From Nitrosopumilus sp. LS_AOA (GTDB lineage: Archaea > Thermoproteota > Nitrososphaeria > Nitrososphaerales > Nitrosopumilaceae): a stretch of DNA of 64,000 bases. The notes beneath the pieces are model-generated. The model was given only the letters and a program-made list of their open reading frames with translations. It searched no databases and was not told where the DNA came from. Below are positions 1 through 64,000 of the stretch, in pieces. How positions within the stretch are numbered: the first letter of the stretch is position 1; the number at the start of each line of letters is the position of its first letter. Position numbers and translations under genes: made by a program. The stretch spans positions 1 through 64,000 of the forward strand of contig LFLC01000038.1 of the NCBI GenBank assembly GCA_001543015.1. Reading direction: 5' to 3'.

Positions 1-3000
1 ATTTTGTAAGTTGTCTCAGAATCAACAAGGTCATTTGATGGGAATATAGATTCACCATTTACAGGAATATCTGAAAGAGGGGTAGAACTATTAACAAAAG
101 TCATATCTATAGTCTTCAAAATACTTTTGTCAAGGTGATGAACATATGCTAATGCAACAGTATCAGAATCTACTTGAACAAGAGAGTTATGAAATGACTT
201 ATTACTATGTATTAAACTAGCAACTTCTTTTATGGTCTTGCCATCAGCAGAGATAGTATATGTTGTGATGGATCCTTTAACGGTATTATCACCAGTATAG
301 GCTAATGCAACAGTGTTAGGGGCTATCTTAATTAGAGAATTATCATTTGCGTAATGTTTATCACTAAATAACAAATTGGCAACTTCTTTTATGGTCTTGC
401 CATCAGCTGATATTGTAAATGTTGTAATGTATCCCATCCAATCAGAACCAAATTTTGTCTGATGTGCCAGTGCAAAAGTATCAGAATCTACCTGAACAAG
501 AGAACCGTAATATGAAGCCACATCAAGATCTAAGCTAGTAACTTCTTTTATGGTCTTGCCATCAGCAGAGATTGTAAATGTTGTGAGATGCCCTAACCAA
601 TCAGAACCAAAACCTGTCTGATATGATAGTACAAAAGTATCAGAATCTACTTGAACAAGAGAGTTATCATATGAGTAACTTGTATCAATGTATTTTAAAC
701 TAGCAACTTCTTTTATGGTCTTGCCATCAGCAGAGATTGTAAATGTTGTGAGGATACCTTCACGGTTACTACCACCATATGCTAATGCATATGTATCAGA
801 GTCTATCTTGATAAAAGAATTATCAGCATTGTAGCGGTCATTATGTTTTAAGCTAGTAACTTCTTTTAGGGTCTTACCATCAGCTGAGATATTATATGTT
901 GTAATGATACCTTCATCAAGAAGTTTACCAGCAGTATACGCTAGTGCAACAGTGTCAGAATCTATCTGAACAAGAGAACCGAAATGTGAAGCCACATCAA
1001 GATCTAAGCTAGTAACTTCTTTTATGGTCTTGCCATCAGCAGGGATTGTAAATGTTGTAAGATGCCCTAACCAGCCACCAGTTGGTATCTGTGTCTGATA
1101 TGCTAATGCAAAAGTGTCAGAATCTACTCGTACAAGAGAGTTATAAAATGATCGTAAAGGATCGTGTTGTAAACGGGTAACTTCTATCAAAGTATTATGA
1201 AATAGAGGAGTTGCAGAAACTGGAGTTGTAAATGCACCTCTGCCTATAGAATTCTCAGCTGCTACTCGAAACTTGTAGGTTACATCATTTTCTAATTTAA
1301 CAATAACAGTACTAGTTACATTACTGATAGTTTTTGGTTCATGGTTTTTCCATTTGGTATCACTGCTTATCTGGTATTGGATTTTGTAATCAGTAATTGG
1401 TGAACCGCCGTTATCAGTAGGGGCAGTCCATGATAGAGAAACCTCAGAGTCACCAGGTGTTAATAATAGACTAGTTGGAGTATCAGGTACTCCAACAGTG
1501 ATTACAACTAGAACAGTTCTTGAAACTTGGGATGCCTTGTTTCCTGATTTATCAGATACATCATATGTAATCGTGTATGTTCCTACAGTACTAGTATCAA
1601 CAGGATTTACTGTAACTATACTACTAGTAATATCGCCATCAATGTTATCACGGGCTGTTGCTCCTGCATCATTATACGTTGAATCTTTATCAATTGTTAT
1701 AGGGTTATTGCCTAATAATGTGATTACAGGTTGAGTCGTATCAACTATTACACCAATTACATTAACGGTAACAGAGTCAACAACACTAGATACAATTCCA
1801 TTATCTACAACAAGTTCAAAGAATAGTAAGAGATCAGTTTGGGTAGTTGGTGCATCAAAAGTTGGTTGTGATGCAGTTAAGCTGCTCAATGAAACTGTAG
1901 AACCAAAAGTCTGAATCCACTTGTATGTTAGTGCTCTGTTTGCAGAATCAAAAGAAGAAGACCCATCAAGTGGAATGTTTGTATCAGCAGATCTTACTGT
2001 AAAATCCAATCCAGCATTGGCAGTTGGGGTGTAATCACTTTGTTGTAACATGTAGATAGACCCAGAGTTTCCTGAAAATTGGGTATCATCAGGAACACCA
2101 ACAAGTATCTTGTTGCCAATAGATGAAACAGACTCTCCAAACTTTTCACCGGTTACAGGGTTTGGGTTTGTGATATATGCAACTAGTGAACCAGTATTGT
2201 CAAACAAAGACACAGACCCTGCAGTAGTATACGTATCATAGCCATCTCGCGGAGTACCTACAACTATGTTACCATCAATTACAGATAGTGATGCGCCAAA
2301 ATTATCACTACTATTTGGATTTGTATTGTTTAGTTGTAATAATTTTTTTCCAGAAGATATGTCATGAACAAATACAGTACCAGCAGATATTCCTGCAGCA
2401 TTATCAAATAATGGAGCACCAATGATTACTGCAGTGTTATTGTAGGGTACTATTGAGCGTCCAAAGTTTGGATAATCATAATCATCGTTGGTTCCAATTG
2501 CTTTAGGATTTACAATCTTTGTAACTTGTTTGCCTGATGTATCATATACATACACAGCACCTACGGGAGCAAATTGTCCAACTAATTTTTCACTCTCAGC
2601 CCCAACTAGTATCTTTGTTCCATCAGGGGTAGCTGAAACTGCATAACCAAACTTTGCACCAGCCTTGTCATGATTAATTGTGTTTAGTAAAACACCTGCA
2701 GTGGAATACACATAGACGCTTCCAGCATTTGATGCAGTGGTATCATCTGATGGTGCACCAACTATCAGTTTGGTATCAGTAAGGAATACAGAGTATCCAA
2801 AGTTATCACCACTACCAGGTACAGGATTGTTTATTGTGTGTAATAATTTTTTTGAATAATCATAAAGGTATACTGCACCAGCATCTTTTGCAAGGGATTC
2901 TTCTTCGTATGCAGATATTGCAATTATACTATCATTTGCAGCAACTGACCATCCAAAGTATTCATTTGGTTTTGGTGTAGGATTATCTATGCTGTGAATT

Positions 3001-6000
3001 TTTGTTCCATCTGTTGCATTTAGAATGTAAATGCCACCAGCTCTGTCAATAGTTGTAGCCAAAATAGTTGGAGTTGTCTCATCAAAAAGATACGAGTATC
3101 CAGTAGAGTTGTTTACTGCAAGGATTAGAGGATCATTATTACTCCCAACTGAATCATTTGATGGAAGTAATTTACTAATGTCATTCCAATTAGGTGTGTT
3201 GACTCCATCATACTTTACTATTCTTGTAATATCAAAGAGTTTCTTACCAGTGTTCTCATCAATTATTTTTGCAGAATCAAGTGATTCAGATATTGTAATT
3301 GTTGGAGAAACAGTTGGAGTTACAGGTGTATTACCTATTGCATCATTTGATATTTCTGGATTAAAAAATGATTCACCATCTGAGCTAAGCTGGGTCACAT
3401 CTTTTTCAGGAGCGCCAACTATGATTACATCATTTGATGTAGTAATAACAGCACTTGTTATTGAATGACCAAACGCTCCCCCATTTGAGACATCAGGATA
3501 GGGGACAAGTGGAAGATTGGGAACTGGACCTATCAATACAGGATTTATGTTTATTCTAACTATAGAGCCTCTACTGTCTACTGTTCCATCATTTACTGTA
3601 AGCTTAAAGTCCAAAAGTGTACTTTGAGACACATCAGATGTAGTAAATGTTGGCTGTGATGTAGTAGTGCTAGATAGTTTCACAGATGGACCCAAAATTT
3701 GTTCCCACTTGTAGGTGATTGTATCGCCATCTGCATCTGAGCTTCCTGTTCCATTAAGTGTTACAGCAGTAAAAACTGGAGGATCAGTTCCATCATGTTC
3801 TACTACTGTTTGGTCAATACCAGCATCAGCTACTGGTGGAGTGTTTTTAGGATCAGGAGGTTTTGGAATATTGTTAATTGTTATTTTGACTAGATCAGGT
3901 TGACTTGATTCTGTTCCATCATGTACGAGTAGCTTGAATACAAAGTTTACAGGACCATTAACTTGCGGTGCAGTAAATTTTGGTTTTGGTGACTTTGAAG
4001 TAAAAAATGGATCTGTTGTAACATCAGGACCAGTTGTCTGAGTCCAAGCATATGTAAGTGAATCACCGTCTGCATCAGAACTGCTAGAGCCACTCAGTGT
4101 TACAAGCGACCCTTCATTGTATGGTGTGTCTGCTCCAGCATGTGCCACTGGTGCAGTGTTTTTAGGAGTACCTACATCTTTTACAGAAACTGATACAGTA
4201 TCAGTTCCACTCTGTAAGATATTATCTTTGACTGTAAGCTGAAATGTTAAAGTTTCAGTTGAAGATACTTTTGGTGCAATAAAGAAAGTTGATTGTGCTT
4301 TTGTTGAACCTCCAGGATATGAAGAGCCAGATAATTGTACAGAAGTTCCAGTAAGCTGTTTCCAAGTGTATCTCAATATGCTTTTTTCAGGATCTGTCCC
4401 AGTACCAGATAATATTACAATGGTATCTTCATCTGCTGTTTTGTCAGTTCCTGCATTGGCAGTTGGTGGTTTATTGGTGCTCGTAGCACCTACTGTAATG
4501 GTTCCCTGCATCCAAGGAGACACCAAGTCAAAATAGTTGTAGGTTCCGGCTTTGATGAATTTATGAGTAAAACCCAATCCTGTACCTATCGGTCCGCTGT
4601 TAAATGTACCATCAGTTCCAGAACTAGGATGACCGCTTGCAATTACAGTTGGACTGGATTTAGAGTTTGTAAAAGTTACAGAATCTCCAGTGCTAATTGA
4701 TAACACACTTGGAACAAAGCAGTTAGAACCACAAGCTGGAGTGCCATAGTTTGATGCCATTGTAACTGTTTTAGTGGCAGTTACCCCTGGTGATGAAGGA
4801 TTAGGAGTAGGAGAGTTTACACCAGGATCATTACTTCCAGAGGAATCAGTAGTTATTGGGGTATCAAGTACAATTATTCCATTTTCAATTAACCAAATCA
4901 ATGCGTTTGCATATGTAACATCATCTACATCTCCAATTACCCACAAATTTGCAACTTGTTTTATCCAAGATTTGATTTTGTTCTCACCCACAGTTACTCG
5001 TTTAGCATCTATGTTAAGATAATTTTCCTTAACCATGTATTTGATGTTGTTAAGATATACATTATCTGTAATTTTATCATCGTGCCACCAACCAGCTAGT
5101 GTTTTTAACCAAGGTGCAATAAAATTTATAAATGAACCATCAATTTCTGCTAAATTTAACTCTGCTTGAATTGATTCCCAAGGCGAATAAATTCGATATT
5201 GTATACTGTTAGGAGGGCAAGTTGGATCTTGTGTATTTGGAGGAATATCAGTAAAACACGTTACTCCTTGATGGAGACCATGAAATTCAACATCATTCTC
5301 ATTAGATATTGAAAATATTGGAGCACCACTGTCACCACCTGTACTAATATAATCAGCTACTACTTGATTTGTAAGAAATCCCCATGTTGGTGAAGTTATT
5401 GTTACGCCAGTAGATAACACCTGACCAGTTGTGTGAGTGACTACAGAATTATTAACAGTTTTGCCTTGTGTTCCACCAAGAATAATATTATCATTAACTT
5501 GGGAATCCCTTGTTCCTATAACATTATACGCTATCCCATTTGGATTGAATATTTTTTGTTCTGAAGAAATTCCATCTACTTCCTCAACAAATGCAGCGTC
5601 ACTAGCTCTTGATGCAGGAGTACCAGAAGAAGATGGATTTGTTATTACACTGCCCACAGTAATAGAGCCAGGAAAATTTTGATGTGGTTGATCTATATTT
5701 ACATTAGTAAGACCACCTGCACCATGTCCAGACATTATAAAACCGTATTTGCCATTATTTGTAATGGCAGGAAGTGTAAGAGAGCTTAGACTAGTTCCAC
5801 GACCTATTTCAATAGATCCCCACAGTGGATCACATCTTTCATCATCAGCATTACAAGCTTCTTCTATAACATATCCACGTTTTAAGACATATGGAATATC
5901 TGAACCAATAATGTCTTCTATCTGTATTGAAAGATCACCAATCTTTTGTGTCGTATCATAATCTATACCAATTATAATCTCATTTTTGTTTGAATCAACA

Positions 6001-6197
6001 AATGTAATAAAAATTGGAAGATCAGGTGTTTGATTAGATATTTGAGAAGAAGATTCGGATTGTTGTATTTCGGAAAGCCAAAATTGTATCAGTGTTTCAT
6101 GTGCATCATACAAGTCTTGGGTTGTTGATTCTTGTGAATATGCAGGAACCACTGAGATTAAAAGTAACAAAGGTAAAAATAGAATTATTTTTTTCAA
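1..6197 (-). CDS. Giant secreted multidomain protein: trypsin-like protease, degenerate cupredoxin, PKD, FG-GAP, FN3, repeats (3' end off window)
   Basis: The frame is open from a TTG at 6197 to the left edge (about 2065 codons), so the ORF track, which needs a stop, missed it. GAGGTAGT precedes the TTG, which overlaps the upstream stop as TTGA. Order (approximate residues): signal peptide 1-21 (KKIILFLPLLLLISVVPAYS); chymotrypsin-fold protease with candidate triad His in SGHGAG (~157), Asp in SDAAF (~199) and Ser in GDSGAP (~288); a cupredoxin-like domain ~476-568; three PKD-like domains ~573-880; FG-GAP beta-propeller repeats ~900-1383; another PKD-like domain; a DUF5011/HYR-like domain; one FN3 domain ~1570-1660; then seven tandem repeats. 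Likely a cell-surface or secreted protein; the substrate is unknown. The C-terminus lies outside the window, so any anchor is unseen. Confidence 0.9.
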   Translation of the reverse strand, partial: MKKIILFLPLLLLISVVPAYSQESTTQDLYDAHETLIQFWLSEIQQSESSSQISNQTPDLPIFITFVDSNKNEIIIGIDYDTTQKIGDLSIQIEDIIGSDIPYVLKRGYVIEEACNADDERCDPLWGSIEIGRGTSLSSLTLPAITNNGKYGFIMSGHGAGGLTNVNIDQPHQNFPGSITVGSVITNPSSSGTPASRASDAAFVEEVDGISSEQKIFNPNGIAYNVIGTRDSQVNDNIILGGTQGKTVNNSVVTHTTGQVLSTGVTITSPTWGFLTNQVVADYISTGGDSGAPIFSISNENDVEFHGLHQGVTCFTDIPPNTQDPTCPPNSIQYRIYSPWESIQAELNLAEIDGSFINFIAPWLKTLAGWWHDDKITDNVYLNNIKYMVKENYLNIDAKRVTVGENKIKSWIKQVANLWVIGDVDDVTYANALIWLIENGIIVLDTPITTDSSGSNDPGVNSPTPNPSSPGVTATKTVTMASNYGTPACGSNCFVPSVLSISTGDSVTFTNSKSSPTVIASGHPSSGTDGTFNSGPIGTGLGFTHKFIKAGTYNYFDLVSPWMQGTITVGATSTNKPPTANAGTDKTADEDTIVILSGTGTDPEKSILRYTWKQLTGTSVQLSGSSYPGGSTKAQSTFFIAPKVSSTETLTFQLTVKDNILQSGTDTVSVSVKDVGTPKNTAPVAHAGADTPYNEGSLVTLSGSSSSDADGDSLTYAWTQTTGPDVTTDPFFTSKSPKPKFTAPQVNGPVNFVFKLLVHDGTESSQPDLVKITINNIPKPPDPKNTPPVADAGIDQTVVEHDGTDPPVFTAVTLNGTGSSDADGDTITYKWEQILGPSVKLSSTTTSQPTFTTSDVSQSTLLDFKLTVNDGTVDSRGSIVRININPVLIGPVPNLPLVPYPDVSNGGAFGHSITSAVITTSNDVIIVGAPEKDVTQLSSDGESFFNPEISNDAIGNTPVTPTVSPTITISESLDSAKIIDENTGKKLFDITRIVKYDGVNTPNWNDISKLLPSNDSVGSNNDPLILAVNNSTGYSYLFDETTPTILATTIDRAGGIYILNATDGTKIHSIDNPTPKPNEYFGWSVAANDSIIAISAYEEESLAKDAGAVYLYDYSKKLLHTINNPVPGSGDNFGYSVFLTDTKLIVGAPSDDTTASNAGSVYVYSTAGVLLNTINHDKAGAKFGYAVSATPDGTKILVGAESEKLVGQFAPVGAVYVYDTSGKQVTKIVNPKAIGTNDDYDYPNFGRSIVPYNNTAVIIGAPLFDNAAGISAGTVFVHDISSGKKLLQLNNTNPNSSDNFGASLSVIDGNIVVGTPRDGYDTYTTAGSVSLFDNTGSLVAYITNPNPVTGEKFGESVSSIGNKILVGVPDDTQFSGNSGSIYMLQQSDYTPTANAGLDFTVRSADTNIPLDGSSSFDSANRALTYKWIQTFGSTVSLSSLTASQPTFDAPTTQTDLLLFFELVVDNGIVSSVVDSVTVNVIGVIVDTTQPVITLLGNNPITIDKDSTYNDAGATARDNIDGDITSSIVTVNPVDTSTVGTYTITYDVSDKSGNKASQVSRTVLVVITVGVPDTPTSLLLTPGDSEVSLSWTAPTDNGGSPITDYKIQYQISSDTKWKNHEPKTISNVTSTVIVKLENDVTYKFRVAAENSIGRGAFTTPVSATPLFHNTLIEVTRLQHDPLRSFYNSLVRVDSDTFALAYQTQIPTGGWLGHLTTFTIPADGKTIKEVTSLDLDVASHFGSLVQIDSDTVALAYTAGKLLDEGIITTYNISADGKTLKEVTSLKHNDRYNADNSFIKIDSDTYALAYGGSNREGILTTFTISADGKTIKEVASLKYIDTSYSYDNSLVQVDSDTFVLSYQTGFGSDWLGHLTTFTISADGKTIKEVTSLDLDVASYYGSLVQVDSDTFALAHQTKFGSDWMGYITTFTISADGKTIKEVANLLFSDKHYANDNSLIKIAPNTVALAYTGDNTVKGSITTYTISADGKTIKEVASLIHSNKSFHNSLVQVDSDTVALAYVHHLDKSILKTIDMTFVNSSTPLSDIPVNGESIFPSNDLVDSETTYK
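100..1200 (-). repeat. Seven tandem ~50-58-residue repeats inside the giant gene
   Basis: Units read NSLVQVDSDTFALAYQT... followed by TTFTISADGKTIKEVTSL. The DNA word acttcttttatggtcttgccatcagc recurs nearly unchanged about every 155-170 bases (near 220, 385, 540, 705, 1015; a variant near 860). The period and hydrophobic pattern suggest beta-propeller blades, and seven units would fit one seven-bladed propeller. High DNA identity points to recent unit duplication. Confidence 0.85.
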
Positions 6198-7195
6198 TTT
6201 ACTACCTCAAAAGTAATTTCATACAGATATGAAACAGAAGTCAAGGATGAGATACAAGAATATTCTGAAATGGCAACTTCTTTCAAACCAATATCAAAAC
6301 TAAATTTAGTCTTCCCCTGGGACCAAAAAAAATCTTTAATTTCTTTATCTGTTTCAGAGTAATTTGTCAGAATTTTATCAGGGTGTCGAATATGTACTGA
6401 TTCTACGCCATCCAGTATTTTAAAAGATGCCTCTTCATTTAATTTGAAAGTAGATATTAAAGAATTTTCTTCGTTACACGTAATAGGATAAAGTAATCCA
6501 TAGTCTTCAATTGAAGAAGATTTGGTTATAATCGAGGTTCTTGGATCATTCCAATCAACAGGATCACGTCCTTGGATATCTTCAATACTATAAGTTTGAT
6601 CATTATTTAAAAATCCTTTAATATTACGATCAAATATCTCATCATTAAAAATAACATTATGAACAAGAAATGGTTTTTCTTGTTGGGTTATTTCTTCAGA
6701 AAAATTGTAAATGACATTATTATTTGCATCTATTTTATAATTCACAAAAACATTTCGTTCAAGATTTGAATTACGATTATCAAGATATTCACGATCTGAA
6801 AGTTCAATAAAAAACGGAGAACCTAAACCATGCCATCCAATTTGAGTATTATCAAATCTATCAATACTGCGTTCATAAATACATACAGGAAAACCAGTCG
6901 ATATATTAAAAAACAAAACTCGGTCTGCATTACATTTTATATCTTGAGGAGTGACACCATCATCGCGTATTTGACGTAGGGGAGCTTTGTATTGTTTATC
7001 TTCCTCTGCAAATATTAATTGGGTTGAGCCTAAAAGCATCACAAATGCAAGTGTAATTCCCAAAAGACTTTTTATTTTTTTGTTTTTTATTTTCTTATCA
7101 CCTCCTTTTTTATTATTTATCATGTTATGAAAATATGATTTAAAGGATACTGTTGATTTGTTTTCAAATTGGTTTTGCAGTTTATCTAACAACAT
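6194..7195 (-). CDS. Secreted protein of unknown function, coupled to the giant protease gene
   Basis: I do not recognise this family. The protein has a Lys-rich n-region, a hydrophobic core (SLLGITLAFVMLLGSTQLIFA) and then a mature region of about 270 residues with no transmembrane segment. The stop TGA overlaps the next gene's TTG start (TTGA), so the two are probably co-translated and may act together outside the cell. The start is uncertain. The ORF track begins at TTG 7201. ATG 7195 sits where a leaderless start would fall below a TTAAGTAAA TATA-like box. ATG 7123 is another option. A perfect Shine-Dalgarno GGAGGTGA (7105-7098) lies 8 bases before an ATA codon (7090) that would begin a textbook signal peptide. 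Confidence 0.75.
   Translation of the reverse strand: MLLDKLQNQFENKSTVSFKSYFHNMINNKKGGDKKIKNKKIKSLLGITLAFVMLLGSTQLIFAEEDKQYKAPLRQIRDDGVTPQDIKCNADRVLFFNISTGFPVCIYERSIDRFDNTQIGWHGLGSPFFIELSDREYLDNRNSNLERNVFVNYKIDANNNVIYNFSEEITQQEKPFLVHNVIFNDEIFDRNIKGFLNNDQTYSIEDIQGRDPVDWNDPRTSIITKSSSIEDYGLLYPITCNEENSLISTFKLNEEASFKILDGVESVHIRHPDKILTNYSETDKEIKDFFWSQGKTKFSFDIGLKEVAISEYSCISSLTSVSYLYEITFEVVN
7098..7105 (-). promoter_or_regulatory. Perfect Shine-Dalgarno inside the annotated 5' end of the 6194-7195 gene
   Basis: GGAGGTGA fully matches the 16S anti-SD core. The only in-frame codon at proper spacing (8 nt) is ATA at 7090-7088. It could drive a non-canonical start that trims the long n-region, or merely encode Gly-Gly-Asp. 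Confidence 0.4.
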
Positions 7196-7360
7196 TATCA
7201 AAACTGATAATTTTTTACTTAAGGAGAACTCATCATAAAACGTATCATGATGAGTTTTAATTAAAAACTAGATGCAAGATATACTTTTTGTCTAACTTGC
7301 TCTCCCCAATCTAATCGCGTAGTTTGTACTTTTCATTAGCAGGTTAGACGTTTTTTTCTA
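7195..7360. promoter_or_regulatory. Upstream control block A (duplicate of 12752-12925) with an inverted repeat
   Basis: This 300-base gap holds a block shared with the region upstream of the S-layer-like gene. Shared parts include the run around cttaaggagaactcatcataaaac and, further out, gtttgtactttt...agcaggttagac. Within it CTCATCAT and ATGATGAG form a perfect 8-bp inverted repeat with a 10-nt spacer (7229-7254), operator-like. On the minus strand TTAAGTAAA lies about 25 nt before ATG 7195, as expected for an archaeal TATA box. Confidence 0.55.
7288..7357 (+). ncRNA. Candidate small structured RNA with closing stem and poly-U end
   Basis: GTCTAACTTGC (7290-7300) pairs with GCAGGTTAGAC (7339-7349) over 10 of 11 positions, followed at once by seven Ts. 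A TATA-like TTTTAATTAAAA (7255-7266) sits about 25-30 nt upstream on the same strand. The pairing, T-run and TATA spacing fit a ~65-nt transcript. The 5' half of the stem is not kept in the duplicate block near 12.85 kb, which weakens the case. Confidence 0.3.
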
Positions 7361-7497
7361 AAAAATATTAATTCATTTTTGTAACAAATTACGATGTAAC
7401 TATTAGCCACTTTATCAACATACAGTAATAATCAAATTCTCCAGAATGATCCAAATGAAAATTGTGCTCTAGGTAATACAGGCTTTGTTAGTTAAAT

Positions 7498-8400
7498 CTA
7501 TTTTTCTGCAACTACAATATAACGGACATATTCATCATTCAGAGAATTAAATACAAAAGAGTATTTTGCAGGACTTGCAGTTATGAATGGTGGAATATTT
7601 TCAGGTTCAGAACCAGTCTTAAATTCAAAATAAATCTCATAGTTTTCATCTTCTATCCCATCTAGACAGTCAACATCAAGTGAGATCTCCCACAATACTT
7701 TCTTTGTGTTATAATCTTGAATCTCCATATTATATCCTCTACAAGAATCTCCAAAATCTTTTATTATAATTTTAAAGTCGAACTCTTCTCCTACTTCATT
7801 AAAATACCACAAGTTTTCTGCTCCTATCTTAAATGAATATGGTGGTGTATTGACTATTCTAACTGGGGGTGGTTCACTTATTACAACTGGAAAGTCATCA
7901 GCTCGTCTTTCTTTAAAATCTTTAATTGAATCATAAATTACTTTATGAGAATATCCAAATTTCTCCATTTCACTTCTAATTATTTCTGCAATCTCACCTA
8001 ATGAGAATTTTCCATACTCTACTATTGTAGCTGGTCCATCAACTTCTGCTTCTTCTTCCATCATGTGCTTATATTCACCCAGATCTTCTTCAATTGTTTG
8101 TACAAAAATCTCAGGATGAGATATTAGAAAGTCATACGTTAGTGGAATAATTGGTTCTATCTTTAATTTTTCAACAAGAATCTCCCATCCTAATTTTTGT
8201 GCTGTTGTTTCTTTAACGCAAGCAAACTTGTAATTATCGCGCAATACTTGAACGTGTTCTGAATTATTGCATTCTGGAGCAAGTTCTTGTAATGTAGGAA
8301 GTACTGGTAGAGTAGAGAATCCCAAAGGAATTGATCCTGAAAATAGAATTACTGCAAATATTACAGCTAAAAATGTAAATTTATTTTTGTGATAAATCAT
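7498..8400 (-). CDS. Secreted hypothetical protein coupled to the S-layer-like gene
   Basis: The start is placed at ATG 8400 rather than 8457 because it overlaps the upstream stop as ATGA (8397-8400) and begins a clean signal peptide (KNKFTFLAVIFAVILFSGSIPLGFS). That gives 300 residues. Near the N-terminus VLRDNYKFACVKETTAQKLGW resembles a short motif I know from several thaumarchaeal secreted proteins. The C-terminal half looks beta-rich. Function unknown. Coupling to the preceding gene suggests a shared extracellular role. Confidence 0.8.
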   Translation of the reverse strand: MIYHKNKFTFLAVIFAVILFSGSIPLGFSTLPVLPTLQELAPECNNSEHVQVLRDNYKFACVKETTAQKLGWEILVEKLKIEPIIPLTYDFLISHPEIFVQTIEEDLGEYKHMMEEEAEVDGPATIVEYGKFSLGEIAEIIRSEMEKFGYSHKVIYDSIKDFKERRADDFPVVISEPPPVRIVNTPPYSFKIGAENLWYFNEVGEEFDFKIIIKDFGDSCRGYNMEIQDYNTKKVLWEISLDVDCLDGIEDENYEIYFEFKTGSEPENIPPFITASPAKYSFVFNSLNDEYVRYIVVAEK

Positions 8401-11400
8401 GATGCAGGTGTCATAGATACTGGAGTTGTAGATACCTGAATCAAACCATTCATCCAAGGATGCACCATACAGAAATAATTAATGTCACCAACAGTGTCTG
8501 GATAAAACTCAAAAGAATTTCCAGTCATTAACAATCCAGTATCAAATTCGCCAGTTGGTCCGTCTATAGCTGTTCCTGCCGAAAATGTATGTGCTGCTGA
8601 ATCTGTATTTGAGAATATTATTTTTCCACCAAGATCAACTGTTGCGATTCCTGGAACATAGCATCCGTATTTAATATTCACACAATCATCAGTGGAGCTA
8701 CCAGAACCTGTATCTGGTGTAATTGTAATTGTTTCAGCATTTGGAACTACTGTATTTGTGAATGCTCCTCTACCAATTTCATTAACTGCTGCAACCCTAA
8801 ATTTGTACTGTTCACCATTTGTTAGTCCTGTTATCACAGATGTAATTGAATTTGATTTACCATCAGAGAATGTGGTGAAAGGCAAAGTGGAATTCTTGTA
8901 TCGTATGATATAATCAATAATAGGTGAACCACCATCATCAGTAGGGGCACTCCATGATAAAGTGGCATTAGTGTTACCAACAACTATGAGGTTAGTTGGA
9001 GAGTTTGGAATAGTCATAGTAGGTGTTGCAGTTATTTTATTAACATTACCAGTACCAATCAAATTTTTGGCATATACCTTAAACTGGTATTTTATACCAT
9101 TCTCAAGTCCGGTTATAACAAATGTGGATGATGATGCATTAAGAGTAAATCTAGTGTATGAGTCATCTGTGATCTTTTTGTATCGTATAACATAATCAGT
9201 AATTGGGTAACCACCATCATCAGTAGGGGCACTCCATGATAAAGTAACTTTACCATTGCCCGGTATTGCTAAAAGATTAGTTGGACTCTCAGAAACAGTC
9301 GCATTTAATGAAAAATTTGCAATATTAATAGTATTTCCATATTGAGCAGTTACAGTATACTTTCCAATGGAACTCCAATGATTTCCAGCAGTAATAATTT
9401 GTTCTAAAAATAAACCCATCGCATTTGGATAAATTTCACCTATTTTGACAACATTGTCATAGGGATCTTGAATTAGATATGTTACTGGGAGTTGTAATGA
9501 GTTGAATGTAGAAATGGTTTGTTGTTTACCATTATCAGATCCAACAACAATATTTGTTGAAATACTAGGATGTAAAACAGCTGGATTATCTACGGATTCC
9601 CAGAAAAATGCAGTTGCAGTATAATTACCATTGTGAGTTGGAATCCATGATAATGCTGGAGTAAATGATTGACCACGTGATAATGAACCGGTAATCCATG
9701 TTAGTGAATCCAATACACGGTTATCATCTTGAATCTGTATCAAGTATGCAAATGATTGTTCTTTATCCAGACTATTTACCAAGTCAGTGCTGATTTGTAC
9801 CTGTTGACCAACTTTAACAATATCTAAACTGTTACCAAATGCATTAACGAGTTTCAAGTTAGATGGGGTGAGATTCCAAACAGTATCAATTGTACCAGGC
9901 AATCCAGTACCGTTGAGAGTTATCACATCACGAAGATGTGCATCATTAATTTCAATATTAAGGGTAGTTGGTAAAATTTTAATTCCAGATATTCTTGCTG
10001 CATCACTGACTTCAATGACTTCACCTGATGCATCTCTAAAGTCAACATAGTTGACGTCAATATCATGGCCTGTAGATGATTCAGGAGTTGCTGAATCGGT
10101 TCTACACCAGTTATTTGGAATTTGGAAATCTCCTGTGAATATACCGGTTGTTTGTCCTGTTTCAACTAGAATAAATCCAGTTGCACCAAGTCCAGAATCA
10201 GTTGCTGCTGCACCAGTTGTGGTACAGGATCCTTGGGAGGTTGTCCATCTTATGTCATCAATTGTGACATCTAATAGTCTACCAAGTTGATCACCATTAC
10301 TCAATGCGATAGAGAAACCACCAGAGGTGGCGTTTCCGGTACCAACTGCATCTTGGTTTTGATCTTCAATAGCAGTCACTACTGTATAGAGATCTAAGAG
10401 ATGTGAATCCGTGTTAAGATCCAAATCTTCAAGTGTAATTGTTACAGTATCTGTAATCTCATAGTTACTTTTATCAAATGATACAAAACCAGAATGACTT
10501 GGGGCGTCTTCTTGATCAGTAATCGGTGTGGATATACCATCCGCACCCAAGTCAAGATAAGTAACTCGTGGCGCATCTTCATCAGTTAAATTTTCAATGA
10601 CGATGAAACTTGGGTCATCATCAATAGTATTCAACATTGTATATGTCGTAGGATCCAAAATATTGATCTGATTAATCATTTTGTATTCCAAACTACCTAC
10701 AAAGATTCCTGTGTCATCACCAGTTTCTTCTAACTCAAATCGAATAATTTGATTAGAAATTCTATCACTAGAAGAAATACCATCATTTAGAAACCCAAAG
10801 GAAAAAAAGTCAGTAACTATAGGTAACACAGTATTTGCAAGTATTAGTGATGGACCACCACCAGTATTAATCGTAAAAATATACTGAACCTTTGATGATT
10901 TATTCATTGCAAAAATATCATCACCTGTAGCATTTGCAATATCTACAAGATCCTGTATTCTAGTAATATTACTTGCAAGTCTTGCAGTATTTGTTCCATC
11001 AGTAATGTCTACATCAAAGGAATTGATTGTAACACCCAAACTATTTTGAATGGAACCAATATCAAAATTAAGCAAGTTAAATCCTTTAAAGTTTGGACCA
11101 GGTTGGTTTATTGATTGGTATAAATCTGCAAATGTATTATTTAGTGTTAAAACAAGTGTATCTTTGTTTTGGAAAGAAATATCAGAACTGGTTGTAAGCA
11201 TTGCACGATCACTGAATTTTTGTACTTTAACATTTAATGAACTGCCAGCAAGTTGTGCTGTATTTAATGATTTTAGAGTAAATGGATTTCCAGTTTGCAA
11301 AGAGGGAATCAATTCAACGGTTGGATCATCTAAATCTAGATCCTCATCGACTTTACTGTTCTGGTTGAGATCTTTATCAGTTAAGACTACAGGAATCTCT

Positions 11401-12755
11401 TCACCAGAGTTCCATTCATCATCAATTGGTTGTATGTCAATAGTACCAAAATCAAATCCTACAAGAACTGTAACGGGTGATTCATTGTAATCAATAGTTG
11501 CAGATGTACCTCTTTTGGCATCACTTGTAATTAAGAGAACAGATTCATCGGATTCATCATATGTCCCAAAGATTCCACTGTTTGGTCCCATTTCAGTAAT
11601 TGTAACTGGTTGAGAATTGATACCCAAACCTACTGCAGTGTCAGATGTTGCACACGTTGATGCATCTTGAGGCATACTACAAGTAATTACAGTGTCTAAA
11701 GTATCTCGTATAGTAACAACATTAGTACCAACGCTTTGTTGATCAACATTTAGTATTAAGACACCATTATCTTCAACCATCATATTTGGTAAATTATTAG
11801 AAATATCTATAATTCCATTTGCAACAGCTGCGCCTGCTTCTGCACCATTTTCATCAAAGACTTGATAGTTTGTAGTCAATCCATCTGTAGAGTTTGTTCC
11901 AAACGTCCAAGAATCTTCGTCTGTTGGATCAATGTTTAACCAAAGATCTGTTATTGTAACGTGAACTTGTGCATCATGAGGATATATTGCTCTATCTAAA
12001 TCTGCTCTGACAAATTGATCAACAGTATCAAAAGTTAATGTGGTTGATTGAACACCACCACCTTTGTTATAATCTATGCTAACATTGCCTGTTGGGTTTA
12101 ATTGGTAAAGTTGAATGAAAGGCCAAACATCAGTATCACTAATACCAATTTGACCAATAGAATCACCAGGTAATACAGTATTTGGATCAATTGATTCTCG
12201 AACCACATTCATTGCACCAGTGACACTTTGAGGATCAGCAATGCATTGAGATGTTATGCGAGAACCAGTAGAAGTACCATTTTGACCTAAACCAGGTGCA
12301 CTAATAGGAATTGCAATACCTGCAGTATCAGAAACATCAACACCAATTGTGGTATTTGTATCAGTACCAGGTGCACAAAGTGTACCAAAGTCTAATCCCT
12401 GACCAATTATACCACTAGATGCAGCAGTATAATCTGCAATTGATGCTTGAGTTTTATCTGCAAAGTAACCATACCAGTTACCATCTACACCTTGAACCAT
12501 TCTCAGGATCTTTCCATTTATTGTAACGTCGGGTTCACCTTGTGATTTATCTGTATTGCCAACATAACTATCAATTACAACTACTTCAATGACCTGAGGT
12601 CCGGACATATAGTTATCAAACTGTGAGTTTTCAGCAGATACAAAGAGATTAGCATTGGCTGCATGTGCATAATCAATAAAATTATCTACTGAAAAAAAAG
12701 TGGATGAGAATAATAAAACTAAAGTGAAAACCACAAATGTGTATCTATTAATCAC
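8397..12755 (-). CDS. S-layer-like protein with two FN3 domains and a C-terminal cupredoxin
   Basis: The track starts at ATG 12806, but GTG 12755 gives a compact signal peptide (INRYTFVVFTLVLLFSSTFF...) about 25 nt below TTAAGTAAA, so I prefer it (1452 residues). The first ~1000 residues resemble the thaumarchaeal S-layer protein from its mature N-terminus (NLFVSAENSQFDNY...GPQVIEVVV) and repeated acidic, Thr-rich beta domains. Then follow two FN3 domains (~1155-1345; LSWSAPTDDGG in both) and a cupredoxin with the complete copper set: His in AAHTF and Cys, His, Met in CMVHPWM. It probably forms or decorates the cell envelope and binds copper. Stop overlaps the next start (ATGA). Whether it is the main S-layer subunit or a paralogue cannot be told from this window. 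Confidence 0.85.
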   Translation of the reverse strand: MINRYTFVVFTLVLLFSSTFFSVDNFIDYAHAANANLFVSAENSQFDNYMSGPQVIEVVVIDSYVGNTDKSQGEPDVTINGKILRMVQGVDGNWYGYFADKTQASIADYTAASSGIIGQGLDFGTLCAPGTDTNTTIGVDVSDTAGIAIPISAPGLGQNGTSTGSRITSQCIADPQSVTGAMNVVRESIDPNTVLPGDSIGQIGISDTDVWPFIQLYQLNPTGNVSIDYNKGGGVQSTTLTFDTVDQFVRADLDRAIYPHDAQVHVTITDLWLNIDPTDEDSWTFGTNSTDGLTTNYQVFDENGAEAGAAVANGIIDISNNLPNMMVEDNGVLILNVDQQSVGTNVVTIRDTLDTVITCSMPQDASTCATSDTAVGLGINSQPVTITEMGPNSGIFGTYDESDESVLLITSDAKRGTSATIDYNESPVTVLVGFDFGTIDIQPIDDEWNSGEEIPVVLTDKDLNQNSKVDEDLDLDDPTVELIPSLQTGNPFTLKSLNTAQLAGSSLNVKVQKFSDRAMLTTSSDISFQNKDTLVLTLNNTFADLYQSINQPGPNFKGFNLLNFDIGSIQNSLGVTINSFDVDITDGTNTARLASNITRIQDLVDIANATGDDIFAMNKSSKVQYIFTINTGGGPSLILANTVLPIVTDFFSFGFLNDGISSSDRISNQIIRFELEETGDDTGIFVGSLEYKMINQINILDPTTYTMLNTIDDDPSFIVIENLTDEDAPRVTYLDLGADGISTPITDQEDAPSHSGFVSFDKSNYEITDTVTITLEDLDLNTDSHLLDLYTVVTAIEDQNQDAVGTGNATSGGFSIALSNGDQLGRLLDVTIDDIRWTTSQGSCTTTGAAATDSGLGATGFILVETGQTTGIFTGDFQIPNNWCRTDSATPESSTGHDIDVNYVDFRDASGEVIEVSDAARISGIKILPTTLNIEINDAHLRDVITLNGTGLPGTIDTVWNLTPSNLKLVNAFGNSLDIVKVGQQVQISTDLVNSLDKEQSFAYLIQIQDDNRVLDSLTWITGSLSRGQSFTPALSWIPTHNGNYTATAFFWESVDNPAVLHPSISTNIVVGSDNGKQQTISTFNSLQLPVTYLIQDPYDNVVKIGEIYPNAMGLFLEQIITAGNHWSSIGKYTVTAQYGNTINIANFSLNATVSESPTNLLAIPGNGKVTLSWSAPTDDGGYPITDYVIRYKKITDDSYTRFTLNASSSTFVITGLENGIKYQFKVYAKNLIGTGNVNKITATPTMTIPNSPTNLIVVGNTNATLSWSAPTDDGGSPIIDYIIRYKNSTLPFTTFSDGKSNSITSVITGLTNGEQYKFRVAAVNEIGRGAFTNTVVPNAETITITPDTGSGSSTDDCVNIKYGCYVPGIATVDLGGKIIFSNTDSAAHTFSAGTAIDGPTGEFDTGLLMTGNSFEFYPDTVGDINYFCMVHPWMNGLIQVSTTPVSMTPAS

Positions 12756-12925
12756 TATTATCAAAAACGATAATTGTTTACTTAAGGAAACCTCATCATA
12801 AAACATATCAGGATAAGTTTTACTTTAATAAAAAAATCACAACAAAAATATCAACTACAATTTGTCACAGTGAAAAAATTCTGGTTTGTACTTTATCGTT
12901 GGCAAATTTAGATTATCTAGTGTAG
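12752..12925. promoter_or_regulatory. Upstream control block B, duplicate of 7195-7360
   Basis: It shares with block A the run cttaagga.a.ctcatcataaaac.tatca, the TTATC.AAA.C/TGATAAT segment around the start, and a distal gtttgtacttt...ggcaaatttaga segment. The inverted repeat is degraded here (CTCATCAT against AGGATAAG). The conserved TTAAGTAAA is the likely TATA element for the GTG 12755 start. Common ancestry suggests common regulation of both secreted-protein operons. Confidence 0.5.
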
Positions 12926-13059
12926 TTGTATCTCAAAAAGATTTACTTGAAAGACAATTAAAAAATAAGTTAGAAACCCAGCTTCTTGTTTGGAAAACAT
13001 TTTAGGTCATCAAATGATCTTTGTGTTTTAGTTCAAGACTCCAATTTTTACAATAGAAA

Positions 13060-13272
13060 CTATTTCTGATATTTGATTGCAATTGCCCTCCATTGCTTTA
13101 CTTTCTCTAATGCCATAGAAAGTGATTGAACTGGTTCTTGTAGTTCATCCATAGTTTTTTCCACCCTAGTAAAGTCAGAACTGGTCAAATATGACTTCAT
13201 TTTCGGATATAATTTCATTCTAGCCTCAGAACTTTGCTTAAAATAGACTAATTTCAGGCTCTTGTGACTCAT
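13060..13272 (-). CDS. Small hypothetical protein, 70 aa
   Basis: I do not recognise this. It is basic, predicted helical, has no signal peptide, and carries Lys-rich ends. Its frame is intact and does not shadow another gene. The 253-base gap on its left holds the S-layer-like gene's control block, and the ~295 bases on its right hold only AT-rich spacer with a TATA-like CTTTATAAAG (13434-13443) on the plus strand. It could be a regulator or a chance frame. Confidence 0.4.
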   Translation of the reverse strand: MSHKSLKLVYFKQSSEARMKLYPKMKSYLTSSDFTRVEKTMDELQEPVQSLSMALEKVKQWRAIAIKYQK

Positions 13273-13568
13273 TAGTGATTCTGCAAAATCAGATTGTCCT
13301 GCAGTAGTAATGTGAGTCTTGAAGCATTTTTGAGATTCGAATTATTACAATCCAGGATACTAACTTGTCTTAGAAAAAGTTCCTTGATTACTTACCTTCA
13401 ATATTAAAATAAAATTTTTAAAAAAATTAATTTTCTTTATAAAGAAAAGTAGGGAGTGTTGAACTGATCTGACAAAACCCGATGGGAGCATTTCGTATTT
13501 AATAAGTAATTTTATTTAATTGGAAAATTTTCGAAGAATTTATGAATGTCACATAATAATTCAAACAA

Positions 13569-14645
13569 TTGACTATATCAAAAGAATATCTTGAAAAATC
13601 AAAAATAAAATTACCAATCATATCTTTTGTAATTGCATTAATTGGTTCAACGCTGTCTATGTGGGGTGCAAGTTGGGATATTACATCACATTTACTTAGA
13701 ATACCTGAGACATTTTTCACAGCATCTCATGGTATTTTGTATTTAGGTGTGGGAATATGTCTAATCAGTGCAGTCTTAGGTTTAGTGTTATTTCTAAGCA
13801 AAAAAGAGATTAGAGAAAAATCTTTTGGCCTAGGTATCAAACTCATTATTTTTGGGGCAGTATTACAAATAATCGCAGGTCCGGGAGATTTTTTCTGGCA
13901 TGAATTATTTGGAATTGATGGTTTACTCAGTCCAACTCACATTACACTAGCTTTAGGAATAATGATTGTTACAATTGGGGCAGTAATTGGATTTGCCAGA
14001 ATACATTTTCATCTAACTGAGAAAAGTAAATTTCTAGTTTACATTTTACCCACATCCTTTGGAATTTTATGGTTCAGTGTTATGTGGTTTGTATTTTTCT
14101 TTGTGTTACCAATTTCAGATGGAGATACACATAATTTTAATCCCAATCCAAATGTCGCAATAATTCTAAGTTTCATCTTTATTCCATTTGTGTTTTCTCT
14201 CGTATTTTGGTCTGCATTTAAAACTCTCAGACGGTTTGGGGCAGCTAGTATGGCAATGTTTGTGTTTGTTATAATGAATATAACATCAAACATACTTACT
14301 TCTGAAAATCTGTTTTTTTATCTACCATGGTTTATCATCCCCATAATCAGTACAATAATTGCAGAATATGTTCTTAGTAACAAAAACAATTCCAAAGTAC
14401 TTCAAAAATATTCAGATAAAATTTCAGGGGCAATATTAGGTTCAATGTTTTTCATGTTTTGTTTTCCCATGTTAGCGATGACTTTTTTAGAACCTTATTT
14501 GTTTAATGATGTTTTTTCATATGATGTTTTGCCAAATTCAGCAGAAACAATATCACAGATATGGATGATGACAATTATTCCAGGAGCTATCTCAGGAGTA
14601 TTTGGAATGGTATTTGCTTCTAAATGGCTAAAATTTCAATCTTAA
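13569..14645 (+). CDS. Polytopic membrane protein with two AmoC/PmoC-like D-x3-H-x12-H motifs
   Basis: 358 residues with about nine or ten hydrophobic segments; start TTG 13569. Two copies of the same spacing pattern are visible: D37-H41-H54 (SWDITSH...FFTASHG) and D107-H111-H124 (GDFFWHE...LLSPTHI), exactly 70 residues apart, each between the end of one membrane segment and the start of the next. The spacing D+4 and +13 equals that of the PmoC metal ligands Asp156, His160 and His173 of Methylococcus, and the local words (WD...H, FT.SH, SPTH) recall AmoC. The rest does not look like AmoC, so I infer a metal- or heme-binding membrane protein of unknown function. It stands alone on the plus strand between minus-strand genes and upstream of the PLD-like gene (25-nt gap, probable operon). 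Confidence 0.85.
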   Translation: MTISKEYLEKSKIKLPIISFVIALIGSTLSMWGASWDITSHLLRIPETFFTASHGILYLGVGICLISAVLGLVLFLSKKEIREKSFGLGIKLIIFGAVLQIIAGPGDFFWHELFGIDGLLSPTHITLALGIMIVTIGAVIGFARIHFHLTEKSKFLVYILPTSFGILWFSVMWFVFFFVLPISDGDTHNFNPNPNVAIILSFIFIPFVFSLVFWSAFKTLRRFGAASMAMFVFVIMNITSNILTSENLFFYLPWFIIPIISTIIAEYVLSNKNNSKVLQKYSDKISGAILGSMFFMFCFPMLAMTFLEPYLFNDVFSYDVLPNSAETISQIWMMTIIPGAISGVFGMVFASKWLKFQS

Positions 14646-14670
14646 ATAACAAAATTATTAAGAAATACTA

Positions 14671-15327
14671 TTGGGCCTAAGAGAAATTGAACTCAAAGAG
14701 GAGTATCGTTCAGATAGAGATGACATTGTTGCAGAATTTTTCTTCCCATGTCTTGGACATTGTATAGAATATGACAGATGTGTAGATTTGTTATCCATTC
14801 AAACATTAGCAACAATTGCCATGGCATTTGATAATTTTGCAGGAGGTAAAGCAAAACTTCGAATGATTACAGGTCACAGATTTAAAACAGCAGACTTGAA
14901 TCTATTTACAAAATTATTTTCAGAAAAATATACTAAAAAATTTGATGGGAAATTTATTAAAAATACAAAAATTCAGAAACTACAAAACTTTGTAAACAAT
15001 GGACAAATTGAGTTAAAAATTGCAATTCCTAATTCAGAACTAGTAGCAAATTCATTTTCAGAAAGAATTGGGATATTTAGAGATGAAGAAAATCAAGTAG
15101 TAGCATTTACTGGAACATCAAAGGAATCATTTTCTACCCAAACACGGGATTTTGAATCAGTGGATGTTTTTACTTCATGGAATGATAAATCAAGAGTTGA
15201 AAGAAAGATGAAAGATTTTGAAGAGTTATGGGAGAATAAAACAAAGTATATCGAAGTTTGTGATTTTATGTTTGCAGAAAAAAATAATCTTTTAAAGTAT
15301 TCGTCAGATTGGATTTCACAAGACTAA
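14671..15327 (+). CDS. Degenerate PLD-like (HKD-fold) domain protein
   Basis: 218 residues, TTG start, 25 nt after the membrane protein gene. The central and C-terminal part (SERIGIFRDEENQVVAFTGTSKESF) matches the HKD/phospholipase-D-like domain that usually sits beside or inside superfamily-2 helicases (typical form FHEKIGIF...AFSGSANET). Here the catalytic His-x-Lys is Ser-Glu-Arg and the following Asn is lost, so nuclease activity is unlikely. No helicase is adjacent. It may be a binding-only relic or a regulatory protein. The stop overlaps the convergent endA gene by 4 nt. Confidence 0.6.
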   Translation: MGLREIELKEEYRSDRDDIVAEFFFPCLGHCIEYDRCVDLLSIQTLATIAMAFDNFAGGKAKLRMITGHRFKTADLNLFTKLFSEKYTKKFDGKFIKNTKIQKLQNFVNNGQIELKIAIPNSELVANSFSERIGIFRDEENQVVAFTGTSKESFSTQTRDFESVDVFTSWNDKSRVERKMKDFEELWENKTKYIEVCDFMFAEKNNLLKYSSDWISQD

Positions 15328-15887
15328 AGGTCAAATGATTCATCTACTCTAGATTTATTTTCATAGAAATTCATCTTGTTAATTTTATAATAAATAATTT
15401 CACCACGACGTTCAATTACTGCAATGATTGGTTCTTTGCCCATTTGAGTTATTTCTTGAATCTTTTTTTGTAGAATTCCTATCTTTTCTTGTTGTCCTTC
15501 ATTAAGACCAAAAATTAGAAATTTTGCCCCTTTTTCACCAAAATGGCCTCGCTCATATACTCTAAAATCAGAACCAAATCCAAAACCATCTTTTACAACA
15601 TAACCGCGATTACGAAGATCTCGATAAATCAAAAACTTTGTTAAAACTTCAGAACTAGTTTTTTGGCAAAGACTCATGAAAGAGTCAAAATCAAAATGTT
15701 TTTTTCCTTTTTTTAGAATCAATTTTTTAGTATATAACAAATATAGAGTTTCAAATTCTTGAAGAAATAATTTTTTATTTTCTATTTCCCCATATCCCTT
15801 TTGCTCTAATTCGTGAATCATGGTTTTATCAGTGATACAGGTTTGATCGGAAATTAATTGTCCATGTACTAGAGGAGTCTCATCCAT
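15324..15887 (-). CDS. endA: tRNA-splicing endonuclease (EndA)
   Basis: It cuts bulge-helix-bulge introns from archaeal pre-tRNA and pre-rRNA. Start set at ATG 15887, because the sequence DETPLVHGQLISDQTCI then matches the family N-terminus; the track's extra 12 codons look like leader. 187 residues fits the homomeric single-domain form. Catalytic candidates are Tyr in DFRVYERG, His in GHFGEKGAKFLIF and a Lys just before IIAVIERRGEIIYYKI. A substrate lies in the same window: the intron-containing tRNA-Ser at 50.9 kb. Confidence 0.9.
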   Translation of the reverse strand: MDETPLVHGQLISDQTCITDKTMIHELEQKGYGEIENKKLFLQEFETLYLLYTKKLILKKGKKHFDFDSFMSLCQKTSSEVLTKFLIYRDLRNRGYVVKDGFGFGSDFRVYERGHFGEKGAKFLIFGLNEGQQEKIGILQKKIQEITQMGKEPIIAVIERRGEIIYYKINKMNFYENKSRVDESFDL

Positions 15888-15984
15888 GATGTAAAGAAAA
15901 TCAAGGAATTTCCATATAAGCATTAGATAGGAAAAATAATCATCGTCTAACCGTTAAAATATGGGCATTTTAGTTTGAGATATC

Positions 15985-16494
15985 ATGCATGGTGCCAATT
16001 ATAGAGCTGGAAGAGGACAAGTATTCACCAGAAAAAAATACATCAAAGGTAAACCACAAATAAAAATTGCAAAATTTCAAGGTGGTAAAAGAGGCACATA
16101 CCAATATTGCGTTCAATTACTAATGAATGAAAAAATTCAGATTAGACATATGGCCATTGAATCAACAAGATTAGCTGCAAACAAAACACTAGAAAAAACA
16201 ACAGGGGAAACAGGCTATTATACAAGACTTAGAATTTATCCACATAATTTACTTAGAGAAAACAAACAAATTGCAACAGCAGGTGCAGATAGGATTTCAG
16301 AAGGAATGAGAAGAGCATGGGGTAAGGCTACTAGTTTAGGTGCTAGAGTAAAACAAGGTCAATGCATCATGGAATTATACGTAAACGGTGAGGAGCATTT
16401 AGCTGCAGCAAAAAAAGCACTTCACGGTTCATGTGTAAAATTACCAGGTACACCAACAATCAAAGTAATAGAGTGGAATAAATCATCACCATAA
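15985..16494 (+). CDS. rpl10e: Large ribosomal subunit protein L10e (uL16)
   Basis: 169 residues with the family signatures HGANYRAGRG, GEETGYYTRLRIYPH-like text (GETGYYTRLRIYPHNLLRE), GADRISEGMRRAWGKA and the C-terminal ALH/KLPGTPTIKV segment. It binds near the central protuberance and the A-site side of 23S rRNA. It stands alone, its 3' end overlapping the convergent small ORF by 9 nt. Confidence 0.95.
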   Translation: MHGANYRAGRGQVFTRKKYIKGKPQIKIAKFQGGKRGTYQYCVQLLMNEKIQIRHMAIESTRLAANKTLEKTTGETGYYTRLRIYPHNLLRENKQIATAGADRISEGMRRAWGKATSLGARVKQGQCIMELYVNGEEHLAAAKKALHGSCVKLPGTPTIKVIEWNKSSP

Positions 16495-16749
16495 ATGTTC
16501 TAAATCAGATTTCTTTTTTTGAATAAATTTTAAAAATTCTTCAAATTCATCTTTTGTGGGTTCACGATTTAGGATTCTTTTTGATTGATAATAAAATGAA
16601 TTGTAAATTCGTCCAACAGTAATTCCCAAAGCAAATGATTTTGAATCATCAATTGATGAAAGTGACTTTATCAGTTGTTTAATTTCATCTTTGTTTGAAA
16701 TGGTTTCTTGAATTTTTTGATCTATTTTCTTTAGTAGAGATTCATCCAT
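16486..16749 (-). CDS. Conserved-looking helical hypothetical protein, 87 aa
   Basis: I do not recognise a named family. It is charged and helical (KKIDQKIQETISNKDEIKQL), with a small-residue turn SFALGITVGRIYNSFYYQ and a C-terminal EPTKDEFEEFLKFIQKKK. No signal peptide or membrane segment. It overlaps the rpl10e 3' end by 9 nt in convergent orientation. Coding-like composition supports a real gene. Confidence 0.65.
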   Translation of the reverse strand: MDESLLKKIDQKIQETISNKDEIKQLIKSLSSIDDSKSFALGITVGRIYNSFYYQSKRILNREPTKDEFEEFLKFIQKKKSDLEHLW

Positions 16750-16812
16750 ACTATACCATCTTTAAAATAGTTAAAAACAGTTTAATATCCAAAATCAATT
16801 TGTAGGATTGTT

Positions 16813-16888
16813 GCAGTTATAGTACAGTCTGGTAGTACTCGTGCTTGCCAAGTACGTGACCCGGGTTCAAATCCCGGTAACTGCACCA
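16813..16888 (+). tRNA. tRNA-Gly (GCC), CCA encoded
   Basis: Full cloverleaf: acceptor GCAGTTA/TAACTGC, D-arm GTAC...GTAC, anticodon stem CGTGC/GTACG with loop TTGCCAA (anticodon GCC), T-arm CCGGG-TTCAAAT-CCCGG, discriminator A, genomic CCA (16886-16888). No intron. Confidence 0.95.
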
Positions 16889-16889
16889 T

Positions 16890-17321
16890 TTATTCTTGAT
16901 TTTTTGGAACTAGAGCATTTTTTATGATATCCAATGCATCCTGTGCTTTTTCAGGACGAGGTAATTGAATCATGAATACGTTGTCTTTCCCATAATTTGA
17001 TTTAGGAGAAGAAAGCGCAATCATGGATGTTTTTGCAAGGGATTCAAAAAAGCCAATATCAGTTTTAGCGTTTATGATGAATTTTTCAACTATTTCGTCT
17101 TTAGAAAAAGTCAAAACTACTTCAACAAAGACATTCCCTAATCCATCTTGTAAAATATTCAAATCAGTGTTAATGGATAAAGACTTTCCAGCGATTTTTG
17201 ATAATGTTTCATCATATTTTTTCTCTTCAATTATAATACATGGAGTTTCTTTACCATCAAAATCAAAAGTAGTAATTCCATCATGAACTTGCTCTAACAA
17301 ATTATTTAATTCATCAATCAT
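16890..17321 (-). CDS. Hypothetical cytoplasmic protein coupled to the antiporter
   Basis: 143 residues, no signal peptide or membrane segment, alternating beta/alpha pattern. Family not recognised. Its start overlaps the 3' end of the antiporter gene by 8 nt, so it is very likely made with it and could be a regulator or accessory subunit of transport; that is inference from position only. It ends 2 nt from the tRNA-Gly 3' end on the other strand. Confidence 0.75.
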   Translation of the reverse strand: MIDELNNLLEQVHDGITTFDFDGKETPCIIIEEKKYDETLSKIAGKSLSINTDLNILQDGLGNVFVEVVLTFSKDEIVEKFIINAKTDIGFFESLAKTSMIALSSPKSNYGKDNVFMIQLPRPEKAQDALDIIKNALVPKNQE

Positions 17322-18642
17322 TTTCTTTATCCTCCAAAACAGGAATTATTTTATCGCCAGCTTTTACTAAAAATGGAGAAATAAACGCAGTAACTATGGC
17401 AATTATTCCAACTAGAGGGAATAAAAATGAACTTACAGCACCGATGTCAACTCCAACCTTTATAATTACAATTGAGAATTCACCTCTTGGTGCAGCTAGT
17501 GTGAATGCTGAACGAAGTGCCTTACCTCGTTTTTGTCTAAATATTGCATTACCAATCAAATTAGCACCAAACTTCATACCAATTGCAACTGCAATCAAAG
17601 CAATTGCTATGAAAATATAATTTTCAAGTTGAGAGACATCCATCAATGCACCAACTGAAATAAAGAAGATAGCTACAAACATGTCTTTAATCGGGCTTGC
17701 AAGAAGTTTTGCAACTTCAGCTGATTTTGATTCAGCAACTAACACTCCAGCAAGAAATGCTCCAATTGCGACTGATAATCCCACAATATTTGCAAGAAGA
17801 GCATATCCAAAACAAAGGCCAAGAACACTGAGTAATAAAATTTCACGATTTTCTGCAGCAGCTACTCTATCAATTAATGGTGGAATAACACGAGTTCCAA
17901 TAGTAAATGTTCCAACAATTAAAGTAGTTGCTACTAAAACTATTATAGCAATTGATTCTATTGCTACAGAGCCAACTAAGGCAATAGATTGTAATGATGA
18001 GATCAAAATAACTGCTATAATGTCCTCTACAATTAAAATACCAAGAATAAGAATAGATGATTCTTTTTTGATTCTTCCAGTTTCCTCTAAAATTTTAACA
18101 ATTATTGCAGTACTTGAAATAGAAAGTGCCGCTGCAATAAACAATGCATCCATAAATTGTAATCCGAGTGCAGTGGCAGTGTAAAACAACACACCCAATG
18201 TTGAAAATAATCCTATAGTTCCAACACCAACTGCTACACGCCCAATACTTTTAATTTTCGCATACGGGAATTCAATACCAATTACAAAAAGAAGTAAGAT
18301 AACACCAATTTCTGCAAAAAGATTTAGTGCAGAAATATCAGATAAGATTCCCACGCCTTCAAACGCACCAACAGATTGTGCACCTTTAGGTAAAATCCAG
18401 GACCATATTGGTGAAAGTGGTCCAAGCAACATTCCTGCAAAAAGATATCCAATGATTAGGGGTTGTCTTATTTTAAAAAATGCTAATGTGATTATTGCTC
18501 CAATAATCATGATAAAAGCTAAATCAGTAATGAAACTGGTGTGAGGGAGTTCAGGTGTTATTTGTTCAATTAAAGTATTAACAGTATTATCTAAAGAATT
18601 TTGAATTTCATCAGCATTTATCTGAAGTAAAATATTTTGCAT
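17314..18642 (-). CDS. CPA2-family cation:proton antiporter (KefB/NapA-like)
   Basis: An integral membrane exchanger of Na+ or K+ for protons. About 12 membrane segments follow a short amphipathic N-terminus. Family marks include IRQPLIIGYLFAGMLLGP, the SISSTAIIVKILEE segment, LLLFVIGIEF and a C-terminal FFISVGALMDV. No RCK/TrkA-N domain is attached. Start taken at ATG 18642 instead of the track's TTG 18657. The downstream 143-aa gene overlaps it. The substrate ion cannot be decided from the sequence. Confidence 0.88.
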   Translation of the reverse strand: MQNILLQINADEIQNSLDNTVNTLIEQITPELPHTSFITDLAFIMIIGAIITLAFFKIRQPLIIGYLFAGMLLGPLSPIWSWILPKGAQSVGAFEGVGILSDISALNLFAEIGVILLLFVIGIEFPYAKIKSIGRVAVGVGTIGLFSTLGVLFYTATALGLQFMDALFIAAALSISSTAIIVKILEETGRIKKESSILILGILIVEDIIAVILISSLQSIALVGSVAIESIAIIVLVATTLIVGTFTIGTRVIPPLIDRVAAAENREILLLSVLGLCFGYALLANIVGLSVAIGAFLAGVLVAESKSAEVAKLLASPIKDMFVAIFFISVGALMDVSQLENYIFIAIALIAVAIGMKFGANLIGNAIFRQKRGKALRSAFTLAAPRGEFSIVIIKVGVDIGAVSSFLFPLVGIIAIVTAFISPFLVKAGDKIIPVLEDKEND

Positions 18643-18788
18643 GTATTCAGTTATCAAATTTGTTTAAAAATAGTTACGGATTAAAATTTCAAAAATAAAA
18701 TGGATTGAAAAAAATTTTTACTGTAGGCTCAAATAATTTTTAAAATCTTTAACCTCTTTATGCCCAGAAATTATTATTCCAGTGTAGA

Positions 18789-18841
18789 ATGATGATTAGG
18801 TCAACTGATGAAAATGAAGAGATATGACCTGGGGTATCTGA
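18789..18841 (+). ncRNA. Weak candidate C/D box sRNA
   Basis: ATGATGA (C box, 18789-18795), CTGA (D', 18805-18808), TGAAGA (C'-like, 18815-18820) and CTGA (D, 18838-18841) occur in the right order. The C-D' guide is 9 nt, but the C'-D distance of 17 nt is longer than usual and the terminal stem is weak. The surrounding 18658-18880 region is otherwise AT-rich spacer. Confidence 0.25.
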
Positions 18842-18880
18842 CTGCACAATTGGTTACATCATAATTACCTAATTATTAAT

Positions 18881-18901
18881 AGTACGGTACCATACCGTAC
18901 T
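18881..18901. promoter_or_regulatory. Perfect 9-bp palindrome just upstream of a microprotein gene
   Basis: AGTACGGTA-cca-TACCGTACT is a perfect inverted repeat ending 2 nt before the ATG at 18904, preceded by AT-rich taattattaa. It looks like an operator for a dimeric regulator acting at the transcription start, possibly autoregulated by the zinc-finger product. Confidence 0.55.
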
Positions 18902-18903
18902 AT

Positions 18904-19011
18904 ATGATTCAATGTGAATATTGTACAAGGGGTTTTATCGAAACACACAATGGTTTGGCTGAAAAAACCTTTCATGAGTTACTTCACGAACCAACTGTTG
19001 TAAACAAATAA
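18904..19011 (+). CDS. Zinc-finger-like microprotein, 35 aa
   Basis: Too short for the ORF track. It reads MIQCEYCTRGF... with C-x2-C at residues 4-7 and H-x3-H near residue 24 (FHELLH), a C2H2-type arrangement common in thaumarchaeal microproteins. The palindrome at its 5' edge suggests a regulated, leaderless transcript. It may bind DNA or RNA; I cannot say more. Confidence 0.6.
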   Translation: MIQCEYCTRGFIETHNGLAEKTFHELLHEPTVVNK

Positions 19012-19072
19012 CTCATTACATTTTTTATTTTACACCCAACTTTTTTATCATTAAATTATTAATTATATTCAC

Positions 19073-20572
19073 ATGACTGCCAAAGTTACCAAAAAGAAAG
19101 TAACCAAAAAAATAGTGAAAAAAGAACCCACACCATCAGCAGTATTAAAAAAAGTTGCTTCAGTTTCAGACTCGAATAAAGCATTACAAAAAGAGATCAA
19201 AGTCATGACCAAAATATTTGGTGAAAATCAAAAAGTCCTAGTATCTATGAAAGGTATGATCGATACACTCTCATCAACTCTAGAGCACATTCAAAAACAA
19301 TCAAAGCAAATTAACATTATCGAAGATGATACTCAAAAACTGTATGCAGGATTAAATCAAGTTAGAGCACAATCAAATCTAGTTGATAAAATTAATAATC
19401 AAACTATCAAATTACAAGAAGAAATTTCAACAATACAAAAAGATTCAAAATCTCAAGACATATCCCAACAAGTAGAAGATAGTGTCAATTCTATCAAAAA
19501 TAATTCTCAGATGATAATTAAGATTGCTCAAAGAATTGATGAGGTAAGAGATGATCTACGAAAGGTTTCTGGAAAAGCAGATTCATTTGTGGAGATTGGT
19601 TCTGAAATGGAGAAATTAAAAAGTAGTATAGAAGAGATGGCAGGAAAAACTGCACAATTAGATACAGGAGCTCAAATTATTGAAAGCCTCAAACAAGAAT
19701 TAGGGAAAATTACTGATGGAGTTTCTGATTCATCAAATCTTGGTTCAGAACTTGATGCAATCAAAGTTGCCATTGATGCAATCTCATCTAAAGCATCAAA
19801 AATTGATTCATTAGGAGGAGTAATTGATGGACTAAAGCAACAGTTTGAAACAATTTCTGCAAAGGCTAGTTCAGCTGACAATTTGAGCCTAGAGTCAATC
19901 AAAGACATGTCAGGAAAGATAGATAAAATTGAGACTGAGATTGGTGCATTATCACATAGAGCAGACTCTACTGCATTTGTTGGAGAGGGGCTCAAATCAG
20001 TTCAAGAAGAAGTTGCTAGTTTCAAACAAAATGTATTTGATAAAACAAATAATATCGAGCAAAAAATTACTTCAGTTTCAGAAATTCTAAAAAGACAAGA
20101 TGCATCAGTTATTGAATTTCATAAAAAATCTGATAAATTATTTGAAGAGATGCAATCAATCAAGAATGTTACAAGTAAAGCATCAAGTGATTCATCAAAT
20201 GAGATGATGGTATTACTAAAGCTATCAGAATATCAATCAAACATCAGAATGAATTCAGAGTCAAAGTATGGAAATAGTAAAGATCTTGAAAAAATGGGAA
20301 CAATGACTGCAGATATTGTTAATTTATTTGATAGAGTTTCAATTGAGTCAGGAGAAAATATTCCACTTCCTCATGAAGTAAGACTGTGGGCAGTAAGTAA
20401 AATTTTAGATTGTGCAGACAAATGGGAAATTAGATTCAGCGATGTCTATTCAATTTTAACAAATGCGATTGGGCGAGACATGCTAAAAGAATCAATAAGA
20501 ATTCAGCAAGTACGAGACATTTATGGAATAAGAGCAGTTGATGAAATTAGAAATGATCTAAATATTTCCTAA
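19073..20572 (+). CDS. Long coiled-coil protein, 499 aa
   Basis: A Lys-rich N-terminus (KVTKKKVTKKIVKKE) leads into about 350 residues of heptad-like repeats (EIGSEMEKLKSSIEEM, KIDKIETEIGAL) and ends in a compact globular region (LPHEVRLWAVSKILDCADKWE...). No signal peptide or membrane segment, so cytoplasmic. It resembles SMC-type or chemoreceptor-like coiled coils only in composition. The basic tail may bind nucleic acid. Role unknown. It converges with the 20569 gene, overlapping by 4 nt. Confidence 0.85.
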   Translation: MTAKVTKKKVTKKIVKKEPTPSAVLKKVASVSDSNKALQKEIKVMTKIFGENQKVLVSMKGMIDTLSSTLEHIQKQSKQINIIEDDTQKLYAGLNQVRAQSNLVDKINNQTIKLQEEISTIQKDSKSQDISQQVEDSVNSIKNNSQMIIKIAQRIDEVRDDLRKVSGKADSFVEIGSEMEKLKSSIEEMAGKTAQLDTGAQIIESLKQELGKITDGVSDSSNLGSELDAIKVAIDAISSKASKIDSLGGVIDGLKQQFETISAKASSADNLSLESIKDMSGKIDKIETEIGALSHRADSTAFVGEGLKSVQEEVASFKQNVFDKTNNIEQKITSVSEILKRQDASVIEFHKKSDKLFEEMQSIKNVTSKASSDSSNEMMVLLKLSEYQSNIRMNSESKYGNSKDLEKMGTMTADIVNLFDRVSIESGENIPLPHEVRLWAVSKILDCADKWEIRFSDVYSILTNAIGRDMLKESIRIQQVRDIYGIRAVDEIRNDLNIS

Positions 20573-21264
20573 ATACCAATTTCATCTATTTTCTGGAGTT
20601 GTTCTTTCTTTCTTTTCAATAAAGTAATGATTCCAATTACTACTGCAACCCAAACTACACTCATCATCATGTTTTCAGGACTGACATACATGTATGGAGT
20701 TGAATCCATTACATTTGTTTTCAATAATTCTGCCCTATCATTGATATCCAACATTCCCGTATGAAATGCAGAATTATCTTTTGAAATGGATGAGATTTCA
20801 TTAACACTGGTAATCATGGTGTCAATATTATTTTGAATTCTGAGGAAATTTGTAGATTCTGTACTAAATATCCAAACAGGGTTTTTAGCAATCAATTTAC
20901 CGTTTGCATCAAATGTATCAGGAATATTCACCATTACAATATCCAAATCAGTTTGAATTGCTACTAAATGATCACGAATTACATTAGGATCTGAAGAAGA
21001 GACAATTCCATCAAGATTTCCTCGAATTCTATCAAGAGGGTAAATGTCAGTATTGTAACCAGAAATTGCCATGTAACCACCAAATACAATTATCGCAAAA
21101 ATTCCAAGCATTGCAAGTTTGTAAATATTATTAGACATTGTTGTTTTACCACCATTGTTCTGAGTTACATTATTTGAAGTTAATCTTGATTTTGCAGTGA
21201 CTATTATGATACCTACTATTGCAATTGCCAATACAACCATTGCAAGTGAATCAAATTCGGGCAT
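20569..21264 (-). CDS. Two-TM module paralogous to the GT2 C-terminus, with a PEFG-like N-terminus
   Basis: From ATG 21264 the protein opens with PEFDSLAMVVLAIAIVGIIIV followed by TAKSRL, which is the pattern of the thaumarchaeal PEFG-CTERM anchor, here at the wrong end. After a short Asn-rich linker a second segment begins (MSNNIYKLAMLGIFAIIVF) and the remaining ~175 residues copy the C-terminal module of the neighbouring GT2 protein almost word for word (SGYNTDIYPLDRIRGNLDGIV). The last TM is followed by a KRKKEQ tail. ATG 21138 is an alternative start that would exclude the PEFG part. Function unknown; probably a membrane protein with an extracytoplasmic helical domain. Confidence 0.75.
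   Translation of the reverse strand: MPEFDSLAMVVLAIAIVGIIIVTAKSRLTSNNVTQNNGGKTTMSNNIYKLAMLGIFAIIVFGGYMAISGYNTDIYPLDRIRGNLDGIVSSSDPNVIRDHLVAIQTDLDIVMVNIPDTFDANGKLIAKNPVWIFSTESTNFLRIQNNIDTMITSVNEISSISKDNSAFHTGMLDINDRAELLKTNVMDSTPYMYVSPENMMMSVVWVAVVIGIITLLKRKKEQLQKIDEIGI
20590..21110 (-). repeat. Copy 1 of a ~520-bp tandem duplication
   Basis: It matches 21370-21890 at an offset of about 780 bases, with long identical runs such as tcaagatttcctcgaattct and ccagaaattgccatgtaacc. Both copies are coding and in frame. Confidence 0.85.
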
Positions 21265-21320
21265 CAGAGAAATTACTCGTAAAGACACATAAAAATTCAC
21301 TGAAATTTCCAGAGAAAGAA

Positions 21321-23405
21321 CTAGACTGTTTCTAAAGCAATATTGGGCGATAAATCAGATTTTTTGAGTTGTGCTCTCTTTCTTTTCAATACAGCAAAGA
21401 TTCCAATAATTGCTGCAACCCAAACTACACTCATCACCATATTTGCGGGACTGATGTACATGTATTGTGTTGCATCCATAATATTGATTTTTAATGAAAT
21501 TGATCTATCATTGATATCTAACATTGCTGTATGATATGCAGGGTTGTCTTTTGGAATGGATGAGATTTCATTAACACTGATAATCATAGTATCAATATTA
21601 TTTTGAATTCTAAGAAAGTTTGTAGATTCTGTACTAAATATCCAAACAGGGTTTTTGGCAATCAATTTACCATCTGCATCAATTGTTTCAGGAATATTCA
21701 CCATTACAACATCCAAATCAGTTTGAATGGATACTAAATGATCTCGAATAATATTAGGATCTGAAGAACCTACAATTCCATCAAGATTTCCTCGAATTCT
21801 ATCAAGAGGGTAAATCTCAGTATTGTAACCAGAAATTGCCATGTAACCACCAAAGATAATTATCGCAGCAATTCCAAGCATTGCAAGTTTGTAAACATTA
21901 TTTGCAGTTTTCTCTTTTTTTGTGAGAGGTACAGCATTTTTGGATTTTTTACTTCTAAATCGTGTATGAGATATACTCAGGTATGCAATAAAGAAAAAGC
22001 CAATAGTTTGTAATGCAATAATTGGTACAAAAATTGGATTATTTGAAAATATTGCAATAAAGATTCCCATAATACCATATACACCAAAAAAGATCTCAAG
22101 AAGGGTAGTTTGTGTAAATGGTAAGTTGTAGGCCTTGTCTTTCCAATCATCATCTTTTGAAATTAAACCATATTTTGGAGTCCGAAGAAATTCATTTTTC
22201 TTTCCAAGAACGGCATCAAAGACTGCAACAGTATTATTTACAGACATTCCCGCATTGTAAATTAACAATGCAGGCATTATCTTCATTTTTGATTTCCAAG
22301 ATTTTCCATACATACTTTGCATAATCAGTATGTATGCACCAGGTCCCATTGCAAGATATGTTGCAAGAGTAATTACAGGAAGGAAACTTACTACGTAAAG
22401 ATTTACTTGTCCTGCTAACAAAATGGGTAATGTCAAAAATTGAATCAGTATCAAAGGAAAAACAATGTGACGAGTTAATTGAATAAATGCCTGAATTTTT
22501 GCTTCAATTGCAACTTTACGTTTTACAACAATATCAAAAAGTAATTTTGTTGCACATTGAATAGAACCTTTTGCCCAACGATATTGTTGTCTTTTAGCAC
22601 CATTCATCTGAGCAGGTAGTTCTGCATCAACTACAATATCAGGTAAGAAAACACATTTCCATCCTTTCATTTGTGCCCTATAACTCAAATCAAGATCTTC
22701 AACTAGTGTTGCAGTATGCCAGCCTCCAGCATCTTCAATACAATCTCGTCTCCAAATTCCAGCAGTGCCATTAAAATTCATAAAAAGATGAGAATTACTC
22801 TTGGCTTTTTGTTCAATTAGAAAATGGAAATCAAGACTTAGTGCTTGAACTTGAGTAATGGTGGAATAGTTTTCATTTACATGCCCCCAACGACATTGAA
22901 TTAAGCCAATGTTTGATTTTGCAAAATGTGGAATTGCTTGTTTGAGAAACGATGTAGGTGGAATAAAGTCAGCATCAAAGATTGCAACATATTCAGAAGT
23001 GGTGATTTCCATTGCATATTTGAGAGCGCCTGCCTTGTACCCTTTTCTTGTGCCCCTACGAATATGTTCAATTGCAAACCCCTGTTTTTTATAATCATTA
23101 ACTACATTTTCAAGTAATTGTACGGTGTCATCATCAGAGTCATCTAATACCATAATGTTTAGTTGTTCTTTTGGATAATCCAAATTACAAACTGCATCAA
23201 CTAGTCTCTTTGCAACATATTTTTCATTATAAATTGGAAGTTGTATTGTAACTGACGGGGTTCCCAAATCAGCAGTAGGTAAAATATTTTTTCTTCGTCT
23301 AGAAAGAAATGCCAAATAGTAAAAATTTACAGTGTAAGCAGAAATAATTATAGCTGATAAAATAAACAGATCAAAAATTAACTGAGTAAATGGATTTGCT
23401 GACAT
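21321..23405 (-). CDS. Membrane GT2 glycosyltransferase (cellulose-synthase-like) with extra C-terminal module
   Basis: 694 residues. An N-terminal TM is followed by the GT-A domain with the processive-synthase marks: LDDSDDD, the DAD in FDADF, VEDLDLSYR (TED-like) and QQYRW (QxxRW). Several membrane segments follow. It probably polymerises and exports a surface polysaccharide or glycolipid from a nucleotide sugar. Beyond the usual fold it carries a ~190-residue module with its own two TMs (NNVYKLAMLGIAAIIIF ... VVWVAAIIGIFAV) enclosing a helical extracytoplasmic region. The module is duplicated as the next gene, suggesting interaction or shared sensing. Confidence 0.88.
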   Translation of the reverse strand: MSANPFTQLIFDLFILSAIIISAYTVNFYYLAFLSRRRKNILPTADLGTPSVTIQLPIYNEKYVAKRLVDAVCNLDYPKEQLNIMVLDDSDDDTVQLLENVVNDYKKQGFAIEHIRRGTRKGYKAGALKYAMEITTSEYVAIFDADFIPPTSFLKQAIPHFAKSNIGLIQCRWGHVNENYSTITQVQALSLDFHFLIEQKAKSNSHLFMNFNGTAGIWRRDCIEDAGGWHTATLVEDLDLSYRAQMKGWKCVFLPDIVVDAELPAQMNGAKRQQYRWAKGSIQCATKLLFDIVVKRKVAIEAKIQAFIQLTRHIVFPLILIQFLTLPILLAGQVNLYVVSFLPVITLATYLAMGPGAYILIMQSMYGKSWKSKMKIMPALLIYNAGMSVNNTVAVFDAVLGKKNEFLRTPKYGLISKDDDWKDKAYNLPFTQTTLLEIFFGVYGIMGIFIAIFSNNPIFVPIIALQTIGFFFIAYLSISHTRFRSKKSKNAVPLTKKEKTANNVYKLAMLGIAAIIIFGGYMAISGYNTEIYPLDRIRGNLDGIVGSSDPNIIRDHLVSIQTDLDVVMVNIPETIDADGKLIAKNPVWIFSTESTNFLRIQNNIDTMIISVNEISSIPKDNPAYHTAMLDINDRSISLKINIMDATQYMYISPANMVMSVVWVAAIIGIFAVLKRKRAQLKKSDLSPNIALETV
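21370..21890 (-). repeat. Copy 2 of the ~520-bp tandem duplication (3' end of the GT2 gene)
   Basis: It encodes the C-terminal helical module of the GT2 protein and pairs with 20590-21110. Differences are mostly conservative or third-position, which indicates that both copies are kept as protein. Confidence 0.85.
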
Positions 23406-23457
23406 GACCCGTGTTTCAAAATCACCAATTGCTATTTATACATGTAAGAGATTTGAA

Positions 23458-24405
23458 TTATTTCATTTCATAGATTTTGATTGCTTGTGGTGGACAAACG
23501 CCTTCACATGCAAGACAGAAAATACAATCAGGTTCTTTTGACATCAATGGTTTCTTTTCAGATGCAGGATTTCCGGGAGTATCAAACCACTCGTATACAC
23601 CAACAGGGCATGCTTCAAGACAGCCACCATCAGCAATACAAATATCATAATCCACTGAAACAAATTCGCCCCAAACACCCATAATTCCATTTGAAGTACC
23701 TTTTCGGCCCCAAGTTTTGATAGTATGTTCTGGTGCATCATATGAAGTAGATTTTTTCATTTTTGATTTGTATTCAACATCAATTGGGCCAGGTTTTGCA
23801 CCATCAGGAATTTCAAATTCACCATCATCTTCTTCGGCATCATCATCAGTTGCCTCAATTGCTTTGGGTTTTGCTCCAAGAACAATTTTAGCTAAAGGAG
23901 TAAGTTCTTCTAGTTTTTGCATAGCTGCAACTTCTGAAATTTTTTCAGATTTTACTAAATGTGAAATCATCTTGTCTGCTAATATCGTATTACGCAAAAT
24001 TGTATCAATAACCATTTTTGCAAAATGGTCTGCTTTCTTTCTATAATCTACAACCCAGTTTGGATCACCGAATTTTTCAATTGGAAAAACTTGATAAATA
24101 ATATCAACTACTTCACCTGAAACAATTTCTACTGTAACTGATAATTCTACTTCTTCGTATCCTTTAGCATCCGGATCTTTCATGTTTTGTTCCATCCAAC
24201 GATATGTTGCGTAAATTCTATCAGCATACATGTCCATCTCAAATGTTTTTTTGAGACCGTCATGGACGGATTGTAATTCCTTTAATTCTTCTAGTTTAAT
24301 TGGTAATCTGTATAATCCAAGTTTGTATCCATGTAATGGATAAACACCACGTTTTGCAGTTTTATCCTCCATTGACCAAACTCGATCTTTTAGAAGTAAG
24401 GACAT
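23458..24405 (-). CDS. Two-cluster ferredoxin with a long N-terminal domain
   Basis: 315 residues. The last ~90 hold the cluster motifs CIADGGCLEACP and CIFCLACEGVCP, the zinc-ferredoxin-like arrangement of archaeal 7Fe/8Fe ferredoxins. A preceding acidic linker (DDDAEEDDGE) joins a ~190-residue helical domain of unknown role. An electron carrier is likely; the N-terminal domain may dock it to a partner enzyme. It lies 3' of the rhodanese and 103-aa genes on the same strand. Confidence 0.85.
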   Translation of the reverse strand: MSLLLKDRVWSMEDKTAKRGVYPLHGYKLGLYRLPIKLEELKELQSVHDGLKKTFEMDMYADRIYATYRWMEQNMKDPDAKGYEEVELSVTVEIVSGEVVDIIYQVFPIEKFGDPNWVVDYRKKADHFAKMVIDTILRNTILADKMISHLVKSEKISEVAAMQKLEELTPLAKIVLGAKPKAIEATDDDAEEDDGEFEIPDGAKPGPIDVEYKSKMKKSTSYDAPEHTIKTWGRKGTSNGIMGVWGEFVSVDYDICIADGGCLEACPVGVYEWFDTPGNPASEKKPLMSKEPDCIFCLACEGVCPPQAIKIYEMK

Positions 24406-24442
24406 CTGTTATTTTTAGTTCAAATTAAGTTAAAAATGTTTG

Positions 24443-24754
24443 TCAGTCACCATCATCAGGACATGTGAGTTCACGCAGTTTAGTGTATTTTTCCTCCAAA
24501 GCCTCTGCATGTATTATCACTTGAGATAATTCAAAGGAGTCTTTTGAAAAATACCAACGAATAACAACCCAATGTCCAATTCCATCCATATCATGGATCA
24601 TTCCCTTATCTGCTTGAACATTTAGTGTTTCATCAATGGATGTCTCTTTAATTTCAAGACCTCGTTTTGTGTTGTCTTCTAAAATTAAATCAGTCTTGCC
24701 ATCTTTGATAAAATAAAATGAGCCTTTCTGTAGTACGGGTAAATCTAAAAGCAA
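24443..24754 (-). CDS. Hypothetical protein coupled to the rhodanese gene, 103 aa
   Basis: A TTG start lies one base after the rhodanese stop (TAA-a-TTG), so the two are read as one unit. The protein is mixed alpha/beta with no signal peptide and ends in CPDDGD. Family not recognised. A sulfur-related role is only a guess from the neighbour. Confidence 0.7.
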   Translation of the reverse strand: MLLDLPVLQKGSFYFIKDGKTDLILEDNTKRGLEIKETSIDETLNVQADKGMIHDMDGIGHWVVIRWYFSKDSFELSQVIIHAEALEEKYTKLRELTCPDDGD

Positions 24755-24755
24755 T

Positions 24756-25601
24756 TTATTTTTCCACAGGGTTGCCTATCATGTTTCCCCATTCAGTCCA
24801 GGAACCATCATAGTTTCGAACCCTAGGATATCCCAGTAAATATTTTAGGACAAACCAGCTATGTGAAGATCTTTCACCAATTCTACAATAACAGATTACA
24901 TCTTTATCAGGAGTAACACCTTTTGGTTCATAATTTTGTTTTAATTCATCAACAGCTTTGAAAGTACCATCAGCATCATTAACTGCAGTAGCCCAGGGAA
25001 TATTATTTGCATCAGGAATATGTCCACCTCTTTGTGCATGCTCCATTGGATACTCAGGAGGTGCTGTAATCTGACCAGTGAATTCTGCAGGAGATCTCAC
25101 ATCAACTAATACAGAATCTTCTTTTCCTAATGAACGACTTACATCAAACAAGTATGCTCTTAATCCCTCATCAGGTGGTTGTGCAATATAATTTACAGAT
25201 GAAAATTGTGGTTCATCAGTGGTGTAATCTTTACTTTCTAATTCCCATTTTTTTCTACCGCCATTCATTATCTTTAGATTTTCATGTCCATAGATTTTAA
25301 AAACCCAAAAAACAAATGCTGCAAACCAATTGTTAAAGTCACCATAAAGAATAACTTCAGTATCTGCAGTAATTCCATTTTTAATCATTAATGCTTCAAA
25401 TTCTTTTTTTGAAATAATATCTCGAGTTACTGGATCATTGATGTCACGTTTCCACCAAATCAAACTAGCACCTTTAATGTGACCTTTTTGATATCCATTA
25501 ACTGGATCATAATCAACTTCTACTAATTTTCTATTTTCGTTTGGAGGATTTTGTGATATCCATTCAGTGTCTACTAAAACTTCAGGATGTGCGTAACTCA
25601 T
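24756..25601 (-). CDS. Thiosulfate/3-mercaptopyruvate sulfurtransferase (two-domain rhodanese)
   Basis: It moves sulfane sulfur to cyanide or thiols through a Cys persulfide. Start placed at ATG 25601, where AHPEVLVDTEWI matches family N-termini; the track's earlier 20 codons overlap the promoter. There are two rhodanese domains of ~140 residues; the second has the active-site loop CYCRIGERSSHSWFVL, whose first or second Cys is the persulfide site, while the first domain (YGDFNNWFA) lacks Cys as usual. Confidence 0.9.
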   Translation of the reverse strand: MSYAHPEVLVDTEWISQNPPNENRKLVEVDYDPVNGYQKGHIKGASLIWWKRDINDPVTRDIISKKEFEALMIKNGITADTEVILYGDFNNWFAAFVFWVFKIYGHENLKIMNGGRKKWELESKDYTTDEPQFSSVNYIAQPPDEGLRAYLFDVSRSLGKEDSVLVDVRSPAEFTGQITAPPEYPMEHAQRGGHIPDANNIPWATAVNDADGTFKAVDELKQNYEPKGVTPDKDVICYCRIGERSSHSWFVLKYLLGYPRVRNYDGSWTEWGNMIGNPVEK

Positions 25602-25691
25602 TATTTGTACAAATTTTCTGGCATACTTAATTGTTTTTCCTAGTATCATTAAAAATATCATTTTTATGTAAAAAGAATTCAGAAGAGCTGC

Positions 25692-26507
25692 TTGAAATTA
25701 CAAAAAGTTGCAGTGGTAAGTAAAGTAGGATCTAAAGAATCAGAAAAAGCTGTAAAAGATGTTGCAAAAAAGCTATTAGCAAAAAAATCAACAGTATACA
25801 CAATTACATCAAGTGATATAGAGGGTACAAAAAAAATTGAAACCCTAGAAGAATTAAAAAAAATTAAACTGGATCTTGTAATTTCACTAGGTGGGGATGG
25901 AACAACACTTCGAGTGTTTAGGAATTTAGATAACGAAGTACCAATTTTGACGATAAATGTAGGTGGGAATAGAGGAATTTTATCTGAAATTACAATTGAT
26001 GAGATTGGCAATGCAATTGACCAAATTTTAAAAGGTAAATTTTTCTTAGATAAAAGAATCAGAGTGGTTGCATCTTGTGGAGGAAAAGAATTTCCGCCAG
26101 CGCTAAATGAAATTTATATCAATAGAACAAATTTGACTAGAACTTCTGAGATCAATATTAAATTCCAAAACGATACAGTAAAACAAAAAATGGATGGAGT
26201 AATTATTGCAACACCTAGCGGTTCAACTGGACATTCATTTTCATTAGGTGGTCCAATTTTACATGAGAGTTTAGATGTTCTAATTATTACTCCAGTAGCC
26301 CCAGTATACAGATTAGAATCAATTGTAGTTCCAGATGAAAAAATTGAAATCACAAGTTCGCATGATTGCAATATTGTAATGGATGCACAAGTTGTAAAAT
26401 CTGCAGGGTACGGGGAACCAATTATTATTAAAAAATACAAAAAACCAGCAGTCTTTATTAGATTAAAAAAACGAGGACTGCGACAATTGAGTAAACTTGG
26501 ATTTTAA
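25692..26507 (+). CDS. nadK: NAD kinase
   Basis: It phosphorylates NAD to NADP. 271 residues; marks are LVISLGGDGTTLR (GGDG), NVGGNRGILSE (usually NxGxxGFL) and IIATPSGSTGHSFSLGGPI (usually TPTGSTAYSLSAGGPI). TTG start. Its 3' end overlaps the Nob1 gene by 11 nt, so the two share a transcript. Confidence 0.95.
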   Translation: MKLQKVAVVSKVGSKESEKAVKDVAKKLLAKKSTVYTITSSDIEGTKKIETLEELKKIKLDLVISLGGDGTTLRVFRNLDNEVPILTINVGGNRGILSEITIDEIGNAIDQILKGKFFLDKRIRVVASCGGKEFPPALNEIYINRTNLTRTSEINIKFQNDTVKQKMDGVIIATPSGSTGHSFSLGGPILHESLDVLIITPVAPVYRLESIVVPDEKIEITSSHDCNIVMDAQVVKSAGYGEPIIIKKYKKPAVFIRLKKRGLRQLSKLGF

Positions 26508-26976
26508 AATTTTAGATGCTAGTGCATTTTATGCAGGAGTACCATTTAGATCATCGGATATCTGGTACACCACATCACTAGTATTTGATGAAATAAAACA
26601 CATAAAGAAAAATCATGACGCATTGGGAATACTACTTGAAACACATAGATTAAAAATTCGTGAGCCAGACAAAAAAGGAATTAATGAAGCTACACAAGCA
26701 GCAAAAAAGACAGGAGATTACCCACAACTATCAAAACAAGACATCTCAATTCTTGCATTGTGTATTGAAAATGAAGGGGAGATAGTTACAGATGATTTTG
26801 CAATATCAAATGTTGCAAAAAATTTAGGACTAACCATAACACCAATTATGACTAGTGGGATCAAAGATGTAGGAAGGTGGATTCATTATTGTCCAGGTTG
26901 TAAAACTAATCATCCTAATGGTGTTGAATGTCCAATTTGTGGAACTCCACTAAAAAGAAAATTAATCAAAGATTGA
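26497..26976 (+). CDS. nob1: rRNA maturation endonuclease Nob1 (PIN domain plus zinc ribbon)
   Basis: It cleaves the 3' end of pre-16S rRNA. The PIN domain carries the acidic residues in LDASAFYAG, the SKQDISILAL segment and TDDFAISNVA. A C-terminal zinc ribbon (CPGC ... CPICG) follows. 159 residues is a normal archaeal length. TTG start within the nadK 3' end. Confidence 0.92.
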   Translation: MDFKILDASAFYAGVPFRSSDIWYTTSLVFDEIKHIKKNHDALGILLETHRLKIREPDKKGINEATQAAKKTGDYPQLSKQDISILALCIENEGEIVTDDFAISNVAKNLGLTITPIMTSGIKDVGRWIHYCPGCKTNHPNGVECPICGTPLKRKLIKD

Positions 26977-26990
26977 TGGAATTATTCCCA

Positions 26991-27674
26991 TTAATCATGT
27001 AATGTTTTTTGATTTGTTTTTTTGAGAAGTTTGTTTTTAGTCTCTAGTACTTTTTTTATTTTCTTTGCTCGTGCTTCACCCAAACCTTCAACCTTTGATA
27101 GCTCTGATGTTGTTGCAGTAAAAACTCTCAGAGGTGTTCCAAATTTTTCAAGCATTCGTACTGCAAATTTTCCTCCAACACCAGGTAAGCTGCACAATGT
27201 TGTGAGTTGTTGTTTTTCTAAATCAGATGATTTTTTTATTTTTTTCAGAAATGGTCCTTTAGGAATATCTTTTCTAGAGCACATTGAGACTAGTAATTTT
27301 GCAGTATGTGATGCACTAGGTGTTGGAATTACTGGAATTTTAAAATCAATTACAACCGTTGAGAGAGCACCATAAAAAATTAGAGGGTTGTCAGTAATTT
27401 CTTCAATCTCATCTACATTTCCCTCCATCAGAATAATTGGATGCTCAAAATTTTCCTTAAGTCTTGAACATTGATCAAATAGTCTTCCATCAAAAACTGA
27501 AGCCAACAAATCACGAATACTTTTCCGCTCAATGACTGTTTCAGGGGCTACAATATAATCTCCAATTGGTAAAGTTTTCATCTCAACATTGAGTCCAACA
27601 GATTTTAAAAGATTAGGGATTCCACTTTTTTGTTCTCTATCATCTACAATTATTCTGAGATTTTCTAATTTCAC
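26991..27674 (-). CDS. xpf: XPF/ERCC4-type structure-specific nuclease, short form
   Basis: It cuts 3'-flap and related branched DNA, normally with PCNA. The nuclease core shows IIVDDREQ, ETVIERKSIRDLLAS (ERKxxxD) and RLFDQCSRL; a tandem helix-hairpin-helix region follows (LPGVGGKFAVRML, VEGLGEARAKKI). 227 residues matches the helicase-less form of Crenarchaeota and Thaumarchaeota. GTG start. The C-terminus ends KTNQKTLHD, without a clear PIP box. Confidence 0.92.
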   Translation of the reverse strand: MKLENLRIIVDDREQKSGIPNLLKSVGLNVEMKTLPIGDYIVAPETVIERKSIRDLLASVFDGRLFDQCSRLKENFEHPIILMEGNVDEIEEITDNPLIFYGALSTVVIDFKIPVIPTPSASHTAKLLVSMCSRKDIPKGPFLKKIKKSSDLEKQQLTTLCSLPGVGGKFAVRMLEKFGTPLRVFTATTSELSKVEGLGEARAKKIKKVLETKNKLLKKTNQKTLHD

Positions 27675-27726
27675 AATTGTTCATGTAAAGAATTGTTAAT
27701 ATCTTGTATGAAATTTAGGGTGAAGG

Positions 27727-28125
27727 TTATTTTCTAGGATTGTCTTCTGCAGGAGGTGTTGCTCCAGGAGGTGTATTACCACCTTTCATCATTTCAGTAA
27801 TTTTTGCTTCTTGTTCTTTGAGTGATTCTTTAACACGTATTTCTTGTTTACCTAAAACAGTTGAGCGGGTTTTTGCTAATTCGATTTTCTCTTCCAACTC
27901 ATCAATTGATTCTTTTTTTGTTGATTTTATCAAAACAGTGCCTGCTTGTTTAAACACAGCATCATTATCACCAATTTTCTTTAATTCATCAAGGGCTTTT
28001 GTTGTTTCAGCCTTTTCAATCTCTAAATGCTGTTTTTGAGTCATAATTGATTGAAGATTCTGTTGTGATTGTTGTAGTTTCATTATTTGTTCTTGAAGCC
28101 ATGGTGGCATTTGTGGTGATGACAT
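27727..28125 (-). CDS. pfdB: Prefoldin beta subunit
   Basis: 132 residues: two long coiled-coil helices (QEQIMKLQQSQQNLQSIMTQKQHLEIE ... KQEIRVKESLKEQEAKITEM) flanking a short beta hairpin (VFKQAGTVLIKS). A Pro-rich tail (NTPPGATPPAEDN) is unusual. It assembles with the alpha subunit at 60 kb into the hexameric chaperone. It lies 3' of the exosome cluster, as in many archaea. Confidence 0.92.
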   Translation of the reverse strand: MSSPQMPPWLQEQIMKLQQSQQNLQSIMTQKQHLEIEKAETTKALDELKKIGDNDAVFKQAGTVLIKSTKKESIDELEEKIELAKTRSTVLGKQEIRVKESLKEQEAKITEMMKGGNTPPGATPPAEDNPRK

Positions 28126-28315
28126 TGTTTCTCAAAAATTGTTTTTCATTATATCTTTACCGATGTATACCAATATCACATTAAATTACACTCAAAACCA
28201 ATAGATGTTATAAAATATTCCAGGTTTAAGAGTGATTTCAATAATTTTAAAAATTTATTCTAGATTCATAGAACATACTTTAAGTTTATACCATCAATTT
28301 CAAAAAAATTTCAAT

Positions 28316-28459
28316 ATGAGTAAACGAATTACAATAATACTAGATGATGATCTTGATAAAAAACTCAGATTACTACAAGCAAAATACATTTCATCAAAAA
28401 AGATTTCATGCGGTTATTCCAAAATAGTAAATGATACATTACGTAAAGACGTTAAATGA
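28316..28459 (+). CDS. Ribbon-helix-helix microprotein, 47 aa
   Basis: The track's 75-aa frame starts too early; ATG 28316 gives KRITIILDDDLDKKLRLLQAK...SKIVNDTLRK, a typical ribbon (KRITIIL) followed by two helices. CopG/Arc-type proteins of this size are DNA-binding dimers. Neither the target nor a toxin partner is visible. It is convergent with the small membrane protein just downstream. Confidence 0.75.
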   Translation: MSKRITIILDDDLDKKLRLLQAKYISSKKISCGYSKIVNDTLRKDVK

Positions 28460-28478
28460 TTTCATCGAAATAGGGTTT

Positions 28479-28607
28479 TTAAGGAAATTCAAAGACTTTT
28501 GATGCTATGAGGATTTCAGTGATAACTATTAGTGGAATTCCAAAAACCAGCACAGTGCGGACTAGTCCTAATTCTTTTTCTTGCTGCGGTTTTTTGATTT
28601 GATTCAA
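28479..28607 (-). CDS. Single-TM microprotein, 42 aa
   Basis: Too short for the track. TTG start, then NQIKKPQQEKELGLVRTVLVFG and a hydrophobic segment (LVFGIPLIVITEILIAS) with a short tail. It has the layout of small thaumarchaeal membrane proteins that accompany electron transport complexes, but nothing ties it to one. It lies between pcc1 and pfdB, convergent with the RHH gene. Confidence 0.5.
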   Translation of the reverse strand: MNQIKKPQQEKELGLVRTVLVFGIPLIVITEILIASKVFEFP

Positions 28608-28713
28608 CTAGATTTCTAATGATTCATTAAAAATTATTAGAAGTTTGTGATGTTAATTAGAACACACAGAGCATAAACTTGGAAAAAACTTGCTAGAGGA
28701 TTTTATTTCTAGA

Positions 28714-28959
28714 TTATTCCTTTACTGACTCTATTGTATCATGACTTGCTTGAATAAGTCGAAGTGTGGAATTTAGATTTGCCCTCAAATGTGCCAAATG
28801 ATTTGATTCAACAGAGATTGTAAGTTTCTCATTAAATTTTATTTCAGTCTTTACAGGATTTTCGGGATAAAACTTGTTGTCAGTATTTACAGAATCAAAA
28901 ATTGCTTTAGTCTTATCTTGTGCATCAACTGTAATGTCTGCACTAAAGTTTAATGTCAT
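28714..28959 (-). CDS. pcc1: KEOPS subunit Pcc1-like protein
   Basis: Start moved to ATG 28959 so that TLNFSADITVDAQDKTKAIFDSV opens the domain; the track's extra 27 codons overlap rpl37ae in another frame. The 81 residues have the beta-beta-alpha-beta-alpha pattern of Pcc1, with ISVESNHLAHLRANLNSTLRLIQ as the dimer helix region. Pcc1 dimerises the Kae1/Bud32 complex that makes t6A in tRNA. The position beside L37Ae and the exosome genes supports the call. Confidence 0.8.
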   Translation of the reverse strand: MTLNFSADITVDAQDKTKAIFDSVNTDNKFYPENPVKTEIKFNEKLTISVESNHLAHLRANLNSTLRLIQASHDTIESVKE

Positions 28960-29155
28960 ATGCAGTTCCAGCCACTTTATAGCTGCATTTTTTGCAAGAC
29001 CAAATTCCAACAGCGTCTCGTCCAAATGATTTTGAACCACATTCAGGACATGCTCTTTTTTCTTTTAGTTGAAAATGAATTTTTGTATATTGTTTTCTTA
29101 GTTTAATTCCATATCGAGCACCTAATCCCTTTAGTGCTTTTTTTGCTTTTGCCAT
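28943..29155 (-). CDS. rpl37ae: Large ribosomal subunit protein L37Ae (eL43)
   Basis: 70 residues with the zinc ribbon CPECGSKSFGRDAVGIWSCKKC (C-x2-C...C-x2-C) and the N-terminal GLGARYGIKLRK. It follows rrp42 with one intervening base and overlaps pcc1 by about 17 nt. No rpoP gene is present between the two, as found in some archaea. Confidence 0.95.
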   Translation of the reverse strand: MAKAKKALKGLGARYGIKLRKQYTKIHFQLKEKRACPECGSKSFGRDAVGIWSCKKCSYKVAGTAYDIKL

Positions 29156-29156
29156 T

Positions 29157-29975
29157 TTACTGAACTCCTTCTTGTGCTGCTTTTAATTTTTCTCTAATTT
29201 GTTTACCGACTCTAATTGAAGTTTCACCACATTGAACCATTTCATCCAAAGTAAATCCATCAGAGCCACCTTTTTGTAAAGCACAAATATTTCCATCAGA
29301 ATCGGTAGTAATTGTAACTCTAGCATCCATACTATCCCATTCATCACCATTTGGATCAACTACAATATGATTTCCAATCTTTCCCATAGTTACAGATACT
29401 GGAATTGTTGTAGTGGGTAATTTGGATTCTTCGCCATCAACAATTGTTACTTTATCATCAACCATAGTCCATTTTGGAGATTTTGATGTAAGTAATGCAG
29501 CAGTAGCAGCATATGAGCATGCATCAAAGAGATTTCCATCATAATCAATTACCACAATATCGGCAAATACACCAACTACAGATTTGTCTTTTTCAATAAC
29601 TAATTGTGATACATCAACCATATGACTTTCTCTAATTCCTCTATCAACAACTCTTGCCAATTCAATAACAGGAGCTTGTGGTGGTCCAGTTTCAACAGTA
29701 GGATGTGAAAGTGGTAATAGTTCAGCAGTACACATAAAGATGCCTTTGTCACCCACATCTGGGAAAGGTTTGTCTGGTTGGATTTTTACTCCACATAAAA
29801 CTTCGGTATCACCAAGTCTGACTTTTGCCGAACCGTTTGCTTTAGGAATTGCGTTAACTTCAATTACGATTTCTCTTGGCTCATCTAATGCTCTGCCATC
29901 AATTCTTTTTCCTTGTTCTAATAATTCAAGAATTTGTGTTCTCTTTAGTTCATCTAAAACAGTTTTTGATGCCAT
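29157..29975 (-). CDS. rrp42: Exosome subunit Rrp42
   Basis: Non-catalytic RNase PH-fold ring subunit; together with Rrp41 it forms the hexameric archaeal exosome that degrades and tails RNA. 272 residues; GKRIDGRALDEPREIVIEV, GDTEVLCGVKIQPD and LLPLSHPTVETGPP mark the family. It follows rrp41 in the same operon after four bases. Confidence 0.95.
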   Translation of the reverse strand: MASKTVLDELKRTQILELLEQGKRIDGRALDEPREIVIEVNAIPKANGSAKVRLGDTEVLCGVKIQPDKPFPDVGDKGIFMCTAELLPLSHPTVETGPPQAPVIELARVVDRGIRESHMVDVSQLVIEKDKSVVGVFADIVVIDYDGNLFDACSYAATAALLTSKSPKWTMVDDKVTIVDGEESKLPTTTIPVSVTMGKIGNHIVVDPNGDEWDSMDARVTITTDSDGNICALQKGGSDGFTLDEMVQCGETSIRVGKQIREKLKAAQEGVQ

Positions 29976-29979
29976 TTAT

Positions 29980-30714
29980 TTAATCTCCTTTCTTTCCAAA
30001 GTATTTGTCATTGAGTGCTTGCTTTTGAATTTCATAAACTAGTTTGCATCCCTCGACTCCAACTGTAACACATTTCTTATATTCTTCTGAAGTCAAAACA
30101 CCATCCAATTGTAGTAATGTAATTTTTTTAAGATTTGGCATGTAACCTACTGGCATATCTGCTTGGCCTGCTTGATCCTCTTCATTATTAACATCAAGGA
30201 TTATTGTATCTGCAACTTTACCTGAAGCAATTGCTGCAACCATATCTCGCATTGGAATTCCAGCATCTGCTAGTGCGACTGATGCTGCAGAAAGGGCAGC
30301 ACAACGAGTACCGCCGTCTGCTTGTAATACTTCAATAAATACATCAACTGCAGTTCTTGGGAATTTCTCTAACATTACTGCAGGTTCTAAAGCTTCTTTG
30401 ATTACTTTGGATATTTCAATTTCTCTTCTTGAAGGTGCTGGTCTTTTTCTTTCATCAACTGAGAATGGTTCCATATGATATCTAACTCTTAAAATTCCTG
30501 TATCAGTATTTGACATGTGTTTTGGATGAACATCGCGTGGTCCAAAAACTCCAACCAGTATTTTGTTATCACCAAATTCGATATATGCAGAACCATCAGC
30601 ATTCTTTAGTCCACCGGCTCTAATCATGATTTTTCGTGGTTCGTCTATTTTACGACCATCACAACGAATACCATTCTCGTCCAATAGGACCATTGTTGCG
30701 TCTCTTCCGCCCAT
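29980..30714 (-). CDS. rrp41: Exosome catalytic subunit Rrp41
   Basis: Phosphorolytic 3'-5' exoribonuclease subunit. 244 residues; DENGIRCDGRKIDEPRKI, MEPFSVDERKRPAPSRREIE and the catalytic Asp region LQADGGTRCAALSAASVALADAGIP are clear. Its start shares one base with the rrp4 stop (TAATG). Confidence 0.96.
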   Translation of the reverse strand: MGGRDATMVLLDENGIRCDGRKIDEPRKIMIRAGGLKNADGSAYIEFGDNKILVGVFGPRDVHPKHMSNTDTGILRVRYHMEPFSVDERKRPAPSRREIEISKVIKEALEPAVMLEKFPRTAVDVFIEVLQADGGTRCAALSAASVALADAGIPMRDMVAAIASGKVADTIILDVNNEEDQAGQADMPVGYMPNLKKITLLQLDGVLTSEEYKKCVTVGVEGCKLVYEIQKQALNDKYFGKKGD

Positions 30715-31394
30715 TATGATTCACTCTTTTTATCTAACATTTCTTTCACTTGATCAGTCAAATTAGCAACATGTGCTTTTTCATTAACCATTTCAATGGC
30801 TATTTTTGCCTTTAATAATCCCTCGGGAGTATCACAGGAAACTACAACCCAGCCGTTTTGTCCAATTGTTACTGCAGCATTAGTTGCCTGCTCTATCATC
30901 TGAATCATACTACCTCTTTTTCCAATTAATCGTGGAACTTTACTTGGAGATATTGCAATTAGTATTCCTGAATCAATTTTACCCAAATCTCTATCAGAAA
31001 TGGTAACTAGTGGATCTCTAGTTCTATCAAAATTAGCAATTCTTGCAGCAACTAGGTCCCCAGTCTTTAATTTGGTTGCTAGTTCATCTGCATGTGCTGA
31101 GAAATCTCGTCCAAACACATCTTGTGCAGGTAAAAATCCCACATAGCAGGAATTAATATCTAATTCCCAAGATAGTGATGTATGAGAATTGACTTTGGCT
31201 ATCACCAAGTCATCGATTTTTGGAATGTATTTTCCAGTTAATGGTATTACTTTAACAGAATCATCATAAATTTCAGAAATTCCAACAGCTGTTGCAATAA
31301 TTTTTTCGCCTACAAGCATCACATTTTGTTCAGGTCGAAATGGTCCAGTTGTAATTACATCGCCAGGAATAACGTATTTTCTCTTATCTACCAT
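30714..31394 (-). CDS. rrp4: Exosome RNA-binding subunit Rrp4
   Basis: Cap protein of the exosome with an N-terminal domain (VIPGDVITTGPFRPEQN), an S1 domain and a KH domain with the GxxG-type loop LIGKRGSMIQMIE. It binds substrate and feeds the Rrp41/42 ring. 1-nt TAATG overlaps join it to SBDS and to rrp41. Confidence 0.95.
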   Translation of the reverse strand: MVDKRKYVIPGDVITTGPFRPEQNVMLVGEKIIATAVGISEIYDDSVKVIPLTGKYIPKIDDLVIAKVNSHTSLSWELDINSCYVGFLPAQDVFGRDFSAHADELATKLKTGDLVAARIANFDRTRDPLVTISDRDLGKIDSGILIAISPSKVPRLIGKRGSMIQMIEQATNAAVTIGQNGWVVVSCDTPEGLLKAKIAIEMVNEKAHVANLTDQVKEMLDKKSES

Positions 31395-32089
31395 TACTTC
31401 ATAACCTCAACTGAAGCAGAGCCCTTAGTTATAGAACCTAATCTGTCGATCACGTTTGGCCTTGCTGCAGCGGGTATTTCAAGTATTGCTTTTAGAGAAC
31501 CATTATTTTGCCATTCCTCTTTTTTTAGAGTTCCTACCGATTTTAAAACAGCGTAGGATTGAGATGCATATTGTGCAGGAATTATTATTTCCAAATCCAT
31601 GTTCTCGGATTTTAGTGCAATAATTGAACGAAGTTTTTCAACAATGTCTTTTACTTGTTCATCCACACTTTTTTGTGGATCAACTGAAACTCGGCCATCC
31701 TTCATTGCTAGCTCAACTCGTAGAGGAGGATGAGGTAAGTGAGTTCTTGGATCAACGTAGGTCTTTACAATAAACTCTACAATTTGTTTTTTCTTATCAT
31801 CAATCATTTTTCGTCTTTGGTCAGTTGTTAAATTGAGATCACCTTTTTGCATGATAATTTTTGCAATCTCAGTTAAGTCTTCAGTCTTGAAGGCTTTGAG
31901 TAGTTTTTCAGCAGATGGTTTTGTGCCCTTTCCAGAATCAGTGTAAATTTCCTCAGATACTAGAATTGATGAAATATCTTTTTTCTTTCCCAGCTTGTAT
32001 TCTAGGGCTGGATCAGGTTTTACCATAATTTCAAATTTTTCGCCTTCAAACGAGAATCTTGCTACTGTAACATCAACCATATCTAACAT
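31394..32089 (-). CDS. sbds: Ribosome maturation protein SBDS (Sdo1)
   Basis: It helps release the anti-association factor from 50S subunits, with EF-2 family GTPases. 231 residues in three domains; VARFSFEGEKFEIMVKPDPALEYK and the RRKMIDDKKKQIVEFIVKTYVDPRTHLPHPP stretch are diagnostic. ATG 32089 lies about 25 nt below TATAGATAAATA, fitting a leaderless transcript; ATG 32080 is possible. First gene of the exosome operon. Confidence 0.94.
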   Translation of the reverse strand: MLDMVDVTVARFSFEGEKFEIMVKPDPALEYKLGKKKDISSILVSEEIYTDSGKGTKPSAEKLLKAFKTEDLTEIAKIIMQKGDLNLTTDQRRKMIDDKKKQIVEFIVKTYVDPRTHLPHPPLRVELAMKDGRVSVDPQKSVDEQVKDIVEKLRSIIALKSENMDLEIIIPAQYASQSYAVLKSVGTLKKEEWQNNGSLKAILEIPAAARPNVIDRLGSITKGSASVEVMK

Positions 32090-32103
32090 TTATGGGATAA
32101 TTT

Positions 32104-32120
32104 GGTATTTATCTATACAT
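32104..32120. promoter_or_regulatory. Shared divergent TATA region of SBDS and rpoD
   Basis: The 51-bp gap has an AT-rich core (tatttatctatacataaaa) placed about 25 nt from the SBDS ATG on one strand and from the rpoD GTG on the other. Both transcripts would then be leaderless. Confidence 0.5.
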
Positions 32121-32140
32121 AAAACCAGCTAGATATTTAT

Positions 32141-32806
32141 GTGGACTTTGAAGATTTTGTTCAAGATTTGTCATCCTTAGATATTATTAGCCAAACTGAT
32201 AAAAAAATGTCTGTAAAACTAAAAGGTGTTACATTACAATACGCCAATGCCCTAAGACGTGTATGTCTTAATGGAGTTCCAGTTTTTGCAATTGATACAG
32301 TAGATATAATTCATAATTCCTCAGTACTAGCAGATGAGGGAATTGCACACAGATTAGGACTAATTCCAATTACAACTGACTTGTCAAGATTTAACGAACC
32401 ATCAAAATGTGATTGTCACAGTGAAACAGGTTGTACAAACTGTAAAGTAATGTTTGTTTTAGATGCTGGCGAATCAAATGAAACTAGAACCATATATTCA
32501 AGCGATCTAGCATCAGAAGATGAATCAATTAAACCAATTTCAGGTAAAATTCCCATAGTCCAATTAGCACCAGGTCAAAGTATCAAGATGGAGTGCTATG
32601 CAAGACTAGGACGTGGAACAGACCACGCAAAATGGAATTCATCAAATATTGCAACTTTAACAGATACTGACAAAGAAGGAGAAAGTACACTTACAGTAGA
32701 ATCAACTGGTGCATTAAAACCAGAACAAATCATTCTCTCAGGAATTGATGAGGTTAATACCAAATTAATTGACTTTAAAGAAATGATTAATCAAATTAAA
32801 GATTAA
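32141..32806 (+). CDS. rpoD: DNA-directed RNA polymerase subunit D
   Basis: The archaeal Rpb3/alpha homologue, which nucleates polymerase assembly with subunit L. 221 residues from a GTG start; LQYANALRRVCLNGVPVFAID and IAHRLGLIPI are family marks. A Cys-rich loop (CDCHSETGCTNC, spacing C-x-C-x5-C-x2-C) resembles the Rpb3 zinc loop. The ferredoxin-like Fe-S insert of some archaeal RpoD proteins is not evident. It opens the rpl18e-rpl13-rps9 run. Confidence 0.95.
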   Translation: MDFEDFVQDLSSLDIISQTDKKMSVKLKGVTLQYANALRRVCLNGVPVFAIDTVDIIHNSSVLADEGIAHRLGLIPITTDLSRFNEPSKCDCHSETGCTNCKVMFVLDAGESNETRTIYSSDLASEDESIKPISGKIPIVQLAPGQSIKMECYARLGRGTDHAKWNSSNIATLTDTDKEGESTLTVESTGALKPEQIILSGIDEVNTKLIDFKEMINQIKD

Positions 32807-32851
32807 TTCAAGCATACACATTATATTTGGGTTTTAAATCGGATTATTCAC

Positions 32852-33199
32852 ATGACTAGTCAAGTCGTTATACGTATGGCAAAAGAACTGAAAAGTGCAT
32901 CAACTAAAAATGATGCTCCAATTTGGGCAAAACTAGCAGAATATGCCCTAAAACCATCAATTGCAAGACGAGACATTAACTTGAATAGAATTGCACAACT
33001 AACTAAAGAAAACGATACAGTAGTCTTTCCAGGTAAAGTTCTCGGAACTGGTGATGTCGGTCATAAAATTACATTATACTCTTTCTCAATTTCTGATTCT
33101 GCAGCAGGTAAAATTTTAGAAAAAGGTGGAAAACTAATCAGTCATACAAAACTAATTGAGCAAAACCCAACAGGTAAAGGAGTAGTATTCCTTGGCTAA
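32852..33199 (+). CDS. rpl18e: Large ribosomal subunit protein L18e (eL18)
   Basis: 115 residues; WAKLAEYALKPSIARRDINLNRI and VVFPGKVLGTGDVGHKITLY are typical. A TTTTAAAT box lies about 20 bases before the ATG. The 3' end overlaps rpl13 by 8 nt. Confidence 0.95.
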   Translation: MTSQVVIRMAKELKSASTKNDAPIWAKLAEYALKPSIARRDINLNRIAQLTKENDTVVFPGKVLGTGDVGHKITLYSFSISDSAAGKILEKGGKLISHTKLIEQNPTGKGVVFLG

Positions 33200-33689
33200 T
33201 GGAAGAATTAACAAATCCATTCGAACATCTAAACAAGAGACAGTAGTCAGAACAGATAGACCAATTGTAGTTGATGCAACAAACCATATCGCAGGAAGAT
33301 TGTCATCACACGTTGCAAAATTGTTAATTCAGGGAAATAGAGTTACACTAGTAAATTGTGAAAAAATTATGTACAGTGGAACTAGAGATAACCTCATCAA
33401 TGAATACAAAGCATTTTTAGAAATTAACAGTATTATTCATCCAAAACACGGACCAGTCCATTACAGAAGACCAGATACAATCATTTCAAAAATGATTAGA
33501 GGTATGTTACCTTTTGAGGGAAAACCATCAGGTATTGCAGCATTCAAAAGACTTAGAGCATACATTGGATCACCAAAAGAATTAAAATCACTTGAAAAAA
33601 TTCAATTTGAGAAAGCATTGATTAGAAAACCATCATCAAACTATACTACAATGGCTGCATTATGCAGAGTAATAGGGTGGACTGAATGA
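33192..33689 (+). CDS. rpl13: Large ribosomal subunit protein L13 (uL13)
   Basis: 165 residues from a TTG start inside the rpl18e end. RPIVVDATNHIAGRLSSHVAKLL, RRPDTIISKMIRGMLP and AFKRLRAYIGSP match archaeal uL13. The ~20-residue basic N-terminal lead (GRINKSIRTSKQ) is somewhat long, so a later start cannot be excluded, although no better codon is visible. Confidence 0.94.
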   Translation: MANGRINKSIRTSKQETVVRTDRPIVVDATNHIAGRLSSHVAKLLIQGNRVTLVNCEKIMYSGTRDNLINEYKAFLEINSIIHPKHGPVHYRRPDTIISKMIRGMLPFEGKPSGIAAFKRLRAYIGSPKELKSLEKIQFEKALIRKPSSNYTTMAALCRVIGWTE

Positions 33690-34135
33690 CAACTCCAAAA
33701 ACTGAAATTTATTTTGCAACTAGAAAAAGAGCTAGTGCACATATTTACATTACAAAAGGTAAAGGCAAAATTAGAATCAACAACGTTCCAGTTGAAATGA
33801 TTCCACAAGAAACTGCACGTGAAGTAATTCTAGCACCAATAGAAATTTCAGGTGATTTAAGAGAGAAAATTGATATTTCTGTCAGAGTTAGAGGGGGAGG
33901 TTTTATGGGACAAGCCAGTGCAATTGCAACTGGAATCTCAAGAGCACTTACTGGATGGACTAAATCCAAGAAAGAACCAAAAGACCATCCATTCCCAAAA
34001 TCTACTAGAGACGATCTCAGAAAACGAATTACTGATTTTGATAAATATCTAATCAGTGGCGATGCCAGACAAAAAGAACCAAAGAAATTTGGCGGACCTG
34101 GTGCAAGAAGAAGAAAGCAGAAATCATACCGTTAG
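33686..34135 (+). CDS. rps9: Small ribosomal subunit protein S9 (uS9)
   Basis: 149 residues; FATRKRASAHIYITKGKGKIRINN, VRGGGFMGQASAIATGISRAL and the basic C-terminus GGPGARRRKQKSYR whose tail reaches the P-site tRNA. ATGA overlap with rpl13. The rpoN gene that often follows is absent here. Confidence 0.96.
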   Translation: MTTPKTEIYFATRKRASAHIYITKGKGKIRINNVPVEMIPQETAREVILAPIEISGDLREKIDISVRVRGGGFMGQASAIATGISRALTGWTKSKKEPKDHPFPKSTRDDLRKRITDFDKYLISGDARQKEPKKFGGPGARRRKQKSYR

Positions 34136-34138
34136 ACT

Positions 34139-34855
34139 GTGAAGGCCATAATTTTAGCAGGCGGTAAAGGAACTAGAGGTAAACCATACACCGAATTCTT
34201 TCCCAAAGCAATGTCGCCAATTGATGACAAGCCATTAATTGATTATGTAGTAAAATATCTAAAATCATTTAATTTCATTAAAGAGGTCATCATAGTTTCT
34301 GATTTTAATGGATTAGGAGGACAAATCAAGAATTATTTTGGAAATCAAAAAAATATTTCATTTGTTCAAGATTCACAAAGTGGTACAGGTGGTGATTTAC
34401 TTCACATTGAGAAAAATCTCAAAGGAGAATCAGAATTTTTGTTGTGGTTTGTAGATAATCTGTGTGCAGTAGATATTAAAAAAATGAGGGCTATTTTCAA
34501 AGAAAAGAAAAGCTCTGCAACTATAGCAACTAGAACAAAAAGGAAAGAGGAAACAGGATTTGCAATAGTTGAAAATGGAATTATCAAAGAATTCAAAGAA
34601 AAACCAATTATGAAATTACAACTATCTGAATGCCTCGGGATTTACATGCTAGGACCAGACATCATTAAAAGAATAAAGAAATTAAAGAAAAAAGAAATAA
34701 ACTTGTCATTTGATATTTTACAGCAATTATCTAAAGAGGGAAAAATTAGTGCCTTTGATGTAGGTGATTCAGAATGGATTGATGCAGAATCCCCAATGGT
34801 ATTAGAGAGAAATCAAAAAACAGTAAAAAAGATCATAAAACAGATGGGATTGTAG
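34139..34855 (+). CDS. Sugar-1-phosphate nucleotidylyltransferase
   Basis: It makes an NDP-sugar from NTP and sugar-1-phosphate. 238 residues, GTG start; the NTP loop is ILAGGKGTRGKPYTEFFPKAM (usual GGxGTRLxPxT with the Leu replaced by Gly), followed by DKPLIDYVVKYL and a metal-binding Asp in WFVDNLCAVD. No C-terminal left-handed helix acyltransferase domain. Three bases after rps9, so probably read through from the ribosomal operon. It may supply the surface-sugar pathway; substrate unknown. Confidence 0.88.
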   Translation: MKAIILAGGKGTRGKPYTEFFPKAMSPIDDKPLIDYVVKYLKSFNFIKEVIIVSDFNGLGGQIKNYFGNQKNISFVQDSQSGTGGDLLHIEKNLKGESEFLLWFVDNLCAVDIKKMRAIFKEKKSSATIATRTKRKEETGFAIVENGIIKEFKEKPIMKLQLSECLGIYMLGPDIIKRIKKLKKKEINLSFDILQQLSKEGKISAFDVGDSEWIDAESPMVLERNQKTVKKIIKQMGL

Positions 34856-35417
34856 AGTTTTTCTCAAATTCTGTAATTTTATCTTCTAATTGAAAAGTTT
34901 GAGCAATATCATCAAGACCCTCTAAGAGAATTTTTTTCTTGTGAAAATTAATTTCAAAAGGAATTTCTTTAGAATTAGTTTTGATTATTTGTTTTTCCAA
35001 ATCTACATGAATTGGTGTAGTTTCTTGCTGAAGGAATTCAACAATCTTTTGATCCAAAGAGATTGGAAGTAATCCATTTTTGAAACAATTACTAAAGAAG
35101 ATATCAGCAAAGGATGGTGCAATTACTACAGAAAATCCATAGTCTTGCAAGGCCCATACTGCATGCTCTCTACTTGAACCACACCCAAAATTATCGCCTG
35201 TAATCAAAATTTTTGAGCCTTGATATTTTGAATCATTTAATACAAAATCAGTTTTTGGATTCTCGTTTTCATCAAATCTCCAATTAAAAAATAGAAACTT
35301 TCCAAATCCTGATTTTTGAACTAATTTTAAAAATTGTTTTGGAACTATCTGATCAGTATCAACATTTACCATATCAAGTGGAGTCACTATACTTGCTACA
35401 TTATGAAATGGCTCCAT
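34833..35417 (-). CDS. leuD: 3-isopropylmalate dehydratase small subunit, bacterial type
   Basis: Swivel domain of the Fe-S isomerase for leucine synthesis. 194 residues; [32 protein letters not shown] and APSFADIFFSNCFKNGLLPI match LeuD of the longer bacterial form. Start one base after the leuC stop. The 3' end overlaps the convergent nucleotidyltransferase gene by 23 nt. Confidence 0.92.
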   Translation of the reverse strand: MEPFHNVASIVTPLDMVNVDTDQIVPKQFLKLVQKSGFGKFLFFNWRFDENENPKTDFVLNDSKYQGSKILITGDNFGCGSSREHAVWALQDYGFSVVIAPSFADIFFSNCFKNGLLPISLDQKIVEFLQQETTPIHVDLEKQIIKTNSKEIPFEINFHKKKILLEGLDDIAQTFQLEDKITEFEKNSTIPSVL

Positions 35418-35418
35418 C

Positions 35419-36834
35419 TTAATTCAACTCCAACTCTCGAACATCAACAAAGTGACCATTAATTGCAGCAGCTGCAGCCATCACAGGACTAACTAGATGA
35501 GTTCGTCCCCCATTTCCCTGACGTCCCTCAAAATTTCTATTTGATGTACTAGCACATCGATCACCAGGAGATAAAATATCAGGATTCATTCCAAGACACA
35601 TACTGCATCCAGATTCCCTCCATTCAAAATTAGCATCAATGAAAATTTTATCAAGACCCAATTCTTCTGCTTGTTTTTTTACCATTTGAGAACCAGGAAC
35701 TACCATGGCCTGGACTTCAGATGATACTTTATTCCCTTGAATTACTTTTGATGCTTCAATGAGATCATCTAGTCTGGCATTGGTGCATGAACCAATAAAG
35801 ACTCTATTAATTTTGATATCCATAATTGATGTTCCAGATTTCAAATCCATATACTCTAGTGCTTTTTCAGCACCCTTTTTTTGATTGGTATCACCTTTAG
35901 AATATTCATCAGGGGATGGAACTGATTCAGTAACATCGCAAGTCATTCCAGGATTAGTTCCCCAACTCACTTGTGGTGCAATATCATCAATGTGTAAAGT
36001 AAATTCTTTTTCAAATTTTGCATCACTATCTGTGTGAAGTGTATCCCTCCAAGTATCAACTAGAGATTCATAATTTTTTGGAGTAAACTCCCTACCTCGA
36101 AGATAATCAAATGTTTTCTCATCAGGGGCAATCAATCCAGCACGAGCTCCTGCCTCAATTGACATGTTGCAAATAGTCATCCTCTGCTCCATGGATAAAT
36201 CAGTAATTCCTTCTCCACGATATTCAATTACAGTGCCATTCCCACCACCAGTCCCAATATTTTTGATAATTGATAGTATGATATCTTTAGCAGTTACGGC
36301 ATGGGGATTTTTTCTTTTTCCCTTAACTTTAATCTCAAAGGGTTTTGGTTTTTCTAGCCACATAGTTTGAGATGCCAAAACATGCTCAACATCACTAGTC
36401 CCAATACCTAAAGCCAAAGCACCAAATGCTCCATGAGTAGATGTGTGACTATCACCGCAAACAATAGTTGCCCCAGGTAAAGTAATACCCAACTGAGGAC
36501 CAATTACATGAACTATTCCCTGATTAGGACTATCCATACCAAATAGAGTAATTCCAAAATCTTTACAGTTTTTTTCCAGAGTTTTGATTTGGATTGATGA
36601 TGTTTGATCTAAGATTGGTAGTGAGCGGTCAGTTGTTGGAACGTTATGATCCATTGTAGCAATAGTTAGATCAGGTCGTCTTACTTTACGATTATTCATA
36701 CGCAATCCATCAAAAGCTTGTGGAGATGTTACTTCGTGAATTAGATGTCTATCAATGTAAATTAATGATGGTTCATTTTGTGTTTCTTCAACAATATGAG
36801 AATCCCAGATTTTTTCAAAAAGAGTTTGTCCCAT
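35419..36834 (-). CDS. leuC: 3-isopropylmalate dehydratase large subunit, bacterial type
   Basis: Start set at ATG 36834 ([14 protein letters not shown]), one base after the upstream stop; the track's 15 extra codons overlap the previous gene. 471 residues, the bacterial length. [4Fe-4S] ligands lie in [12 protein letters not shown] and in [40 protein letters not shown] is the substrate region. It acts with leuD. Confidence 0.93.
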
Positions 36835-36835
36835 G

Positions 36836-37327
36836 TTAATCCAAGTCTGGCTTGTATTTGAAAAGACCACCGGCAGCAATTATCTTTCCAATAATTTCTG
36901 AGAATGGTTTCATTTTGTATGTTTGATTTTTTGTATTATTTTTAATCTCATTTGCTGAAACATCAATTTCTATTTCATCACCTTCAGCAATTCCATCATA
37001 TGCATCCTGATCAATCTCAATTGGTAACAAAAATGCGCCATCAACTGCATTTCTATAAAAAATTCGGGCAAAAGATAATGCCAAAACAGCTTTTATCCCA
37101 CAATGAGATAATGCAATAGGTGCATGTTCTCTACTGGAGCCACATCCAAAATTTTTCCCAGACAAAATAAAATCACCTTCCTTTACTTTGGAATGAAAAT
37201 CAGGATCTAATCCCTCCATTGCATGAGTTGCAAGTTCTGCATAATCGTGAATTTTTAGATATTGGCCTGGAATGATTACATCAGTATCAATATTGTCTCG
37301 AGCATATTTTATGATGTTTCCTTTCAT
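36836..37327 (-). CDS. Aconitase-family small subunit, archaeal LeuD/HacB type
   Basis: 163 residues; [18 protein letters not shown] and [27 protein letters not shown] are typical of the short archaeal small subunit of isopropylmalate isomerase or homoaconitase. Its ATG shares a base with the stop of the large-subunit gene (TAATG). The substrate (isopropylmalate, homocitrate or another tricarboxylate) cannot be fixed from motifs I can read. Confidence 0.88.
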
Positions 37328-38595
37328 TACAAGTCCCTCGGATCAGTAATTTTTCCAGTAACAGCTGATGCGGCTGCAACCATTGGAGATGAGAGATAGG
37401 TTTGTGATTCAATGTGACCCATCCTACCTGGGAAATTTCTATTAGTTGTACTAATGCAGATTTCATCTTTTGCCAAAACTCCCATGTGTGCACCACAGCA
37501 GGCACCACATGTAGGTGGTCCAACTGTTGCACCAGCATCTAGGAAAATTTTCAATAAACCATTCTCCATGGCTTTCTGATAAATTGAAATTGCTGCAGGT
37601 AAAATTTCAGTTCTAATCTTTACTTTTCGTCCCTTTAGAATTTTAGCTGCTGCCTCTAAATCCTCATATTTTGCACCAGTGCATGAGCCGATATAGGATT
37701 TATCTAATTCAACATTTGGTGCTTCTCGAACTATAGTAATATTATCAGGAGAAAATGGTTTTGCCACAATTGGTTCCATCTCTGAACTTTCATATTCAAA
37801 TATTTTGGCGTACTCGGAATCAGTATCTCCTTTAATCATCGGTACATTAGTTGCTCCTCTGCTTGAAAGATAGTCAACTACTTTTTGATCTGGTTCAACT
37901 ATACCATTCTTGGCACCAGCCTCTGTAGTCATGTTACATAATGTCAATCTACTCTCAACTGACATCTCATCAATACAACTTCCTCCAAACTGCATGGTTC
38001 TATATGCTCCACCATCGTTTCCAATATCACCAATAATTTTTAGAATCACATCTTTGGCCATTACATGATCGGGTAATTTTCCATTTATCTTAAAATAAAT
38101 CGTTTCAGGAACCTTGAACCAAATTCGTCCATTTAACAATACGTATGCAATATCAGTATGTCCTAATCCACATGCAAATGCACCTAATGCTCCTGTAGTG
38201 TTTGTATGAGAATCACCACCAACATAAACATCACCTGGCATCACCAATGCTTCTTCATGAGATAGAGTATGGCAAATGCCGTATTGACCCATCCCATACT
38301 TGAAGTGTTTTTCAATTCCATATTTTTTTGTGAATTTAGATAATTGTACAATATTTTCAGCTGATATTTTTTCTGCTGAAGGAACAAAATGATCTTCTGC
38401 TACCCAAACTTTGGTAGGATCCCATAACTTGTCAACTGAAATTCCTTGTTTTTTTAATTTATCAAATACTTTGATTACGCCAGGGCCTGATACATCATGC
38501 ATCATTACCTTGTCAACATTTGCAAAGATTACATCATCAGGGGAAACAGATGATTTTCCAGATGCACGTGCGAGAATCTTCTCAACAATATTCAT
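37327..38595 (-). CDS. Aconitase-family large subunit, archaeal LeuC/HacA type
   Basis: 422 residues from ATG 38595 (the track begins two codons earlier at TTG). Fe-S ligands lie in IGSCTGAKYEDL and TCGACCGAHMGVL; GDSHTNTTGALGAFACGLGHTDIAYVL is the substrate region. Shorter than the LeuC next door and of the archaeal class. It heads a four-gene operon with its own small subunit followed by leuC-leuD. One pair may serve leucine and the other lysine (aminoadipate route); that split is inference. Confidence 0.9.
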   Translation of the reverse strand: MNIVEKILARASGKSSVSPDDVIFANVDKVMMHDVSGPGVIKVFDKLKKQGISVDKLWDPTKVWVAEDHFVPSAEKISAENIVQLSKFTKKYGIEKHFKYGMGQYGICHTLSHEEALVMPGDVYVGGDSHTNTTGALGAFACGLGHTDIAYVLLNGRIWFKVPETIYFKINGKLPDHVMAKDVILKIIGDIGNDGGAYRTMQFGGSCIDEMSVESRLTLCNMTTEAGAKNGIVEPDQKVVDYLSSRGATNVPMIKGDTDSEYAKIFEYESSEMEPIVAKPFSPDNITIVREAPNVELDKSYIGSCTGAKYEDLEAAAKILKGRKVKIRTEILPAAISIYQKAMENGLLKIFLDAGATVGPPTCGACCGAHMGVLAKDEICISTTNRNFPGRMGHIESQTYLSSPMVAAASAVTGKITDPRDL

Positions 38596-38668
38596 AATCA
38601 AAAAAGCTATTCCTATAGATTAAAAGCTTTACAGAACAATAAAAAAGAAAAACAATTCTCATAATACT

Positions 38669-39451
38669 ATGTCATTAACTGTTTTACCTCTCCTATCAAA
38701 GAGAATGGAGGGAGAATTTGATGTTTTTAAGATATTATTTGAGACATTAGAAAAAAACAATGAAAAATTACAGGAAGGAGATGTGATTGTAATATCTACA
38801 AAATTCATATCAAATTCACAGGGCAGAATCATGGATTTGCCCAGTGTAAAGCCATCAGTGATGGGTAAAGAGATTTCAGAAACATATCAGCTAAAACCGC
38901 AAATTGCCGAAATTATCATCAGAGAATCAGACAAGATTTTTGGTGGAATTGGAGGATTTGTAATTACTTCATCAGATAATATTATGGCACCAAATGCAGG
39001 AATTGACAAATCAAATGCAAAAAAAGATAAAATAATTTTGTATCCTACAAATCCATATCTTGTTGCAGAACAGATTCGTAGAAAAATTTTCTTAAAGATG
39101 CTAATTCATGTAGGAATTATTCTAGTAGATAGCAGGCTAATGCCTGCAAGAATTGGAACATCAGGTGTGGCAATTGCATGTGCAGGAATTGAACCAGTAT
39201 TAGATATGAGATCAAAAAAAGATCTTGATGGCAATCCACTAAAAGTGACATTTCAAGCAGTTGTGGATAATCTTGCAACAATTGCTAATCACAAAATGGG
39301 GGAGGGTGCAGAATCAAAACCATTTTCAATAGTTAGAGATTCTGGTGCAAAACTAACTGATAGAAAAATCAGTCCATCAGAGATGGCAATATCTCCAGAT
39401 CAATGTGTATACGTTAGAGGATTATCAAGTCCACCAAATACTACGAAGTAA
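38669..39451 (+). CDS. cofE: Coenzyme F420:L-glutamate ligase
   Basis: It adds glutamates to F420-0 using GTP. 260 residues; GDVIVISTKFISNSQGRI, APNAGIDKSNA and DSRLMPARIGTSGVAIACAGIEP are family signatures. Single-domain archaeal form without the FMN-binding FbiB extension. Divergent from the dehydratase operon across 73 bases. Supports F420 use in this organism. Confidence 0.93.
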   Translation: MSLTVLPLLSKRMEGEFDVFKILFETLEKNNEKLQEGDVIVISTKFISNSQGRIMDLPSVKPSVMGKEISETYQLKPQIAEIIIRESDKIFGGIGGFVITSSDNIMAPNAGIDKSNAKKDKIILYPTNPYLVAEQIRRKIFLKMLIHVGIILVDSRLMPARIGTSGVAIACAGIEPVLDMRSKKDLDGNPLKVTFQAVVDNLATIANHKMGEGAESKPFSIVRDSGAKLTDRKISPSEMAISPDQCVYVRGLSSPPNTTK

Positions 39452-39481
39452 AACTGGTTTTGCTTTAAATATAGGAATTCA

Positions 39482-40048
39482 GTGAAAAAAAATATGGAGT
39501 ACGTCACCAAATATCCAAAAACTATTTCATTTCTTGATGGATTAAAACACAAAATTGATGTTGATAGTAAAAATGGGGTAGAGCAACTCCACATTGTTGT
39601 AAAGAAAAGTTTTGATGAATTGATGAAAATGTTCGTAGAAGAAGGATTCACTAAAGTAAAATTTGAACATAAACAACCAGACCAAATCGGAAGTGGGATA
39701 AATCTAAAATTAAGAAAACCATGGGAGATGCATATTAGAATGGTTGATTTGAAAAAGGGATTAATTGGAATTCATGCAGAAGTCGAAGTCTCAAGGGATT
39801 ATTTACAGCATCTTTTCTCTCAAAGAACTCCAGTAGTTTATGAGGTTGAAGAAATTCTAAAAAAATATCATGTAGAGTATAATGTTTGGCACAATAAATT
39901 AAAACAAAACGTTACAGAGATTTTAGATAATTACAAAGTCAAATTAGCAACACCTGGAATTCCAGTAATTGCATGGAAACCAATGTTATATGTGATTGTA
40001 ACTATAGTGTTTCTTTATGGCTGGAAATTTTTTGATACTATCTATTAG
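39482..40048 (+). CDS. Hypothetical tail-anchored protein, 188 aa
   Basis: GTG start (ATG four codons on is possible). A soluble mixed alpha/beta region with KKSFDELMKMFVEEGF and a single C-terminal membrane segment (MLYVIVTIVFLYGWKFF) suggests tail anchoring to the membrane with the bulk in the cytoplasm. Family not recognised. 30 bases after cofE on the same strand. Confidence 0.75.
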   Translation: MKKNMEYVTKYPKTISFLDGLKHKIDVDSKNGVEQLHIVVKKSFDELMKMFVEEGFTKVKFEHKQPDQIGSGINLKLRKPWEMHIRMVDLKKGLIGIHAEVEVSRDYLQHLFSQRTPVVYEVEEILKKYHVEYNVWHNKLKQNVTEILDNYKVKLATPGIPVIAWKPMLYVIVTIVFLYGWKFFDTIY

Positions 40049-40049
40049 A

Positions 40050-40376
40050 CTAAACACCAAGTGTTTCAGCTTTTGTCAAATCCAAAAATACCTTATCACC
40101 AACTGAGAGACCCATGTCTTTGTATTCATGCATCTCAAGTTTTAATTGAGTAACAGAACCTTGTGCACCCATTCCGCCCATTCCACCCATCATCTTGTTT
40201 AGATCCTTCATCATATCATTCATGTTTGAGAATCCCATAACTTTTGGTGTCCCAAATGCTGGTTGTGGATTTTGAGTTCCCTCTTTTAGATCTTTTATTG
40301 AGGATAATGAAATTACGACATATGGTGCCCCATCAGGTGCAGAATCGATACTTTTTACCACATATTCTTTCTTCAT
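40050..40376 (-). CDS. Hypothetical protein with Met/Gly-rich linker, 108 aa
   Basis: Two beta-rich halves joined by MNDMMKDLNKMMGGMGGMG. Methionine clusters like this sometimes bind copper(I), or act as signal-sequence binding loops like that of SRP54, but there is no signal peptide here. Family not recognised; single gene with its own ATG. Confidence 0.7.
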   Translation of the reverse strand: MKKEYVVKSIDSAPDGAPYVVISLSSIKDLKEGTQNPQPAFGTPKVMGFSNMNDMMKDLNKMMGGMGGMGAQGSVTQLKLEMHEYKDMGLSVGDKVFLDLTKAETLGV

Positions 40377-40475
40377 GGTGATGGTAGAAACTATAGCAAT
40401 ATAATTTTAAGGTGAATTTATCATAAATTGGCTCTAGATTGAAGATTTAATTACAATTTTTGAGATTTAGAGTCA

Positions 40476-41009
40476 ATGTCTGAATCTATCAAGGCCACAT
40501 TACAATATTATGGAATTTCACCATGGGAGATTGAAGTACTGTATGGATTTCTAAACTCTCATTTTACAATTATTCAAGATGAGATTGAATCAAATGATGA
40601 GACCTTTGTGAGTTACTTGGAACTAAAAATTCCACTCACATTTAATGAAGAATTTTTTCAGTGGTTTGATTTTAAGCGTTGGGAAAAAGTCAAATCAGTT
40701 TTCAAGGAAATGAAGAGAAGACGAGGAAGTAGCAATGCATTAAAAATTAAAATCAATTTTTCTGGAATTCCAAAAATTATTTTCATCGTAGATATTGTGG
40801 ATAGGCAGAAATTCAATAATGCGATTGAGAAAATTGATTCAGTGTTAGAATTATTACAATATCATCTAGATCCTCAAAAAACACCAACAGGAATTTCAGA
40901 GATTATCTACAAATTTGATGCAACAACAGTTAGATGGCGTCTAAATACAGCAACATCTGAAAATAAAAAATACGTTTTCAGAAATGAGTTATGGGATGAG
41001 GTTATTTGA
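40476..41009 (+). CDS. Hypothetical protein, 177 aa
   Basis: Soluble alpha/beta protein without signal peptide or TM; features GISPWEIEVLYGFLNSH and a basic stretch MKRRRGSSNALKIK. I do not recognise it. It converges with the next gene, overlapping by 8 nt. Confidence 0.7.
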   Translation: MSESIKATLQYYGISPWEIEVLYGFLNSHFTIIQDEIESNDETFVSYLELKIPLTFNEEFFQWFDFKRWEKVKSVFKEMKRRRGSSNALKIKINFSGIPKIIFIVDIVDRQKFNNAIEKIDSVLELLQYHLDPQKTPTGISEIIYKFDATTVRWRLNTATSENKKYVFRNELWDEVI

Positions 41010-41541
41010 GATCTTTTTGTAATGGTTCAAGTAATCCATGAAGTTCTTTGTATTTTGATTCGATAAAACTCAAAGCCTCATCAAGTTTCTTTGATTTTCC
41101 ATACTTGTAACGAATTAGTTCACGATGATGCCAAAACGTTACATCATCACCTGCCGAGATTGTAGTAAAATAATCAGTTCCCTTCAAATTATCTGGAATG
41201 GTAACATCATGAGGAAATAGCATATCGACAATAAACCATTCATCACCATCAGGATAATCAGAACCAGTTTCAATATCAAAGAAAATATGTAATAAATCAG
41301 ATTGCATAAGACCATCATCATTTATTGTAGGATGTCTCACAGGAGATTTTTTAAAATCAAGACCAACTAATTCTGGCTCAAAGAAACCTTTGAGAATAGA
41401 TTTTCTAAAAATTTTATTTGCTTCAGGAATGTTCAAACGCAAAATAATATTCCATAAAACTTGCCTATAACTTTTAGTTTCTAAGAAAAAAATGCTATTT
41501 TTGGGCTCAAATAGCATTTCTGTTTTGTCTAAAATAATCAT
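41002..41541 (-). CDS. Hypothetical protein, 179 aa
   Basis: Soluble, acidic in the middle (FFDIETGSDYPDGDEWF) with a His pair in VTFWHHRELIRYKYG. Not recognised. The 460-base region to its right contains two Cys-rich microprotein genes and then the FMN-reductase promoter. Confidence 0.7.
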   Translation of the reverse strand: MIILDKTEMLFEPKNSIFFLETKSYRQVLWNIILRLNIPEANKIFRKSILKGFFEPELVGLDFKKSPVRHPTINDDGLMQSDLLHIFFDIETGSDYPDGDEWFIVDMLFPHDVTIPDNLKGTDYFTTISAGDDVTFWHHRELIRYKYGKSKKLDEALSFIESKYKELHGLLEPLQKDLK

Positions 41542-41577
41542 GCATACCAGTATATTCCATTTTTGCGTAGAAAATTA

Positions 41578-41688
41578 ATGCCAACTTGGAATTGTAATAA
41601 TTGCAATATGCCAATGACATTACTTGATAAAGTTCCAAACATATCATGTCCAAATTGCGGTAAAAAGATGATTGAAATTTTAGATTAA
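41578..41688 (+). CDS. Zinc-ribbon microprotein, 36 aa
   Basis: Missed by the track for length. MPTWNCNNCNM ... ISCPNCGKKM carries two C-x2-C knuckles 18 residues apart, a minimal zinc ribbon. Stand-alone on the plus strand, divergent from the 179-aa gene. Likely zinc-bound; partner unknown. Confidence 0.65.
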   Translation: MPTWNCNNCNMPMTLLDKVPNISCPNCGKKMIEILD

Positions 41689-41733
41689 TTTCACAAAATT
41701 TATCCAGTAATTAGTAAATGAAATAATAGTATT

Positions 41734-41850
41734 CTAACAATCACAATTACTAGTATTGCCTCTACGTGGACGGCATATTTTACAATCTAGAAGGCATTTA
41801 TCTTCAGGGCAATAACCGCAGAACTGTTTCTTTTTTGTTGGGTTATTCAA
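41734..41850 (-). CDS. Cys-rich microprotein, 38 aa, seven cysteines
   Basis: TTG start, then NNPTKKKQF followed by CGYCPEDKCLLDCKICRPRR and a C-x-C end (NCDC). Seven cysteines in 28 residues fit a metallothionein-like or zinc-cluster protein. It lies antisense to the unlikely 68-aa track ORF at 41766-41972, which I reject in its favour. A similar Cys-rich microprotein lies at 45.4 kb. Confidence 0.55.
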   Translation of the reverse strand: MNNPTKKKQFCGYCPEDKCLLDCKICRPRRGNTSNCDC

Positions 41851-41974
41851 TATTTTTCTATACACATCCAAGTTACAAAAAGATTATCCTAGATTCTATA
41901 CATTTCAGGCTTAACTGTTTATTGATAATTAACTTGATAAAGAATAAAATAAAAATCAAAAAATTTCATTGAAA

Positions 41975-41982
41975 TTTATATA
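41975..41982 (+). promoter_or_regulatory. TATA box of the FMN-reductase gene
   Basis: TTTATATA is centred about 26 nt before the ATG at 42004, so the transcript probably starts at or a few bases before the start codon. No other signal is seen. Confidence 0.55.
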
Positions 41983-42003
41983 CACATATGGATTGGTGAG
42001 AAT

Positions 42004-42531
42004 ATGAAAGTTGTTGTAATTTCGGGCAGTCCAAGAAAAAATGGTAATACTCAGATTTTAATGAAATATGTTTATGAATATGCAAAATCAAAAAATGCAG
42101 ATACAAAATTGATCAATTTGTCAGATGGTCAAATTGAGTGCTATAGAGGATATGAAGATGAATACAATGAAGCAACAAAGAATGCTGCAAATGACATTAC
42201 AGAAGCTGATGTATGGTTAATTGGAACTCCAATTTACAATTCATTTTTTAGTTCAGCACTAAAAAATTTGTTTGAATATATCAATTATAAAAAAACTGAA
42301 GGAAAGGTTGCAGGAATGACAATTTTAGCTGCAGGGCAAATTGGATTTACTGATGTCCAAACACTACTCACCCAACTATTATCATATTTTAGAGTAATAA
42401 CAAATCCAAAAGCTGTTTTTCTAACTACAGAAGATATTGCAGATAATGCAATTTCAAATGAAGATGCTCAAAATAGACTAAAGGCAATGGTTGATGAAAC
42501 ACTAGAATTAGCCTCAAAATTACAAAAATAG
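42004..42531 (+). CDS. NADPH-dependent FMN reductase family flavoprotein
   Basis: Flavodoxin fold, 175 residues. VVVISGSPRKNGNTQILMKYV is the FMN phosphate loop and WLIGTPIYNSFFSSALKNLFEY the isoalloxazine loop. It reduces flavin or a quinone/chromate-like substrate with NAD(P)H. The Cys in IECYRG is a possible redox residue. Monocistronic with a leaderless promoter. Confidence 0.88.
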   Translation: MKVVVISGSPRKNGNTQILMKYVYEYAKSKNADTKLINLSDGQIECYRGYEDEYNEATKNAANDITEADVWLIGTPIYNSFFSSALKNLFEYINYKKTEGKVAGMTILAAGQIGFTDVQTLLTQLLSYFRVITNPKAVFLTTEDIADNAISNEDAQNRLKAMVDETLELASKLQK

Positions 42532-42532
42532 A

Positions 42533-43495
42533 TTAGACTTCAAGTGAATCTAAAATTTTTGAAATATCAGTATTAGAATATCCATTTTTAGAAATATTTT
42601 GTTTTGCTGGAGGATTATCCAAATAATTTGGAATGTGGTCTTGTATTCGAACTGTATAGGGGGTAGTTATTTCATTTTTGTAAAAGACGCCAATTGGAAT
42701 TTTGTTTCCCCACTCAAGTGATTTGATTAGTGCTTGAGATAGTTTCTCATTTACTTCAACTTCAGAATCATAATGGACTACTGGTTCAAATCCATGCTCC
42801 TCTAATTTGTAAATTCTTGAATGTCTTTTTTGGGCCTCATCCATCAAATCAGCTCCTGCATACCAATCTCTAGTGTTAAGATCATTGTATGTAGGACATG
42901 GTTGCAATACATCTAAAAATGATAATCCAGGATGTTTGACTGCTTGAATTATCAGAGATTTGAGATGTTTAATATCATAAGAATAACCACGTGCTACAAA
43001 TGTAAAACCACTTGCAATTGCTAATCCAATTGGATTTACATTTGAGTTGGTATTTGGTGATGGAAGAGATTTTGTTTTTTCTCCTAATTTCAAAGTAGGA
43101 GAAGCTTGTCCTTTAGTTAATCCATAAACACCATTATCAAAAATTATGTAAGTCATGTCTATATTTCGTCTACCTGCTGCAACAAAATGACCGGCACCAA
43201 TTCCTAAACCATCACCATCACCACCTGCAGCAAGAACAGTCATCTCAGGATTTGCAATCTTTGCTCCTTGTGCAAATGTTAAAACTCGTCCATGTAATGT
43301 GTGAACACCATATGTGTTGATAAAGTGAGATGTCTTTCCAGAACAACCAATTCCAGAAAATATGGCAGTCTTGTCTCGTTGCAATCCCATATCAGCTAAC
43401 GCCATTTGGATGGCATTGACTATTCCAAAATCCCCACAACCAGGACACCAATCATTATGGACGTCTGTTTTGAATTCAGCAGGTTTAAGCGCCAT
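42533..43495 (-). CDS. 2-oxoacid:ferredoxin oxidoreductase, beta subunit
   Basis: TPP-binding subunit. 320 residues; [17 protein letters not shown] with Fe-S Cys, [23 protein letters not shown], and the TPP motif [16 protein letters not shown]. With the alpha/gamma fusion it forms a two-subunit enzyme that decarboxylates a 2-oxoacid (pyruvate or 2-oxoglutarate) and reduces ferredoxin. Overlaps the alpha gene by 11 nt. Confidence 0.93.
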
Positions 43496-45395
43496 GCATT
43501 AAAATCTCCCGTTTGTTTGCTTTATTTTGTACAATTCTTTTTAGTGAATCATACACTTCAGTACTAGTCATTGCACGTCCAGTGTATTTTAAAATAAAAT
43601 AATCAATATCACGTCCAACATTTTGTTTGAATAATTTTGCTAATTGTCCTGACTGATTTGCCTCAACATCAATTATTGTTTTAGCATCTTTGAGTAATGA
43701 TGTCACATAATCAGCTGGGAATGGATGCATCAATTTCATTTGAACTAATCCAATTAAGATTCCTTCTTTTTTTAGCATATCTATTGCATCAAGTAATGGT
43801 CCCATTGTAGAACCCCATGAAATTATAGTAAAATCCTCAATACCAAAAGAAACTGCTTGTTGTTCCTTAGGAATTCGCTCAAGAATCAAATCCATTCTAG
43901 ACATTCTCTTATCCATCATTTTTACACGTAAAACTGGATCTTCTGTTATGTGTCCTTTCTCATCTGATTCATCTCCAGTATTCCAAAAGATTCCATTATC
44001 AATTCCCAATCTTGAACGTGGAGATATTCCATCATCAGTAAATTCAAATCTTCTATATCCATCTTCAACTTTTTCTAATAGTTTGCCCCTATCAATTGAA
44101 ATCTTTTCTGGTTCAAATCTTGGACATGTAATTACAGAACTTGCATGAAATTTATCCATCATGTGAATTACTGGGACCTGAAAAGTATCAGCATAATTAA
44201 AGCAATTTCCAGTATCATAGAAACTCTCCTCAATTTCTCCTGATGCATAAACAATTTTTGGAAAATCTCCAGCTCCGGCATACACTGAAAATAAAAGATC
44301 ATCTTGTCCATGTCTTGTTGGAAGTCCAGTTGATGGTCCACTTCTTTGATAAGCAGTAATTACTATAGGTACTTCATTAATTCCTGCCCAGGCCAGCATC
44401 TCAGTCATTAGTGCAAATCCGGGTCCTGAGGTACAAGTGGCAGAACGTGTTCCAGTTAGAGCACCACCAATAGTCATTCCAATTGCACAAATTTCATCTT
44501 CTGTTTGAATAACTGCAGTAGACCCGGGTCTATCATCAATGATTTCTAAAATCTCATTTGATTCAAGATATACGGATTCATCAGATGCAGGAGTAATTGG
44601 ATAGTATGGTTGGAATCTACAACCAGCTGCCATTTTTCCTAATGCTGTTCCCTCAAATCCCTGAATCAAAATAGTTCTAGGTTCTTTTTGTGTTCCAGGT
44701 AAAGTGTAATCAAAGTTTTCAAATTTGACAGTAGCGTAATTGTATGAATATGTTGCAGTTATTTGATTGATTTTTGCAATCTCTGGTTTCTTTGCAAAGA
44801 TAGTTCCTATTGTTTTTTGTAAAGAATCAGGCGGCATTCTTACTAATCCTAAAGATAATGATACTCCAATTACATTGAACATTCTAATCAATCCTTTAAG
44901 GCGAGGATTTTCAGTTTCTTCAGATAAGGTTAGTAAAATAGATTTGAATGATACAGGGTAGAGTATAACACCTTTCTCTTTTGCAATATCTAAAACACCA
45001 CCAACAGTAAATGGTTTATTTTTTGATTCTAATTCTTTGTGTAGTCTTTCTTTGAATGGTGCATCAAGGGTATGAACTGCATCTGTGGTTATCTTTTCAA
45101 TATCTGAATCATAGATCATTCCACCACCTGAAATTACTTCATCATAATGGCGAAAAATTGTTTCAGCATCAAAGGATACCATTAAATTAACATCATTAAC
45201 ATTTGAGTGAATTTTTTTATCAGCAATTCGTACTGTAAAGTAGCTATGTTCACCTTTGATGTTTGAATAAAATTCTCTTTTTCCAAATACCTGATATCCC
45301 ATTTCAGCACAAACACGTGAGAAAATATTGGCACCAGATTCCACTCCACTGCCTTGTGGACCACCGATTAGCCATGTAAAATCAACTGGACTCAC
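43485..45395 (-). CDS. 2-oxoacid:ferredoxin oxidoreductase, fused gamma-alpha subunit
   Basis: 636 residues, GTG start. The gamma domain (~1-190; [20 protein letters not shown]) is fused in front of the alpha pyrimidine domain ([43 protein letters not shown]). Archaeal two-subunit layout as in Sulfolobus and Nitrosopumilus. It likely supplies 2-oxoglutarate or pyruvate interconversion for anabolism; substrate specificity not read. Confidence 0.93.
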
Positions 45396-45444
45396 AACAT
45401 ATCACCTACGTATTGAATAATAATAATCTGTTTTACCAAAATGA

Positions 45445-45591
45445 TCAACCTCCAGTAGCTGCATCAAACAAAGCACATTTGCAATCATCACGTTCCCCAC
45501 AATAAGGGCAAACACAACCACATTTTTCAATAGAATTTCCACATTCTACACAAATTGCAAATTCCTCTTCTTCTTCAACTTTGGAAGACAT
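45445..45591 (-). CDS. Cys-rich microprotein, 48 aa, nine cysteines
   Basis: Below the track cutoff. SSKVEEEEEFAICVECG ... KCGCVCPYCGERDDCKC: nine cysteines in C-x2-C and C-x-C pairs after an acidic lead. Probably binds zinc or an Fe-S-like cluster. It lies 50 bases upstream of the gamma-alpha subunit gene on the same strand, so it may be co-transcribed with the oxidoreductase; a link to cluster or ferredoxin handling is speculative. Confidence 0.7.
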   Translation of the reverse strand: MSSKVEEEEEFAICVECGNSIEKCGCVCPYCGERDDCKCALFDAATGG

Positions 45592-45644
45592 CTAAATAGA
45601 CTAAAAAGAAATCGTATAAATGGTTTAGCTGATTTTTAGAAATA

Positions 45645-46616
45645 ATGCAAAAAAAAAGAGTGTTTCTTACTAGAACACTTCACGAGTTTGCATTAAAAGA
45701 GTTGAGGAAAAAATATCAGATAGAAATTCATTCAGGAAAAATTCCCATTCCCAAAAATATATTGAAAAATAAAATTAAAACAATTGATGGACTGATTTGT
45801 TTCCCATATGACAAAATTGATAAAAAAATGATGGACTTGGCAGCAAATCTCAAAGTGATTAGTACGTATAGTGTAGGTTTTGATCATATTGACATTAGTC
45901 ATGCAATAAAGAAGAAAATTCGTGTAGGATATACTCCCGAAGTTTTAACTGATGCAACTGCCAATTTGGCATTTACATTAATTCTAGATGTAATGCGAAG
46001 AGTTTCTGAAGGAGATAAAATTATTCGGAGTGGGAAATGGAGGCAAATTTACGGGGCATACGATTATGTCGGAATTGATCTTCAAGGAAAAACTTTGGGG
46101 ATATTAGGATTAGGAAGAATAGGAAGTACACTTGCTAAAAGAGTAAAAGCATTTGATATGAAAATAATATATCATAACAGAAAACGTGTTTCAAAATCTA
46201 AAGAAAAAGCACTTGGCATAAAATATGTCTCACAAGAAAAATTATTTACGCAAAGTGATATCATTTCAATTCACGTACCCCACACAGAGCAGACTGATGC
46301 ACTATTTGATTCAAAAGTGTTCAAAAAAATGAAAAAATCAGCATTTCTAATTAATACTGCACGTGGAAAGATTATCAAAGAAAAAGATCTAGTTTCAGCA
46401 CTAAAGAAAAAAACTATTGCAGGTGCTGGACTAGATGTGTTTGAATCAGAGCCCATAGGAAAAAATCATCCGTTGATTAAAATCTCAAATGTAGTACTAG
46501 CACCACACATTGGAAGTTCCACAAAAGAGACAAGAGAGCAGATGGCAAGAATCACTGTAAAGAATTTGAATTTAGGGTTGAGTGGGAAAAAGCCAATTTA
46601 TTCAGTTGGGTATTAG
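45645..46616 (+). CDS. D-2-hydroxyacid dehydrogenase (glyoxylate/phosphoglycerate type)
   Basis: NAD(P)H-dependent reduction of a 2-oxoacid. 323 residues; Rossmann motif LGILGLGRIGSTLAKRV, catalytic set in INTARGKIIKEK (Arg), DVFESEPIG (Glu) and LAPHIGSSTKETR (His). No ACT domain, so glyoxylate/hydroxypyruvate reductase is as likely as SerA. Divergent from the 48-aa gene. Confidence 0.9.
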   Translation: MQKKRVFLTRTLHEFALKELRKKYQIEIHSGKIPIPKNILKNKIKTIDGLICFPYDKIDKKMMDLAANLKVISTYSVGFDHIDISHAIKKKIRVGYTPEVLTDATANLAFTLILDVMRRVSEGDKIIRSGKWRQIYGAYDYVGIDLQGKTLGILGLGRIGSTLAKRVKAFDMKIIYHNRKRVSKSKEKALGIKYVSQEKLFTQSDIISIHVPHTEQTDALFDSKVFKKMKKSAFLINTARGKIIKEKDLVSALKKKTIAGAGLDVFESEPIGKNHPLIKISNVVLAPHIGSSTKETREQMARITVKNLNLGLSGKKPIYSVGY

Positions 46617-46715
46617 AGAATCACTGAATTTAGGCATAATTTCTCAAATAATCTCATGATATTTTTTATTGAAAAAACTCCAGTTTTTATAGATACGGTG
46701 TAAAGTAGTAGTAGA

Positions 46716-46805
46716 TTGAAAAAATTCAAACATACGAATGAAGAATTAGAATTAGCTAAACTACAAACTGAAAAAGAAAAGAAGAAAAAAACAGAATTAG
46801 ATTAA
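46716..46805 (+). CDS. Possible charged microprotein, 29 aa
   Basis: TTG start, KKFKHTNEELELAKLQTEKEKKKK, a single charged helix. TTTTTATAG (46684-46692) lies about 28 nt before the TTG, fitting a leaderless transcript. Low complexity makes chance possible. Confidence 0.3.
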   Translation: MKKFKHTNEELELAKLQTEKEKKKKTELD

Positions 46806-46847
46806 TATTTTCTCCTTGTCTTTTTCAGACAAGTTTTTTTTTAAAAA

Positions 46848-47213
46848 TTAAATTTTTGAAGAATATTTTTGGTCTAGTGTGTCATAGATTTTTTTTCTTT
46901 CAGGAATCAGTAGCATGTCTTCATCATACATTTTTGTAAAAAATGCGGCTAAAATACGAGTTCCATCTGAATCAAAAAATCGCACACTAAAACTAATTTT
47001 CTCGGGTTTTTGTTCCTGTACAAATTTGGCCGATTTTATCTTCTCTGAATCAATATGCATGTGTGCAGGACCGTCATTATCACCAACTGTAATCCACTTT
47101 TCTTTTTGTTTTATGCTAAGAGGGCTTCTAATTTCACTGATTGCTGCCCCGTTTTTTACAATAAACAGAATATGTTCAATTTTGACTAGATCAGATAATA
47201 ATTCAAAAAACAA
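46848..47213 (-). CDS. Hypothetical protein, 121 aa
   Basis: Soluble beta-rich protein, probably from TTG 47213. The central KWITVGDNDGPAHMHIDSEKI and SVRFFDSDGTRILAAFFTKMY faintly recall the HutX/ChuX heme-utilisation fold, but the evidence is thin. No signal peptide. Single gene, 40 bases downstream of the 89-aa gene on the same strand. Confidence 0.65.
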   Translation of the reverse strand: MFFELLSDLVKIEHILFIVKNGAAISEIRSPLSIKQKEKWITVGDNDGPAHMHIDSEKIKSAKFVQEQKPEKISFSVRFFDSDGTRILAAFFTKMYDEDMLLIPERKKIYDTLDQKYSSKI

Positions 47214-47253
47214 TAATCATTCTAAAAATCTAAAATATTTCAATTTTTGGGTA

Positions 47254-47523
47254 TTATTTCAGGTCAATTTGAATAAAATCATCAGCATCTCCATGTGCAC
47301 ATGCAGTTCCAACTGTTTTGACTAGTGAAAAATTAATCTTACCAGCATGAATTTTTCCCTCATTTTGAAGAAATCCAACCTTACCTGATACTATTTGTTT
47401 ATGACGTCCACAAGTGACTCCTACCATGTATTCGTCTTTGTCATCAACAATTGATACAATAAACTCTGGTGGATTCACACATTGTTTTCCCTCTTTCATA
47501 ACTGAGCATCTATCAGGAAGCAT
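47254..47523 (-). CDS. Hypothetical Cys/His protein, 89 aa
   Basis: CSVMKEGKQC near the start and CGRHK in the middle give a possible C-C-C-H zinc site; the rest is beta-rich (EYMVGVT, INFSLVKTVG) with a final CAHGDADDFIQIDLK. Not recognised. It probably forms a two-gene unit with the 121-aa gene. Confidence 0.7.
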   Translation of the reverse strand: MLPDRCSVMKEGKQCVNPPEFIVSIVDDKDEYMVGVTCGRHKQIVSGKVGFLQNEGKIHAGKINFSLVKTVGTACAHGDADDFIQIDLK

Positions 47524-47549
47524 ATTGAAATTTCATTTGTTATTAGATA

Positions 47550-48848
47550 TTAAGCTTGATTGAGGACACTATCAAAACTCCAGATTGACTTTATTGATTT
47601 TTGCTTGTAATCCAAATATCCTTTTTCTTGAAGTTTTTGAACAATAAAGGCAGAATATGCAGGAGCTCCAGTTGCTCCAGGGGAATTATAATTAATTATG
47701 TTAAAGGAATGTTCATTTTCAAGTTCCAATACATCTGACAAGAATTTACCTTGAGGAGTAATTACTGGAGAGCGAATTCCAGAGGTTCCTTTCTTTGAGA
47801 AAAATTCTGGTTTAATTTTTGGAATAAACTTTTGGATGCGATTAATCATGGCAGTTTTTGAAATAGAACTAAGCCATTCTTTTGATATTAGTGATAAAAA
47901 TTCAGAATCAAAAAGTAATTTTTTTGCGTTACCAGATAGTACGTCTTTGAATTTAGAAATTGATGTTCCAATATCTCCAATGTATCCTTCATATGTTTCA
48001 GGGCTCGGGACTGGAACTGCATTGGGCCCAACTTCTGTTTTACCATCTGCTTTTTTTATCCAGTGAGGATCAAGGAATGGATAACCTTTGAATTCTGCAA
48101 CAGAGTAGATAGTAGTTTTTACAAGATCACTATACTGAGGATCTGCAACCCAATACTCACCTCTAAAATGAATATCAGAATATTCTGTTGCCAATCCAAA
48201 CATTTGCGCAATATCTAATGAATTACCACCTGCACAATTTATCACAAAGTCAGCTGTAACATTTGCATCATCATCAAAAATTATTGTAGAGTCATTTTGA
48301 TTTTTTTTAATTTCTTTAACATTTTTTCCAAAAATAAAATTAGTCCCCAAGATATTTGATTCTTTTTTGATTTCATTTGTAAATGCACCATAATCAGTAG
48401 ATACCTCTCGTTTAGAATAAATTGCTGAATGACATTTAACATTGGGTTCCATAAGTGAGACTTGTTTTGCATCTAAGAGATCCAAATCTTGTGATGGAAT
48501 TCCATTTTCAGCACCCCAGTCCATATACTCCTCAAGACTTTTGTGTTGATTCTCATTAATTGCAATCTCTAGTACTCCAGTTTTTACCCAGGGGACATTT
48601 GCTTTTTTTGCTAATGACTCCCACATATCATATGAGATTAAAGCTGATTTTGCTAGAACCTTTTTTGTTTTAGGGTTTAGGTAAAAAGGAGAATGCACTA
48701 CTGCAGTATTTCTACTGCTTGCATGCATTGCAACATTTGATTCCTTTTCAATCACACATAGATTCACATCATAAAGAGATGAAAGCCAATAAGAAATACT
48801 AGTACCCAAAATACCGCCACCAATGATGGCAATATCATATTTTGACAT
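47550..48848 (-). CDS. FAD-dependent oxidoreductase, L-2-hydroxyglutarate oxidase-like
   Basis: 432 residues of the DAO superfamily. IAIIGGGILGTSISYWLSS binds FAD; HASSRNTAVVHSPFYLNPKTKK is very like LhgO; the C-terminal TSGIRSPVITPQGKF and NSPGATGAPAYSAFI close the FAD site. It likely oxidises L-2-hydroxyglutarate or a related hydroxyacid and passes electrons to a quinone. The neighbouring D-2-hydroxyacid dehydrogenase may be metabolically related. Confidence 0.87.
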   Translation of the reverse strand: MSKYDIAIIGGGILGTSISYWLSSLYDVNLCVIEKESNVAMHASSRNTAVVHSPFYLNPKTKKVLAKSALISYDMWESLAKKANVPWVKTGVLEIAINENQHKSLEEYMDWGAENGIPSQDLDLLDAKQVSLMEPNVKCHSAIYSKREVSTDYGAFTNEIKKESNILGTNFIFGKNVKEIKKNQNDSTIIFDDDANVTADFVINCAGGNSLDIAQMFGLATEYSDIHFRGEYWVADPQYSDLVKTTIYSVAEFKGYPFLDPHWIKKADGKTEVGPNAVPVPSPETYEGYIGDIGTSISKFKDVLSGNAKKLLFDSEFLSLISKEWLSSISKTAMINRIQKFIPKIKPEFFSKKGTSGIRSPVITPQGKFLSDVLELENEHSFNIINYNSPGATGAPAYSAFIVQKLQEKGYLDYKQKSIKSIWSFDSVLNQA

Positions 48849-49050
48849 AATCCAATTACAGAATCAATACATTAATTGATTCTGAATGTTTTAATGAAAA
48901 GAAATGAGAAATTTAATCCAAATGGGCACAAATTTAATGAAATTATTGATAGACTGTTACTAAACAGTGCAATTTTGAACTTAAAAATGAAAAATTACAA
49001 AATGCGTCGGTATTTATAGTAAAAAAATCAAAATTTGTTAGGTAATATTT

Positions 49051-49965
49051 ATGGTTTTAGAAGTAGTTAATGCTGATAGTGTCTGTAGGCGTTGTGGAAA
49101 AAAATCAATGCTAACAGATAATGTTACAGGTGAAAGATTTTGTGGAAAATGCGGTTTTGTAATTTCTGAAACAACACAAGACACAGGTCCTGAATGGAGA
49201 TCATTTTCTAAAGAAGGAGGAGCAGACCCAACTAGAACAGGTGCTCCAACTACACTTGCAATGCATGACAGAGGATTGGCAACTATCATCAATCCAATGA
49301 ACAGAGACGCTTCAGGAAAACCACTTACATCAGCTATGAAAAGTACAATTGAAAGACTTCGAACATGGGATAGTAGAAGTAAAGTAAACGCATCTTCTGA
49401 TAAAAATCTCAGACAAGCATTAAGTCAGTTGGCAACACTAAAAGACAAATTATCACTTAATGATGCAGTTATTGAAAAAGCATCATACATTTACAGAAAG
49501 GCACTGGAGAAAGGACTAGTTAGAGGTCGCTCCATTTCAGCATTAATTGCTGCAGCACTATATGCAGCATGTAGAGATACAGAAACTCCAAGAACACTCA
49601 AAGATGTTGCAGATGCAGGAAACATAAAGAAAAAAGATATTTCAAGATGTTATAGAATTTTACATAAAGAACTAGATCTTAAAATGCCAGTAGTTAATCC
49701 AATTCAATGTATTGCGAGAATTGCAAGTAAACTTGGTATCAGTGAAAAAACAAAACGTTATGCTGCCAAAGTACTACAGATTGCTCAAGAACATGAAGAA
49801 TCAGCAGGAAAAGATCCAATGGGACTAGCTGCTGCAGCACTTTACCTATCATGTGTAAAAAACAATGAAGACATGACTCAAAGAGATATTGCAGAGGCCT
49901 CAAATGTAACTGAAGTAACAATTAGAAATAGATACAAGGGTTTAAGATTGGACCAGGACGAGTAA
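49051..49965 (+). CDS. tfb: Transcription initiation factor B (TFB)
   Basis: 304 residues: zinc ribbon (CRRCGKKS...CGKCGFV), B-finger/linker with EWRSF, and two cyclin repeats (AALYAACR... and AALYLSCV...) ending with a helix-turn-helix (DIAEASNVTEVTIRNRYKGL). It recruits RNA polymerase and reads BRE. TATTTATAGT lies 31-40 nt before the ATG. Followed after 8 nt by tbp. Confidence 0.96.
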   Translation: MVLEVVNADSVCRRCGKKSMLTDNVTGERFCGKCGFVISETTQDTGPEWRSFSKEGGADPTRTGAPTTLAMHDRGLATIINPMNRDASGKPLTSAMKSTIERLRTWDSRSKVNASSDKNLRQALSQLATLKDKLSLNDAVIEKASYIYRKALEKGLVRGRSISALIAAALYAACRDTETPRTLKDVADAGNIKKKDISRCYRILHKELDLKMPVVNPIQCIARIASKLGISEKTKRYAAKVLQIAQEHEESAGKDPMGLAAAALYLSCVKNNEDMTQRDIAEASNVTEVTIRNRYKGLRLDQDE

Positions 49966-49973
49966 ATATAGAA

Positions 49974-50534
49974 ATGGCACAAACAAAACCAATAATTGCA
50001 ATTGTAAACGTTGTAGCTTCTGCAACAATTAATCAAAAATTAGACCTTTTAGATATTACAAAAAAATTCCCAGATGTTGAATATCATCCAGAACAGTTCC
50101 CAGGTGCAGTTTTCAGACTAAAAGAGCCTAGAACTGCAACCCTACTCTTTGGTTCAGGAAAAATGGTATGCACAGGTGCCAAATCAGAGAAAATATCAAT
50201 TAAAGCAGTAAACACTGTTGTTCAAAAACTAAGAAAAGGTAAAATCAAAATTAAAAACGATCCCATAGTTACAATACAAAATATTGTTTCATCAATTAAT
50301 CTCGGAGGCAAAGTTAACTTGGAGGAAGCAGCAAGATCACTTCCTAGAAGTATGTATGAACCAGAACAATTCCCAGGATTAATTCACAGAATGCTTGATC
50401 CAAAAACAGTAATTCTAATTTTTGCATCAGGCAAACTAGTTTGTGTTGGTGCCAAAGTAGAAGAAGAAATTCATCGTTCAGTAAATCAAATTCATGCTTT
50501 GCTTGAAGAAAAAGATTTAATGGTTTATGAATAA
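49974..50534 (+). CDS. tbp: TATA-binding protein (TBP)
   Basis: 186 residues with the two ~90-residue TBP repeats: PGAVFRLKEPRTATLLFGSGKMVCTGAKSE and FPGLIHRMLDPKTVILIFASGKLVCVGAKVE. Both intercalating Phe pairs look retained. It lies 8 nt after tfb, so both basal initiation factors share one transcript. Confidence 0.96.
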   Translation: MAQTKPIIAIVNVVASATINQKLDLLDITKKFPDVEYHPEQFPGAVFRLKEPRTATLLFGSGKMVCTGAKSEKISIKAVNTVVQKLRKGKIKIKNDPIVTIQNIVSSINLGGKVNLEEAARSLPRSMYEPEQFPGLIHRMLDPKTVILIFASGKLVCVGAKVEEEIHRSVNQIHALLEEKDLMVYE

Positions 50535-50633
50535 AACGTAAAAAAAATTATTTATTCAGTACTTGTTTGATTTCAAAAAATTATCATGGCGGTCTAACAT
50601 ATATCCAAAACGCATACTTGCTACAGGTAGAAT

Positions 50634-50771
50634 TTAAGGAAATGCAGTTCCAACTTGTAACAAAATTTCTTCTTCACCAAAAGATGGATGACATCGAATA
50701 GTACTACGGTTTAGGTGATCCGAATATTTGTAATATCCTGCAAACGTACATTTCTCACCAGTTTTGGGCAT
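50634..50771 (-). CDS. Small conserved-looking protein, 45 aa
   Basis: Missed by the track. PKTGEKCTFAGYYKYSDHLN ... GEEEILLQVGTAFP has an SH3-like beta pattern with two Cys and two His. It recalls short bacterial YjzC-like proteins (tGe-C-G-Y...F-P), though I hold that loosely. The gap of about 470 bases between tbp and the next gene holds only this and tRNA-Ser. Confidence 0.55.
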   Translation of the reverse strand: MPKTGEKCTFAGYYKYSDHLNRSTIRCHPSFGEEEILLQVGTAFP

Positions 50772-50831
50772 TGAATAATTTTGGAATATAATAGAATAAA
50801 AAAACATAGTTTAGATTTTTTAGAAATAAAA

Positions 50832-50933
50832 TGGCGCCGGGAGGGAGATTCGAACTCCCGTTCCCTTGCGAGAACGTGCTTTATGGTTTAACAATTTCCA
50901 GGCACGCGCCCTACCAGGCTAGGCGACCCCGGC
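50832..50933 (-). tRNA. tRNA-Ser (GGA) with a 15-nt anticodon-loop intron
   Basis: Acceptor GCCGGGG/TCCCGGC, discriminator G, encoded CCA. Anticodon stem CGTGC/GCACG; the loop reads CTGGAA plus 15 extra bases plus A. Long variable arm (TTCTC-GCAA-GGGAA), T-arm GGGAG-TTCGAAT-CTCCC. Long arm and G73 indicate Ser, anticodon GGA. The intron at 50881-50895 (position 37/38) should be cut by the EndA encoded at 15.3 kb. Confidence 0.93.
50881..50895 (-). other. tRNA-Ser intron
   Basis: ATTGTTAAACCATAA sits between loop positions 37 and 38. TGG of the anticodon loop can pair with CCA in the intron to form the central helix of a bulge-helix-bulge. Confidence 0.8.
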
Positions 50934-51002
50934 ACAAGTCTTGCGACAAAAATTCTTTGTAAAATCTGATTATAAATTGTATTATTTTAGAATCAAAAAA
51001 AA

Positions 51003-51449
51003 CTATTTCCAAATCGTAACAGTAGTTGATCTTTCAACAATATTTCCCTCTTTATCCACACCATTTACAGAAATTTTGTAGAGACCCTCTAAAACAGGAC
51101 TTCCATCATTTTTAATTTGGTCCCATGAAAAAATAATCTCATCTTCTGGTTCTAGTTCAGATACCACTTGAGCAGTAATTGGAGAATACATCAAAATTCC
51201 AGAGAGTCCAGTAATTTTCAGACCATATGATGCATCAGAAAAAACCAAAGTAGTAGTTCCAGAATTAATAATTTGAAGTTTCATATCTTCACCTTTTTTA
51301 AAATCAATTTTTTCAGTAACAATAGATACAGAATTGCCTTCAACAAAAATCAGTTGATCGGTATTTTTTACATCAAGTAGAAATATTCCAAATGCAAGAG
51401 CTGAAACTAAACCAACTCCAATAAAGATTATAAGACTTTTTGATAACAA
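51003..51449 (-). CDS. Secreted or membrane-anchored beta-sandwich protein, 148 aa
   Basis: N-terminal signal anchor (SLIIFIGVGLVSALAFGIFLL) then ~110 residues with the look of a BsuPI/Ig-type fold (FKKGEDMKLQIINSGTTTLVF, EIIFSWDQI, LEGLYKISV). TTG start 9 bases after the cbf5 stop on the same strand. Function unknown; external face inferred. Confidence 0.72.
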   Translation of the reverse strand: MLSKSLIIFIGVGLVSALAFGIFLLDVKNTDQLIFVEGNSVSIVTEKIDFKKGEDMKLQIINSGTTTLVFSDASYGLKITGLSGILMYSPITAQVVSELEPEDEIIFSWDQIKNDGSPVLEGLYKISVNGVDKEGNIVERSTTVTIWK

Positions 51450-51458
51450 TTTCGAAAA

Positions 51459-52475
51459 TTAATTTCCAGTGGGTTTGTCTTTTGGAGAAGTAGGTTTGGT
51501 TCTCCATTTTTTAGGATACGTGTTTGGGGCCATGATAATTCTTTTTGTTTCAAATGCGTATCCCTTTGTGGCATCACGAATTTCTTCTTCAGACATAGTA
51601 GCTGTAGCCAAAGCAACAACTTCTCCTTTTTGTGTATAAACACCAACAATATCACCACTTTTCAGATTTTGGGAAATTCTTAAAATACCAGGAATTGCAA
51701 GTTGGGCACCATGACACAGGGCATCAACTGCAGAATCACGAATCACCACAGATTTTAATTCACTAAATGCATACTCTACAGGTTTGATCATACCCATTAA
51801 TCTACTGGCATCTTTAGTCTCCTCCCATATTGCAAAAGCATTTGCTAGTTCATGCATAGTAACAAGACCATCAGTTTCACGGAATTGATCAACTCTAGTT
51901 CGTCTTAATTCAATCATTGTAGCTCCTGGTCCAAGAATTTCACCAATATCATAATACAATTTTCTAATGTATGTTCCTGATTCACATAAAATTCGAGTTA
52001 AAAGTAATCGCTCTTTTTGCTCCAATACTTCAAATTCATAGATATGTCTAGAACGTGTTTGTCTTACTACTGCAGAACGTTGTGGAGGTTTTTGGAAAAT
52101 TTCACCTCTAAACATTTCAATTATTTCATTTAATTTTTCTTTTGATGGAAGTGAATGGATTCGTCCCAATGCATGGTATTCTTTAGGACCCAAAAGTAAA
52201 ATGCCTAATGCTTTTGTTGCCTCACCCAATCCTAAAGGTAAAACTCCAGAAACTTGGGGATCTAATGTTCCACTATGGCCAATTTTTGGAAGTTTCAAAA
52301 TTCTTTTGGCCCAAGCTACTGTTTCATGACTGGTTGGTCCTGGGGGTTTATCCAAAATTATGATTCCGTAATTTAGTAATTGTTCAATGCTTCGTTTATC
52401 ATAATATGTCCCATACGCATCATCAGTAAAATCTTGATCAACTTCAACTAAATTTTCTAGTTGTTTGAGTGTCAA
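51459..52475 (-). CDS. truB: tRNA/rRNA pseudouridine synthase Cbf5 (TruB family)
   Basis: 338 residues. Catalytic Asp in KIGHSGTLDPQVSGVLPL; C-terminal PUA domain (VIRDSAVDALCHGAQLAIPGIL). Works in H/ACA particles and on tRNA U55. TTG start overlaps the cmk stop as TTGA. The rpl14e gene that often sits before cbf5 in archaea is missing. Confidence 0.94.
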   Translation of the reverse strand: MTLKQLENLVEVDQDFTDDAYGTYYDKRSIEQLLNYGIIILDKPPGPTSHETVAWAKRILKLPKIGHSGTLDPQVSGVLPLGLGEATKALGILLLGPKEYHALGRIHSLPSKEKLNEIIEMFRGEIFQKPPQRSAVVRQTRSRHIYEFEVLEQKERLLLTRILCESGTYIRKLYYDIGEILGPGATMIELRRTRVDQFRETDGLVTMHELANAFAIWEETKDASRLMGMIKPVEYAFSELKSVVIRDSAVDALCHGAQLAIPGILRISQNLKSGDIVGVYTQKGEVVALATATMSEEEIRDATKGYAFETKRIIMAPNTYPKKWRTKPTSPKDKPTGN

Positions 52476-53032
52476 AGTAATTTCCTCACAGTTTCAGTTG
52501 TAACATCAATTACTTGTGTTGCAGAGAGATTATCAGTATTAATTATAACATCAAAAACTGATTTATCATCACCAAAATCAAAATTATACAATTTTTTGTA
52601 TAATGCTTTATTCTTATCAAATCGTTTTTTTGTTATCTCAAAGGCATCTTCAGAACTCATATTGTCACGATTTTGCATTCTTTTTGAACTACTTATACGA
52701 GAACCCTCAAGCCAAATTTTAATTCCATCTTTGACTAGCCAAGGTAGTGTATAACTGGTAATTACCATACTTCCCTGATTAAATAACTCAGATAATTTTT
52801 CATCTAATTTTTTATCAAATTCTGGATTCTTTTCACGTTGATTTAGAAATTTCATTCCATCTTCTGTATCCCACCAATCATCACCACCAGAATTAAAGCC
52901 GTGTTCTTTTGCCATCTCTTTTAGAACATCGCCACCACTAAGATATTTTAAATCAAATTCTTTTGCTAGTCCTTTAGCAACAGTTGTTTTTCCTACGGCA
53001 GGAGGACCAGATATAACAATTGATTTCGTCAA
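52472..53032 (-). CDS. cmk: Cytidylate kinase
   Basis: It phosphorylates CMP/dCMP. 186 residues; P-loop ISGPPAVGKTTVAKGLA, LSGGDVLKEMAKEHG, and a lid with RMQNRDNMSSEDAFE. Archaeal Cmk size. TTGA overlaps on both sides (DUF106 gene stop, cbf5 start) indicate coupled translation. Confidence 0.9.
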   Translation of the reverse strand: MTKSIVISGPPAVGKTTVAKGLAKEFDLKYLSGGDVLKEMAKEHGFNSGGDDWWDTEDGMKFLNQREKNPEFDKKLDEKLSELFNQGSMVITSYTLPWLVKDGIKIWLEGSRISSSKRMQNRDNMSSEDAFEITKKRFDKNKALYKKLYNFDFGDDKSVFDVIINTDNLSATQVIDVTTETVRKLL

Positions 53033-53661
53033 CTGAGATCCATGGATGTTTTGGTCAGTTTCATAATCATTCCACTAAACGCAATTGATGAGAGGAAATA
53101 CCATGCCCATAGAAACAATCCATTTTCTCTACCAAAACAAACATGTTCAGGATCTAATGCCTGTACGGCATTACATGTTAATTGAAACATGTCTCCAGGA
53201 ATCACATTTAGCGGTATTGGGGAGATAGCTACAGTGTATGTGAATAATTGTGGTAACACAAGATAAAATATCAAAATCAATGGAACAAAAGTAATCATCA
53301 TAGGCCTCATATTCATCTGCATCATCTCCATGGACATTTTGTTCATGTATGATGATTTTTTGTTTAGTTCAGCTGTTCTTGCTACATCCTTAGAACGCAT
53401 TGCAGACATTCTTTCTTTTTGCCATGCTCGAGTTTCTTTCATGATTCGTTTTAGTTTAGTTGAATCAACCATTTTCTTTCTTACAGCAGAGTTGAAGATA
53501 TTTAGCATAATTCCAAATCCTGTAACTGCAAACATTGATGCAATTAGTCCTTTGACAATTGGATCATCACTACCCAAAACCATTCTTCCCTCACCTCCAA
53601 GAAATTCAGGGAGTTGTAGAAATATCGAATCAATTAAGAGTAATACAGAGTTTATTTCCAT
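53029..53661 (-). CDS. EMC3/TMCO1-like membrane protein (DUF106, YidC/Oxa1 superfamily)
   Basis: 210 residues. Three membrane segments with a charged coiled-coil hairpin between the first and second (KLKRIMKETRAWQKERMSAMRS...) and a Met-rich stretch (MSMEMMQMNMRPMM). This layout matches archaeal insertases of the Oxa1 superfamily that sit beside secY. It probably helps insert membrane proteins with Sec. Its place between adk and cmk is the archaeal norm; rpl34e, often next, is absent. Confidence 0.88.
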   Translation of the reverse strand: MEINSVLLLIDSIFLQLPEFLGGEGRMVLGSDDPIVKGLIASMFAVTGFGIMLNIFNSAVRKKMVDSTKLKRIMKETRAWQKERMSAMRSKDVARTAELNKKSSYMNKMSMEMMQMNMRPMMITFVPLILIFYLVLPQLFTYTVAISPIPLNVIPGDMFQLTCNAVQALDPEHVCFGRENGLFLWAWYFLSSIAFSGMIMKLTKTSMDLS

Positions 53662-53666
53662 TTTTT

Positions 53667-54245
53667 TTACAGTCCTAGCGCAGAAATTATCTTATCTGCT
53701 GCTTCATCAATCTTTCCCTCGTCGTTAAGAATGTGTCTAACAGGTGTGCCAGTGATCACTGCACATGCTGAAATCATACCTGTTTGATATTCTAGTTCTT
53801 TTCTAATGTTAATTAATGTGATATTATCCCTATTGCGAGTTTCATCTTGCATACGTCTGTTGTAAATTTCCTCAGGCTTTGCTGCCACTGAAATAAAGTT
53901 TGATGGTTTGATTATTTTTAAAACATATTCAGGTAATCCTGGATAATATCCTTCAGTAGATGTGATAAATGCATGAGTATCAATGATTACAATAGCTTCA
54001 GTTAGTGTAGCAATTTTTTCAGCAGCAATTTTTTGAAGATTTTGTTGTTCAGATATAGGTAGTTTTCTCAAACCATCCCTGTCTTGCAAACCATTCTCTT
54101 TTGCAATATCAAACATCAATGTTCCATAACTAATTACTTTAACTTGGATATTCTTACTTTTTAGAATATCAACAATCATTGTGAGTAGACTAGTTTTTCC
54201 AACACCAGGTATTCCTACCAATACGATTTTCTTATTTTCTGCCAA
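53667..54245 (-). CDS. adkA: Adenylate kinase, archaeal type
   Basis: It converts AMP and ATP to ADP. P-loop LVGIPGVGKTSLLTMI; archaeal trimeric AdkA-like length (~192). The start may be GTG 54254 (track) or TTG 54245; both overlap the secY end. I prefer the shorter, which puts KKIVLVGIPGVGKT near the N-terminus as usual. Confidence 0.9.
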   Translation of the reverse strand: MAENKKIVLVGIPGVGKTSLLTMIVDILKSKNIQVKVISYGTLMFDIAKENGLQDRDGLRKLPISEQQNLQKIAAEKIATLTEAIVIIDTHAFITSTEGYYPGLPEYVLKIIKPSNFISVAAKPEEIYNRRMQDETRNRDNITLINIRKELEYQTGMISACAVITGTPVRHILNDEGKIDEAADKIISALGL

Positions 54246-55662
54246 GTAAAGCACCCAATCGTGGCATTACAACTTCTACTTGCTCTCTAACTAGTTGTGT
54301 GTAATAGTTGATGAGAATATCTACCATAAGTAAAATTCCAATTCCAGAACCAAACACTCCAAGTACATCAGATACACCAGCCAATAGACCCAATATCATT
54401 GAGCCAAGAATTGTAACTGATGGAATGTACTTGTTCAATAATGCTTCAACAGGTTTGTTTGATCTTCTAAATCCAGGAATTTGTACATCTGCATCAAGTA
54501 AGTTCTGAGCTGCACTCTTTGGAGATAATCCACCAAGCTCAACCCACAATCTACCAAATACAACAACAATTCCAATCATAAACAAAACATAGCCAACTGC
54601 TCGACCCGGATCTAATGCTGCAACATCAAGACCTCTTGGAGGGGTGATGTAGTAGATGATACCGCCAATTGGGGTGTTTGGACTAGTCGGATCAAATTGC
54701 GCTATAAAATTCATAAAGAAATTATTGTTCCGCGGGTTCATGTTCGCCCAAAGCATCTGGAACATAAAGACAGCATTTGCAGTAAGTGCTGAGGCTAAGA
54801 TAACAGGAATGTTTGAGACATACATCAATTTGATAGGATAAACTGCATTAAATCCTCGATACTTTGTTGAGACAATTGGAATTTCAATTTTCATTCCTTG
54901 TGTAAATACCAAGATTAGTAAAATTCCTCCAGTAAGACACAGTCCAAAGATACTCGGGAGTTGATTCGAACGGAATAAAATATTCGAAATATCGCCACCA
55001 CCAATTGACTGTACAATGTATGGGATAATACCAATCATGCCACCATCACCCGCAGGTAACGGACTAAACATACTCCAGAGAATTTGTTGAGCAACTCCTG
55101 CCATAATGAACAAACTAATTCCACTACCAAGACCCCAACCTTTCTGAATCAACTCATCTAAGAACATGATAATAATTGACGCCGCCATCAGCTGCCCTAT
55201 CATCACATACAAAAAGTTAGGATCAGATACACCAGGTCCATAAACTGCAGTAGCATATACGATTGATTCTGCTACAATTACAATGTAGGTAACTAGTTTT
55301 GTTGCAGTCTGGAAAATTCCTCGCTCTTCTGGTTTTTTGAAATCAAATTTAAGAATATCAGAACCTCTAAGCAATTGCATCAAGAGTCCAGCAGTTACAA
55401 TCGGCCCAATTCCTAATTCAACAAGGGTTCCTTGTTGGGATGCAAAAATAACTCTAGCAAAGGCTAGGAAATCAAATTGTGGTGCTGTAGCACCAAATAA
55501 CGGGGTCTGCCCCATAACCATGTAGATGAGTAATGCAACACTGCACCACAGCAATCTAGTTTGAAGTGAAATTTTCTTTTTTGGTTTTGGAACTTGAGGA
55601 AGATAAGGCTCTACTTTGAAAACGATTTTTCGAATAAATGCAGTAATACTACCCTCAGCCAT
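54232..55662 (-). CDS. secY: Protein translocase subunit SecY
   Basis: 476 residues, ten membrane segments; plug and pore-ring region in TAGLLMQLLRGSDIL, and the C-terminal VEVVMPRLGALLGRK. Central channel of the Sec translocon exporting the secreted proteins seen at the left of the window. Overlaps rpl15 by 8 nt. Confidence 0.96.
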   Translation of the reverse strand: MAEGSITAFIRKIVFKVEPYLPQVPKPKKKISLQTRLLWCSVALLIYMVMGQTPLFGATAPQFDFLAFARVIFASQQGTLVELGIGPIVTAGLLMQLLRGSDILKFDFKKPEERGIFQTATKLVTYIVIVAESIVYATAVYGPGVSDPNFLYVMIGQLMAASIIIMFLDELIQKGWGLGSGISLFIMAGVAQQILWSMFSPLPAGDGGMIGIIPYIVQSIGGGDISNILFRSNQLPSIFGLCLTGGILLILVFTQGMKIEIPIVSTKYRGFNAVYPIKLMYVSNIPVILASALTANAVFMFQMLWANMNPRNNNFFMNFIAQFDPTSPNTPIGGIIYYITPPRGLDVAALDPGRAVGYVLFMIGIVVVFGRLWVELGGLSPKSAAQNLLDADVQIPGFRRSNKPVEALLNKYIPSVTILGSMILGLLAGVSDVLGVFGSGIGILLMVDILINYYTQLVREQVEVVMPRLGALLGRK

Positions 55663-56080
55663 TGTCAGTCAACACTTCTCCCCCAACAGCTTTTAGTTTT
55701 TCTTCAGCAGATGCTGTGAATTTTTTTATTTTGACGGAATAGGGGTTTGTAATTTTTCCGCCACCAAGGAGTTTCTCATATCCTGCACTTTCAAGATCAA
55801 TGATTTTCTTTCCTCCTTCTTCTTTTCCGAACTTTGTGAATAAATCATCTAGGTCTCTAATACTAGTCCATTTTTTTGTAATATTTGGGTGAGGTGTTTT
55901 AGCGGCAACATGACCATAATGATCTGGGTCTTCTTTTAGCATACTACTGTAATGATGTTTCTGAAAACCAGTTTGTCCAAGACCACCTTTATGACCACTT
56001 GCACGGTGCTGAGCTACTTGGCCCCATCCCATGTGTCGTCCGCCTCTAAGTCGTCTTGTTTTTTTTAATCTAGTTGCCAT
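55655..56080 (-). CDS. rpl15: Large ribosomal subunit protein L15 (uL15)
   Basis: 141 residues; the basic N-terminus KKTRRLRGGRHMGWGQVAQHRASGHKGG is the rRNA-binding tail typical of archaeal L15. Standard place before secY. Confidence 0.95.
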   Translation of the reverse strand: MATRLKKTRRLRGGRHMGWGQVAQHRASGHKGGLGQTGFQKHHYSSMLKEDPDHYGHVAAKTPHPNITKKWTSIRDLDDLFTKFGKEEGGKKIIDLESAGYEKLLGGGKITNPYSVKIKKFTASAEEKLKAVGGEVLTDNG

Positions 56081-56081
56081 G

Positions 56082-56549
56082 TTAAATCATTCTCCTTACA
56101 ATAGTGTCAAGTTCTTTATTTTTTCCAAGCATTCCTTTTTGTCCATACAATTTCTTGGTACTTCTTTTGAATCCGTGTACGGGTGGTGCTAATGCAAACC
56201 AAGGTTTTAGTGGTTTTAATTTTGATAGTGTTGCTTTTCCTTCAGCCAATGCAGTTCCTAATTCTGCAGTACTTGCAAATCCTAGTTCTTTAATATCATC
56301 AGCAGTTACTTTTTGATAACCACCTTTTCTTGCTTTCTTTTCAACTAGTTCTTGTGCTAGTGATGCATCAATTTCAATCCAAGAAACATAGTGTTGTACT
56401 TTTTTTAGCATTCCTAAAACATTATCTTTAGCAGGTAAAATTGTTGCACGATATTTTTTTTCTAATTTCATCAACATCATTGTATGAGTTGCCCAGTAAG
56501 GACAGTCAGCTTGACCTTTAATTCGAACTACAAGGATTGCATTTGTCAT
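56082..56549 (-). CDS. rpl30: Large ribosomal subunit protein L30 (uL30)
   Basis: Start set at ATG 56549 (TNAILVVRIKGQ); TTG 56558, which overlaps the rps5 stop as TTGA, is possible and adds three residues. ~155 residues, archaeal/eukaryotic L7-type. GLPPPVHGFKR-like text (WFALAPPVHGFKRSTKKLYGQKG) near the C-terminus confirms it. Confidence 0.94.
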   Translation of the reverse strand: MTNAILVVRIKGQADCPYWATHTMMLMKLEKKYRATILPAKDNVLGMLKKVQHYVSWIEIDASLAQELVEKKARKGGYQKVTADDIKELGFASTAELGTALAEGKATLSKLKPLKPWFALAPPVHGFKRSTKKLYGQKGMLGKNKELDTIVRRMI

Positions 56550-56554
56550 TTTTA

Positions 56555-57277
56555 TCAACCTTGACTAAATGTCTGTCTCAGACAATCCAATACGGCTTTA
56601 GAAGTTGAACTCATTGTAGGAGTAGAGCCTTTAGCAGTAGTCCATGCGTCTTTAAGACCAGCTAATTCCAATAATCGTTTAATTTTACCACCTGCAACAA
56701 GACCTAATCCTCTAGGTGCAGGAATAATTTCAATTGTAACACTTCCACCTTTTCCCTTTACCTTGAATGGGACTGAATGGTTTTGATCACATCTACATTC
56801 CCAACTGCCACATCCTAGTTTGATAGGACTAACATTAAGGAATGCTTGACTAGTTGCTTTTTCAATTGCAATTCTCATTTGTTTTGATTTACCTCTACCA
56901 ATTCCCAAATAACCATTTTCATTTCCTGCTGCAACGATTGCTTTGAATCTAGTTGATTGACCGTTTGAAGTCATTTTTTGAATAATACCAACATCAACTA
57001 CTTCACTTTTTAAATCTGGAAGTAATTTTTTAATAATTCCTGCTTCTTGAATTCTTAATCCTAATTCTAATATTTCCTCAATTGATGTAATTTCTCCTGC
57101 ATCTACTTTTTTACCCAAGCTAGTTTTTGGGACCCAAACCTCTTCTACTGGTTCTCTTCGTGGTCTTCTTGGTTTATCACCAACACCGCCTGGTGGACCT
57201 CGTCCATAAATTACTGGTCTTCCTCTAGGACCTCCTTGTCCTGATGGTTTTGATTGTGGTTTTGATGCTTGACTCAA
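56555..57277 (-). CDS. rps5: Small ribosomal subunit protein S5 (uS5)
   Basis: 240 residues; GNENGYLGIGRGKSKQMRIAIEKA and RGLGLVAGGKIKRLLELAG are diagnostic. A Gly/Pro/Arg-rich N-terminal extension (KPSGQGGPRGRPVIYGRGPPGG) is longer than usual and probably disordered RNA-binding. TTG start one base after the rpl18 stop. Confidence 0.95.
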   Translation of the reverse strand: MSQASKPQSKPSGQGGPRGRPVIYGRGPPGGVGDKPRRPRREPVEEVWVPKTSLGKKVDAGEITSIEEILELGLRIQEAGIIKKLLPDLKSEVVDVGIIQKMTSNGQSTRFKAIVAAGNENGYLGIGRGKSKQMRIAIEKATSQAFLNVSPIKLGCGSWECRCDQNHSVPFKVKGKGGSVTIEIIPAPRGLGLVAGGKIKRLLELAGLKDAWTTAKGSTPTMSSTSKAVLDCLRQTFSQG

Positions 57278-57278
57278 T

Positions 57279-57761
57279 TTACTTTACCTCGCCATCAATA
57301 GTTGATTTCATTTTTGAAACGTCATTTTTTACTGTTAGATGTTTACCATTAATTCTGTCTTCAGGTGGAAATGTGTCCTCACTTGCTGGAACTTTTAATC
57401 CTGCATCAATAATTCCTTTGAGTGCTGCAGCCATTCTTTGTGTGTATCTTTTAGTGCCAGTGTAAAGAATTGCATTTTTTGCACCTTTACTAATTGCTTT
57501 TTTTCCTGCCAAATATCCAGTTAGATATGCTGCAGGTACACTTTTTCTTGAACCCTTCCATCCTTTCTCAATTAGGTATCTAGAGTGAGCAGATGAGATA
57601 ACTTTGTCTCCAGTCATGCCAGGTGTTAAAATTTGGACTTGGGTGTTTTGATTAGAAATGGTAACTGTGATAAAATCGCGCTTGCCAATTAACATGGTTC
57701 CACGTTTTCTATAATTGGTCTTCTCCTCTCGTAATCTACGCAATATTTTAGAATAGGCCAT
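57279..57761 (-). CDS. rpl18: Large ribosomal subunit protein L18 (uL18)
   Basis: 160 residues; REEKTNYRKRGTMLIGKRDFITV and GKRDF-like 5S rRNA-binding text, with AYLTGYLAGKKAISKGAKNAILYTGT. First gene of the spc-operon fragment in this window; rpl19e and upstream members are not here, as argF lies next instead. Confidence 0.95.
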   Translation of the reverse strand: MAYSKILRRLREEKTNYRKRGTMLIGKRDFITVTISNQNTQVQILTPGMTGDKVISSAHSRYLIEKGWKGSRKSVPAAYLTGYLAGKKAISKGAKNAILYTGTKRYTQRMAAALKGIIDAGLKVPASEDTFPPEDRINGKHLTVKNDVSKMKSTIDGEVK

Positions 57762-57797
57762 ATATGAAAAACGATTTTGAAATTGCTCTTATAACTG

Positions 57798-58712
57798 TTA
57801 AGCGTGAATCAGAGAAACTAGCAAAGCTTTCTGAGTATGTAAACGATTTTCTGCCTCATCCCAAACAACAGATTGAACTCCATCAATTACATCTGATGTT
57901 ACTTCTTGTCCTCGCTTTGCAGGAAGACAATGCATAAAGATCGCATCCTTTTTTGCAGCACTCATTAATTTTGAATTAACCTGATATTTTGGTAGGAATT
58001 TTTTCATTCGTTTTGGATCTACATTATGAATTGATGAAAAAGTGTCAGAAACTACAACGTCTGCATTTTTTACTGCAACAAATGGATCGGTAGTTAGTTC
58101 AACTGCAGTTGATTTCTTTGCTTGCTTTACTACAGTCTTATTTGGTTCAAATCCTTTAGGGGTAGCAATAGAGATTTTGACTCCAGATAATGCAGCACCA
58201 TATATCATTGAATTACAAACATTATTCCCATCACCAATCCATGCAATTTTTAGACCCTTGAATTTTTTCTTCTTTTCTTTGATAGTCATAAAGTCTGCTA
58301 ATATTTGACAAGGATGAAAAGTATCAGATAGTCCATTAATCACGGGAACTGTTGAATGCTCAGATAGTTTTTCAAGTAATGTATGATCATAAACACGTGC
58401 CATGATACAGTTAGTGTATCGTGACAGAGTCTTTGCAGTATCCTCAATTGATTCACCACGAGATAGTTGCATGTCATCTGAAGACAAGTTAATTGCATGT
58501 CCACCTAGTTGGAACATTCCAATCTCAAAACTAACACGAGTTCGAGTTGATGGTTTTTGGAAAATCATAGTTAATGTTTTATTTTTTAAAACAGGTTTGT
58601 TGTCCTTACCTTTGAGTTGTTTTTTTAGTTTAATTGATTCATCAATTAATCCTAAAAATTCCTTTGGGGTTAATTCCGCTAAAGTGAGTAAATTTTTTGT
58701 TTTTAATTTCAT
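57798..58712 (-). CDS. argF: Ornithine carbamoyltransferase
   Basis: It makes citrulline from ornithine and carbamoyl phosphate. 304 residues; carbamoyl-phosphate loop [39 protein letters not shown] and ornithine-site [22 protein letters not shown] overlap with ftsY, so the two are in one operon. Confidence 0.95.
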
Positions 58713-60049
58713 TTCTTAAAGAACCCGAACCTTCCTTTCTTTTTAGATTTTTCTTCTTTATCATGTTTTTGTACATCATCATCCTCGGAATCATCGACTG
58801 TAGGTTTTGATTCACCAGGGTTTGGTTTTCCGTTTTTAATCCACTCACGAATTTTTTTGCCAAGCTTGATTGCGTCGTCATCGTTTTCTGGTGGAGGTAC
58901 AGAAAATAGTTCTGAATAAGTTGTAATTTCATTATCATTAATTCCATGGAAAGGATCATCGCTAGAAGTTTCTGAAGTTGGTTCAGGTGTTGGTTCAGGT
59001 TCTGGTGTTGGTTCAGGTTCTGGTGTTGGTTCAGGTTCTGGTGTTGGTTCAGGTTCTGGAGTTGGTTCAGATGTTGGTTCTGGAGTTGGTTCTGGAGTTG
59101 GTTCTGGAGTTGGTTCTGATTCCTTCTTTAATTCAACATCATCTAATGAACCAAAAACAGTTTCAAGGAAAGAGTCCTTATCAAAGGGTTTTAGATCAGG
59201 GTATTCTTGACCAACTCCAAGATAAAGAATTGGAGTAGATGTAACTTGGACAATAGATAACGCAGCACCACCACGTGCATCAGCATCACTCTTAGTCAAA
59301 ATAGAAGCATCAAAATCCACATACTTGAAGAATTCACGGGCTTGATTGACAGTATCATTTCCAGCTAAAGAGTCACCTACAAAAATTTTCATATCAGGCT
59401 TTACTACTTTGGTAATTTTTTCAATTTGTTGCATCAAGTTTTCACTTGTTTGCATTCTTCCAGCAGTATCAATTAGCACACAATCTGTTTTGTGTGATTT
59501 TGCATACAAAACAGCATCTCGAGCAACAGCTGCTGGATCTGAATTATAATTTTGGGCTACAAGTTTTAGATTTAGTCGCTTAGTGTGCTCACGTAGTTGC
59601 TCAATTGCACCAGCTCTAAAGGTATCAGCTGCTGCAACAACAATAGAATATTTTGCTTGTTGTAACAGATATGCCATTTTAGCTAGAGATGTGGTTTTTC
59701 CAGTTCCATTAATTCCCACAAATAGTATCAAGAAAGGTTGGTTCTGTTTCTTTTTTTCATTAATTTTTTCAAACAGATCATATGTTCCCGCATTATCAAA
59801 CAATGCAGAGATGTAAGAAATCAAATTATCTTTAACAAATTTTTCAATAGTATGTTTGTCAACTTTTGCTCCAATCAATTTTTCTTTAAGATTTACTTTA
59901 ATCCCGTCAATTACTTCAGTAGCGACATCTGATTCCATTAATGAGAGTTCTAATTGAAATAGAATGTCTTCAATGTCTTTTTCTTTAAGTTCTTTTTCTC
60001 CAAAACTTTTCGCTGCATTAGAAAATGCATTACGAAGATTATCAAACAT
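58709..60049 (-). CDS. ftsY: SRP receptor FtsY with long acidic C-terminal extension
   Basis: 446 residues. N-terminal helices then the NG GTPase: [18 protein letters not shown] (G1), [19 protein letters not shown] (G3), [10 protein letters not shown] (G4) and [13 protein letters not shown]. After the normal end (~300) come about 145 extra residues: a (E-P-T-P) repeat run, an acidic segment and a basic-aromatic end [11 protein letters not shown]. Bacterial FtsY puts its acidic A-domain at the N-terminus; here it is at the C-terminus. The tail may bind membrane or SecY. Three bases after pfdA. Confidence 0.94.
58976..59118 (-). repeat. Low-complexity EPTP-coding repeat in ftsY
   Basis: Tandem 12- and 18-bp units (ggttcaggttctggtgtt and variants) encode EPTPEP repeats. 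Expansion-prone; also creates the false plus-strand ORF at 58978-59238. Confidence 0.9.
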
Positions 60050-60052
60050 GGT

Positions 60053-60493
60053 TTATCCTGAAGTTGGGGGTGGGTTTGGTGGTTGTTGCATTGATTGCAT
60101 CATTTGATTGATTTGAGCTTTTCCTTGTTCAAGTCGTTGTGATGCATCTTGTTTTTTTACAGCAGTATCTTGCAAAGCAACCTCAATTTCTTTAATTCGT
60201 GCCTCAAGATAGTTTATTGCTGAAGGAAAATCTTTCTCCACTGCAATTCCTGCACCTATATTCATAACAATTTTTTGATTTGATGAAATTTTTGTTGGAA
60301 TGTATGTTCCCATTCCAATTGGAACTAGAGTTTCAGATTCAGGTTTTAGACTAAGTGATTTAATGGATTCAATAGCTGCTGTAGTCTCCCTCAAAATATT
60401 TAGAAATGTTCCTTCTCTTTGAGATAAATCAGAAAAATATGTTTCAAGCATTTGCATTTGCTGCATTAATTGCTCGGCCTGTTCTTCACTCAT
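60053..60493 (-). CDS. pfdA: Prefoldin alpha subunit
   Basis: 146 residues: coiled coil, double beta hairpin (ETLVPIGMGTYIPTKISSNQKIVMNIGAGIAVEK), coiled coil. Partners the beta subunit at 27.7 kb. Start of the pfdA-ftsY-argF operon, the usual archaeal neighbourhood. Confidence 0.93.
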   Translation of the reverse strand: MSEEQAEQLMQQMQMLETYFSDLSQREGTFLNILRETTAAIESIKSLSLKPESETLVPIGMGTYIPTKISSNQKIVMNIGAGIAVEKDFPSAINYLEARIKEIEVALQDTAVKKQDASQRLEQGKAQINQMMQSMQQPPNPPPTSG

Positions 60494-60587
60494 TTACAAC
60501 AAACCATTCCCAGATGGTTATAAATTCACTCATAGAATGACAGGAAAAAATCAAAAAATAGAATAAATAAAAAATAGAGATTGAAAT

Positions 60588-61208
60588 CTATTTTGCTTTT
60601 GAGAATCTAGATTCTACTTCATCCCAATTAACTACATTCCACCATGCTGCAATGTAGACTGGTCTTTTGTTTTGATAGTTGAGATAGTATGCATGTTCCC
60701 AAACATCACAACCTAACAATGGAACTAATCCTTCTGTTCTTGGACTAGTTTGATTTGGCATTGATTTGTACTCAACCTTTCCTGAAGAAGGATTGTATAC
60801 TAACCATCCCCAACCACTGCCTTGAATTACGGCTGTAGTAGATGTGAATTTCTCTTTAAAGTCAGAGAAGCTTCCAAATGAATCATTAATTGCATCAGCA
60901 ATTGATCCTCCAGGTTCTCCGCCTCCGTTTGCTTTCATGTTATTCCAAAATAACCTGTGGTTATCAAAACCACCACCATTGAAATTAACTGCACCTCTTT
61001 TGTCCTCTGGAACTGATTTGATATCAGATAAAATTTCAAGAATATCTTTATCTTGAATTTCAGCAGGACATCCTTCAAGAGCTGCATTTAGTTTGTCAGT
61101 GTATGCTTGATGATGTTTTGTGTGATGAATCTCCATTGTTTTTGCATCAATGTGAGGTTCTAATGCATCATATGCATATGGCATTTCAGGAAGAGTGTAT
61201 TTTCCCAT
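60588..61208 (-). CDS. sod: Superoxide dismutase (Fe/Mn family)
   Basis: Start at ATG 61208 ([17 protein letters not shown]); the track's eight earlier codons are leader. 206 residues. Metal ligands: His in [12 protein letters not shown], His in NHRLFWNNM region, Asp and His in [13 protein letters not shown]. Handles superoxide made by the respiratory chain of an aerobic ammonia oxidiser. Fe or Mn not decided. The ~95-base gap to pfdA has no feature. Confidence 0.95.
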
Positions 61209-61285
61209 GACAAATTTTGTTAATTTATTCAATTTATTGCTTTAGTAAGCAATTCATTTTTACTGTTAATTTATCTAGAAAATTT

Positions 61286-63307
61286 GTGAGATCATTAGTA
61301 ATTTTTTCATTAATTCTGATTATTTGTGCAAGTCTCATTTTCTCTCAACTACAAAATGAAAATATAATTCGAACATATTTAGATAAAAGTATTCCATACA
61401 TTGGAACTGAAATTCCAAGAATAGATGGAATTGATGGAACAGGAATTAAAATTGCAGTAATTGATACAGGAGTTGATTTCAACCATCCAGATTTGTTTGG
61501 ATGGATAGATGGCAAAGTGATTGGAGGGTATAATTTTATTCAGGAAGGAGAGCCACCTCTAGATAAGAATGGTCACGGCACTCAAGTTGCAGGTGTAATT
61601 GCTGCAGATGGGCAAGTCAAAGGTGTTGCACATAAAGCAAAAATTCTCGCATACAAAGTATCAGAAGATGGTGAAGGTGTATCATCAGAATTAATCACAA
61701 AGGCAATAAACAAAGCAATGGAGGATGGTGCAGATATTATCAATATTAGTTTAGGATTAAACAAAACAAATGCAAAGATTGAGCGAGCAATAACTCATGC
61801 AGTAGAAAATGGAATGTTTGTAGTAGTTGCTGCAGGAAATGATGGACCAGATTTTAAAACCATTGGCAGTCCTGGAATGAATTTAGGAGCAGTTACAGTT
61901 GGTGCAACATACAACAATCTAACATCAAGTCTAGTTGCAACATTAGAAGTAGATGAGAAATCATATACAGTAATTCCAATGGTTGGAACTACAAAAATTG
62001 ATGGACCAATATCTGAGAAAATAATTGTTGCAGGTCATGGGAAAATTAGTGATTTAGAAGGACTAGATGTTAGAGGTGTAATAGTAATTGTTGAGAGGGG
62101 AAGTGATGTTGAAGGAGAATTACTATACTTTTCAATTAAAGAAGAAAACGTAGCTAATGCAGGGGCAAAAGCTCTAATTGTGTATAATAATATTTCAGGA
62201 ATATTTTTGGGGGAGTTAATTCATGAATTTATCAGACCAGATTACAAACCACAAATTCCAGTAGTATCAATGGATAGAGAAGAAGGACTAGAAGTTATCA
62301 AATCAATTCAAAATGGCAACAAGGCAAATATGCATTTGTTTTACAATCCAGATTTTGTGACACACTTTAGTTCACGGGGACCTGTTTCACCATTTTACAT
62401 AAAACCTGATCTAGTGGCACCAGGTGCATACATCAATACAACACAAAGTGGTGCTGGGTATAATTTTACTAGTGGAACAAGTTATGCTGCCCCTCATGTT
62501 AGCGGTGCTGCAGCATTATTACTTCAAAAAAATCCTGACCTTCTCAATTATGAGTTAAGATCACTATTACTCACAACAACTGAGCCTGTATCTGATGCAT
62601 ATGGACAAGCATTCTCTATTTCAGAAGCTGGATCAGGTAGACTAGATATTGGAAATGCGTTTGGGGCAAACCTAATCATCATGCCACCAAATTTTGTTGC
62701 AAGTGTGTCACTAGATGATACAATGATTCAACAAAATTTTGAATTAAAATTACTTGCTGGAACTATGGATGGAATAAAAATTAATTTTGATGGCCCAGAA
62801 TTTATTGACTTTTCACATGTTATTGATGGAAACACTTTACAAATTACAATGAATATTTCAGGAGAAGATTTTGGGGACCATGAAGGAAAATTAATCATCA
62901 ATCATCAAAGTACAAAATACACAATTCCATATCTATTACACTACACTCAAGGTTCAGTTTCTGTAAATCAGCAAGACCAGAAACTTTTCTTTGAGATTAA
63001 TCATCCACAAGAATGGAGTTTTGCAAAAATTTCGGTGATTAATAGCAAAGATGGTAAGGTGGATACTACAACAATAAAGCCTGACAAAAATTCATCAATT
63101 AAAATTTATGAAAATTCATTATATTGGATTGATGCTAAAATCAGAGTCAATGGAACAACATTTGATGCATTTAACACAATTCAAATCACCACACTAGATA
63201 AGAATCCAAATAGATTTGAAATTATAGATATTCCAGAAAAGCAGATTGGAATTATTGCAGGAATTGTTATTCTTGTAGGTGTGATTGGATTAATTAAAAG
63301 ACGATAA
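61286..63307 (+). CDS. Membrane-anchored subtilisin-like serine protease (S8) with PA domain
   Basis: The track starts at TTG 61217, overlapping sod; GTG 61286 begins a clean signal peptide (RSLVIFSLILIICASLIFS), so I prefer it (673 residues). Catalytic triad: Asp in AVIDTGVDFNHPD, His in NGHGTQVAGV, Ser in GTSYAAPHVSGAAALLL; oxyanion Asn in AAGNDGP. A protease-associated domain is inserted (ANAGAKALIVYNN), followed by beta domains and a C-terminal TM with IKRR stop. It faces outside and may process S-layer or other surface proteins. Start position remains open. Confidence 0.9.
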   Translation: MRSLVIFSLILIICASLIFSQLQNENIIRTYLDKSIPYIGTEIPRIDGIDGTGIKIAVIDTGVDFNHPDLFGWIDGKVIGGYNFIQEGEPPLDKNGHGTQVAGVIAADGQVKGVAHKAKILAYKVSEDGEGVSSELITKAINKAMEDGADIINISLGLNKTNAKIERAITHAVENGMFVVVAAGNDGPDFKTIGSPGMNLGAVTVGATYNNLTSSLVATLEVDEKSYTVIPMVGTTKIDGPISEKIIVAGHGKISDLEGLDVRGVIVIVERGSDVEGELLYFSIKEENVANAGAKALIVYNNISGIFLGELIHEFIRPDYKPQIPVVSMDREEGLEVIKSIQNGNKANMHLFYNPDFVTHFSSRGPVSPFYIKPDLVAPGAYINTTQSGAGYNFTSGTSYAAPHVSGAAALLLQKNPDLLNYELRSLLLTTTEPVSDAYGQAFSISEAGSGRLDIGNAFGANLIIMPPNFVASVSLDDTMIQQNFELKLLAGTMDGIKINFDGPEFIDFSHVIDGNTLQITMNISGEDFGDHEGKLIINHQSTKYTIPYLLHYTQGSVSVNQQDQKLFFEINHPQEWSFAKISVINSKDGKVDTTTIKPDKNSSIKIYENSLYWIDAKIRVNGTTFDAFNTIQITTLDKNPNRFEIIDIPEKQIGIIAGIVILVGVIGLIKRR

Positions 63308-63309
63308 AT

Positions 63310-64000
63310 CTATTGAGGGCTATTTGGGCCTGCTTGAATTATATCTGCTGAAACATTTTCGAATTTCTTGAAATTTTCAACAAACATTTTGGCAAGTGTT
63401 TTTGCAGATTCAGTGTACGAGTCCTGATTGCTCCAAGTATTTTTTGGATCTAAAATCTCTGATGGAACCCCATCAACTTCAGTTGGAATATCTAAATTGA
63501 AAATATCATCATGTCTGTATTTTGCATCATCTAGTGCTCCAGTAAGTGCTGCAGTGACCATTGCTCTACTGTACTTTATTTTGATTCTCTGACCAATGCC
63601 GTATGCACCACCAGACCATCCAGTGTTGACAAGGTATACTATGGTATTGTGCTGATTAATTTTTTCTCCTAGTAATTTTGCATATACTGAGGCAGATCTA
63701 GGCATGAATGGTGCTCCAAAGCATTGAGAGAAGACAGACTTTGGTTCTTTGATTCCTCGTTCTGTTCCTGCAAGTTTACTTGTGTATCCTGACATAAAGT
63801 GGTACATTGCACCCTGTTTAGTTAATCTAGAAACGGGTGGTAAAACTCCCAATGCATCTGCAGTTAAAAATACAATGACTTTAGGATTTCCACCAATACT
63901 TGGAATCACAGCTCCTGGAATAAATTCAAGTGGGTATCCAACGCGAGTATTTTCAGTTAGTGTGTTATCATCATAGTCTGGAACATTATCTTTTAGTACA
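63310..64000 (-). CDS. pckA: Phosphoenolpyruvate carboxykinase (ATP), C-terminal part
   Basis: The track's 199-aa ORF is only an internal ATG; the frame stays open to the right edge (TENTRVGYPLEFIPGAVI upstream), so the 5' end is outside. Marks: GGNPKVIVFLTADALGVLPPVSRL, YHFMSGYTSKLAGTERG, CFGAPFMPR and NTGWSGGAYGIGQRIKI, all of the ATP-dependent class. It interconverts oxaloacetate and PEP, linking the CO2-fixation products to gluconeogenesis. Confidence 0.95.
   Translation of the reverse strand, partial: VLKDNVPDYDDNTLTENTRVGYPLEFIPGAVIPSIGGNPKVIVFLTADALGVLPPVSRLTKQGAMYHFMSGYTSKLAGTERGIKEPKSVFSQCFGAPFMPRSASVYAKLLGEKINQHNTIVYLVNTGWSGGAYGIGQRIKIKYSRAMVTAALTGALDDAKYRHDDIFNLDIPTEVDGVPSEILDPKNTWSNQDSYTESAKTLAKMFVENFKKFENVSADIIQAGPNSPQ

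Follow-up and report, generated by a model that had tools for sequence, protein, structure and literature searches.

The gene at 8397..12755 (minus strand) of the window, the whole 64,000-nucleotide stretch of Nitrosopumilus sp. LS_AOA DNA that we analysed, encodes an S-layer head fused to two FN3 domains and a type-1 cupredoxin. We tentatively read its product, at a little under an even chance, as a minor paralogue derived from the main S-layer protein: a lattice mount that would hold a pseudoperiplasmic type-1 copper protein for electron transfer.

Gene structure and leader element

Read from its first ATG, the open reading frame runs from 12806 to 8397 on the minus strand and encodes 1469 aa; read from the GTG at 12755 it encodes 1452 aa. 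We prefer the GTG, which a preliminary description of this DNA had also chosen, because a conserved ~75-bp leader element with dyad symmetry (12749..12821, minus strand, an 89% match to the query element), which overlaps the start of the gene, covers the ATG and ends at the GTG. Copies of the element at other genes also end at or just before the start codons, which fits this choice. Alignment with main S-layer proteins places a signal peptide at 12660..12755 (minus strand, like all the features of this gene), with cleavage probably after AHA (...AHA|ANANLFVSAENSQFDNYM), as in the relatives of NmSLP, the main S-layer protein of N. maritimus (Nmar_1547, PDB 8c8k-8c8r, PMC11153153). Then follows the S-layer head, about D1-D5 (9987..12659; residues 50-940, equivalent to NmSLP ~37-1010), which was delimited by phmmer, AF2/Foldseek and conserved positions. 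Where D6-D9 are missing, AF2 and the alignment outline a linker (9876..9983; residues 942-977), predicted to be disordered, with pLDDT below 50 at model residues 912-947. The chain continues with the tenth, in NmSLP C-terminal, Ig-like domain (D10; 9537..9875; residues 978-1090), an extra Ig-like domain of the 'YTVTAQYG' type, assigned by reading (9303..9536; residues 1091-1168), a first FN3 domain at about residues 1172-1262 (9021..9293; Pfam PF00041/PF25059), a second at about residues 1267-1356 (8739..9008; PF00041 at 1269-1353) and the type-1 cupredoxin domain (8430..8729; residues 1360-1459; phmmer, alignment, AF2 and Foldseek).

The two FN3 domains had been recognized before, and Pfam recovers both stretches as fn3 (E 1.2e-26); the retained D10, the loss of D6-D9 and the extra Ig-like domain are new to our analysis. 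The last of these weakly matches an ORF on contig C52 of the same genome (34%, residues 1095-1159). Compared with NmSLP, ~600 residues corresponding to about D6-D9 are missing, hence the full ten-domain Ig array is absent; the placement of the cut after D5 is an estimate from the NmSLP lengths in PMC11153153. D10 is retained but lies inside the chain instead of at its C-terminus, and it has drifted. The mature protein is acidic, with a net charge of -110. The start of the downstream gene, which encodes a secreted protein (7498..8400, minus strand), overlaps the stop codon of the fusion gene by ATGA, so the two are probably co-translated; its product showed no Pfam family and a weak match to WING-49.

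We found eight copies of the leader element in the genome, none with the reversed-pattern control and no full copy in 40 relatives; on these sequence comparisons the element is species-specific. Each copy lies shortly upstream of a gene for a surface protein with a signal peptide, and some copies are in tandem. They precede the fusion gene and the gene at 6194 that leads into a neighbouring giant; on contig C12, two copies precede a 1720-aa FN3 protein and another an NHL-type protein; on C29, copies lie ahead of genes for a protein of 124 aa and an FN3 protein of 1452 aa, and on C31 ahead of one for a surface protein. The second copy in the window is located at 7194-7258. The fold of the leader RNA was not significant (z -1.14).

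The neighbouring giant (3-6197, minus strand), whose gene has a 4-bp overlap with the preceding one, is a surface protein with a GDSGAP protease-like motif, PKD, FG-GAP and FN3 domains and a cupredoxin without Cys and His ligands. The window's contig and contig C29 (L228) have one coding sequence in common at their starts (VNGESIFPSNDLVDSETTYK), and this repeat interrupts the assembly. A 7210-codon open frame with many FN3 repeats lies on contig C37 (1-27000; L232, L233).

The S-layer head and its relatives

The preliminary description had read the N-terminal ~1000 residues as S-layer-like, and the profile search bore this out: with phmmer against all PDB chains, NmSLP (8c8k and five sister entries) matched over the whole chain at E 4.1e-294. 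The match consists of three strong pieces, residues 25-519 and 503-940 against NmSLP 12-1010 and residues 958-1088, the D10 part, against NmSLP 1602-1733. When the head and D10 were modelled with AF2 (pLDDT 76), the N. maritimus S-layer structures were the top Foldseek matches, and the 418-residue chain of 8c8n superposed on the head model at 3.2 A rmsd with a TM of 0.86. The whole-chain TM of this model is low (0.41), as expected from the uncertain relative placement of its domains; the AF2 models cover the cupredoxin alone and the head to D10, not the whole tail. Taken as a matter of sequence, with AF2 and Foldseek in support, the S-layer relation of the head is proven. Like NmSLP, the fusion has a signal peptide, a D1-D5 head (the structure match shows 57% identity across its initial ~420 residues), a tenth Ig domain and an acidic composition; unlike NmSLP, it lacks D6-D9, carries Ig-like, two FN3 and cupredoxin domains after D10 and has 1452 instead of 1734 residues.

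In the tree, the head falls within the main S-layer clade beside the proteins of two relatives, with a support of 99/93 and an ordinary branch length (0.29). It keeps 95% (148 of 156) of the conserved positions of main S-layer proteins in D1-D3 and 91% (115 of 127) in D4-D5, while in D1-D3 the figures are 75-81% for the second S-layer class and 71-74% for the short class. Because it groups with the main S-layer proteins and keeps these positions, the head is plausibly still lattice-compatible. A recent derivative that the lattice still constrains would show such conservation, but recency by itself could also account for it.

The genome search for the main S-layer gene that the preliminary description had proposed located it separately, at the start of contig C8. 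Its D10 is 95-97% identical to that of the relatives' main S-layer proteins and its downstream neighbours are conserved; the body of the gene is unassembled. Contig C27 breaks off within the tenth Ig domain, as C8 does, and holds a second broken S-layer end. The fusion's D10 matches the C8 end at 69%. With the canonical gene located elsewhere in the genome, the fusion is, as far as sequence tells, an extra, specialised S-layer copy, and the C8 locus, by its 95-97% D10 identity to the relatives and its conserved downstream genes, rules it out as the main S-layer gene. Its origin from a conserved ~1067-aa paralogue of the Nitrosopumilaceae, of which the genome's copy is a 1056-aa protein on contig C35, was ruled out as well: this short paralogue also has a D1-D5 head without D6-D9, but it forms a separate clade (100/100) and lacks D10, FN3 and cupredoxin.

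S-layer heads are joined to other domains in at least two species. In the present genome, a 689-aa protein on contig C14 (L211, 9820-11886) has Calx-beta and RTX calcium repeats attached behind an S-layer head of D1-D3, and an S-layer protein of at least 1910 codons that runs off contig C59 (G000:C59:17000-25662; L011, 2932-8661) has its head regions separated by a repetitive, coiled-coil-like insert of ~550 residues. A congener (G104, contig C7; L198, 1-8286, minus strand) encodes a protein of at least 2762 aa in which an S-layer head is combined with FN3, cadherin-like, NHL and PD40 beta-propeller repeats. Placing the four atypical S-layer proteins on the tree requires at least three label changes. 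A 148-aa secreted protein on contig C25 (L014, 2689-3132) is the tenth S-layer Ig domain alone. Public bins labelled Neomarinimicrobiota and Verrucomicrobia (L018, L019, L029) hold S-layer genes of ammonia-oxidising archaea (AOA), probably through binning errors.

The fusion itself was found in one genome only, and long-term selection is therefore not evident. With a 512-aa query that spans D10 through the C-terminus, neither 250 genomes of the family nor 150 drawn from the order gave a further contiguous match. A public genome scan, which scored the best candidates per genome and could miss rare or divergent fusions, revealed among the matches listed neither S-layer ORFs with a cupredoxin nor cupredoxin ORFs with an S-layer head. 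We found no description of such a fusion in a literature search largely confined to papers outside subscription.

The cupredoxin domain

The complete ligand set previously assigned to the cupredoxin holds: His1406 (8589..8591) and the loop C1446-x2-H1449-x2-M1452 (CMVHPWM; 8451..8471) occupy invariant columns across 27 aligned sequences, giving the full His, Cys, His and Met set. With phmmer, the last 110 residues matched 9cck, the N. maritimus multicopper oxidase with a C-terminal cupredoxin, at 6.5e-9 and 5fc9, the N. maritimus purple cupredoxin (Nmar_1307), at 1.2e-6. The AF2 model (pLDDT 82.5) gave a Foldseek E of 1.4e-8 to 9cck and a TM (target) of 0.87 to 5fc9, along with matches to amicyanins and plastocyanins. 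The closest free-standing relatives, 62-66% identical, are proteins of ~290 aa that have a signal peptide and a PEFG membrane tail. The domain resembles these and other type-1 cupredoxins of AOA (the C-terminal domain of 9cck, 5fc9) in its fold, Cys-His loop and His ligand; the CMVHPWM loop is common to the fusion and its PEFG-tailed relatives, and 5fc9 lacks the Met ligand. It differs from them in that the fusion would be anchored via the S-layer module and not by a C-terminal transmembrane tail. In its own genome, the nearest relative of the domain (62%) lies in a 1007-aa secreted protein on contig C34 (L230, 2125-5145, minus strand) with four intact cupredoxin domains.

Copper binding by the domain is well supported by its predicted fold and ligand set. 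The presence of archaeal AmoA in the genome identifies the host as an ammonia oxidiser, in line with what had been assumed. Between the two roles that had been offered for the domain, copper supply and electron transfer, we favour the latter, since the nearest free cupredoxins are PEFG-tailed and membrane-anchored and AOA plastocyanins are generally presumed to be electron carriers (PMC7785015).

Proposed placement in the coat and competing readings

In the working that we propose, where lattice insertion, orientation, copper occupancy, electron transfer and expression timing are all inferred, the D1-D5 head would insert into the hexagonal lattice or at its gaps, the missing D6-D9 would make room, and the C-terminal arm (D10, Ig-like, FN3, FN3) would hang toward the membrane and hold the one-copper cupredoxin in the pseudoperiplasm. 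There it would carry electrons between copper proteins that take part in ammonia oxidation, and the shared leader element would bring about expression together with other adhesin-like surface proteins, probably within an adhesion-type surface programme. From the centre of the hexamer, the NmSLP chain extends toward the membrane, and its tenth domain is thought to anchor it (PMC11153153); in N. viennensis, crosslinks join an S-layer protein to AMO subunits (PMC10030591). Since the C-terminus of NmSLP faces the membrane (PMC11153153), the cupredoxin should lie on the membrane side of the coat, so that of the copper-binding surface domain first proposed the copper binding stands, while the outward position probably does not. 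Three points count against the mount. Conservation among main S-layer proteins is highest in D6-D9 (383 of ~805 conserved columns), and the lattice may not accept a copy that lacks this part. The D10 that remains has diverged, keeping 63% of its conserved positions vs 97-100% in main S-layer proteins, and, with the fusion seen in a single genome, there is no sign of long-term selection.

The strongest rival is an attachment role, which need not exclude the mount; both may hold. The protein would then serve as an adhesin or as a coat variant of biofilms, an S-layer alternative that cells produce on attachment, with FN3 domains that bind matrix or host and an accessory cupredoxin (e.g. for matrix oxidation or as a structural beta-barrel). 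The leader element, common only to signal-peptide surface genes, including FN3-rich giants and an NHL-repeat protein, and the resemblance of the FN3 tail to the giants (42-47%) point this way. In biofilms, N. maritimus induces an alternative S-layer gene as well as large adhesion proteins, and adhesion proteins occur irregularly across genomes (PMC12448741); the expanded S-layer protein sets of a sponge symbiont have been suggested to serve adhesion (PMC6790972). We nevertheless hold this reading to be rather unlikely: the fusion's cupredoxin keeps all its ligands where that of the neighbouring giant no longer has Cys and His, which suggests selection for copper function, and S-layer proteins have an inward-pointing C-terminus (PMC11153153).

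Intact ligands also speak against a functionless paralogue that arose by recent deletion and fusion and is now being lost, as do 1469 codons open without a stop, a head conserved at 91-95% of constrained sites, and the leader element that the gene carries and its coupling by ATGA to the gene downstream; even with a drifted D10 and an occurrence in a single genome, decay is improbable. Type-1 copper sites bind a single copper tightly and act in electron transfer, and by reading we noted no Met/His-rich motifs of the copper-supply type in the tail. That the domain loads or buffers copper near AMO is thus a shade less probable still, for all that AmoA is present and AOA depend on copper enzymes (PMC7785015). 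An assembly chimera of an S-layer gene with an FN3-cupredoxin gene had to be weighed because S-layer genes break assemblies here, with C8 and C27 ending in the tenth Ig domain. We consider it very improbable: a single frame crosses every junction, the gene contains no near-identical repeat (within D10 the closest DNA match elsewhere in the genome reaches 82%, and the piece of top identity is 34 bp at 94%), its D10 differs from the C8 and C27 copies, and genome contamination is 0.02%.

Beyond the lattice mount, the fusion recalls the multihaem cytochromes of ANME, in which redox and S-layer modules share one chain and which have been proposed to place redox centres at the coat (PMC9012536). The ANME proteins differ in that their S-layer family is unrelated, they use haem and not copper, and they have many centres, not one, and a transmembrane anchor; neither CxxCH haem nor DUF1608-type S-layer families were among the fusion's Pfam matches, and its S-layer part is of the NmSLP type. 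A wider and more doubtful possibility is that AOA reuse truncated, lattice-compatible S-layer heads as a modular display platform, repeatedly recombined with cargo such as type-1 copper redox domains, RTX repeats and beta-propellers, which would set redox centres within the coat on its membrane side. If true, this would be the copper counterpart of the ANME S-layer cytochromes. The S-layer of ammonia-oxidising archaea is a cation sieve that concentrates ammonium. A redox copper domain on an S-layer copy would tie this coat to the electron-transfer or attachment machinery, and the fusion would offer a testable handle on the placement of copper proteins around AMO.

Follow-up and report, generated by a model that had tools for sequence, protein, structure and literature searches.

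A stand-alone membrane protein family from archaea and actinobacteria with paired Asp-His-His motifs, related by sequence to the core of PmoC and AmoC

What is a protein that carries two metal motifs of the PmoC/AmoC kind in a genome that already encodes its own AmoC, and what might it do there? This question is raised by an open reading frame (ORF) in the 64,000-nucleotide stretch of Nitrosopumilus sp. LS_AOA DNA that we analysed (contig LFLC01000038.1, positions 1 to 64,000; hereafter the window). The ORF and its parts are as follows.

13569 to 14645, plus strand: ORF of 358 aa, a stand-alone PmoC/AmoC-related polytopic membrane protein (sequence, homologues)
13569 to 14123, plus strand: N-terminal domain, residues 1-185, five predicted helices (AF2, profile matches, structural alignment)
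13602 to 13808, plus strand: internal repeat 1, residues 12-80 (half-versus-half hhalign)
13677 to 13730, plus strand: putative site 1, D37-x3-H41-x12-H54, counterpart of CuC (PmoC D156/H160/H173) (sequence)
13812 to 14018, plus strand: internal repeat 2, residues 82-150 (half-versus-half hhalign)
13887 to 13940, plus strand: putative site 2, D107-x3-H111-x12-H124, counterpart of CuD (PmoC N227/H231/H245), with Asp in place of Asn (sequence)
14124 to 14642, plus strand: C-terminal membrane domain, residues 186-358, no known family (Pfam search, predicted helices)

Paired motifs and the family that carries them

The ORF starts with TTG, the sole common start codon after the preceding stop and ahead of the conserved region. 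Both motif copies reported in a preliminary description of this DNA are present and are offset by exactly 70 residues. Shuffling the protein 20,000 times produced at least one copy in 0.26% of the shuffles and two copies in none. The same description placed the motifs at loop-helix junctions, in agreement with the predicted secondary structure: in both copies, the Asp and first His end a helix and the second His begins the next. No family in Pfam or NCBIfam matched the protein at its curated cut-off.

Ligand conservation was assessed in 57 non-redundant archaeal homologues sharing <75% identity with each other. The preliminary description had staked its proposal on homologues keeping the six putative ligands, and indeed all six are among the invariant columns (W36, D37, H41, F49, H54, Y58 and G60; G96, D107, H111, G115, D117, H124 and G130). 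Both motifs were found within the searched range in 56 of the 57, one of which has an extra residue before the last His; the six positions occur with the motif spacing of the window protein in 55 of 57. E47 is near-invariant. One archaeal member (L027, G051:C265) has x13 in its second site, as do the actinobacterial members and bacterial PmoC, and is a possible bridge sequence.

Relatives are spread across the order of the host, often with several per genome. The archaeal forms comprise proteins of ~360 aa, in at least two subfamilies, and a short form of ~200 aa that lacks the C-terminal membrane domain. The best 80 of 183 relatives on genome contigs were all archaeal by name, and nearly all of these were named Nitrososphaeria or Thaumarchaeota. 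Three homologues are split into two ORFs each (L059, 8001-9065; L076 and L077, 8001-8970; 179+131 aa; 245+75 aa), by frameshift, decay or assembly error. A short paralogue of 197 aa with both sites (L031/L155, G000:C35, about 206.7-207.3 kb) is part of a conserved block of genes; genes for terminal oxidase subunits I and II and a cupredoxin-like gene lie a few kb away.

The suggestion that the protein belongs to a wider unnamed family with bacterial members was borne out on actinobacterial plasmids of Streptomyces, Mycolicibacterium, Leifsonia and Rubrobacter. Bacteria were sampled via plasmid records, so that the bacterial range is an underestimate; viral contigs and phages yielded no relatives. 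These unnamed hypothetical proteins (e.g., WP_212728630.1 and WP_138230750.1) carry W-D-x3-H-x12-H and D-x2-W-H-x13-H, 70-71 residues apart. Compared to the window protein, they keep the R-D of AmoC, PmoC and HmoC (XmoC) and have the x13 loop, and they end in a predicted outside domain. This domain follows an H-D-P-G-Q-G segment and has weak FixH/YtkA similarity (L114, 3947-5380; L115, 6968-8413; L132-L134). The Rubrobacter gene (L116, around 7010) is annotated from 7306 only, which leaves the part with the first motif outside the annotation.

Relation to the PmoC/AmoC core

PmoC binds copper at CuC (D156, H160, H173) and at CuD (N227, H231, H245) (PMC12576850); these sites have the same shape and are separated by about 71 residues. 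The organism's own AmoC, encoded on a different contig from the window gene, likewise has D-x3-H-x12-H and N-x3-H-x12-H, 72 residues apart. The window protein was at first taken for an internally duplicated relative of the AmoC metal-site hairpin. Its internal duplication and its relation to AmoC held; the idea of an extra second copy did not, since PmoC/AmoC itself carries two such sites, and the match therefore spans the whole four-helix core, with residues ~3-154 as its counterpart.

A profile of the archaeal family searched against 177,635 PDB sequences gave three matches up to E 10, all of them AmoC (5.4e-4 to 6e-3). Adding actinobacterial rows to the profile brought all 14 AmoC/PmoC sequences to the top (6e-5 to 8e-3), followed by the best unrelated match at only 0.12; a deeper archaeal-only profile of the domain again ranked AmoC first, more weakly (0.012 to 0.042). 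The HMM-HMM comparison proposed in the preliminary description gave E-values of about 1e-7 to 1e-9 (hhalign against seven AmoC/PmoC/HmoC sequences: 1.3e-7, 1.3e-9 and 5.5e-8). Scores of 60 and 75 compared with maxima of 19.7 and 24.5 in column shuffles (100 each) and with 22 and 19 for reversed profiles, and the signal survived masking of all six ligand columns (38 and 42). Moreover, the matches were reciprocal within the host's own genome: the family profile retrieved the protein itself, the short paralogue and then AmoC (E 1.2e-8), and an AmoC/PmoC profile retrieved AmoC and then the window protein alone (E 3.0e-4). On the strength of the profile ranking, of hhalign with its controls and of these reciprocal matches, we take homology of the family to the four-helix core of PmoC/AmoC to be established at the level of sequence.

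The family shares with XmoC, the C subunit of copper membrane monooxygenases (PF04896, TIGR03078), the four-helix core and the order and near-identical spacing of the ligand sets (70 residues in the window protein, compared with 66-77 among its homologues and 71-73 for XmoC). Other shared features are an acid at +10, an F-T pair preceding the second His and a P preceding the last. The window protein is nonetheless not an AmoC, because it falls below the curated cut-offs and outside the XmoC clade. Indeed, it has no match to PF04896 or TIGR03078 at their cut-offs, a Mycolicibacterium member reached E 0.034 at best against the AmoC/PmoC family model, and a tree with long branches placed XmoC and the family on separate sides (support, 100/98). 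Unlike AmoC/PmoC, the family has a visible internal repeat and no PmoA/PmoB partners were seen for it; the window protein further differs by its additional C-terminal membrane domain. The CuD set, N-x3-H-x12/13-H, keeps its position and its His residues, but its Asn is invariantly Asp in the family.

That the two putative metal-site sets arose by internal duplication of a D-x3-H-x12-H hairpin was shown by aligning the halves of the family profile with each other: 69 columns aligned ungapped at E 7e-11, with a score of 52.3 compared with at most 23.2 in 100 column shuffles. The same comparison on AmoC/PmoC, for which only seven sequences were used, found no repeat (score, 8.9). We infer that the family retains the older state and that CuC and CuD would be duplicates that diverged in the enzymes.

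Gene neighbourhoods and distribution

The window gene has no clear copper context. It is flanked by housekeeping genes and by the divergent gene of a large FN3 protein whose tail is cupredoxin-like. This 1469-aa FN3-domain protein (8397-12806, minus strand), whose C-terminal stretch resembles a plastocyanin-type copper site, is separated from the window gene by a 70-aa ORF. Several actinobacterial members sit in copper-resistance islands. The Streptomyces mirabilis member has a cupredoxin, an HMA-domain protein and a P-type ATPase nearby; that of Streptomyces sp. F2 has a multicopper oxidase and a cupredoxin; and that of Leifsonia has a pair of P-type ATPases, a four-helix copper protein and a metal-sensitive regulator. 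Copper ties are weaker at the two Mycolicibacterium loci (BlaI/MecI/CopY-type regulators, for example), and the neighbours of the Rubrobacter gene have none.

In most loci of one archaeal subfamily, the gene immediately upstream codes for a protein of ~193 aa that has a single N-terminal anchor and an outside domain (5' of the family gene in L088, L090, L092-L095, L097-L102, L104, L106-L108 and L110-L112). This protein has a conserved H-Y/F-P..G..D-x-Q-x-E near its C-terminus, belongs to no Pfam family and had no match in the PDB. It is a probable partner subunit of that subfamily. A relation to AmoB was considered and rejected, with a score (14.4) below those of the best shuffles. Neither amoA nor amoB was found beside the window gene or among the inspected neighbour clusters; archaeal amo genes are often dispersed.

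In a sample of 101 genomes across the phylum, the family was present in 13 of 14 genomes with AmoC and in none of the 87 others. A strict tie to ammonia oxidation was rejected in a denser sample of the order (250 genomes, 161 with the family and 156 with AmoC), which holds exceptions of both kinds. At least seven genomes (G044, G052, G189, G194, G223, G226 and G234) have the family without detected AmoC, and several near-complete genomes with AmoC lack the family. The association thus partly reflects shared ancestry. The passages identified in the main text of the published study of copper limitation in N. viennensis name no such gene.

Orientation and possible functions

The AF2 model has a mean pLDDT of 87.7 over the whole protein and 93.3 over residues 1-185. 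Mean numbers of Lys plus Arg were 2.1 at the N-terminus and 3.5 and 2.2 in loops 2 and 4, whereas the two site loops averaged 0.8 and 0.05. By the positive-inside rule, these charges would place the site loops outside (pseudoperiplasmic), with the N-terminus inside together with loops 2 and 4. All four conserved His residues lie on the predicted outer membrane face.

On balance, and with modest confidence, we favour the reading that the window protein is an outward-facing, stand-alone membrane copper protein with two Asp-His-His sites that serves copper handling rather than oxygenation. Two putative copper sites would lie side by side at the outer end of the helix bundle, where proteins of the window type might bind copper and then relay, buffer or oxidise it outside the cell. 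Such handling could serve copper-based electron carriers in ammonia-oxidising archaea and copper tolerance in actinobacteria.

A one-subunit copper monooxygenase or oxidase, in which the PmoC core by itself would activate O2 at one of the two sites for an unknown substrate, possibly with a secreted partner anchored beside it, appears unlikely, although it has points in its favour. The active site of pMMO is now placed at CuD of PmoC (PMC11194816), and the family keeps both site positions; the invariant D117 and near-invariant E47 align with invariant acids of XmoC; and the ~193-aa protein is placed as a partner subunit would be. However, that partner has no detectable relation to AmoB, and no catabolic gene context was seen around the family genes. 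Furthermore, an Asn at CuD favours Cu(I) and a carboxylate favours Cu(II) (PMC11194816), so that the Asp of the family would favour Cu(II), which counts against an oxygenase of the pMMO kind. The phenylalanine cage of CuD is also incomplete: as read from the alignment, its positions are Y58, L120 and L127 in the window protein, and the first of them is Tyr in archaeal AmoC too. With no PmoA/PmoB partner seen, Asp in place of the catalytic Asn and the cage not kept, the window protein is probably not a monooxygenase.

Less likely still is a protein that transports or senses a different metal ion (zinc, iron or manganese, for instance) by means of the two sites. An Asp-His-His set can accommodate several metals, genes for a cation diffusion facilitator and for a regulator of the ArsR/SmtB type are also present in the Leifsonia island, and a TetR-like gene lies 3' of several Nitrososphaeraceae members. 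Against this reading, copper is the metal bound at these positions in the closest relatives, and the island genes are mostly copper genes.

The predicted structure bears on the quite improbable reading of a bis-histidine heme protein of the cytochrome b561/STEAP kind, in which heme would be ligated by H54 on helix 2 and H124 on helix 4. With VIA-align, the best match was cytochrome b561 (Z 11.9, 3.5 A over 164 residues), followed by Dcytb, and STEAP was among the matches. Helical bundles can, however, reach such scores without relation, and no b561 sequence appeared in any PDB profile search up to E 10. Only the general bundle shape is alike: the ligand layout differs, the four His residues share one predicted membrane face instead of being spread over both, as expected for b561 heme ligands, and the two invariant Asp residues are not explained by heme ligation. 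In the same analysis, residues 3-154 aligned with PmoC 121-275 (7s4h_C) and AmoC 101-254 (9cl6_C) in register over 150 residues, at a Z of 8.3 that unrelated bundles equal or exceed; the end offsets of 118 and 121 agree with those of the PmoC ligands (119 to 121). The predicted structure is compatible with the PmoC core and is not discriminating.

Convergence of a helical hairpin on a common metal motif, for which one might cite the identity of only about 18% with PmoC/AmoC and the Foldseek searches of the PDB (nothing at E <= 0.001 for the full-length model or the domain alone), is scarcely credible given the signal that survives ligand masking, the PDB-wide ranking with reciprocal genome matches, and shared non-ligand positions such as F13/T14, the acid at +10 and the R-D at +9/+10 common to actinobacterial members and XmoC.

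Returning to the copper protein that we favour, a tentative scheme of its history, to which we give somewhat less credence than to the copper-handling role itself, would make the family a non-monooxygenase stock from which subunit C descended, with CuC and CuD as the paired products of duplicating one Asp-His-His copper hairpin. Oxygenation might then have come later, through the change of Asp to Asn and the joining of PmoA/PmoB, and some members may still be one-subunit copper oxidases.

Our literature search for PmoC/AmoC relatives or PmoC-like proteins, with preprints and most subscription journals outside its scope, returned no earlier description. Ammonia-oxidising archaea, about whose copper handling little is known, often carry several copies of the family. 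Members without evident PmoA or PmoB would offer a small, separable scaffold for measuring what the PmoC metal sites do by themselves, a role left contested by long work on the intact enzymes. In a published phylogeny of the copper membrane monooxygenases (CuMMO), archaeal AMO was taken as the "logical outgroup" by distance (PMC6215863). The family is a possible true outgroup for CuMMO, would offer a way to trace how CuC and CuD arose and could illuminate the origin of the world's methane- and ammonia-oxidising enzymes.
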